A model generated the notes under the pieces. That model did no database searches, was not told the DNA's origin, and saw nothing but the letters and a program-made list of their open reading frames with translations. Shown piece by piece: positions 1 through 32,083 of a DNA stretch of 32,083 bases (position 1 is its first letter; every line of letters begins with the position of its first letter). The stretch is from assembly GCA_017990495.1 (NCBI GenBank), contig JAGNNV010000016.1, forward strand, positions 1 to 32,083, read 5' to 3'. The translations under genes were made by a program, and so were the position numbers. The stretch comes from Vicinamibacteria bacterium. Lineage in GTDB: Bacteria; Acidobacteriota; Vicinamibacteria; Fen-336; JAGNNV01.

Positions 1-33
1 TGCGCTAGGGCCCAGACGCCGCACCCACGCCGA

Positions 34-70
34 TAGGAGTCTGCTCCCGCCTCTGCCGCGCAGACTCCTA
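34..70 (-). terminator. Hairpin at the 3' end of rmuC
   Basis: A perfect 10-bp inverted repeat (TAGGAGTCTG at 34-43, CAGACTCCTA at 61-70) has a 17-nt loop. On the minus strand the stem begins with the stop codon of rmuC itself. No U-run follows, so this is either a Rho-assisted terminator or a 3'-end stabilising hairpin. The palindrome is seen directly; its function is inferred. Confidence 0.5.
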
Positions 71-1504
71 GTGCGGCGCCGGCTCTTCGTCCTCGGGCTC
101 GAGGCCGGGGATCGCGAGTTGCCGCGGGACGTGAGAGACCGTCTCGATCTCGGGAATGTCTTCGCCCACCGCGGCGCCCAGGTCCTTGAACCGCCGGGCC
201 TGAACCAGCACCCGGCTTTCGAGCGAACCCACCGACCGGTTGTAGGCCATCGTGGCCTTGCCGAGGGCGTCGCCCACCTGGCCAAGGTGACCGGCCATCA
301 CACTGATCCGGTTGTACAGCTCCTTGCCGAGTTCGCTGATCTGCTCGGCGCTTTCGGCGATGCGCTCCTGACGCCACCCGTAGGCCGCTCCCTTGAGGAG
401 GGAGAGAAGAGTCATGGGCCCCGCGGGGATGACGTTGCCTTCGACCGCGTCATCGAGAAGCGAGGGATCGGCCTGCACCGCGTCGGCGAAGGCGCTTTCG
501 ATGGGCACATACATGACGACGAAGTCGGGGCTGCTCGAAAGATGGTCGGCGTAGGACTTGTCGGAAAGCTCGCTCACGTGTTTACGGAGATGTTTCGCGT
601 GGAGCGAGATGAGTTCCCGGCGCGCGCCCTCGTCCTTGGCGTCTTTGGCGTCGAGGTAGGCGGAGAGAGGAACCTTGGCGTCGACCACCACGGTTTTCCC
701 GCCGGGCAGATGAACGATGAGGTCCGGGCGCAGACGCCCGTCCTCACCGTGAATGGTGGACTGCTCGACGAAGTCGCAGTGCTGGACCATGCCCGCCATC
801 TCGACCACGCGGCGCAGCTGGAACTCGCCCCAGCGTCCGCGCACGCTGGGCGCGCGCAGCGCGGTGACGAGTTTCTCGGTTTCCCCCCGGAGCAAGGTTT
901 GGCTTTCCCGGAACGAGGTGAACTGCTCGGAGAGCCCGGAGTAGGCCTCCGTCCTCTTTTGTTCGATGTCGTGGACATGGACCTCGAACTTCGACAGCGA
1001 TTCGCGAATCGGCGACACCAGCTGGGCGAAAGTGGTTTCCTTGGCCGCGAAGTCCTTGAGCGCGCTCTCGCGAAACTGTCCGAAGGTGGCCTGAGCCTGG
1101 TCAAGGAAGGCGGCGCGGCTCTTGTCGAGGGCGTCCATCGACAAAGCCTGGAAGGCGTCCTTCATGGAACTCTCGGCTCGGGCCATGAGTTCGAGTTTTT
1201 CGGCCGCCGCCTTCTCGGTTTCGAAAAGCCGGGTCTGTATCTCGGCAAGGCGGACCTGCGCTTCGTTGAGCCTGGCCTCACGGTCGACGACGATGGAGCG
1301 GGCCGCCAGCAGTTCGCGCTCGAGGAGGGGCACTCTTTGGGCGATGGCCTCGAACCGCGCGCGTTCGGTGGCCACGCGGGATGTGTCGCCCGCGGTGGCC
1401 GCGCGTTCCGCGGCCTGCCCCAGCTTCCGCCCCAGGAAAAAAGCCGCCGCCGCAAGGGCGAGAATGAGAAGGGCGACGAAGAGAAGGGTGGAAGGAGGCG
1501 GCAT
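68..1504 (-). CDS. rmuC: RmuC family DNA recombination protein
   Basis: This 478-residue protein belongs to the RmuC family, which is linked to limiting recombination at inverted repeats; its biochemistry is poorly defined. Residues about 6-24 form one hydrophobic N-terminal membrane segment. A long alanine/glutamate-rich coiled coil follows to about residue 200. The family core begins at GRWGEFQLRRVVEMAGM and continues through RPDLIVHLPGG and VVVDAKVPLSAY, a restriction-endonuclease-like D...DAK motif. The start at 1504 is preferred over the upstream ATG at 1585. It puts the membrane helix at the N-terminus and lies 8 nt after a TAGACT box, whereas the upstream extension is not RmuC-like. 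It is divergent from the VKOR fusion across 105 nt. The identity is firm; only the start is debatable. Confidence 0.93.
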   Translation of the reverse strand: MPPPSTLLFVALLILALAAAAFFLGRKLGQAAERAATAGDTSRVATERARFEAIAQRVPLLERELLAARSIVVDREARLNEAQVRLAEIQTRLFETEKAAAEKLELMARAESSMKDAFQALSMDALDKSRAAFLDQAQATFGQFRESALKDFAAKETTFAQLVSPIRESLSKFEVHVHDIEQKRTEAYSGLSEQFTSFRESQTLLRGETEKLVTALRAPSVRGRWGEFQLRRVVEMAGMVQHCDFVEQSTIHGEDGRLRPDLIVHLPGGKTVVVDAKVPLSAYLDAKDAKDEGARRELISLHAKHLRKHVSELSDKSYADHLSSSPDFVVMYVPIESAFADAVQADPSLLDDAVEGNVIPAGPMTLLSLLKGAAYGWRQERIAESAEQISELGKELYNRISVMAGHLGQVGDALGKATMAYNRSVGSLESRVLVQARRFKDLGAAVGEDIPEIETVSHVPRQLAIPGLEPEDEEPAPH

Positions 1505-1512
1505 CGGCTCGC

Positions 1513-1518
1513 AGTCTA
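1513..1518 (-). promoter_or_regulatory. Candidate -10 box of rmuC (leaderless type)
   Basis: TAGACT on the minus strand ends 8 nt before the rmuC ATG, and no Shine-Dalgarno sequence lies between. If used, transcription would start at or within a few bases of the ATG. I see no clear -35 box. The same hexamer precedes the DAHP synthase gene and the phosphodiesterase gene in this window. Confidence 0.5.
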
Positions 1519-1595
1519 GTGAATGGCAGGTTCGGACGAGGTCCTGCCCGGCGCCCGGAGGCCTTCGATTGTTTGGGCTCGGCAAATCGCTCGGG

Positions 1596-1601
1596 TAGGC
1601 T
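1596..1601 (+). promoter_or_regulatory. Candidate -10 box of the VKOR-DsbA gene (leaderless type)
   Basis: TAGGCT ends 8 nt before the ATG at 1610, with no Shine-Dalgarno sequence in between. It lies back to back with the rmuC box in the 105-nt divergent spacer. No convincing -35 hexamer is visible. Confidence 0.4.
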
Positions 1602-1609
1602 GGCCTTCA

Positions 1610-2956
1610 ATGTCCCGAATCCGAATAGCCGTTGCGCTGCTCCTCTGCCTCGCGGGGGGCGTCCTCTCCCTGATCCTCCTTTCCAAGCACTACGGCGTAC
1701 CCCTTCTGGGGGAAGCGGTGCTCGCGGCCTGTGGCGAGGGCGGGGGGTGCGATGTGGTGGCCCAGAGCCGCTATTCATCCCTTCTGGGTATGCCCCTGGC
1801 GGCCTGGGGCGTCTTCTTCTATGGCTCCGTGCTCGCGTTGCTTGCCCCCGCGCTGGTCAGCCGGAAGGATGAGAACTCCGACCCCGGCGTTTCGCTGGCA
1901 TTCTTCCTCGCCACGCTGGCGGTGGCCATCGACGTGGTTCTGTTCGGACTTCAGGCCACGGTGATCAAGGCCTTCTGCCAGTTCTGCATCGCGACCTATG
2001 CCGTGAACCTGCTCCTCGTCGGCGCCCTGTGGCCCCAAAGGCGTTTTGGCGTGGCCTTGAACTTCTTGTTCACTCGGGGTTCAAGACGCGCGCTGGTGGC
2101 CTGGCTAGTGACGAGCCTTTCCATCGCCACCGCCGCCGCCGCGGGTAACGCCGCCCTCGCCGACCGCAAGACCCTGGCCCAGGGCAACATCCTCGGCGTT
2201 CCCCTGGTGACGGCCCCCGAAAAGGAAGCCCCCCCGCAGAAGGGCTCGATCGAGGAGCAGCTCGCTCTGGCCCGGGCGGAAGCGAAGAAGTGGAAGGACA
2301 CACTCGACGATAGCCGCCGTCTCGAGATCTACCTGAACCAGAAGGCCAAGGACGACTTCAATGGCGCCGAGGTGGCGAAGATCGACTTGTCCCGCTCCCC
2401 GTTCCTGGGGCCGAAGAACGCGCCCATCGCTGTGGTGAGCTATTCCGACTTCATGTGCCCGTTCTGTCGCGATCTCGCCGCGGGCCTCAAGAACTATGTG
2501 CCCACCGCGGGCGAGCGGGTGAAGGCGTTCTACAAACACTTCCCGCTTGATACCGCGTGCAACCCTGGTATCGGCCAGACCGTGCACCCAGGAGCCTGCG
2601 AACTGGCTCTGGGCGGCATCTGCGCCGACGAAAGCGGCCGCTTCTGGGAGTACCACGACGGTGTTTTCGCGAAGCGATGGGACCGAGCGACCCGGGAAGA
2701 CGTCCTGAACATCGGCGTCGCCGCCGGCCTCGATCGGCGGAGTCTGGGCAAGTGCATGGACTCGGCCGCGGTCAAGGGTCGGCTCGCCCGGGAGGTCGAA
2801 GAAGGCGTCCGCATCGGGGTGGGCTCCACCCCGACTATCCTTGTGAATGGTCGGAAAATTCCCTCGACCGGCGTCTTCCTTATGGCCGTCGACGAGGAAC
2901 GCAAACGACTGAATCTGCCGTCGCTCACGGGAGCGCCCCCGCCCAAGGAGAACTAG
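1610..2956 (+). CDS. VKOR-DsbA fusion, membrane disulfide-forming protein
   Basis: This 448-residue protein combines a vitamin K epoxide reductase (VKOR) domain with a periplasmic DsbA-like thioredoxin domain. In such fusions the membrane part passes electrons from the thioredoxin part to quinone, so new disulfides form in exported proteins. The VKOR part (residues about 1-180) has several hydrophobic helices, the loop cysteines C41 and C47, and the quinone-side CQFC motif at 123-126. A charged linker (about 200-260) leads to the thioredoxin fold with CPFC at 283-286 and a cis-proline in GSTPTILVNG. Extra cysteines occur in ACNPGIGQ, GACE and GGIC. The start at 1610 is chosen over the ATG at 1523, because it places the first helix at the N-terminus and follows a TAGGCT box by 8 nt. 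A close relative of its thioredoxin domain is encoded two genes downstream. Confidence 0.92.
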   Translation: MSRIRIAVALLLCLAGGVLSLILLSKHYGVPLLGEAVLAACGEGGGCDVVAQSRYSSLLGMPLAAWGVFFYGSVLALLAPALVSRKDENSDPGVSLAFFLATLAVAIDVVLFGLQATVIKAFCQFCIATYAVNLLLVGALWPQRRFGVALNFLFTRGSRRALVAWLVTSLSIATAAAAGNAALADRKTLAQGNILGVPLVTAPEKEAPPQKGSIEEQLALARAEAKKWKDTLDDSRRLEIYLNQKAKDDFNGAEVAKIDLSRSPFLGPKNAPIAVVSYSDFMCPFCRDLAAGLKNYVPTAGERVKAFYKHFPLDTACNPGIGQTVHPGACELALGGICADESGRFWEYHDGVFAKRWDRATREDVLNIGVAAGLDRRSLGKCMDSAAVKGRLAREVEEGVRIGVGSTPTILVNGRKIPSTGVFLMAVDEERKRLNLPSLTGAPPPKEN

Positions 2957-2975
2957 CCCGCCAAGCGTGGCGGGC
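2956..2975 (+). promoter_or_regulatory. Intergenic hairpin before the aminotransferase RBS
   Basis: GCCCGCCA (2956-2963) and TGGCGGGC (2968-2975) form a perfect 8-bp GC-rich stem with the 4-nt loop AGCG. It begins at the last base of the VKOR-DsbA stop codon and ends 5 nt before the GAGGAG ribosome binding site at 2981. There is no U-tract. It could adjust the relative expression of the two genes or stabilise the upstream message; which one is unknown. Confidence 0.45.
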
Positions 2976-2993
2976 GGTCCGAGGAGAAACACC

Positions 2994-4115
2994 ATGACCA
3001 GCACCACCTTGACCCCGCCCGACCAGATCACGGTCGGGAAACTCGACATCAAGGTCACCCGCGTGCCCAGGACAAGAGTCCTGCCCAAGGCGTCCGATCT
3101 CGGCTTCGGCCGGATCTTCACCGACCACATGTTCGCCATGGACTACGAGGAAGGCCGGGGCTGGTTCGACGCCCGGATCATTCCTTATGGACCGATCGCC
3201 ATGGATCCGGGTGCTTCGGCCCTTCACTACGGTCAGGCCATGTTCGACGGATGCAAGGCTTTCCGCGCGAAAGACGGTCGGGTGATGCTCTTCCGCGGAC
3301 AACGCCATGCCGCGCGCATGAGCGACGGCGCTCCAAGGCTCGGCATGGTGGCGCCTTCGGCCGACATGATCCACGACGCCATGACGACCCTCGTGGATTT
3401 CGAGCGCGACTGGGTGCCCTCCGAGCCGGGAACGGCGCTGTACCTGCGGCCCACCATCATCGGCACCGAAGGCTTCCTTGGGGTGCGCGCCTCCAAGAAG
3501 TACCTCTTCTTCATCATCCTCTCGCCGGTGGGGGCCTATTACCAGGACGGCATGAAGCCGGTCCGCATCTGGGTGGAGAAGGACTACATCCGGGCGGCCA
3601 AGGGCGGACTGGGCGCGGTCAAAGCCGGCGCCAACTACGCGGCCAGCCTGCTCGCCGCCACCACGGCGCAGAAACGCGGCTACGCCCAGGTGCTCTGGCT
3701 CGACGCGCTTGAACACCGCTACTGCGAAGAAGTGGGCGTGATGAATCTCTTCGTCCAGTTCAAGGACGAGATCGTGACCGCGCCGCTTGGCGGCACCATC
3801 CTGGCCGGAGTCACCCGCGACAGCGTGATGACGCTTCTGCGCGAATGGGGCTACACCGTCAATGAACGCCGTTACGCGTTCGAGGAGATCGTCGAAGCGA
3901 AGAAGGCGGGAACACTCGGCGAAGTGTTCGGCACCGGCACCGCCGCGGTGATCTCACCGGTCGGTGAGTTCGGGTTCACCGAGGGCGCGCTGCCCACCTC
4001 CGATGGGACCATCGGCCCCCTGGCTCAACGCCTCTACACATCCCTCACCTCGATTCAATATGGGGAGAGTCCGGACCCGCACGGCTGGACCGAAGAAATC
4101 ACCCCGGTTGCGTAA
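2994..4115 (+). CDS. Branched-chain amino acid aminotransferase, eukaryote-like type
   Basis: This PLP-dependent class IV transaminase interconverts Leu, Ile and Val with their 2-keto acids using 2-oxoglutarate/glutamate. Its 373 residues and motifs (MDPGASALHYGQAMFDG, FRGQRHAARM, LYLRPTI) match the longer subgroup shared by mitochondrial and many bacterial enzymes, not the roughly 300-residue E. coli IlvE type. K210 in VKAGANYAAS is the expected Schiff-base lysine, and GTGTAAVISPVG fits the C-terminal cofactor region. The start at 2994 is supported by GAGGAG at 2981-2986, one of the few clear Shine-Dalgarno sequences here; the upstream in-frame start at 2967 would overlap the hairpin. It sits 37 nt after the VKOR fusion. 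A second, unrelated-subtype BCAT lies at 18571-19494 (-). Confidence 0.93.
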   Translation: MTSTTLTPPDQITVGKLDIKVTRVPRTRVLPKASDLGFGRIFTDHMFAMDYEEGRGWFDARIIPYGPIAMDPGASALHYGQAMFDGCKAFRAKDGRVMLFRGQRHAARMSDGAPRLGMVAPSADMIHDAMTTLVDFERDWVPSEPGTALYLRPTIIGTEGFLGVRASKKYLFFIILSPVGAYYQDGMKPVRIWVEKDYIRAAKGGLGAVKAGANYAASLLAATTAQKRGYAQVLWLDALEHRYCEEVGVMNLFVQFKDEIVTAPLGGTILAGVTRDSVMTLLREWGYTVNERRYAFEEIVEAKKAGTLGEVFGTGTAAVISPVGEFGFTEGALPTSDGTIGPLAQRLYTSLTSIQYGESPDPHGWTEEITPVA

Positions 4116-4167
4116 ACTCCCGCGGTCACGCGCCCTCCAGGCCCCCACCTTCAAACACCCAGGAATC

Positions 4168-4851
4168 ATGAACAAACTCCCGCTCGCCTCCAGGAATTCT
4201 CTCGCCCGCCGCGTCTCGATCGCCGCTTTCGCGGCGGTGGTCGCCGTCGCCGGTTTCTCTTTCGCTCAGGAGAAGGCGAAACCCACCGCGCCGAGCCCGG
4301 CGGAGCAGAAGTACAAGACCAACGTGAAAGGCCCGATGGACGCGCCGATCAAGGTGGTCGAGTTCGCCGACTTCATGTGCGGGGGCTGCCAGGCGGCCTC
4401 GGGCGCGCTGCGCGCCTACTTCGCCCAACAGGCTTCGGACATCAATCTCACGTTCAAGAACTTTCCCCTTGAGAAGACCTGCAACCCGGGCATTGGCCAG
4501 ACCATCCACAACGGCGCGTGTGAACTGGCGCTCGGCGCCATCTGCGCGGCCGAACTCCAGAACTTCTGGCCGTACCACGACCGGATCTTCTCGCGTTCGT
4601 GGGAAGTGGCGACCCGGAAGGACGTGATCGACAACGGCGTCGCGGTGGGCATGGACAAAGCGAAGCTCGAAGCCTGCATGGCCTCCCCGGCCGCAAAATC
4701 GAAACTCGCCAAGGAAGTGAAGGAGGGCTTCGAGGCCGTGGTCCAGGTCACCCCCACCCTCCTGGTCAACGGGAAGAAGCTCGCGGCCTTGAATCAGTTC
4801 GCGAACGTGGTCGAGGAAGAGCGCAAGAAGCTCGCAACCGCAACCAAGTAG
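4168..4851 (+). CDS. Exported DsbA-like thioredoxin-fold protein
   Basis: This 227-residue protein has an N-terminal signal peptide (hydrophobic about 16-33, cleavage probably near SFA-Q), followed by a Thioredoxin_4/DsbA-like domain. The redox motif is CGGC at 71-74 and the cis-proline is in VTPTLLVNG. Its domain closely follows the C-terminal half of the VKOR-DsbA fusion: both carry CNPGIGQT, GACELALG, a cysteine just after it, and a matching FW.YHD segment. It is therefore a soluble periplasmic paralogue, plausibly a partner or substrate of the VKOR domain. The CGGC dipeptide differs from the CPFC of the fusion, which suggests a different redox potential (inference). The start is the ATG before the signal peptide; AGGA at 4161-4164 is only 3 nt from it, so the RBS is poor. 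Confidence 0.88.
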   Translation: MNKLPLASRNSLARRVSIAAFAAVVAVAGFSFAQEKAKPTAPSPAEQKYKTNVKGPMDAPIKVVEFADFMCGGCQAASGALRAYFAQQASDINLTFKNFPLEKTCNPGIGQTIHNGACELALGAICAAELQNFWPYHDRIFSRSWEVATRKDVIDNGVAVGMDKAKLEACMASPAAKSKLAKEVKEGFEAVVQVTPTLLVNGKKLAALNQFANVVEEERKKLATATK

Positions 4852-4859
4852 CCCGGGGG

Positions 4860-5900
4860 CTATTCCACCCGGCCCACCACCAGAAGGCGGGAAGGCAGCC
4901 GCACGCTGCGCACCGCCCGCGCGCGTGTGAATCCGGTTCGCCTGAGCCAATCCAGATATTCATCGCCCGAGAAACACGCGCTGTTGGAGGTGATGCGGAA
5001 GAAGAGGGCCGCCGCGTCCCCGGCCGCCTCCGGCGGGGCGCCGAGGCCAGGGGCTTCGATGTCGAAGATGCCCACGGAGCCGCCGGGCCGAAGCGCCTTG
5101 CGGACCCGGGTCAGGATCTGAAGGTTCACGTCGGGGGTGAAGTGGTGAAGGATGTTGGCCAGGATCACGACATCGGCGCCTTCGCCGTAGTCGTCCTGGA
5201 GGATGTCCGCTTCCCGGAATGAGACCACGTCGGCGATGCCCAGTTCGTCGGCCAGCTTTCGCGCTTCAGGGATGGCCTCGGGACGGTCGAGGACCACGGA
5301 TTTCAGTCCCGGGTGAGCGCGGCACAACGCCGCACCCACCAGACCGTGCGATCCGGCCACATCGAGGCAAAGTCGTGCTCCCGCGGGAACCGGAAGCTCC
5401 CGGGCCACGAATGCGGCAAAGTCGCGAGCGCCCTCGGCCATGGCCCGCTGATAGAGATTCCAATCAGGCCCGGTCAGGGTGCGGTGGATCTCGACTCCCC
5501 GACCGGTCTTCAACACCTCGTCGAGCCGGCTGATCCAGCCCCATTGCGGCGCGCCGAAGGCCACGAAGTCGCCGAAGGGACTGGGGGCTCCAGGACCAAA
5601 GTGCTTGCGGCCCAGTCGGGTGAGCGACCATTCCCCGGTTCGCCGCTTCACATAACCCATCGACGAGAGGAGCCGAAGCACCAGCTCCAGACACGACGAA
5701 TCGAGAGCCAGCCGCGAAGCCAGGTCCTCGGTGGTTGAGGACTTCTCCCTCAGGGCGCTGAAGACCGAGGCGCGCTCGGCCGCGATCAGAGCCCGGGCTT
5801 GAACGGGAGCCACCAGAACATCAAGCATGGGATAAGGCACGAGGCCAAGGCCCACCGCCAGTCGTTCCTTGAGACCCTTCGGAATGGTGCCGTAACGCAT
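4860..5900 (-). CDS. SAM-dependent methyltransferase with winged-helix dimerisation domain
   Basis: This 346-residue protein has the architecture of small-molecule O-methyltransferases of the plant-COMT/hydroxyneurosporene type. Residues about 30-110 form an all-alpha/winged-helix dimerisation region (ARALIAAERASVFSAL, DLASRLALDSSCLELVLRLLSSMGYV). The Rossmann domain begins with the SAM-binding motif LCLDVAGSHGLVGAAL and the acidic residue in VVLDRP. Later motifs are ADVVILANILHHF and RVRKALRPGGSVGIFDIE. The substrate cannot be predicted. It converges with the DsbA-like gene across only 8 nt and is divergent from the symporter across 91 nt, so it is probably a single-gene unit. No good Shine-Dalgarno sequence precedes ATG 5900. 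Confidence 0.85.
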   Translation of the reverse strand: MRYGTIPKGLKERLAVGLGLVPYPMLDVLVAPVQARALIAAERASVFSALREKSSTTEDLASRLALDSSCLELVLRLLSSMGYVKRRTGEWSLTRLGRKHFGPGAPSPFGDFVAFGAPQWGWISRLDEVLKTGRGVEIHRTLTGPDWNLYQRAMAEGARDFAAFVARELPVPAGARLCLDVAGSHGLVGAALCRAHPGLKSVVLDRPEAIPEARKLADELGIADVVSFREADILQDDYGEGADVVILANILHHFTPDVNLQILTRVRKALRPGGSVGIFDIEAPGLGAPPEAAGDAAALFFRITSNSACFSGDEYLDWLRRTGFTRARAVRSVRLPSRLLVVGRVE

Positions 5901-5991
5901 GGGGTGAGTTTGTCCTGTTCTTGCGTGCGAATTCGAGGAGCGAACGTGCGGCGACGGAAAAGTGCGGCCCTGCTAATCTTCTTCGAATCTG

Positions 5992-7398
5992 ATGATCTAC
6001 CTGATCCTCGTCTACTGCGTGCTGCAAGTGGCCCTGGGCCTGTGGCTGGGAAGGAAGGTACGCAGCTCCGGCGATTTCTTCGTGGCCGGCCGGTCGCTCT
6101 CGCCCGGTCTGCTGTTCGCCACGCTCGTGGCGGCCAACGTGGGCGCGGGTTCCACCGTGGGGGCGGCGGGGCTCGGCTACAGCAACGGCATTTCCGCGTG
6201 GTGGTGGGTGGGCTCGGCGGGTGTGGGCTCGCTGATCATGGCCTTCACCGTGGGTCCGCGCATCTGGAAGATCGCCAGCGACCACGGCCTCAAGACCGCC
6301 GGTGACTTCCTCGAGTGGCGCTTTTCGAGGAACCTGCGCGGGGCGGTGTCCTCCCTGCTTTGGGTGGGCACCATCTCGATCCTCTCCGGACAGCTCATCG
6401 CCCTCGCCTGGGTGCTGAACGTGGTGGCCGGCCTTGACAAGACCACCGGCGTCATCATCGGAGGCGTGGTCGCCACCATCTATTTCTCCGCGGGCGGCCT
6501 CCTGAGTTCCGTGTGGATCAACTTCCTCCAGCTCGGCGTGATGATCGTGGGCTTCTTCGCCGCCATCCCCCTGGCCCTCTCCAAAGCCGGAGGCTTTTCC
6601 GGTCTGCAGGCCGCAACCAGCGATCCTGCCGGCTTCTGGAACTTCTTTTCGAATGGCACCTCGGGCATCCACTACCTCGCCCTCCTGGCCCCGGCCTTCG
6701 TGATTTCCCCCGGTCTCATCCAGAAGGTCTACGGGGCGCGCGACGCGGCCACCGTGCGCAAGGCCGTAGCCTGGAACGCCGGCGCTCTCTTCATCTTCGC
6801 CTTCGTCCCTCCAATGATCGGATTGCTCGCTCGCGCCCTGCACCCGGGCCTCGCCTCCCCCGAGCTGGCCATGCCCACGATCTTCATGGAGGATCTTCCC
6901 GTCTGGTTCGGCGCGCTCGGCCTCGCCGCCGTGGTTTCCGCGGAGATATCCACCGCCGACGCCGTGCTCTTCATGTTGTCGACCTCGCTCTCTCAGGATC
7001 TCTACAAGGGATTCGTGAATCGCAATGCCACCGATCAGGAGGTTCTGCGGGTCGCGCGCCTGGCTGCGGTGGGCGGCGGCATCCTCGGGATACTGGTCGC
7101 TCTGATGGCCTCAACCGTGATCGGCGCGCTGGGGATCTTCTATTCCCTCCTCTCCGTCAGCCTCTTCGTCCCCGTGGTGCTCGGTCTGTACGTCTCCTCC
7201 GCGGACAGCCGCAATGCCTACGCCGCCATCGTGGCCGGCGTAGGCGTCCTTCTCACCGCGCACCTCACCACCGACGGCAAGGGCTTCGGCATGTGGACGC
7301 CTTCCCTGCTCGGCCTTCTCGCTTCCGCGGCGGCCGGGGGGCTATCTCTCCTCGTATTCCGCCGTTCTCTCCCCGAAACCTCCAACCCGAAGATCTAG
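5992..7398 (+). CDS. Sodium:solute symporter (SSS family)
   Basis: This 468-residue polytopic membrane protein of the SSS family (LeuT-like fold) imports a small organic solute with Na+. The family N-terminus is clear: GRKVRSSGDFFVAGRSLSPG, then ATLVAANVGAGSTVGAAGLGY in the discontinuous first core helix. SAEISTADAVLFMLSTSLSQDLYKG is the characteristic late-helix signature with the Na+-site serine/threonine residues. About 13 hydrophobic helices can be counted. The substrate is not determinable from sequence, but the adjacent SDR and hydrolase suggest a carbohydrate-derived or organic-acid substrate. A weak TAATCT box at 5974-5979 lies 12 nt before ATG. It leads a same-strand run with gaps of 12 and 5 nt. 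Confidence 0.9.
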   Translation: MIYLILVYCVLQVALGLWLGRKVRSSGDFFVAGRSLSPGLLFATLVAANVGAGSTVGAAGLGYSNGISAWWWVGSAGVGSLIMAFTVGPRIWKIASDHGLKTAGDFLEWRFSRNLRGAVSSLLWVGTISILSGQLIALAWVLNVVAGLDKTTGVIIGGVVATIYFSAGGLLSSVWINFLQLGVMIVGFFAAIPLALSKAGGFSGLQAATSDPAGFWNFFSNGTSGIHYLALLAPAFVISPGLIQKVYGARDAATVRKAVAWNAGALFIFAFVPPMIGLLARALHPGLASPELAMPTIFMEDLPVWFGALGLAAVVSAEISTADAVLFMLSTSLSQDLYKGFVNRNATDQEVLRVARLAAVGGGILGILVALMASTVIGALGIFYSLLSVSLFVPVVLGLYVSSADSRNAYAAIVAGVGVLLTAHLTTDGKGFGMWTPSLLGLLASAAAGGLSLLVFRRSLPETSNPKI

Positions 7399-7410
7399 AT
7401 CAACACCCCC

Positions 7411-8205
7411 ATGAACACCGCTTCCCTCTTCAGACTCGACTCCAAGACCGCAGCCATCGTCGGCGCCGGATCCGGCATCGGCGAGGCCACCGCACGCATG
7501 GCCGCCGACCTGGGCGCTCACGTGATCTGCCTCGACGTGAATGCCGCCGCGGTGGAGGCCACCGCCAACGCCATCAAGACCGCGGGCGGCAAGGCGGAGA
7601 GCGGCGTCCTCGATATCCGCGAGGGTGCCGCGGTGAGAAAGTGCTTCGACGACATCGCCGCTCGGCACGGCGCCCTCGACATCGCGGTGTGCACGCCCGC
7701 GATCAACGTGCGCAAGAAGATCCTCGACTACACCGAGGAGGAATTCGACCGCGTGATGGCGGTGAACATGCGCGGCAACTTCAACGTCCTGCAATCGGCA
7801 GGCCGGATCATGACCGCGCAAAAGAGCGGCAGCATCGTTTTGTACTCATCCATCCGCTCGCAGACCGTGGAGCCCGGCCAGTCGGCCTACGCCGCCACCA
7901 AGGCCGGCATCCTGCAGATGGTCAAGACCGCCGCCTCCGAGTTCGGTTCCGCGGGCGTGCGCGTGAACGCCATCGGACCCGGCGTCATCGATACCCCGCT
8001 CACCGCCCCCATCAAGAACAACACCTCCTGGTACGAGGCCTACGCAGCCAAGAGCATCATGAACCGGTGGGGCCGCCCCGAGGAAGTAGCGGCGGCTACG
8101 CTCTTTCTGTGCGCTCCCGCAGCAAGCTACATCACCGGCACCATCCTGTTCGTGGATGGCGGCTGGACCGCTCACGACGGCCGCTTCACGCCGCCGGGGA
8201 TGTAA
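7411..8205 (+). CDS. Short-chain dehydrogenase/reductase (SDR)
   Basis: This 264-residue classical SDR is an NAD(P)-dependent oxidoreductase. The cofactor motif GAGSGIGEAT is near residues 16-25. D43 in ICLDVNA after the second strand hints at NAD rather than NADP preference (inference). The usual NNAG block is replaced by CTPAINV. The catalytic set is seen as S in VLYSSIRS and YAATK (YxxxK). The C-terminal ITGTILFVDGGWTA is typical, followed by a short tail HDGRFTPPGM. It resembles gluconate 5-dehydrogenase-like SDRs more than FabG, but the substrate is not assigned. It is 12 nt after the symporter and 5 nt before the hydrolase, most likely acting on the imported compound. Confidence 0.88.
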   Translation: MNTASLFRLDSKTAAIVGAGSGIGEATARMAADLGAHVICLDVNAAAVEATANAIKTAGGKAESGVLDIREGAAVRKCFDDIAARHGALDIAVCTPAINVRKKILDYTEEEFDRVMAVNMRGNFNVLQSAGRIMTAQKSGSIVLYSSIRSQTVEPGQSAYAATKAGILQMVKTAASEFGSAGVRVNAIGPGVIDTPLTAPIKNNTSWYEAYAAKSIMNRWGRPEEVAAATLFLCAPAASYITGTILFVDGGWTAHDGRFTPPGM

Positions 8206-8210
8206 CCGCC

Positions 8211-9371
8211 ATGACTCGCCTCGCCGCCCTGCTCACTCTTGCCGCCCTCTTCTCCGGCGCCCCGGTCGCGGCTTCAGAGTGGACGCCGGCCAAGAACACG
8301 CCGCTCGCCGGGGCTCCCGACATCGAGCACACGAGCTGGAGTATGGCCCGCCAGCCGGGCGGGCCTTTCGACCGGATCGAGGTGCACCGCTATCGCACGA
8401 AGGCAGCCACCGTCGCCACCGTGTTGTACCTCCCCGGGACCAACATGAACGGAGAGGCCGCGCTCGAGAACGAAGAGCACAACCTCTGGATCTTCCTGGC
8501 CCGGCGCGGGGTTGAGGTTTTCACTCTCGACTACCGGACCCGCTTCTCCTCCGCGAGTTCGGACCCCGCAGCCCTGGCCTCAATGAAGGACTGGACCACC
8601 GAGGCCTTCGTGGGCGACATCAAGGCCGCGAGTGCGCTCGCGCGTGCCGAAAGCGAAAGGGCCCGGATCTACATCGCCGGTTTCTCGCGCGGGGTGTTTC
8701 TGGCCTACGCCTATGCGTGCGCCGAACCCGCGGCGGTGGCGGGACTCGTGGCCCTCGACGGCCAGTTCAAGTCGCACGCGCCCAAGGGCCAGTACGACCC
8801 CGCCCAAGACCTCGCGAAACTCGCCGACTCCGGCGCGTGGGCCACCGATGTCTCGGGCCGCCTCGGATGGGAAGGACGGCAGAAGCTGATGCGCGCCACC
8901 GCGGAAAATCCCGCGGCGCCCGCCACCGACCCGAAACACAAGACGCTCGGTGAACAGCTCGCGAACCTGCTGCAATTCGCGTGGGGTCCGGGCGCGCTCG
9001 CCAATCCCCAGGGCGGCCAATCGCGGCCCGAGATACTGGCCCGACTCCTCGCGGGGTACGACCGCTACTACCCCGCGGTGCAGGACCCGGAAGCACGACG
9101 CATGGGTGACCGCGACGACGACCCCGCAACGACGCTCGATGACGCGTGGGGTGAGTTGAAGACGCCCATCCTCTATTTCGGCAACGCGCGCATGCCCGGC
9201 GACTGGCTGTTGAACGGCATCTACTCGGCGCAGAAAAGCGGTTCGGGCGACGTGACCATTCACGTCCTCGAAGGCTACGGACACCTCGATGTGCTGGTGA
9301 GCGACCATGCCCGTCGCGACGTGTTCGAGCCCACCCTCGCCTGGATCAAGAGCCGCGCCACGAGGCCCTGA
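8211..9371 (+). CDS. Exported alpha/beta hydrolase
   Basis: This 386-residue protein has a signal peptide (about 1-22, ending PVAASEW) and an alpha/beta-hydrolase fold. The nucleophile elbow is GFSRG (S159). The oxyanion strand region is VLYLPGTNMNGE, and a C-terminal GYGHLDVLV supplies the likely catalytic His. The reading frame stays open for about 1,700 nt upstream, but that stretch lies out of frame over the symporter and SDR genes. ATG 8211 is right because it gives a clean signal peptide 5 nt after the SDR stop. The reaction is unknown; an esterase or lactonase acting in the periplasm before or alongside uptake would fit the operon (inference). Confidence 0.82.
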   Translation: MTRLAALLTLAALFSGAPVAASEWTPAKNTPLAGAPDIEHTSWSMARQPGGPFDRIEVHRYRTKAATVATVLYLPGTNMNGEAALENEEHNLWIFLARRGVEVFTLDYRTRFSSASSDPAALASMKDWTTEAFVGDIKAASALARAESERARIYIAGFSRGVFLAYAYACAEPAAVAGLVALDGQFKSHAPKGQYDPAQDLAKLADSGAWATDVSGRLGWEGRQKLMRATAENPAAPATDPKHKTLGEQLANLLQFAWGPGALANPQGGQSRPEILARLLAGYDRYYPAVQDPEARRMGDRDDDPATTLDDAWGELKTPILYFGNARMPGDWLLNGIYSAQKSGSGDVTIHVLEGYGHLDVLVSDHARRDVFEPTLAWIKSRATRP

Positions 9372-9400
9372 TCGGAAGACCGCTCAGTTTCGGGATGGAG

Positions 9401-9452
9401 ATCGTTCGTTGAGGATCTTCGTTTGACAGCGGTACCGGCGAACGATTAGACA
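9401..9452 (+). promoter_or_regulatory. Promoter and bracketing inverted repeat of the TonB-dependent receptor
   Basis: TTGACA (9423-9428) and TAGACA (9447-9452) are spaced by 18 nt and make a plausible sigma-70-type promoter. A perfect 8-bp inverted repeat flanks the -35: ATCGTTCG at 9401-9408 and CGAACGAT at 9439-9446, the right half abutting the -10 box. This geometry suits a repressor or activator that touches both halves. The boxes are seen; the regulation is inferred. Confidence 0.5.
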
Positions 9453-9507
9453 TCTCCACAAAGCAAGTCGGGCGGATTGAAACGTTCCAAAAAAGGAGTC
9501 CTTCAAC

Positions 9508-12500
9508 ATGCGTCAGTTTTCTCTCCGAGCGGGGCTCGCCTTCGCCCTCGGTTGCGCTCTGGGGCTTGCCCCCAGCCTGGCCCACGCCCAAGCCACCGGT
9601 TCCATCTCCGGCACCGCCAAGGACGAATCCGGCGCGGTGCTTCCCGGCGTCACCATCGAAGCCACCAACCCCGGCACCAATAGCGTGCGGACCGCGACCA
9701 CAGGTGCGGACGGCTTCTACACGATTCAGCTCGTGCAGCCCGGCTCCTACAACGTGCGGGCTTCCCTTTCGGGCTTCTCCACTTTCTCGCGCAGCGGCGT
9801 GAAGGTGAGCGTCTCCGAGACGTCGCTCGTGAACGTCTCCATGAAGGTGGGTGGTCAGAGCGAGACCATCGAGGTCATGGGGGAAGCTCCCCTCATCGAA
9901 ACCGGCAACGCCACCCTGGGCATCGTCATCGATGAGAAGAAAGTGGTCGACCTTCCCCTGAACGGTCGCAACTTCACCCAGCTCGGCACCCTGATTCCCG
10001 GCGTGGTCGCTCCTCCCGCGGGTCTTGGAGGTCAGAATGGCGACGCCACCCCCGGCGGTTTCGGCAACGTCACCGGCGGCTTCAACGTCAACGGACAGCG
10101 CAACCAGTCGAACAACTTCCTGCTCGACGGCGCCACCAACAACGACACATTCAACACGGGCTTCGTCCTCCGCCCGCCTCCCGACGCGATCCAGGAGTTC
10201 AAGATCCTCACCCACTCCTACAGCGCCGAATACGGCCGCAACTCCGGCTCGGTGGTAAACGTGGTCACCAAGTCCGGTTCGAACAACTGGCACGGGGCGG
10301 TGTGGGAGTTCAACCGTAACGACAAGTTCCAGGAGAGGAACTTCTTCGTCCCCGAGACCCAACCCAAGCCCAAGCTCAAGCAGAACCAGTTTGGCGCCGC
10401 GCTCGGCGGCCCGATCATGAAGGACAAACTCTTCGCATTCGGCTTCTACGAGGGTTATCGCAACACTCGCGGCACGACCACCAATCTGCTCGTTCCCACC
10501 GCTGCCCAGCGCGCGGGCAACCTCGGCGGGACGGTGCGCGACCCGCTCACGGGGCAGCCTTTCCCCGGCGGCGTCATACCGGCGAACCGGATCAGCCCGA
10601 TATCGGCCAAACTCCTGACCGACTTCATGCCCTTGCCGAACTCAGGCACGAATCGCTACATCGTGTCGCCTGAGGTCGTGGACACCCGCGACCAGGTGGG
10701 TGGCCGCCTCGACTACCGGCTTTCCGACAAGCACCAGATGCTCGCCCGCTTCATGTGGAGCCAAACCAAGGCCGAGACGCCCCGCACCGTGCAACCGGTC
10801 GACGGTCTGGCCAAGGCCAAGCTCTGGGACGCCATGGTGTCCGACACCTACATGTTCAGCCCCAACGCCATCAACCAGCTCCGCCTCTCGGTCAACAAGA
10901 TCGACGCGCAGCCGCAGGTGACCTCGGGCCTTCTGAACTCCGCATACGGGATCAACGTGCAGAACACCAACCCGCTCGCCACCGGCCTGCCCTCCATCGC
11001 GATCTCGGGCTTTCCCGGCCTCGGTGACGCCCAGCAGCCTTTCGTTCAGCGCAACAACGACGTGTACCAGCTGAGCGATGACTTCTCGTGGCTGCGCGGC
11101 AAACACTCGTTCAAGTTCGGCCTCGATGTCCGCCAGGAACATATGTTCATCGCCTTCATCAATCGCCCCAACGGCGACTTCAACTTCTCGGGCGCCATCA
11201 CCGGCAGCGCCCTCGGCGACTTCCTCCTCGGTTACCCCGCGCAGTTCCGTGCCACCACCCAGCAGGGCATCCAGGACGGCAAGGGCTGGTCTTACTCCGG
11301 CTACGCGCAGGACGAGTTCCGCTACTCCGACCGTCTCACCCTGAACGTCGGTGTCCGCTACGAACTCGCCACACCCTTCGTGGAGAAGCTGAACCGCATC
11401 GTGGTGATCAACCCCGACAAACAGTCGACGGTTCAGCCGCTCGCTCCCAAGGGCCTGCTCTACCCGGGCGACGCCGGCATTCCCGACGGCGGCTACAAGA
11501 CCGACAAGAACAACTTCGCGCCTCGCCTGGCCTTCGCGTGGGACCCCACGGGCAAGGGCCGAACCAGCGTGCGCGGCGCCTGGGGCATCTTCTATGACTC
11601 CCTCGCCGGGCAGGGCGATCTGTTCCAGTCGGGCGTCCTCGCGCCGCCCTTCACTCCCCTGGTCGAGTTGAACGCCACCGCGGCCAACCCGTTCCTGACC
11701 TTCGCGAATCCGCTTGGCACGGGAAGCCAGACCCCGAATCTGTTCCCCGCCAACCTGACCATCATCGGCTGGGGTCCCGAGTTCAACACGCCCTCGGCCA
11801 TGCACTACAACCTCACGGTGCAGCAGCAGATCGGCGACAACCTCGGGCTCGAAGTGGGCTACGTGGGCTCGCGCGGCAAGAACATGCCCATGTTCATCGA
11901 GATCAACCCCATCGTGACTCCGCCCTCCACGCGCAAGTATCCGGCCTTCTCGCTGCTGCGTCCGACGATGACCGTGGCCGAGTCCTGGTACAACTCGCTC
12001 CAGGCCTCGTTGCGCATGCGGCCCACCCGGGGCATCAACTTCCTCGCCTCCTACACCCTGGGCGACGCCAAGGACCACGTCTCCGGATTGAACATCGGCG
12101 GGGAGAACCGTCCGGTGCTGCCCGTCACCCTGGGTGACGAAGCCAGCCTCGAAGCGGCCCTCGCGCAGGAGAAGGGACCCGCACTCTTCGATGTGCGCCA
12201 TCGCTTCGTCTTCAGTTTCGGGGCCGAACTGCCTAAGTTGGCCGACAAGTCGGCGGCCCTGCGCTACGTTCTCGGTGGATGGCAGTTGAACGGAATCTTC
12301 CAGGCCCAGACGGGTTTCCCGTTCACGGTCACCGATCCCGTTCTCTCGATCACCGGCTTCACCAATCGCCCGAACATGACCTGCGATCCAAATGAGGGCG
12401 GGGCAAAGACGGTGACGCAGTGGTTCAACACCTCGTGCTTCACCCGCCGTCCCGCCGCCGCCACCACCGGCCTTTCCAGCCAGCCCCGGAACGCAGTGCG

Positions 12501-12714
12501 CGGCCCGGGCTTCAACCGCACGGATCTCTCCATCTTCAAGAACTTCGCGTTCTCGAAGGGCAAGCAGATCCAGATCCGCATTGAAGGCTTCAACATCTTC
12601 AACCAGGAGCGGTTCGGCCAGCCGGTCAACAACAGCTCAGCCGCGAACTTCGGCGCCCTCACCAGCGCGGAAGACGGCCGAATCATCCAGTTCGGCGCGA
12701 AGTTCACGTTCTAG
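9508..12714 (+). CDS. TonB-dependent receptor with carboxypeptidase-regulatory domain (Oar-like)
   Basis: This 1068-residue outer-membrane receptor has a signal peptide (1 to about 28, ending LAHAQA). A carboxypeptidase-regulatory/Ig-like domain follows at about 29-115 (GSISGTAKDESGAVLPGVTIEA, GADGFYTIQLVQPGSYNV). Next come a plug region (VVDLPLNGRNFTQLGTLIPGV, VNGQRNQSNNFLLDGATNND, EYGRNSGSVVNVVTKSGSNN) and a long beta-barrel ending in aromatic FGAKFTF, as expected for BAM-dependent assembly. This large Oar-like family is heavily expanded in Acidobacteriota. It imports or displays large substrates using TonB energy; the ligand is unknown. AGGAG at 9494-9498 gives a good RBS 9 nt before ATG. 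It is a single-gene unit with its own promoter and a GC hairpin after the stop. Confidence 0.93.
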   Translation: MRQFSLRAGLAFALGCALGLAPSLAHAQATGSISGTAKDESGAVLPGVTIEATNPGTNSVRTATTGADGFYTIQLVQPGSYNVRASLSGFSTFSRSGVKVSVSETSLVNVSMKVGGQSETIEVMGEAPLIETGNATLGIVIDEKKVVDLPLNGRNFTQLGTLIPGVVAPPAGLGGQNGDATPGGFGNVTGGFNVNGQRNQSNNFLLDGATNNDTFNTGFVLRPPPDAIQEFKILTHSYSAEYGRNSGSVVNVVTKSGSNNWHGAVWEFNRNDKFQERNFFVPETQPKPKLKQNQFGAALGGPIMKDKLFAFGFYEGYRNTRGTTTNLLVPTAAQRAGNLGGTVRDPLTGQPFPGGVIPANRISPISAKLLTDFMPLPNSGTNRYIVSPEVVDTRDQVGGRLDYRLSDKHQMLARFMWSQTKAETPRTVQPVDGLAKAKLWDAMVSDTYMFSPNAINQLRLSVNKIDAQPQVTSGLLNSAYGINVQNTNPLATGLPSIAISGFPGLGDAQQPFVQRNNDVYQLSDDFSWLRGKHSFKFGLDVRQEHMFIAFINRPNGDFNFSGAITGSALGDFLLGYPAQFRATTQQGIQDGKGWSYSGYAQDEFRYSDRLTLNVGVRYELATPFVEKLNRIVVINPDKQSTVQPLAPKGLLYPGDAGIPDGGYKTDKNNFAPRLAFAWDPTGKGRTSVRGAWGIFYDSLAGQGDLFQSGVLAPPFTPLVELNATAANPFLTFANPLGTGSQTPNLFPANLTIIGWGPEFNTPSAMHYNLTVQQQIGDNLGLEVGYVGSRGKNMPMFIEINPIVTPPSTRKYPAFSLLRPTMTVAESWYNSLQASLRMRPTRGINFLASYTLGDAKDHVSGLNIGGENRPVLPVTLGDEASLEAALAQEKGPALFDVRHRFVFSFGAELPKLADKSAALRYVLGGWQLNGIFQAQTGFPFTVTDPVLSITGFTNRPNMTCDPNEGGAKTVTQWFNTSCFTRRPAAATTGLSSQPRNAVRGPGFNRTDLSIFKNFAFSKGKQIQIRIEGFNIFNQERFGQPVNNSSAANFGALTSAEDGRIIQFGAKFTF

Positions 12715-12720
12715 TGAGTC

Positions 12721-12752
12721 TGGGGGGGCCAGACACGGACCCGGCCCCCCCA
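12721..12752 (+). terminator. GC-rich hairpin after the TonB-dependent receptor
   Basis: TGGGGGGGCC (12721-12730) and GGCCCCCCCA (12743-12752) form a perfect 10-bp stem with a 12-nt loop, starting 6 nt after the receptor stop codon. No U-run follows. Its right arm lies inside the first copy of the 131-bp repeat, so only that copy can form it. Confidence 0.5.
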
Positions 12753-13075
12753 GGCCCCCCGGCCTCCGCTCAGCGAGACCTTCCTTGATGCTCGAAACGC
12801 CCGAGTGAATCGGTCGTTTCGAAAGTGGTGCTCGCCGAGCTCCGGCCCCTCGTGGCGACCCAGACACGGACCCGGCCCCCCCAGGCCCCCCGGCCTCCGC
12901 TCAGCGAGACCTTCCTTGATGCTCGAAACGCCCGAGTGAATCGGTCGTTTCGAAAGTGGTGCTCGCCGAGCTCCGGCCCCTCGTGGCGACCCAGACACGG
13001 ACCCGGCCCCCCCAGGCCCCCCGGCCTCCGCTCAGCGAGACCTTCCTTGATGCTCGAAACGCCCGAGTGAATCGG
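12729..13075 (+). repeat. 131-bp tandem repeat, 2.6 exact copies
   Basis: Copies lie at 12729-12859, 12860-12990 and 12991-13075 (partial, 85 bp). By eye I find no mismatch between them. Each full unit holds a perfect 8-bp inverted repeat, TCGAAACG...CGTTTCGA (12792-12799 with 12815-12822 in copy 1), plus C-rich tracts. The third copy breaks off just before the CGTTTCGA half, 31 bp upstream of phoD. There is no convincing ORF: possible translations run on only because of the composition and repeat themselves. This fills the gap between the receptor and phoD. Perfect identity points to recent expansion or strong homogenisation. Confidence 0.95.
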
Positions 13076-13093
13076 GGCGGCTTCGACCCAATT

Positions 13094-13099
13094 TAAGAT
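13094..13099 (+). promoter_or_regulatory. Candidate -10 box of phoD (leaderless type)
   Basis: TAAGAT ends 7 nt before ATG 13107 and no Shine-Dalgarno sequence is present. It sits in the 31 nt of unique DNA between the last repeat copy and the gene. No clear -35 box is visible. Confidence 0.45.
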
Positions 13100-13106
13100 C
13101 GCGGGT

Positions 13107-14645
13107 ATGAAACGGCGAGATTTTCTGGGTCGGGCTTCCGCGGGCGCAACCATTCTCGGGTTCCCGGCGATCGTGAGATCGCAGGCCACGGCCCCGCAAG
13201 TGATCTCCGGGGTGCAGGCGGGCGACGTCAGCGAGGGACGCGCGGTTATCTGGTCGCGCTCCAGCCTGCCCAGCGAGATGGAGGTGGAGTGGGCCACCAA
13301 CGACCGCTTCGAGAACTCCACGATTCTCGGCAACTCCTTCTCGCTCAAGAGCACCGGTCTGTGCGCGAAGGCGGAACTCCAGAAGCTCCCGGCCGGCGAG
13401 ACCATCTTCTATCGAGTGCGCTTTCGTGACCTCGCGGACGCGCGGGTGTTTGGCGAGCCGGTGGTGGGACGATTCAAGACTCCACCCGCCGATGGTCGAG
13501 ACGTCACTTTCATCTGGGGCGCGGATACCGTGGGCCAGGGGTACGGCATCAACGCCAGCATGGGCGGCCTCAAGATGTACGACACGATGGCCCGGGTGGA
13601 AGCCGACCTTTTCATCCACGTTGGCGACACCGTCTACGCCGACCAGCCGGTGGAGCCGGAGATGAAGGCGGGTGACGGCACCATCTTCCGCAACCTCACC
13701 ACCCCGGCCAAGTCGAAGGTCGCGGAAACTCTCGACGAGTTCCGCGGACAATGGGAGTACAACCTCCTCGACGAGAACGTCCGGCGCTTCAACGCCCAGA
13801 CCGCGCAGTTCGTCTTGTGGGACGACCACGAAGTTCGGAACAACTGGTATCCCGGCCAGATCCTCGAAGACCCGCGTTATCAGATCGAGCGACGGGTCGA
13901 CGTCCTCGCCGCCAGGGCCCGCCGCGGATTCTTCGAGTTCACTCCGGTCCGCGGGATCGAGCCCACCTCTTCCAAGGTCGACCGCATCCTCCCGTACGGC
14001 CCCCTGCTCGATGTCTTCGCCCTCGACCTGCGGAGTTACCGCGGCCCAAACGGAGCAAACCGCGAGGGCCGGCTCGACGCGAACTCGGCCCTGCTCGGCT
14101 CCTCACAGCTCTCGAATCTGAAGAAGTCGCTCAAAGCATCGCGCGCGGTGTGGAAGGTGATCGCCTCCGACATGCCCATCGGCCTCGTGGTCGCAGACGG
14201 CCCGGGGCGATACGAGGCTTTCGCGAACGAGGACCCCGACGGGCCGAGTGGTCGCGAGCTGGAAGTGGCGGACCTGCTGTCGTTCATCAAGCGCGAACGC
14301 ATCTCCAACGTGGCCTGGATCACCGGCGACGTCCACTACGCGGCCGCGCATCGCTACTCGCCTGAAGACGCCTCCTTCACCGACTTCAACCCCTTCTGGG
14401 AATTCGTGGCCGGTCCGCTGCACGCGGGCACCTTCGGGCCCAACCCCCTCGACAAGACCTTCGGGCCCTCGGTCCGTTTCCTCTCCATCCCCCGCGGCAT
14501 GCGCCCGAACCAGCCCCCTTCCGCCGGGCTCCAGTTCTTCGGCAAAGGTGTGGTGGACGGACGCACCCGCGAATTGACTGTCAGCCTGCACGACCTTTCG
14601 GGGCGGAAGCTGTGGAGCATCTCGCTGCCCTCGGTGGAAGCATGA
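13107..14645 (+). CDS. phoD: PhoD-type alkaline phosphatase/phosphodiesterase, Tat-exported
   Basis: This 512-residue metallophosphatase of the PhoD family releases phosphate from phosphomono- and diesters outside the cytoplasm, usually with Ca/Fe. The N-terminus carries a twin-arginine signal (RRDFLG at 3-8, then a hydrophobic stretch ending VRSQA), as expected for a cofactor-loaded exported enzyme. A PhoD N-terminal beta-domain (VISGVQAGDVSEGRAVIWSR) precedes the catalytic domain. Metal ligands are visible in FIWGAD, HVGDTVYAD (about 169-177), LWDDHEVRNNW (about 236) and WITGDVHYAA (about 403). The first block lacks the usual SC.D wording, so specificity may differ. Its stop overlaps the next gene's start (ATGA at 14642-14645), showing translational coupling to the dehydrogenase. 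Confidence 0.9.
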   Translation: MKRRDFLGRASAGATILGFPAIVRSQATAPQVISGVQAGDVSEGRAVIWSRSSLPSEMEVEWATNDRFENSTILGNSFSLKSTGLCAKAELQKLPAGETIFYRVRFRDLADARVFGEPVVGRFKTPPADGRDVTFIWGADTVGQGYGINASMGGLKMYDTMARVEADLFIHVGDTVYADQPVEPEMKAGDGTIFRNLTTPAKSKVAETLDEFRGQWEYNLLDENVRRFNAQTAQFVLWDDHEVRNNWYPGQILEDPRYQIERRVDVLAARARRGFFEFTPVRGIEPTSSKVDRILPYGPLLDVFALDLRSYRGPNGANREGRLDANSALLGSSQLSNLKKSLKASRAVWKVIASDMPIGLVVADGPGRYEAFANEDPDGPSGRELEVADLLSFIKRERISNVAWITGDVHYAAAHRYSPEDASFTDFNPFWEFVAGPLHAGTFGPNPLDKTFGPSVRFLSIPRGMRPNQPPSAGLQFFGKGVVDGRTRELTVSLHDLSGRKLWSISLPSVEA

Positions 14646-15700
14646 GAACTCACAAGATCGCGGCCATCCCGGGCGACGGTATCGGTCCCGAGGTCCTCGA
14701 AGCCGGACTCCGAGTCCTCGAGGCAGCGGAGAAGAGCGCTGGCTTCCAGCTCAACACCATCCGTTTCCCCTGGGGTTCCGATTTCTACCGACAACACGGC
14801 CGCATGATGAAGGAGGGCGGCATCGAATCGCTGCGCGCCTTCGACGCGATCTACTTCGGCGCGGTGGGTTCCAAGGACGTGCCCGATCACGTCACGGTGT
14901 GGGATCTGATCCTGCCCATCCGTCAGCGGTTCGATCAATATGTGAACCTGCGGCCCATGCGGCTGCTGCCGGGCCTGAAGTCCCCTCTGGCCGGACGTGG
15001 GCCCTCGGACATCGACATGATCTGCGTGCGCGAGAACACCGAAGGCGAGTACTCCGGCGTCGGAGGGTTCGTTCACCGCGGCAAGCCCGGCGAGATCGCC
15101 CACGAGGTTGCCACCTTCACCCGGCCCGGGATCGAAAGGGTGGTCCGCTTCGCGTTCGAACTGGCGCGAACCCGGCCCAAGAAGCTCTTATCCTCGGCGA
15201 CCAAGTCGAACGCCCTCCGGCACACCATGGTCCTGTGGGATGAGGTGGTCGAGGATGTGGCGTCGCGCTACCCAGACGTCACCTTGCGCAAGTATCACGT
15301 TGACGCCCTGGCCGCGCGCATGGTGACTCAGCCCGACACCGTCGACGTGATCGTGGCCAGCAACCTCTTCGGAGACATCCTCACCGACCTCGGTGCGGCC
15401 ATCTCCGGCTCACTCGGCACCGCGCCGTCGGGGAACATCGATCCCTCCCGCGCAAATCCCTCGATGTTCGAGCCCATTCACGGCTCGGCTCCGGACATCG
15501 CGGGCCGCGGCATCGCAAACCCAATCGGCGCCGTCTGGGCGGGGGCCATGATGCTGGAGCACCTCGGAGAAACAATGACGGCCAAACGGGTGGTCGCGGC
15601 CATCGAGCGCGTGACCTCAGAGGGCAAGGTGCGCACACCGGATCTCGGCGGCTCGGCCACCACCGCGGAAATGACCCGGGCTCTGGTGGAAGCTCTCTGA
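14642..15700 (+). CDS. D-malate/tartrate dehydrogenase (decarboxylating), DmlA/TtuC type
   Basis: This 352-residue member of the isocitrate/isopropylmalate dehydrogenase family is likely an NAD- and Mn/Mg-dependent oxidative decarboxylase. It resembles DmlA/TtuC rather than LeuB. The start is [14 protein letters not shown]. The marker blocks are YFGAVG with [29 protein letters not shown] and [13 protein letters not shown] (about 130-142). Further blocks are [27 protein letters not shown] and [20 protein letters not shown]. These track E. coli DmlA nearly throughout, including the WD and YVNLRP segments that differ from LeuB. No leuC/leuD genes are nearby, which supports a role in organic-acid catabolism. 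It overlaps phoD by 4 nt and is followed by RidA after 16 nt. Confidence 0.87.
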
Positions 15701-15716
15701 GGCGTCGATCACTCAT

Positions 15717-16106
15717 ATGACACGAAGAAACATCTCGTCGGGGACAAAGTGGGAGCCGCTGGTCGGCTACTCCCGGGCGGTGCGCGTGGGCCCTCACGTG
15801 CACGTGGCCGGCACCACCGCGGTGGATGCCACAGGAACATTGATCGGTCCGGGCGACGCCTATGCGCAGACCGCGTTCGTCCTGCGCAAGATCGAGGCCG
15901 CGCTTGTCGAGGCCGGGGCCTCGATGGCCCAGGTCGTGCGCACCCGTATGTTCGTGACCGACATCTCCCGCTTCGAGGAATTCGGACGCGCTCATGGCGA
16001 GGTCTTCCGCGACATCCGTCCCGCTTCCACCATGGTCGAAGTGAAAGCCCTGGTCGATCCCGCGATGCTGATCGAAATCGAGGCCGACGCGTACCTGGAC
16101 GCCTGA
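15717..16106 (+). CDS. RidA family (YjgF/UK114) protein, probable enamine/imine deaminase
   Basis: This 129-residue single-domain protein has the length and fold pattern of the RidA family, which hydrolyses reactive 2-aminoacrylate-type enamines and forms trimers. [17 protein letters not shown] is the first beta region. [15 protein letters not shown] is the helix-strand block. [28 protein letters not shown] holds the catalytic-site arginine (R101) and the glutamate expected of active Rid enzymes. It may instead belong to a related Rid subgroup, because the usual cysteine-containing block is absent. It lies 16 nt after the dehydrogenase; no strong Shine-Dalgarno sequence is visible. Confidence 0.88.
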
Positions 16107-16121
16107 GTGCGAGGTCGCCGG

Positions 16122-17111
16122 ATGGCACGGGCCGCGATCGTGCTCGGAGCGTTCGGGTTCGCAGGGGTGAACCTCCTCGCCTACGGGCACGCCCGCACCA
16201 TGACGCACTTCGAGAAGTCGGGATTCCGAACCGGGGCGCCCGAATCGCTCACGATCCCCCAGAAGCTGAAGGTCCTGGCCGGGGGAGTGACCCTGCCCAA
16301 ACCCCGGAACGACATCACACCTCTCGAGCGGGACATGCCCTTCGACACCTGGACGATACCGGTCGAACCCTCGGTGTCCCTGGAAGCCTGGAGGATTCGT
16401 GTCCCTGATTCGAAGGGGACGGTTGTCCTGTTTCACGGGTACGCAGATCGCAAAGCATCGACGCTTGCCGAGGCCGGGGGTTTTCGAAGCGAGGGCTGGG
16501 AGCCAGTGCTCGTCGATCTGCGCGGCAGCGGGGGTTCTTCGGGTGAGACCACGAGCATCGGCTTCCACGAGGCTCGGGATGTCGAAGCCGCGGTCCGATT
16601 CGCGCGGTCCCAGTCTCCCGGAGGCCCGCTCGTTGTGTGGGGGGCCTCCATGGGGGCCGCGGCCGCACTGCGTGCGGTCGGCGCGCTGCACGTCGAGGTG
16701 GATGGCCTGATCCTGGAGGCGCCCTTTGCCACGCTCCGCAGCGCGGTGGTCAACCGGTTCCACTCTCTCGGCCTGCCCCCCTGGGGCCTCGCCGACCTGC
16801 TGGTTTTCTGGGGAGGTCGGCAGCAGGGGTTCGATGGGTTCGGACACAACCCCGTCGAGTACGCGCACAGCGTTCACGCTCCCACCCTCCTCATGCTTGG
16901 CAGCCAGGATGATCGCGTTCTAATGCCGGAGGGCCAGGCCATCTTCGACGCCTTGGCCGGGGAGAAGCAGTTCGAGGTCTTTGAAGGCCTCGGTCATCAG
17001 TCGTTGGTACGAGGTGGGCGTGGTCAATGGACCCGGGCGGTGCAGGCCTTCCTGGCTTCGGTGTCCGCGGCACGCATGGAACAACGCCGAGCGCGGTCTC
17101 CGAACGACTGA
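16122..17111 (+). CDS. Membrane-anchored alpha/beta hydrolase (serine aminopeptidase-like)
   Basis: This 329-residue protein has an N-terminal hydrophobic stretch (about 2-22), either a signal anchor or signal peptide, then an alpha/beta-hydrolase fold. VVLFHGYADRKAS carries the oxyanion HG motif, GASMG the nucleophile (S176), LGSQDDRVLMPEGQA the acid, and GLGHQSLV the histidine. It resembles the Hydrolase_4/BD-FAE class of esterase-like proteins; the substrate is unknown. ATG 16122 is chosen because GAGG at 16111-16114 precedes it by 7 nt. A GTG at 16107, directly after the RidA stop, would add five residues. It is the last gene of the phoD-led run and converges with the PilT-like gene. Confidence 0.78.
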   Translation: MARAAIVLGAFGFAGVNLLAYGHARTMTHFEKSGFRTGAPESLTIPQKLKVLAGGVTLPKPRNDITPLERDMPFDTWTIPVEPSVSLEAWRIRVPDSKGTVVLFHGYADRKASTLAEAGGFRSEGWEPVLVDLRGSGGSSGETTSIGFHEARDVEAAVRFARSQSPGGPLVVWGASMGAAAALRAVGALHVEVDGLILEAPFATLRSAVVNRFHSLGLPPWGLADLLVFWGGRQQGFDGFGHNPVEYAHSVHAPTLLMLGSQDDRVLMPEGQAIFDALAGEKQFEVFEGLGHQSLVRGGRGQWTRAVQAFLASVSAARMEQRRARSPND

Positions 17112-17148
17112 TTTCTCTGCGTTCGCCCCGGCGGTCCCTGAGCTGTCG

Positions 17149-18297
17149 CTACGGAAGGGTCCGAAGAAGCGCCTCGAGATCCTCAGGATGGACGGCCGCG
17201 GTCATGGCCTCCTGAGTTGTGACCTGGCCCGCCTTGACCAGACGTGAGAGACACTCCTCGAAGGTCATCGACCCGTAGGGACGTGTGATGGTGATCTCTT
17301 GATGGAGATTTTGGAGCTGATTGCGGCGAATCAGCTGCCGCGCCCCATAACCCACCATCAGAATCTCCGTCGCGGGGATGCGCCCCCCGCCCTGTTTGGG
17401 GAGGAGGACCTGGGTGATAACCGCGGCGAGACCCATGGCGATTTCCTGGCGGATCATCGGCTGACGCTCGGCCGGGAAGGAATCAGCGATTCGCGCCACG
17501 CATGAGGGCGTGTCCCCGGCGTGGAGTGTGGACAGGACGAGATGGCCGGTCTCCGCAGCCGCTAGGGCGGTGCGCATCGTCTCCGCGTCTCGCATCTCAC
17601 CCACCACGATGACGTCCGGCGCCTGGCGCATCGAGGACCGCAACGCGGTGGGAAAGTCGGGAGCGTCGATGCCCACCTCCACCTGCTCAACCACGCACCG
17701 CGCGTGGGGATGCTCGTACTCGATCGGATCCTCGATGGTGACGATATGACGCGCGTCACGCTGGTTGATCTCATTAACGATCGCCGCGAGGGTGGTGGTC
17801 TTGCCCGAGCCGGTGGCCCCCGCGATCAGCACCAGCCCGCGGGCGATGCGGGAAATGCGGTCCATTTCCTGAGGCAGGTTGAGCGCCCGGAGAGCCGGCG
17901 GCTTCGTGGGCAGAGCTCGTATCGCAGCGGCGGCGCGACCACGCTCGCGATGAAGATTGACTCGGAATCGGCCCAGGCCCGGAAGCCGAAGAGATGCGTC
18001 GGCGCTCCGTCCGTCACGATAGGCCTTGACCGCGTGGACGGGCAGTTCAGGGAAGACGATCTCCTCGATCTCCAGACTGTCGAGCTCCGCCCCCTTGAGC
18101 CGCATGAGGTCACCGCGGACGCGTGCGGTGGGAGGCAAACCGCTTACGAGCAGAAGGTCGCTCGCCCCCAGGATCACCGTTTCTCTCAGGAGGCTCACAA
18201 GTCGATGGTCGTCTCCGGCCAGACGGTCGGCCACGCGCTTCTCCCGCGCCGCGGTTGTGGCGTTCAACTCCTCGACTATTCGATCCAGCTCGGCCAT
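17149..18297 (-). CDS. PilT/PilU-family twitching motility ATPase
   Basis: This 382-residue secretion-type hexameric ATPase would power type IV pilus retraction or a related machine at the inner face of the membrane. After a short helical lead (1-30), the N-terminal domain has GASDLLLVSGLPPTARVRG; the usual SDLH histidine is replaced by leucine. The ATPase core has Walker A GATGSGKTTT (160-169), the Asp box TIEDPIEYEH, Walker B-like DVIVVGEMRD (228-237) and the His box TGHLVLSTLHAGD (250-262). A C-terminal ARQLIRRNQLQNL segment recalls the AIRNLIRE retraction motif. TATCAT lies 10 nt before ATG 18297. No pilB, pilC or pilin gene is in the window, so it is an orphan here. Confidence 0.9.
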   Translation of the reverse strand: MAELDRIVEELNATTAAREKRVADRLAGDDHRLVSLLRETVILGASDLLLVSGLPPTARVRGDLMRLKGAELDSLEIEEIVFPELPVHAVKAYRDGRSADASLRLPGLGRFRVNLHRERGRAAAAIRALPTKPPALRALNLPQEMDRISRIARGLVLIAGATGSGKTTTLAAIVNEINQRDARHIVTIEDPIEYEHPHARCVVEQVEVGIDAPDFPTALRSSMRQAPDVIVVGEMRDAETMRTALAAAETGHLVLSTLHAGDTPSCVARIADSFPAERQPMIRQEIAMGLAAVITQVLLPKQGGGRIPATEILMVGYGARQLIRRNQLQNLHQEITITRPYGSMTFEECLSRLVKAGQVTTQEAMTAAVHPEDLEALLRTLP

Positions 18298-18570
18298 GCC
18301 TTTGAGAATGATAGGCGTTGGACTCGCTCCTGAATCGGATCCCGTCGAGACCCGACGCTCAGATCACGAATGCGGGCCTCCCTGGTGGGGCGCGCAGCCT
18401 GACCTTGGGGCAAGCCACCCCGCGAGGTCGCTTCGACCGCTTCGCAGTGCGAACCACCCTCAGCGACCGGTTCGCACGGCTGGCTGAGGCCGGCTTGCCT
18501 CAGTTCCTCTTGACTCGTTGCAGGGAAGTCCTTGGGCCTTGCCCATATCCTCGGCGCTGAGCCGCCGCGC
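18298..18570. promoter_or_regulatory. Structured spacer between ilvE and the PilT-like gene
   Basis: No credible gene is seen in these 273 nt. Two perfect palindromes stand out: GTGCGAACC/GGTTCGCAC (18447-18455 and 18469-18477, 13-nt loop) and CTGAGGC/GCCTCAG (18484-18490 and 18497-18503, 6-nt loop). Both can fold on either strand; neither has a strong U-run on the minus strand. They may end the ilvE transcript, form part of a small RNA, or be a dispersed repeat. Near the PilT-like gene, TATCAT (minus, ending 10 nt before ATG) is a good -10 match. Confidence 0.45.
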
Positions 18571-19494
18571 CTACGGCTGGCAGTGGTCGAGCCAGGCGGC
18601 GTAGCGTGATTCCTGGCCGGTGGCGGCGCGCCTGAAGGTCTCGGCGAGGCGGGTGGTGATGGGACCTCGCACGCCGGACCCGATGGGCCGGAAGTCCAGT
18701 TCGCGGATGCCGAGAACCTCGGCCGCGGTGCCGCACACGAAGAGTTCGTCGGCCACGTAGAGCTGATCGCGCGTGAGCGCCTCTTCCCGCACCTCGTAGC
18801 CGAGATCACGGGCGATCGTGATCACGCTGTCGCGGGTGAGGCCCTCGAGGACGGTGGCGCGGTGGGGGGTGTAAAGCACGCCCTTGCGCACCGCGAAGAG
18901 ATTCTCCCCCGTGCCCTCGGCCACGAGGCCGGTGGGGTCGAGCATGAGCGCCTCATCGAAACCGAGTCGCGCCGATTCCGTGCGGGCCAGCACCGAGTTC
19001 CCGTAGTTCCCCGCGAGCTTCGACTTGGTCATCATGACGTTCGGGTGGTGGCGAGTGAACGACGAGACGTTGGCGCGCAGTCCGGAGGCCTCCGCTTCAG
19101 GGGAGACAAAGCCCTTCCATTCCCAGGCCGCGATGCCGAGGCCGGGCACGATGCCGAGCAGGTTCAGGCCCATGTGACCCGAGGCCGCGAAGAGGAGGGG
19201 GCGCACGTAGCACTCGGTGAAGCCGTTCTCCCGCACCACCGCTTTCGATCCTTCGATCACTTCCTCTTCGGTCCACGGCAGGGCCAGGAAGCCGAAGATG
19301 CGCGCGCTGGCGAAGAGTCGGGTGATGTGCTCCTTGAGCCTGAAAATGGCCGGACCCTTCGGCGTGTTGTAGGCCCGCATCCCTTCAAAGACCGCGGTCC
19401 CGTAGTGGAGGGCGGGGGTGAGAAACGGAACAACCGCCTTTTCCTGGGGGACGAGGGCCCCATTCATCCAGACGAACTTCGACTCGAGATTCAT
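18571..19494 (-). CDS. ilvE: Branched-chain amino acid aminotransferase, E. coli IlvE type
   Basis: This 307-residue PLP-dependent class IV transaminase catalyses the last step of Leu, Ile and Val synthesis. The short E. coli-like form is recognised by FVWMNGALVPQEKA, TPALHYGTAVFEGMRAY, CYVRPLLFAASGHMGLN, TKSKLAGNYGNSVLA with the Schiff-base lysine K159, LVAEGTGENLFAV, and LTRDSVITIARDLGY. It is a different subtype from the 373-residue BCAT at 2994-4115. It is preceded by a Leu/Ile/Val-rich leader ORF, an antiterminator/terminator pair and a 51-codon ORF that ends 10 nt before its ATG. It is therefore probably controlled by attenuation and by translational coupling. A TAGGCT box also lies 7 nt before ATG and overlaps the stop of the small ORF, so an internal leaderless start is possible. 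Confidence 0.94.
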   Translation of the reverse strand: MNLESKFVWMNGALVPQEKAVVPFLTPALHYGTAVFEGMRAYNTPKGPAIFRLKEHITRLFASARIFGFLALPWTEEEVIEGSKAVVRENGFTECYVRPLLFAASGHMGLNLLGIVPGLGIAAWEWKGFVSPEAEASGLRANVSSFTRHHPNVMMTKSKLAGNYGNSVLARTESARLGFDEALMLDPTGLVAEGTGENLFAVRKGVLYTPHRATVLEGLTRDSVITIARDLGYEVREEALTRDQLYVADELFVCGTAAEVLGIRELDFRPIGSGVRGPITTRLAETFRRAATGQESRYAAWLDHCQP

Positions 19495-19504
19495 GGGGCA
19501 AAGC

Positions 19505-19660
19505 CTAAACGCCCCAGCCGTACCCCCGCTCTGTGGTCTCGCGAAAATCGGCGGCCTCGTCCCGGCGCTCGGGCTCGGCGTCGCGGGGCCTTGGAGAGGA
19601 GGCGTCGGCTCGAGCCTCGCGGGACTCTTTGGTTGTTTCGGGTTCTTTGGCGGCGTTCAT
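19505..19660 (-). CDS. Small unrecognised 51-residue protein between attenuator and ilvE
   Basis: This short ORF has a good ribosome binding site (AAGGA at 19668-19672, 7 nt before ATG). It starts 27 nt after the terminator stem and stops 10 nt before ilvE. The product is hydrophilic and highly charged (many Glu, Arg, Asp and Ala), with a contrasting Gly/aromatic C-terminus, ERGYGWGV. Most codons end in G or C, as in neighbouring genes. I do not recognise the family. It could be a real small protein, a translational coupler feeding ribosomes to ilvE, or a second regulatory ORF. No signal peptide or membrane segment is present. Confidence 0.6.
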   Translation of the reverse strand: MNAAKEPETTKESREARADASSPRPRDAEPERRDEAADFRETTERGYGWGV

Positions 19661-19676
19661 GTTCTTTTCCTTGCTC

Positions 19677-19709
19677 AAAAATGAAAACCCCCGAGGTTTC
19701 CCTCGGGGG
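19677..19709 (-). terminator. Intrinsic terminator (attenuator) upstream of ilvE
   Basis: The arms CCCCCGAGG (19688-19696) and CCTCGGGGG (19701-19709) form a perfect 9-bp stem with a 4-nt loop. On the minus strand it is followed by TTTTCATTTTT (19687-19677), a classic U-tract. It lies between the leader ORF and the 51-codon ORF/ilvE, so it can abort transcription before ilvE. It also lies downstream of the DAHP synthase gene and could end that transcript. The plus-strand side lacks a good U-run. Confidence 0.85.
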
Positions 19710-19756
19710 CCTTTCGTCTCGCGGAAGCTTTATCGCTTCGCTAGACGGGACCCCCG
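19704..19756 (-). promoter_or_regulatory. Antiterminator helix competing with the ilvE terminator
   Basis: On the minus-strand RNA, CGGGGGUC (19756-19749, codons 32-35 of the leader ORF) can pair with GGCCCCCG (19711-19704). That segment takes most of the 5' arm of the terminator stem. The helix encloses and can stack on a second hairpin at 19747-19715: CGUCU/AGACG, then GCG/CGC and AAGC/GCUU around the loop GAUAAA. The leader stop codon (19741-19743) lies inside that hairpin. A ribosome reaching the stop would disrupt this structure and allow termination; one stalled earlier would leave it intact. Pairings were found by eye, and no energies were computed. Confidence 0.7.
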
Positions 19757-19851
19757 CCCGTAAGGACGATAAGAATGAGGCCAATAACCAGGGCGAGCGA
19801 CGACACGTCGCTCCGCAGGCGGTTGTGGCTCAGAAGGGTCTTGGTGGACAT
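19741..19851 (-). CDS. Leader peptide rich in Leu/Ile/Val, ilv-type attenuation
   Basis: This 36-codon ORF (ATG 19851, TAG ending at 19741) has codons 19-30 reading LALVIGLILIVL: ten of twelve residues are branched-chain amino acids. Its tail is TGGGPV. This is the composition of leader peptides such as those of the enteric ilv operons, in which ribosome stalling at scarce Leu/Ile/Val-tRNA controls a downstream terminator. It has its own promoter 9 nt upstream and no Shine-Dalgarno sequence, and it is followed by the antiterminator and terminator before ilvE. A small membrane peptide is the alternative reading, since the run is hydrophobic, but the placement favours attenuation. Confidence 0.8.
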   Translation of the reverse strand: MSTKTLLSHNRLRSDVSSLALVIGLILIVLTGGGPV

Positions 19852-19860
19852 CGAGGGCGG

Positions 19861-19890
19861 AGCGTACGGGGTGAAGCGAGTTGATGTCAA
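19861..19890 (-). promoter_or_regulatory. Promoter of the ilvE leader
   Basis: On the minus strand, consensus TTGACA (19890-19885) is followed by an 18-nt spacer and TACGCT (19866-19861), 9 nt before the leader ATG. The -35 box overlaps the stop codon of the DAHP synthase gene (19887-19889). The leader message would be leaderless or nearly so. Confidence 0.7.
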
Positions 19891-20744
19891 GCGTTCGAAC
19901 CAGAAGCCCGGGTGGTGAAGGGGAGAACCCGCGGACTTTCGAAAGAGCGGCCGCAGGCATCCGCGATGAGGCCGGCGTCTTTCATCAGGGCCTCGAAGGC
20001 CTCGAGAGACAGGCTCTGCGCGCCATCCGACAGCGCCCGTTCGGGGGCGTCATGAACCTCGATCATCACCGCGTCCGCACCCGCGGCGATGGCAGCCTTG
20101 GTCATCGGGGCCACACCGTCACGGCGCCCGGTGCCGTGAGAGGGGTCGATGGCGATGGGGAGATGGGAGAGAGCGCGCACCACGGGAATGGCGGAGAGAT
20201 CGAGGGTGTTGCGGGTGGCGCTCTCGAAGGTACGGATCCCGCGCTCGCAGAGGATGACGTTGGGATTGCCCTCGGCGAGGATGTACTCGGCCGCGAGCAG
20301 CCACTCTTCGATGGTCGCGGACATGCCGCGCTTCAACAGGACGGCGTTGGGGACGCGCCCCAGTTCGCGAAGCAGATCGAAGTTCTGCATGTTCCGCGTC
20401 CCCACCTGAAGGCAGTCGACCACGCGGGCCATCGACTCGACCTTGCGCACGTCCATCACCTCGCTCACGATTCTGAGCCCGGTCATAGCCCGGGCCTCGC
20501 CCAGCCACTTGAGCGCGTCATCTCCATGCCCCTGGAAGGAATACGGAGAGGTCCGAGGCTTGAACGCCCCGCCCCGCAGCAAGTGCGCGCCGGAAGCCTT
20601 CACAGACCGGGCGATGCGCATTAGATGGTCATGGCTCTCCACCGCACAGGGACCGGCGATGATGACGGTCTGACGACCGCCCACAACCACGTCACCGATC
20701 GAGACCTCGGTGGGCTCGGGTTTCGTGTTCCGCGACGATTTCAT
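19887..20744 (-). CDS. aroF: 3-deoxy-7-phosphoheptulonate (DAHP) synthase, type I beta
   Basis: This 285-residue TIM-barrel enzyme condenses phosphoenolpyruvate and erythrose 4-phosphate, the first step of the shikimate pathway. It belongs to the DAHP/KDO8P synthase group: AGPCAVES (30-37), LRGGAFKPRTSPYSFQG, LQVGTRNMQNFDLL, VLLKRGMSAT, NVILCERGIRTFE and the metal/substrate block IAIDPSHGTGRRD. Only about 25 residues precede the barrel. The ferredoxin-like or ACT/chorismate-mutase regulatory domain of many relatives is absent, so feedback control may be missing or act through another mechanism (inference). TAGACT ends 10 nt before ATG. The ilvE leader promoter begins at its stop codon, placing aromatic and branched-chain genes side by side. 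Confidence 0.93.
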   Translation of the reverse strand: MKSSRNTKPEPTEVSIGDVVVGGRQTVIIAGPCAVESHDHLMRIARSVKASGAHLLRGGAFKPRTSPYSFQGHGDDALKWLGEARAMTGLRIVSEVMDVRKVESMARVVDCLQVGTRNMQNFDLLRELGRVPNAVLLKRGMSATIEEWLLAAEYILAEGNPNVILCERGIRTFESATRNTLDLSAIPVVRALSHLPIAIDPSHGTGRRDGVAPMTKAAIAAGADAVMIEVHDAPERALSDGAQSLSLEAFEALMKDAGLIADACGRSFESPRVLPFTTRASGSNA

Positions 20745-20754
20745 GGGAAAGCGC

Positions 20755-20760
20755 AGTCTA
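20755..20760 (-). promoter_or_regulatory. Candidate -10 box of the DAHP synthase gene
   Basis: TAGACT on the minus strand ends 10 nt before ATG 20744, with no Shine-Dalgarno sequence between. The region about 17 nt further upstream is a GC hairpin and gives no -35 match. Confidence 0.4.
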
Positions 20761-20765
20761 TGCGC

Positions 20766-20794
20766 GCGGGGCGGCCCGGGCGGAGCCGCCCCGC
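20766..20794 (-). terminator. Strong GC hairpin after the Asp-box protein gene
   Basis: GCGGGGCGGC (20766-20775) and GCCGCCCCGC (20785-20794) form a perfect 10-bp stem with a 9-nt loop. It starts 7 nt beyond the stop codon of the minus-strand Asp-box gene and lies just upstream of the DAHP synthase -10 box. There is no U-tract on the minus strand, so termination would be weak or factor-dependent. Confidence 0.55.
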
Positions 20795-20801
20795 TTTGGG
20801 A

Positions 20802-23800
20802 CTATTTCTTCTTGCGCCAGATCTCTTCGGTCATGGGGGCGATGGGCGCGAGTTTCCGTTTGGCGAATTCGGCATTCAGCGCCGCCGTCTCCTTGGCCAC
20901 GCCACCGAACTTGGCCCAGGCCGCCTCGAGGTCGCGGGAAAGTGCGCTCATGCGGTCGAGCTGCGACTTCGTCGGACGTCCGTTGTAGGCGTTCACGTTG
21001 CCGTAAAGCATCCCGAGTTCCTCGCGGAGTTTCTCTTCGCCCGAGATTCCCTCGCCCTCCTGCTGAGCCACCAGGGCCACGCGCTGGGCCTCGAGACCGG
21101 CGGCGAAGGCGCTCACCCGCTTCGACAGTCCGGTTTCCTTCGGTCCGATCTTGCCTATCCGATCGTTCGCCTGATCCCGAAGATCAGCGATCGACTCGAC
21201 GAGCCAGGTCAGGCGTTCCACCAGGGCGAACAACTTCGCCGTGGTCTCAAGCTGCAGGGTTTGATCGGCCGCGCTGTAGGTGACCCGCGGGTCGCCCACC
21301 AGCGTGACTTCGCCTTTGTGGGTGTCCTTGTTCTTGATGGCAGTGACGGTGTATTTCCCCGCGGTGGCGCGCGCGCCGAAGAACGCGCCCAGGCTCGGGA
21401 TCACGCCGGCCCCGGCGGCGAAGCGGGGAGCCGGCTCGCGGGTGGCCCAGTGAATCCGGTTCACTCCGCGGCGTTTGGTGGCGGGGATGGTGGCGAGAAG
21501 CCGCCCGGCTCCATCGCGCACCTCGAACTTGAAATCGCCCACCACGTGACGACGCTTGGAGTAGTAGACGATGGCGGCGCCGCCGTCGGGGCTGACGCCC
21601 GCGAACTCATGATCGCCCTGCCAGGGCACGCCGCCGAAGCCGCCACCCTCGATCAGGAGCTGACCGGGACGGGTGGGCAGGAAGGCGAAGTCGGCGTCGA
21701 GGATGGCGGGGTTCAGGGCGCGCAGGGGCGTGATGTCGTCAACCACGTAGATGCCGCGGCCGTGGGTGGCGAGGACCAGGTCGTGATCGCGCGGGTGGAC
21801 CACGAGATCACGCACCGGAACCATGGGCAGGCCGCTCGTGAACTGGGCCCACTGCTTGCCGCCGTCGATGGTGAGGAAGAGGCCGGTCTCGGTGCCGAGG
21901 AAGAGCAGATCCGGGTTCACGGTGTCCTGTTTGACCACATGCGCGAAGCCCTTGGTGTCAGCGGTCGAAAGCGAGGTCCAGGTCTTGCCGAAGTCGGTGG
22001 TCCGCGCGACATAGGTGTTCATGTCGCCGGTCATGTGACCGTCGAAGGTGGCGAACGCGGTGGCTTCGTCGTGGGGCGAGGCGTCGACGCGGGAGACCCA
22101 GGTTCCCTTCGGAACGGGCACGCTCGCGGCAACGTTCGTCCAGGTCTTGCCACCGTCCCGGGTCACCTGGAGATTGCCGTCGTCGGTTCCCACCCAGATC
22201 ACCGAAGGATTCTTCGGCGACTCGCTGATGGCGAAGATGGTGGTGTGGTTCTCGGCCGTGGAGTTGTCGCGAGTGAGGCCCCCGGATTCGAGCTGGCGCT
22301 GCTTCTTCGGATCGTTGGTGGTGAGATCGGGCGAGATCTTCTGCCAGCTTTCGCCCCGGTCATTCGACCGGAACAGGAACTGCGCGCCGATGTAGAGCAC
22401 ACCCTTCTGGGTGGGCGAGAGGTGGATCGGGGTATTCCAGTTGAAGCGGTACTTGGGATCGCCCACGACCGGTGAGGGTTTGATGTCTTTCTGCTCGCCG
22501 GTCTTCCGACTGGTGCGGAAGATGTTGCCGCCCTGGTATTCGCTGTAGACGAGGTCCTCATCGAGGGGGTCAGGGAAAACCCAGAATCCATCGCCACCGC
22601 TGATCGAACGCCAGTCGCGGTTCCCGATGGGCCCGTTCCCGCGCGAAGGGCCCCACCACGAATTGTTGTCCTGCAGGCCGCCGTAGACGTTGAAGGGGAA
22701 CTCCATGTCGACAGCCACGTGGTAGTACTGGGCCAGGGGAAGGTTCTCCACGAAGAGCCACCGGTTGCCGCGATCCCACGAGTGGTAGGCGCCGCCGTCG
22801 GAGCCCATGAGCAACTCGTCGGTGTTCTTCGGGTTGATCCAGAGCGCGTGCACGTCGACGTGGAAATTCCCGGACAGCGCACTCCAGGTCCGGCCACCGT
22901 CATCGGAGGTGGCCGCCACCGTGCTCATCTTGTAGATGCGGTTGGGATTCTTCGGATCGCCAACCAGGCGCGAGTAATAGAAGGGCCGGCCCGCCACCAC
23001 CGACGCGTTGCTCATCAGGGTCCAGGTTTCCCCGGCATCTTCAGAGCGATAAAGACCCGAGGGTTTCGCCTCGACCGAGGCGTAGACGACACTCGACTTC
23101 GCGGGCGAAACCTCGACCGCGATGCGGCCCAGATCCCCCGCGGGCAATCCGTTCGTCAGCTTGCGCCAGGTGGCCCCGCCATCCGTCGACTTGAACAAAC
23201 CGCTCTTCGGACCACCGGAGTTGAAGAAGTCGGGCGAGCGGCGGTGCTGCCACATCGCGGCGTAGACGACCTTGCCGTCCTTCGGATCGATCGACAGGTC
23301 GGCGCAGCCGGTGTCGGGCGCGCCGGCAAGCGCCTTCTCCCAGGTCTTGCCCGCGTCTTTCGTGACATAGACACCGCGGTCGTCGCTGTCGTTGAAGAGC
23401 GGCCCCAGGGCGCAGGCAAAGACCTTGGCGGAGTCGGAGGGATCGATGGCGACCCGGGCGATGCGCTCGGTCTTCTCGAGCCCCAGCTTCTGCCAGTTGT
23501 CGCCGCCATCGGTGGAGCGATAGATCCCGTCCCCGACGGAAACGCTGTTGCGCACCCAGGTTTCACCGGTTCCCACCCAGATCGTCTTGGGGTTCTTGGG
23601 GTCGACCTTGAGATCACCCACCGATGGGTTGTACTTGTCGAAGATCGGTTTGAACCGCACGCCACCGTCGTCGGACTTCCACACCCCTCCCGAGGCCGCG
23701 CCGACGTAAACGGTGAGGCGGTCTCCCGCCACCCCATCGAGGGCGGAAACGCGGCCGCTCATCACCGCGGGCCCGATGCTTCGGGCTTCGAGTCCGCCGA

Positions 23801-23897
23801 AGGTATCGGAATCGACCTTAAGGCCCTGGGCGGACGACGCGGAGGCGAGCCCGAGGGCCAGCACGGCCCCCGGAATGAGAGAGATGTGGAGTTTCAT
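20802..23897 (-). CDS. Secreted Asp-box (sortilin/BNR-type) beta-propeller protein
   Basis: This 1031-residue protein has a signal peptide (about 1-24, ending SASSAQG). It is dominated by Asp-box repeats, SxDxGxTW-like turns of beta-propeller blades. I see about ten: SDDGGVRF, STDGGDNW, TKDAGKTW, STDGGATW, SEDAGETW, SDDGGRTW, SNDRGESW, TRDGGKTW, TTDFGKTW, TIDGGKQW. This spacing matches the sortilin/VPS10-like glycosyl-hydrolase-related proteins common in Acidobacteriota and Bacteroidota. These are mostly annotated only by fold; some are thought to bind or cut glycans or peptides. Beyond about residue 700 the repeats end. A beta region (FKFEVRDGAGRLL) and a helical, charged C-terminal part follow. 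It starts 10 nt after the LolA-like gene, so the two form an operon. Confidence 0.87.
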   Translation of the reverse strand: MKLHISLIPGAVLALGLASASSAQGLKVDSDTFGGLEARSIGPAVMSGRVSALDGVAGDRLTVYVGAASGGVWKSDDGGVRFKPIFDKYNPSVGDLKVDPKNPKTIWVGTGETWVRNSVSVGDGIYRSTDGGDNWQKLGLEKTERIARVAIDPSDSAKVFACALGPLFNDSDDRGVYVTKDAGKTWEKALAGAPDTGCADLSIDPKDGKVVYAAMWQHRRSPDFFNSGGPKSGLFKSTDGGATWRKLTNGLPAGDLGRIAVEVSPAKSSVVYASVEAKPSGLYRSEDAGETWTLMSNASVVAGRPFYYSRLVGDPKNPNRIYKMSTVAATSDDGGRTWSALSGNFHVDVHALWINPKNTDELLMGSDGGAYHSWDRGNRWLFVENLPLAQYYHVAVDMEFPFNVYGGLQDNNSWWGPSRGNGPIGNRDWRSISGGDGFWVFPDPLDEDLVYSEYQGGNIFRTSRKTGEQKDIKPSPVVGDPKYRFNWNTPIHLSPTQKGVLYIGAQFLFRSNDRGESWQKISPDLTTNDPKKQRQLESGGLTRDNSTAENHTTIFAISESPKNPSVIWVGTDDGNLQVTRDGGKTWTNVAASVPVPKGTWVSRVDASPHDEATAFATFDGHMTGDMNTYVARTTDFGKTWTSLSTADTKGFAHVVKQDTVNPDLLFLGTETGLFLTIDGGKQWAQFTSGLPMVPVRDLVVHPRDHDLVLATHGRGIYVVDDITPLRALNPAILDADFAFLPTRPGQLLIEGGGFGGVPWQGDHEFAGVSPDGGAAIVYYSKRRHVVGDFKFEVRDGAGRLLATIPATKRRGVNRIHWATREPAPRFAAGAGVIPSLGAFFGARATAGKYTVTAIKNKDTHKGEVTLVGDPRVTYSAADQTLQLETTAKLFALVERLTWLVESIADLRDQANDRIGKIGPKETGLSKRVSAFAAGLEAQRVALVAQQEGEGISGEEKLREELGMLYGNVNAYNGRPTKSQLDRMSALSRDLEAAWAKFGGVAKETAALNAEFAKRKLAPIAPMTEEIWRKKK

Positions 23898-23907
23898 GGT
23901 TCGGGAC

Positions 23908-24660
23908 CTACTTGATCGCGGCCGGAGCCGGCGCTTCCTTCTTGGCGGGCATCACGAAGCGGCTGTCGTCGAGGGCGGGATTGATCTCGATCTTGGTGAT
24001 CGTGATCATCTGACGTCCCGGCGCGCCCTTCTGGCCGCTGTCGACGGAGTGCGCCATCACCAGGCCGTCGACCTCTTTGTAGTCGCCGAGAATGGTGTCG
24101 CCTTCCACTTCCGCCCCGCGGCGCGTGCTCTTCGATTCGAGCTTGATCTCGAGGTTGCTGTCGGTGTCGATGTAGACCGTGCGCACGTCTCCGCTCTTCA
24201 GCGTGGCCTTGATCTTGTAGGCGTCGGTCCCTTCGACCTTTTCCTTGCCGAGGTATTCAACGGTGTGGCCCTTGGCCTTGTAGTCGATGAGGAAGCCGTC
24301 CATGTCCGCCTGCTCGAGAGCGTCCTTCATCTCTTCAGGCGAGAGGGCTTCCGGATTCGGGTTGCCCTGGATGGGCATCAGCTTCCAGCCGGCGGTTCCG
24401 TTCAGCACCATGGGGGTGAGAACCATGCCCTGGAAAGTGATGTCCATACGCATCTTGTTGCCGCGCTTCTGCTCGATGACCGCCGGCGCTTCCATGCCCG
24501 GGCCGAGGGTGATGTTCCCGGAGACCCGGACCGACTGGACGGCGCGGATCTTGGCCAGGCCTCCCTTGGCTTCATAGTTCTTGGCGAGAATTTCGTCGAG
24601 GGTCTGGGCGGGCGCGACGCTCGCGAAACCGAGGGCTGCTACGGCAAGGAGAAGTCTCAT
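23908..24660 (-). CDS. Exported LolA/outer-membrane lipoprotein-sorting-like protein
   Basis: This 250-residue protein has a signal peptide (about 1-19, ending SVAPAQ). Its single open beta-sheet domain is of the LolA/LppX/outer-membrane lipoprotein-sorting superfamily. Recognisable features are the N-terminal TLDEILAKNYEAKGGLAKIRAVQSVRVSG helix-strand and a series of amphipathic strands (KMRMDITFQGMVLTPMVLNGTAGWKLMP, DAYKIKATLKSGDVRTVYIDTDSNLEIKLE). The Lys/Ala/Pro tail is low-complexity. Acidobacterial genomes carry many such proteins; most are not true LolA and probably bind lipid or hydrophobic ligands in the periplasm. It is the first gene of the pair with the Asp-box protein. It diverges from the FtsX-type permease across 123 nt. 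Confidence 0.75.
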   Translation of the reverse strand: MRLLLAVAALGFASVAPAQTLDEILAKNYEAKGGLAKIRAVQSVRVSGNITLGPGMEAPAVIEQKRGNKMRMDITFQGMVLTPMVLNGTAGWKLMPIQGNPNPEALSPEEMKDALEQADMDGFLIDYKAKGHTVEYLGKEKVEGTDAYKIKATLKSGDVRTVYIDTDSNLEIKLESKSTRRGAEVEGDTILGDYKEVDGLVMAHSVDSGQKGAPGRQMITITKIEINPALDDSRFVMPAKKEAPAPAAIK

Positions 24661-24783
24661 GGGGGGCTCTTTCTATGGGGTTTGATCGCGGTCGCCGGCG
24701 CGAAGGCGCAAGTCGACCACTCTCGGGTGGCGACTAATAATACGACTCGTCTCCCCGGCTTGTTCCGGCAAGGACCCTCGGGC
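24661..24783. promoter_or_regulatory. Divergent regulatory region with an imperfect inverted repeat
   Basis: These 123 nt separate the LolA-like gene (-) and the permease gene (+). GTCGACCAC (24712-24720) and GTGGCGAC (24727-24734) form an inverted repeat with one bulged base and a 6-nt loop. An AT-rich TAATAATA block (24735-24742) follows, flanked by a CGACT direct repeat (24731-24735 and 24743-24747). This block could serve as the -10 region in either direction (TATTAT on the minus strand). It is a likely operator/promoter site; the regulator is unknown. Confidence 0.4.
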
Positions 24784-26049
24784 ATGGCTAAGCTCCCTGC
24801 CGTGAGACTGCTGGGGATCGCCTTTCGGAACCTGCTGCGCGCGAAGCGGCGGAACGCCCTCGCCGGAGGAACCATGGCCCTAGGCACCGCGGCCTTGATA
24901 CTGGGCAGCGGTCTTTCCGACGGGATCGCCCGGCAGCTGACCGACAACCTGGTGGCGGTGCAGACCGGTGAAATCATGGTGGTCCGGCGGGAGGATGGCT
25001 TCGTGCCCCAGAACTCGCCCTTCGATGCCTATTCGAACGAACGCATCGAGAACGGCGACGCGGTGATCCGGGAAATCGAGAAGGCCGCCGCGGATCTCGG
25101 GATCTCCAGGGTGGCCCCCTATCTGCACGCACGCGGCACCGCCATCGCCTCGAACCGCTCGACCCCGGCCGTGGTCCTCGGGATCCTGCCGGAGCAGGAA
25201 CCGGAACTGTTCAAGGCTTTGCCCCCGAAACAGGGGGCCATTCTGAGCGGGGCGCCGGAAGAGGTCTACGTAGGTGAGCCGGTGGCGAAGATCCTGCGCC
25301 TGAGCGTGGGCGACCCGGTGTCCCTGCTCATCCAGACCCCGCAGGGCGCCATGAACTCCCTCGATGCCGTGGTGTGCGGCATCTTCAAGAAAGGAGCGCC
25401 CTGGTACGACAACACGTTCTTCGTGCCCCTTGCGGCCGCGCGCAACCTCGCCGACGCAGCGGAGGGTGTGACCAACATCAAACTCCGGGCCGGCGGCTCC
25501 GAACGGGTTCTGTCGAAGACTAGAGAATCGCTCACCGGAGTGATGGCGCGTCTGTCGCCGGGCACTTCGGTGGAAAGCGCCGAACAGGCGGGCCGTTTCT
25601 CTTACTCGATCATTCAGGCGAACGAGGCCGCTCTCACCGTGTTGTCCCTGTTTCTCTTCGCCGCCGCCGCGGTGGGCATCGTGAACGCCATGTTGATGAG
25701 CGTGCACGAACGCACCCGCGAGATCGGCACCATCAGGGCCATGGGAATGCGGCGGGAGGGCGTGGTCCGACTCTTCCTGCTTGAAGGCCTCGCGCTGGGC
25801 GTGGTCGCGGCCGCGCTGGGCGTTCTCTTCGGCGGGGCCATGGTCCTTTACTGGGCCAACACCGGCATCCGCATGAACACCGTCACCCTGGCCTGGCTCG
25901 CCGGCGGAGACTATCTGTATCCCCGTCTGGAGTTGCTGAGCGTGCTGCGCGCCGCGTTCGCGATCATCAGCCTGTCGACCCTGGCCGCCATCTACCCGGC
26001 CTATGCGGCGAGCCGTCTCGAGCCCCGGGAAGCCCTCCACCGAATCTGA
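24784..26049 (+). CDS. FtsX/MacB-type ABC transporter permease
   Basis: This 421-residue membrane protein has the LolC/E-MacB layout. One N-terminal helix (about 22-45) is followed by a large periplasmic MacB-PCD-like domain (about 50-275). An FtsX domain with three helices makes up the C-terminal part: NEAALTVLSLFLFAAAAVGIVNAM, EGLALGVVAAALGVLFGGAMVLYW and FAIISLSTLAAIYPAYAAS. The family motif ERTREIGTIRAMGMRREGV is the coupling loop for the ATPase, and SRLEPREALHRI is the typical tail. These permeases act mechanically on lipoproteins or envelope substrates with a LolD-like ATPase; no ATPase gene is adjacent. The frame is open far upstream, but ATG 24784 matches the family N-terminus (RLLGIAFRNLLRAKRRN). 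Confidence 0.87.
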   Translation: MAKLPAVRLLGIAFRNLLRAKRRNALAGGTMALGTAALILGSGLSDGIARQLTDNLVAVQTGEIMVVRREDGFVPQNSPFDAYSNERIENGDAVIREIEKAAADLGISRVAPYLHARGTAIASNRSTPAVVLGILPEQEPELFKALPPKQGAILSGAPEEVYVGEPVAKILRLSVGDPVSLLIQTPQGAMNSLDAVVCGIFKKGAPWYDNTFFVPLAAARNLADAAEGVTNIKLRAGGSERVLSKTRESLTGVMARLSPGTSVESAEQAGRFSYSIIQANEAALTVLSLFLFAAAAVGIVNAMLMSVHERTREIGTIRAMGMRREGVVRLFLLEGLALGVVAAALGVLFGGAMVLYWANTGIRMNTVTLAWLAGGDYLYPRLELLSVLRAAFAIISLSTLAAIYPAYAASRLEPREALHRI

Positions 26050-26102
26050 GGAACACACTCGCGCCGTAAGATGTTCACCCCCGTCGCCCGAAAGAGAAGC
26101 CC

Positions 26103-26576
26103 ATGAAATCAACCGCTCGTCTCGCCATAGTCCTCACCGCCGCCCTCCTTGGAACGGCCTGCGCCTCCATCAAGCCGCCCGCGGTGCGAGTGGCCGGAAT
26201 CCACCTCGACGGGATCTCCCTGACCGGGGCCCGGGTGGATGTGGGCCTCGAGATCCGGAATGTGAATCCGGAGAGCCTGCAGATCGAGCGATTCGATTAC
26301 GAGGTCAAACTGAATGGCCGGGTCCTGGGCCGCGGGTATCAGTCCGATCCGCTGATGCTTCGCGGTTTCGAGGAGAACCGGGTGGTGTCACGCCTCGACG
26401 TGAACCTGCTCAAGATCCCGGGCGCCCTCAAGGAGGCGCTCGAGCGGGACCGGGCCGACGCCGAGGTCAAGGGCACCTTTTACGTTCGTGAGGGCTCGGA
26501 ACTGCGCAAAGTGAAGTTCGGAAGCCGAGGAAACGTCGACCTGAACCGGGATCGAAACCGCGACCGTCGGGACTGA
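26103..26576 (+). CDS. LEA2/WHy-domain lipoprotein
   Basis: This 157-residue protein begins with a lipoprotein signal peptide, lipobox LGTAC with Cys20 as the likely lipidated residue. One immunoglobulin-like LEA type 2 (WHy) domain follows: ISLTGARVDVGLEIRNVNPESLQIERFDYEVKLNGRVLGRG is the typical pattern with the NPN-like NVNPESL. The C-terminus is rich in Asn, Arg and Asp (NRDRNRDRRD). LEA2 lipoproteins in bacteria are small envelope proteins of unclear role, sometimes linked to stress. It follows the orphan FtsX permease by 53 nt; since LolCDE/MacB-type permeases handle lipoproteins, a functional pairing is possible but unproven. TAAGAT at 26067-26072 could be its own -10. Confidence 0.82.
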   Translation: MKSTARLAIVLTAALLGTACASIKPPAVRVAGIHLDGISLTGARVDVGLEIRNVNPESLQIERFDYEVKLNGRVLGRGYQSDPLMLRGFEENRVVSRLDVNLLKIPGALKEALERDRADAEVKGTFYVREGSELRKVKFGSRGNVDLNRDRNRDRRD

Positions 26577-26718
26577 CTGCGCTGGTTTTACGCCCCCGGA
26601 AACCACGTTTGACGATCGACAGACCCCCTACTAGACTGTTCCAGATCTCCCCGTAATGTTGGATTTTCCAGGTGATGATGGTTTTCGGATGGGCCGGTTC
26701 TAGACCGGCTGGGGTGGC
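26577..26718 (+). promoter_or_regulatory. Promoter and leader of the MBL-fold gene
   Basis: A good sigma-70-type promoter is seen: TTGACG (26609-26614), 17-nt spacer, TAGACT (26632-26637). A weak 6-bp hairpin precedes it (TGGTTT 26583-26588, AAACCA 26600-26605) just after the lipoprotein stop. The roughly 75-nt 5' leader contains a hairpin close to the start: GCCGGT (26693-26698), loop TCTAG, ACCGGC (26704-26709). That places a stem 9 nt before ATG 26719, where it could modulate ribosome access. Confidence 0.6.
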
Positions 26719-27480
26719 ATGAAGGTCAAGGTACTAGGCTGTTACGGCGGAATCGCTCCAGGTCAGGGCATGACCTCGTTCCTGGTGAACGACACGGTGG
26801 CCCTCGACGCGGGCGGGCTGTCGTTCGCTCTGCCCGTCGACCGTCAGGCCATGGTGAAGGACGTGTTCATTTCCCATGCCCACCTCGATCACACCTGTTG
26901 TCTGCCCTTCCTGATCGACAACAGTTTCGCCTCCCCCGGTTTTTCCCTGCGTATCTACGGGATCCACGAGGTGGTGACGGCGCTGTCGAAGCATCTTTTC
27001 AACGGTTCGTTGTGGCCCGACTTCACCTCCATTCCCGACGACCTCACCCCGGTGCTCAAGCTCGTCACCGTCGATCCGGAGAAGCCGGTGAAGGTTGGAA
27101 ATCTCAAGGTGCGCGCGGTGCCGGTCTCACACTCCGTCCCCACGACCGGCTTCATCGTGGACGACGGAGAAGGGTCGCTCGCCTTCTCCAGCGACACCGG
27201 CCCTACCCAGCGTTTCTGGGATGTGGTGAACGCCACCAAGAACCTCAAGGCCGTCATCACCGAGGCTTCGTTCCCGAATTCCGAAGAGGCGCTGGCCCGC
27301 ATCTCCGGACATCTCACCCCGAGCCTGCTCGGCAAAGAGCTCGAGAAGCTGAAGCGGGACGTGCCGGTCTATATCTACGGCCCAAAGCCCCGCTTCGTCA
27401 CCCGCATCCGCAAGGAAATCGCGGCCCTCAAGCGGAAGAACGTCGTCATGTTTGTCCAGGGCAAGACCTACACCGTCTAA
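26719..27480 (+). CDS. MBL-fold class II-like cyclic nucleotide phosphodiesterase or related hydrolase
   Basis: This 253-residue metallo-beta-lactamase-fold protein carries the HAHLDH metal motif (H53, H55, D57, H58). Later ligands are likely in VSHSVPTTGF, FSSDTGPT and SGHLTP. FLVNDTVALDAGGL and the arrangement ISHAHLDHTCCLPFLIDN resemble class II 3',5'-cyclic-nucleotide phosphodiesterases, which read H.HLDH..G. Here the glycine position is CC-containing, so the substrate could differ. It is cytosolic: no signal peptide. It has its own promoter and long leader, with SMC 60 nt downstream. Assignment to the superfamily is secure; the cyclic-nucleotide activity is only suggested. Confidence 0.82.
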   Translation: MKVKVLGCYGGIAPGQGMTSFLVNDTVALDAGGLSFALPVDRQAMVKDVFISHAHLDHTCCLPFLIDNSFASPGFSLRIYGIHEVVTALSKHLFNGSLWPDFTSIPDDLTPVLKLVTVDPEKPVKVGNLKVRAVPVSHSVPTTGFIVDDGEGSLAFSSDTGPTQRFWDVVNATKNLKAVITEASFPNSEEALARISGHLTPSLLGKELEKLKRDVPVYIYGPKPRFVTRIRKEIAALKRKNVVMFVQGKTYTV

Positions 27481-27540
27481 CCGCGCCTCAGGGTGCTAGA
27501 GTCGCCGGCTGGCACAATCTATTGGGGTAATGACTCGTTC

Positions 27541-30500
27541 ATGATGCGTCTGGATCAAGTTGAAATTGTTGGCTTTAAGTCGTTCTGCGATCGGCAGGAG
27601 CTGACTTTCAAAGGCGGGGTCACGGGCATCGTCGGACCGAACGGTTGCGGCAAGAGCAACATCTCGGACGCCATCTCCTGGGTCCTCGGAGAGCAGAGCG
27701 CCAAGAGCCTCCGTGGCGGGGCCATGTCGGACGTCATTTTTGCCGGGACCACCGCCCGCCAGCCCGTGGGCATGGCCGAGGTCAACCTCAAACTGACCGG
27801 CCTGAGCGGCGGCAGCACCGACGGCCGCGACGAGTGCACCATCTCCCGCAGGCTCTACCGCAACGGCGAGAGCGAGTATCTGATGAACGGCTCGACCTGC
27901 CGGCTCAAGGACATCCACGAACTGTTCATGGATACCGGCCTCGGATCGAAGGCCTACTCGTTCATCGAGCAGGGCAAGATCGGTCAGATCCTCTCGAACA
28001 AACCCACCGATCGTCGCGCCCTCATCGAAGAAGCGGCGGGAGTCACCAAGTACCGTTCGCGCAGGCGCCAGACCCAGCTCAAACTCGACGCCACCCAGCA
28101 GAACCTCCTGCGCGTGAACGACATCGTCACCGAGGTCGAGAAGCAGCTCGAATCCCTGAAGCGGCAGGCCAGCAAGGCGCGACGGCGCATGGTCCTCGCC
28201 GAAGAACAACTCGGTCTGGAGCGCATCGTCTACGGCCGCACGTTCTCCAAGCTCCAGCTGGACGCCGACGACCTCGCCTCCCGCTCAAAGGTCGAAGCCG
28301 AGCGGGCCGAGCGCATCGACGCCACCATCACCACCGCGGAAGCGGAACTCGAGACCGGGCGTCTCGCGGTGATGGAGCAAGAGAAGGCGCTCGAAGCCAT
28401 CCGCGCCGAACACTCCGATCTGACCCTCAAGGCCAACAAGTTCGAAACCCACTCCACCTACTGCCGGGACCAGTCGCGCGACGCGGTGTCGCGTTCCCAG
28501 GCCGCCTTGCAGGAGGCCGAGGATTTGAAGGCGCGGCTCGCTCCCCTCGGCGAGGCGCTCAAGCAACAGGAGGCGGACGTCGTCGGGTTCGCCGAACAGC
28601 GGGCGACGAGCGAAGCCACGCTCCAGGGCATCGAGAGCCTCCTCGAGCTGGCGGTCGCGGCCTTGCGCACGGTCGAGTCCGACATGGACGCGGCGCGCTC
28701 CACCCAGCTCTCCGCCCTGACCCGCATTTCCGCCCTCGGCTCGGCCCGAGGCGCCGCCTCCGAGCGCGTGGAACGGGCCCAGGCGACTCTCTCCAAGCTC
28801 AAGACCGAATTCGATGAGGTCACCCGCGAACGCGAGCGGGTGGAAACGTCTCTCGTCGAGACCGCCGAGAAACGCGGCGTGGTCGATGGGGAGAAGGCCA
28901 CGCTCGTCGAGACCCTCGCCGCGGCCCGCAAGGACCGGACGGAAGCCGAGACGGAACGCGGCGATCTTGGGCGTGAGCTCGACACACTCCATCGCGAACG
29001 CGATCTGCTGGCCGGACGCCGCGCCTCCCTCGAGGAACTGGTGGCGACCCACGGAGCGTTCGACGCCGGCGTCCGCGCTCTGCTCGACGACCGCGCCGCC
29101 TCCGGAGTCATGGGCGTTCTCGCCGACACCATCGAAGTCGCTTCCGAACACGAGAAGGCGGTGGAAGGTTTCCTGGGCGACGCCTTGCAGGCTCTGGTGG
29201 TCCCGAACGCGGAGACGGCGCGGCAAGGTGTGGTGCGCCTCGCCGAGTCGGCTGAAGGCCGCGCCTCGTTTCTGATCCTCGGGCGGTCGCCGGGAGCCTG
29301 CGCCCCGCTCGGCACGCCGGACGATCCGCGCATCCTCGGACGCTTGAGCGAACTCTACAAAGTCTCGCTGCCGGACGGCGAATCGATCAAGCAAGGCCTT
29401 TGCGACGCTCTCGTGGTGAAAAACCTCGAACACGCCCTGGCCATTTCCGAAACCATCGATGCCCCCATCGTGAGCCTCGACGGCGAGGTCGTGCGAGGCG
29501 CGTGGGTGGAAGGTGGACGCGGCGCGCGCGGCTTCCTCGCCCCTCGTCGAGAAGTGAAGGAACTGAAGGAGCGCGAAGAGGCGATCGACCAGAGGCTGCA
29601 CGAGCTGAAGGTCCGCGAGGGCGCGGCCGCGGCCCGCATAGAAGCGGCGCTTGCCGCCATCAAGCAGGCCGAGGACTCGATCCATGCCGCGGAGAAGAGC
29701 CTGCTCTCTCTCGATCACGCCAGAACGGCCTTCGTGGACGAGAAGGTCCGCGCCGACCGCAAGCTTCAGGTCATCGATGTGGAGATGAAGCAGGCCGAGT
29801 CCGAACGCGCGGCCGGCGAAGTCCGCATCGGGGAAATCGACAAGGAACTGGCGGCCGCCGAGGATGAGCGCGCCCAGACCGCCGATCTCCTTTCCAATCT
29901 CGGCCAGGCGCTGGTGTCGGCCCGCAATCACTCCGAAGAGAAGCAGGCAGTGTCGGCCGAGGCCCGGTCCACCCTGGCCGGCCTGGTGGAGAAAGAAGCG
30001 GCCACCCTCAAGATGAAGGAGCGCTTCACCGCGGAGTTCGCGGATCTCGAGACGCGCATCGAGAACGCGCTCACCCGTTCACGGGAACTCGAGGAGAAGG
30101 CCAAGGCCCTCGACCTCGAGCAGCAGGAAGCCGAGAAGTCGCTGGCCGAAGCCCTCGCCGAACGGCAGCGTGTGACCGCCACCATGTCGACGGAAGACGA
30201 ACGACTGCGCGGCGCGCGCGGAGAGATCGACACTCGGGACGAGGCGCTCAAGGCTCACCGCAAGGAGCGCGACATCATCAAGGACGCGCTCAACGAGACC
30301 GAAGTGAGCCGGGCCCGCATCGCCTCCGACCTCGACCATCTCGGCCGCGAAGCCCACGCGGCCATCGGCCAGACCGCGGCTCAGGCCGCCCAGACCCTCA
30401 CCGAAGAAGATCTGGCCCGCGATCTCGATGCGGTGCGCGAGCAACTGGGCGAGGTCAAAGAGAAGATCGAACGCATCGGCCCCGTCAATCCCCTGGCCGT

Positions 30501-31068
30501 CCAGGAAGCGCAGGAAAACGAAGAGCGCTTCGTCTTCATGACCTCGCAGCGCCAGGATCTGCTCGATTCGATCAAGGAACTCGAAGACGCCATCCGCCAG
30601 ATCGACACCGAGTCACGCTCACGTTTCGAGGAAGCGTTCCACATCATCAACGCGAACTTCCAGGAGACGTTCAAGCAGCTCTTCGGCGGCGGCTCGGCCG
30701 GGCTCGCCCTCGTGGACAACGACGACATCCTCGAAGCCGGCATCGACATCATGGCCATGCCTCCGGGCAAGAAGCTCCAGAACGTCCTGCTTCTCTCCGG
30801 CGGCGAGAAGGCCATGACTGCGATCGCGCTGCTCTTCGCGATCTTCAAGTACAAGCCCTCCCCCTTCTGCATCCTCGACGAGGTGGACGCACCGCTCGAC
30901 GACGCGAACATCGGGCGTTTCGTGAAGATGCTCGACACCATCCGCGGCAACACCCAGTTCATCATCATCACGCACTCGCGCAAGACCATGCAGATCGCCG
31001 ACAACCTGTACGGTGTGACCATGGAAGAGCCCGGCGTATCGAAGCTCGTGAGCGTGAAGTTCAACTAG
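27541..31068 (+). CDS. smc: Chromosome segregation ATPase SMC
   Basis: This 1175-residue SMC is the core of the bacterial condensin that organises and separates chromosomes with ScpA and ScpB. The N-terminal half-ATPase has VEIVGFKSF and Walker A GPNGCGKSN (32-40). Long coiled coils flank a hinge near residues 520-640 (GVMGVLADTIEVASEHEKAVEGFLGDAL...FLILG). The C-terminal half has signature LLSGGEKAMTAIALLFAIF (about 1084) and Walker B FCILDEVDAPLDDANIGRF (about 1110). The length is normal for the family. Either ATG at 27541 or 27544 is possible; the in-frame ATG at 27493 would add 16 non-family residues. No Shine-Dalgarno sequence is visible. scpA and scpB are not in the window. Confidence 0.95.
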   Translation: MMRLDQVEIVGFKSFCDRQELTFKGGVTGIVGPNGCGKSNISDAISWVLGEQSAKSLRGGAMSDVIFAGTTARQPVGMAEVNLKLTGLSGGSTDGRDECTISRRLYRNGESEYLMNGSTCRLKDIHELFMDTGLGSKAYSFIEQGKIGQILSNKPTDRRALIEEAAGVTKYRSRRRQTQLKLDATQQNLLRVNDIVTEVEKQLESLKRQASKARRRMVLAEEQLGLERIVYGRTFSKLQLDADDLASRSKVEAERAERIDATITTAEAELETGRLAVMEQEKALEAIRAEHSDLTLKANKFETHSTYCRDQSRDAVSRSQAALQEAEDLKARLAPLGEALKQQEADVVGFAEQRATSEATLQGIESLLELAVAALRTVESDMDAARSTQLSALTRISALGSARGAASERVERAQATLSKLKTEFDEVTRERERVETSLVETAEKRGVVDGEKATLVETLAAARKDRTEAETERGDLGRELDTLHRERDLLAGRRASLEELVATHGAFDAGVRALLDDRAASGVMGVLADTIEVASEHEKAVEGFLGDALQALVVPNAETARQGVVRLAESAEGRASFLILGRSPGACAPLGTPDDPRILGRLSELYKVSLPDGESIKQGLCDALVVKNLEHALAISETIDAPIVSLDGEVVRGAWVEGGRGARGFLAPRREVKELKEREEAIDQRLHELKVREGAAAARIEAALAAIKQAEDSIHAAEKSLLSLDHARTAFVDEKVRADRKLQVIDVEMKQAESERAAGEVRIGEIDKELAAAEDERAQTADLLSNLGQALVSARNHSEEKQAVSAEARSTLAGLVEKEAATLKMKERFTAEFADLETRIENALTRSRELEEKAKALDLEQQEAEKSLAEALAERQRVTATMSTEDERLRGARGEIDTRDEALKAHRKERDIIKDALNETEVSRARIASDLDHLGREAHAAIGQTAAQAAQTLTEEDLARDLDAVREQLGEVKEKIERIGPVNPLAVQEAQENEERFVFMTSQRQDLLDSIKELEDAIRQIDTESRSRFEEAFHIINANFQETFKQLFGGGSAGLALVDNDDILEAGIDIMAMPPGKKLQNVLLLSGGEKAMTAIALLFAIFKYKPSPFCILDEVDAPLDDANIGRFVKMLDTIRGNTQFIIITHSRKTMQIADNLYGVTMEEPGVSKLVSVKFN

Positions 31069-31081
31069 CGAGCGAGGCCTC

Positions 31082-31582
31082 ATGGCGCTGCGATCGTTCG
31101 AGGGGCCGCGCGGTCTCTACACCCTTCGCCTCGCCTCTTCGGATGAGGCCGCGGTCCTCGCTCACCATCGCGCGGCCATGTTCCGCGACATGAATGAAGT
31201 GGACGATCAGGGCGCCGCCATCATCGCGAACGCCTCCGAGGACCACCTCGCCGCGCTCGTCGAAGCGCGCGAATACTTCGGTTTCCTGGCCGAGCACGAG
31301 GGAGCGGTGGTCGGAGGCGGCGGTGTCTGGCTGCGCCCCCTGCTTCCCCGACCGGGAACATTGCACGGCTCGCACGAGGCCTACGTCCTCAACGTGTACA
31401 CGGAGCCCACGCACCGACGCGGCGGCGTCGCTCGCGCCATCATGAACGCCATCCTCGAGTGGTGCCGCGAGCAGCGCGTGGCCCGCGTCACCCTTCACGC
31501 TTCCCGGGAAGGCCGGCCGCTCTACGAGGATCTCGGTTTTGAGCCTTCGAACGAAATGCGCTTCGTTCTCGACCGCTCCTAG
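31082..31582 (+). CDS. GNAT family N-acetyltransferase
   Basis: This 166-residue protein has one GNAT domain that transfers an acetyl group from acetyl-CoA to an amine. LRLASSDEAAVLAHHRAAMFRDM is the N-terminal helix region. GFLAEHEGAVVGGGGVWL is the central strand pair. AYVLNVYTEPTHRRGGVARAIMNAIL carries the CoA pyrophosphate-binding R-x-x-G-x-A loop. TLHASREGRPLYEDLGFEPSNEMRF is the standard C-terminal tyrosine-containing block. The substrate is unknown. It is 13 nt after smc with GAGG at 31074-31077, 4 nt from ATG, so it is probably co-transcribed. It converges with the truncated gene at the right edge. Confidence 0.87.
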   Translation: MALRSFEGPRGLYTLRLASSDEAAVLAHHRAAMFRDMNEVDDQGAAIIANASEDHLAALVEAREYFGFLAEHEGAVVGGGGVWLRPLLPRPGTLHGSHEAYVLNVYTEPTHRRGGVARAIMNAILEWCREQRVARVTLHASREGRPLYEDLGFEPSNEMRFVLDRS

Positions 31583-31679
31583 CCGCTACCGGCCCCGCTT
31601 CTCCCTATCGGCCGAGAATCCCGCCCCGCGACCGGTCAACGAAGCGTTCATCTCCGGCACGCAACCCAGCCGACGGTGA

Positions 31680-32083
31680 TCAACGCCACGGCTCTTTCGG
31701 GCCGTAGGTGACAAAGCAGCGTCCGTCAAGGCAGAGCATCGGATCGTTGGTCTTGGGGTGATTGCGCTTCGCCAGCGGGTACGTGTTGCGGCCCTGGGAT
31801 CGCGAATCGACGACCAGGTTGGAGCCCGAGAGCGCCCATGTCCCTGCATCCTGCTGCCGCGACGCCGTCCCGCCGTACGTGCCGCTCGAACTGGTTTCGT
31901 TGAAATACTGGTAGGTGCCGTTCGCGTAGATGGTGAAGCACTCGTCGCTCATGCGCCCGCCGTTGCTGGCGGTCACGTTCGACATGTAGCACCATTTCCC
32001 AACCAGATCGCCGACTTGACTCGTGGCGCCGGGGCGGGCCGCCGATCCCGCGACGACGCGCTGGAGCGGAACCAGCCGCCCAT
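31680..32083 (-). CDS. C-terminal part of an unrecognised protein with a small beta-rich domain (cut by window edge)
   Basis: The frame is open from the stop at 31680 to the window edge, so the start lies outside; an internal Met at 31985 is unlikely to be the true start. The visible 133 or so codons begin with a low-complexity linker (VVAGSAARPGATSQ). A compact domain follows: VGDLVGKWCYMSNVTASN, DECFTIYANGTYQYFNETSS, DAGTWALSGSNLVVDSR and PMLCLDGRCFVTYGP. The pattern of W, aromatic and Gly-turn residues resembles small lipocalin-like stress/extension domains in acidobacterial proteins. Several cysteines (WCY, ECF, LCLDGRCF) may form disulfides. The function is unknown. Confidence 0.65.
   Translation of the reverse strand, partial: GRLVPLQRVVAGSAARPGATSQVGDLVGKWCYMSNVTASNGGRMSDECFTIYANGTYQYFNETSSSGTYGGTASRQQDAGTWALSGSNLVVDSRSQGRNTYPLAKRNHPKTNDPMLCLDGRCFVTYGPKEPWR

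Follow-up and report, generated by a model that had tools for sequence, protein, structure and literature searches.

In the Calvin cycle, the CP12/GapB C-terminal extension (PMC4436894) has two kinds of carrier, a small disordered protein that works in trans and, as a fusion, an enzyme of that pathway; it is the described system to which, by analogy, the C-terminal tail reported here appears to come closest in its way of working. The likeness lies in the carriers, the same tail having been found on standalone open reading frames (ORFs) and at the C-termini of LeuA, LeuB, LeuC and CimA. The tail is not a member of that system, however: it has neither a sequence relation to CP12/GapB nor the cysteine pair (no cysteine occurs in LeuX, the small protein described below, or in its two congener ORFs, and there was no Pfam match), and it is common to at least four different enzymes. 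A second precedent is the cytosolic Fe-S assembly system of eukaryotes, whose targeting complex recognition motif is a C-terminal [LIM]-[DES]-[WF]-COOH (PMC10623007). There too a very short C-terminal peptide is carried by clients or adaptors, isopropylmalate isomerase being one of the clients; the tail studied here, in contrast, is bacterial, ends in V (acidobacterial tails finish in [G/A]V and lack the eukaryotic tripeptide) and is found on branched-chain genes rather than on Fe-S clients. Like the leader peptides of ilv/leu attenuators, LeuX is a short ORF within the leader of a branched-chain operon, but it lies downstream of the terminator, has a conserved tail and lacks a run of Leu/Ile/Val codons, the actual leader being a separate ORF upstream (19741-19851). 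No description of a bacterial leucine-pathway C-terminal tail was found in the open-access literature.

A small gene between a branched-chain attenuator and ilvE

The features that concern us within the window, that is, the whole stretch of 32,083 nucleotides analysed, are the following:

19741-19851, minus strand: branched-chain leader peptide MSTKTLLSHNRLRSDVSSLALVIGLILIVLTGGGPV, from translation; similar Leu/Ile/Val-rich leaders stand at the same place in the congeners G001 and G002
19677-19713, minus strand: attenuator terminator, a 13-pair hairpin and then a T-rich stretch, from a terminator scan; kept in G001, shorter in G002
19668-19672, minus strand: AAGGA, resembling a Shine-Dalgarno site and spaced 7 nt from the ATG of the ORF, read directly from the sequence
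19505-19660, minus strand: gene of the standalone tail protein, here called LeuX, 51 codons and a stop; place kept in G001 and G002, tail under purifying selection
19508-19549, minus strand: conserved C-terminal tail DFRETTERGYGWGV
19508-19525, minus strand: tail core GYGWGV, common to the C-termini of LeuA, LeuB, LeuC and CimA
18571-19494, minus strand: ilvE (branched-chain aminotransferase-like), an ORF and the next gene downstream of LeuX; the congener homologues are 86-88% identical, each behind a tail ORF

The leader peptide begins MSTKTLL, contains LALVIGLILIVL and ends in LALVIGLILIVLTGGGPV at its stop codon, with the terminator next, and the leader region of the window has a fold z-score of -4.8. 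The branched-chain attenuator upstream of LeuX is real; an Rfam scan of the region gave no match. The ORF behind it, as read from the window, translates into MNAAKEPETTKESREARADASSPRPRDAEPERRDEAADFRETTERGYGWGV, and its stop codon lies 10 nt upstream of the ilvE ATG. A sequence-only reading of this DNA had described a 51-residue ORF lodged between attenuator and ilvE, with an AAGGA ribosome binding site at 7-nt spacing and a stop 10 nt before ilvE; both distances are indeed to be read in the sequence, and the same placement recurs in the two congeners. Its remark that the codons end in G or C like those of local genes holds only moderately, GC3 being 0.75 in the LeuX ORF against 0.87 in ilvE, so that codon bias alone is insufficient to settle whether the ORF is a gene.

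Two further genomes of the genus (G001 and G002) were compared. In each, the interval from the same attenuator to ilvE contains an ORF of 51 codons ending DFRET.E.GYGWGV, with an alternative ATG possible two codons farther upstream in G001 and a longer gap from the stop to ilvE in G002 than in the window. Among the three ORFs the last 15 codons have a pS of 0.55-0.74 and a pN of 0.06-0.09, whereas the body (codons 1-35) has a pS of 0.45-0.71 and a pN of 0.38-0.48, a difference which indicates that selection acts on the amino acids of the tail and leaves the body to vary almost as a spacer would. The frameshifts, stops or lack of synonymous bias in relatives that the earlier reading had named as evidence against the ORF were looked for, and the ORF proved intact in both congeners, with many silent changes and the tail protein kept. 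These alignments place the tail under strong purifying selection in the genus, with an acidic body that is nearly unconstrained, and on the same comparative grounds the LeuX ORF is a real gene. Its product is probably a small, acidic, disordered protein with the C-terminal GYGWGV-COOH as its working part.

In a genome-wide pattern scan the standalone ORF was the sole Y..WGV match in each of G001 and G002, and the leuA-leuC-leuD genes of the genus found in these two genomes had no tail in the sequence examined. In the sister family f2 a tailed leuB stands beside ilvE, so that LeuX in this genus may be what remains of a tailed leuB that has been lost from its place upstream of ilvE. We also observed that G000, G001 and G002 have no LeuB above ~42% identity to the acidobacterial query, although G001 and G002 do have leuA and leuD; the role of LeuB may fall to a paralogue. 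As a separate observation, G001 (L339, C95) has an ilvB-ilvN-ilvC-ilvD cluster with its own branched-chain attenuator between sortilin-like and DAHP-synthase-like genes, and in the window (19887-23897) the sortilin-like and DAHP-synthase-like genes adjoin, that cluster being absent there.

Recurrence of the tail across Acidobacteriota

Throughout this phylum the motif Y(x)[W/H/F/Y][G/A]V, typically GYG[WHFY]GV, recurs at the C-termini of proteins. It is carried most often by LeuA, and by LeuB, LeuC, citramalate synthase, a cupin in an ilvC-ilvD-leuB cluster and standalone proteins of 29-83 aa; the names LeuA/B/C/D, citramalate synthase, cupin and IlvE come from similarity among the sequences and inspection, not from family scans, and many of the genomes surveyed are incomplete metagenome assemblies. 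The strict scan of public genomes for GYGWGV followed by a stop returned at least 119 stretches, mostly spurious ORFs without leucine-gene context, and some of these are internal Trp codons because the TRR of the scan pattern covers TGG too. Among the matches listed, those with leucine-gene context were all acidobacterial: LeuB C-termini (L057, L079, L142, L143), a 29-aa ORF in SZAS-17 (L053) and the two congeners. The matches in L093 and L119 were rejected as tails, as they lie out of frame inside a citramalate-synthase-like gene. The looser Y..WGV-stop pattern gave 15 matches in 12 acidobacterial genomes; in 11 of the 12 one match closes either LeuB or a small standalone ORF, and the rest are spurious, those in Acanthopleuribacter being spurious only. 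LeuB ends in SYEWGV in G005 and G011, where it stands beside ilvE, in YGWGV in G007 and G014, and in SEWGV in G003.

The class-wide search for GYG[FHYL]GV-stop found 81 matches in 74 of 193 genomes, against 7 with the reversed control, and the 50 matches inspected comprised 31 LeuA, 18 standalone ORFs and one unclear case. The LeuA tails of family f14, PDFxATPAExGYGHGV, match DFRETPERGYGWGV of G001 beyond the core. From a scan of the phylum came further standalone ORFs, lying between leuA and leuB (family f35 and G219), and tails that close a citramalate-synthase-like enzyme (G351, G359, G415). Standalone bodies consist to 64-96% of disorder-type residues, mostly acidic, and seven standalone proteins searched against Pfam-A and NCBIfam gave no match at E up to 1. 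The body sequence differs between clades, so that a common origin would be only one possibility for the standalone ORFs as a whole, convergence on a short motif being another. A cupin-like protein between ilvC and ilvD in family f23 (L246, 6897-7307; L260, 1645-2031) ends DPDQLLWAV, nearly the DPDQYLWGV tail of the f35 standalone ORFs. In family f30 (L236, L239) LeuA ends in RLIRLV or RLIHLV after long linkers, which may be a divergent version of the tail.

Around leuB, in 60 neighbourhoods, 25 of 9,518 ORFs (counting those of 25 codons or longer) end in the motif against one with the reversed pattern, a ratio that is descriptive and not a formal test because the motif was widened after variants had been seen. 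They comprise 10 LeuB, 5 LeuA, 2 LeuC, 6 standalone and 2 cupin-like proteins, the last two lying between ilvC and ilvD, upstream of leuB. No neighbourhood had more than one tailed ORF, and about half were tail-less by the pattern used. As these loci were chosen around leuB, restriction to branched-chain clusters is partly by design, a bias of which the genome-wide pattern searches are free. A strict rule of one tail per genome is ruled out: seven genomes (G472, G485, G486, G493, G495, G499, G512) combine a tailed LeuA with a standalone ORF, and a simple exchange of cis for trans carriers is therefore incomplete. The absence of the tail outside the phylum is based on two samples. In 24 genomes, of which nearly all belong to other phyla, LeuB had no tail, and 80 Gemmatimonadota genomes gave 3 pattern matches against 6 in the control, that is, background for a pattern that covers W, H and Y, not F.

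Terminators in front of the standalone genes

A script found a strong terminator directly before 12 standalone genes (window, G001, G002, L343, L358, L361, L365, L370, L371, L374, L377, L382), and one was seen by eye in L380, making at least 13 in total. A Leu/Ile/Val-rich leader was flagged in 8 of the 12 (window, G001, G002, L358, L365, L374, L377, L382); L380 has one upstream as well. The gene after the standalone ORF is convergent in L361, homoserine-dehydrogenase-like by eye in L357, L370 and L380, and looks unrelated elsewhere. In L361 the product must consequently act in trans, if it is active at all, and together with the terminators the convergent neighbour argues for action in trans and against mere delivery of ribosomes to ilvE. 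For the f35 ORFs that lie inside leuA-leuB the same script gave no separate terminator. Independently of this, in four loci of family f5 (L383-L386, genus g33) the standalone tail proteins have a longer conserved body, MTH.NRFDP..T..LAAL.GWA.., and the script found no terminator upstream of their genes.

Candidate functions of the tail

From these distributions we consider the chances about even that the GYGWGV-type tail serves as a portable docking peptide, recognised by a branched-chain partner and provided in cis on enzymes or in trans by LeuX. The tail would be bound by one partner of the branched-chain pathway, an enzyme or an enzyme complex; a tailed enzyme would supply the peptide in cis, and LeuX would supply it in trans where no enzyme has the tail, or where more of it is wanted. 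Attenuation would lead to LeuX being made when charged Leu/Ile/Val-tRNA is scarce, in which case docking would signal or assist high pathway flux, possibly by activation, by release of feedback inhibition or by assembly of an enzyme complex. A single-chain AF2 model of a tailed LeuB (5 sequences) reached a pLDDT of 41.6 and was not used. The earlier suggestion that the ERGYGWGV end is a conserved recognition site stands as to conservation, both by selection in the genus and by occurrence on LeuA, LeuB, LeuC, citramalate synthase and standalone ORFs across the phylum, while recognition itself is putative.

The motif always sits at the very C-terminus, just before the stop, and branched-chain genes often come after the tailed gene, as would be expected if the nascent tail sensed an amino acid, arrested ribosomes at the stop codon and thereby controlled the genes downstream, in a TnaC-like manner. 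A downstream gene in cis follows the tail ORF in the window and is absent in G422 and L361. We hold such arrest to be quite unlikely: the tail also ends last genes and genes in convergent positions with no controllable gene behind them, and the residues upstream of the core differ between clades.

It had also been proposed that the ORF serves to deliver ribosomes to ilvE; on a fuller version of this reading, its tail codons would act as Shine-Dalgarno sequence for the next gene. The stop 10 nt before an ilvE that has no clear Shine-Dalgarno site of its own speaks for such coupling, as do the f35 genomes, in which the ORF ends a few nt before leuB with TGGGGGGTGTGA. As the main role this finds no support and appears quite improbable, given the longer gap in G002, the convergent neighbours in G422 (leuD) and L361, and the amino acids that are conserved while silent positions vary freely; moreover, in the Acidobacteria loci examined the tail also ends a LeuB that no pathway gene follows. 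Local translational coupling to ilvE in the window species is possible.

A signal for cofactor maturation, by which the tail on clients or adaptors would recruit a maturation factor for the Fe-S enzymes LeuC and IlvD, has the eukaryotic precedent, which includes the isopropylmalate isomerase Leu1 and separate adaptors (PMC10623007); two LeuC proteins bear the tail, and isomerase-dehydrogenase complexes have been reported in a plant (PMC7876033). LeuA, LeuB and citramalate synthase, which make up most of the carriers, are not Fe-S enzymes, however, the motif ends in V and not in W/F, bacterial orthologues lack the tripeptide (PMC10623007) and no other tailed Fe-S enzyme was met in the loci examined, all of which makes this explanation doubtful in a high degree. 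A RiPP or other modified-peptide precursor, with GYGWGV as its modified core, would suit a small ORF whose body is variable and leader-like and whose C-terminal motif is aromatic and conserved. It is extremely improbable, since full-length LeuA, LeuB, LeuC and citramalate synthase finish in this tail too, and inspection of the neighbours by eye noticed no modification enzyme beside the ORF in the window.

Returning to the docking peptide, it is tempting to speculate that Acidobacteriota have an undescribed regulatory or assembly system specific to this pathway, in which one C-terminal hexapeptide and a dedicated receptor would control or assemble branched-chain synthesis; we advance this tentatively, at somewhat below even chances. 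That its carriers would be LeuA, LeuB, LeuC, citramalate synthase or free small proteins under branched-chain attenuation is likewise a serious but less than even possibility. If it is true, a motif of about six residues would unite overlooked small proteins and enzyme tails into one family, spread over a major soil phylum and belonging to a textbook pathway; bacteria would then offer a case in which several unrelated enzymes and free disordered proteins have one tail function in common. It would further suggest that attenuators can control a free-standing small protein.
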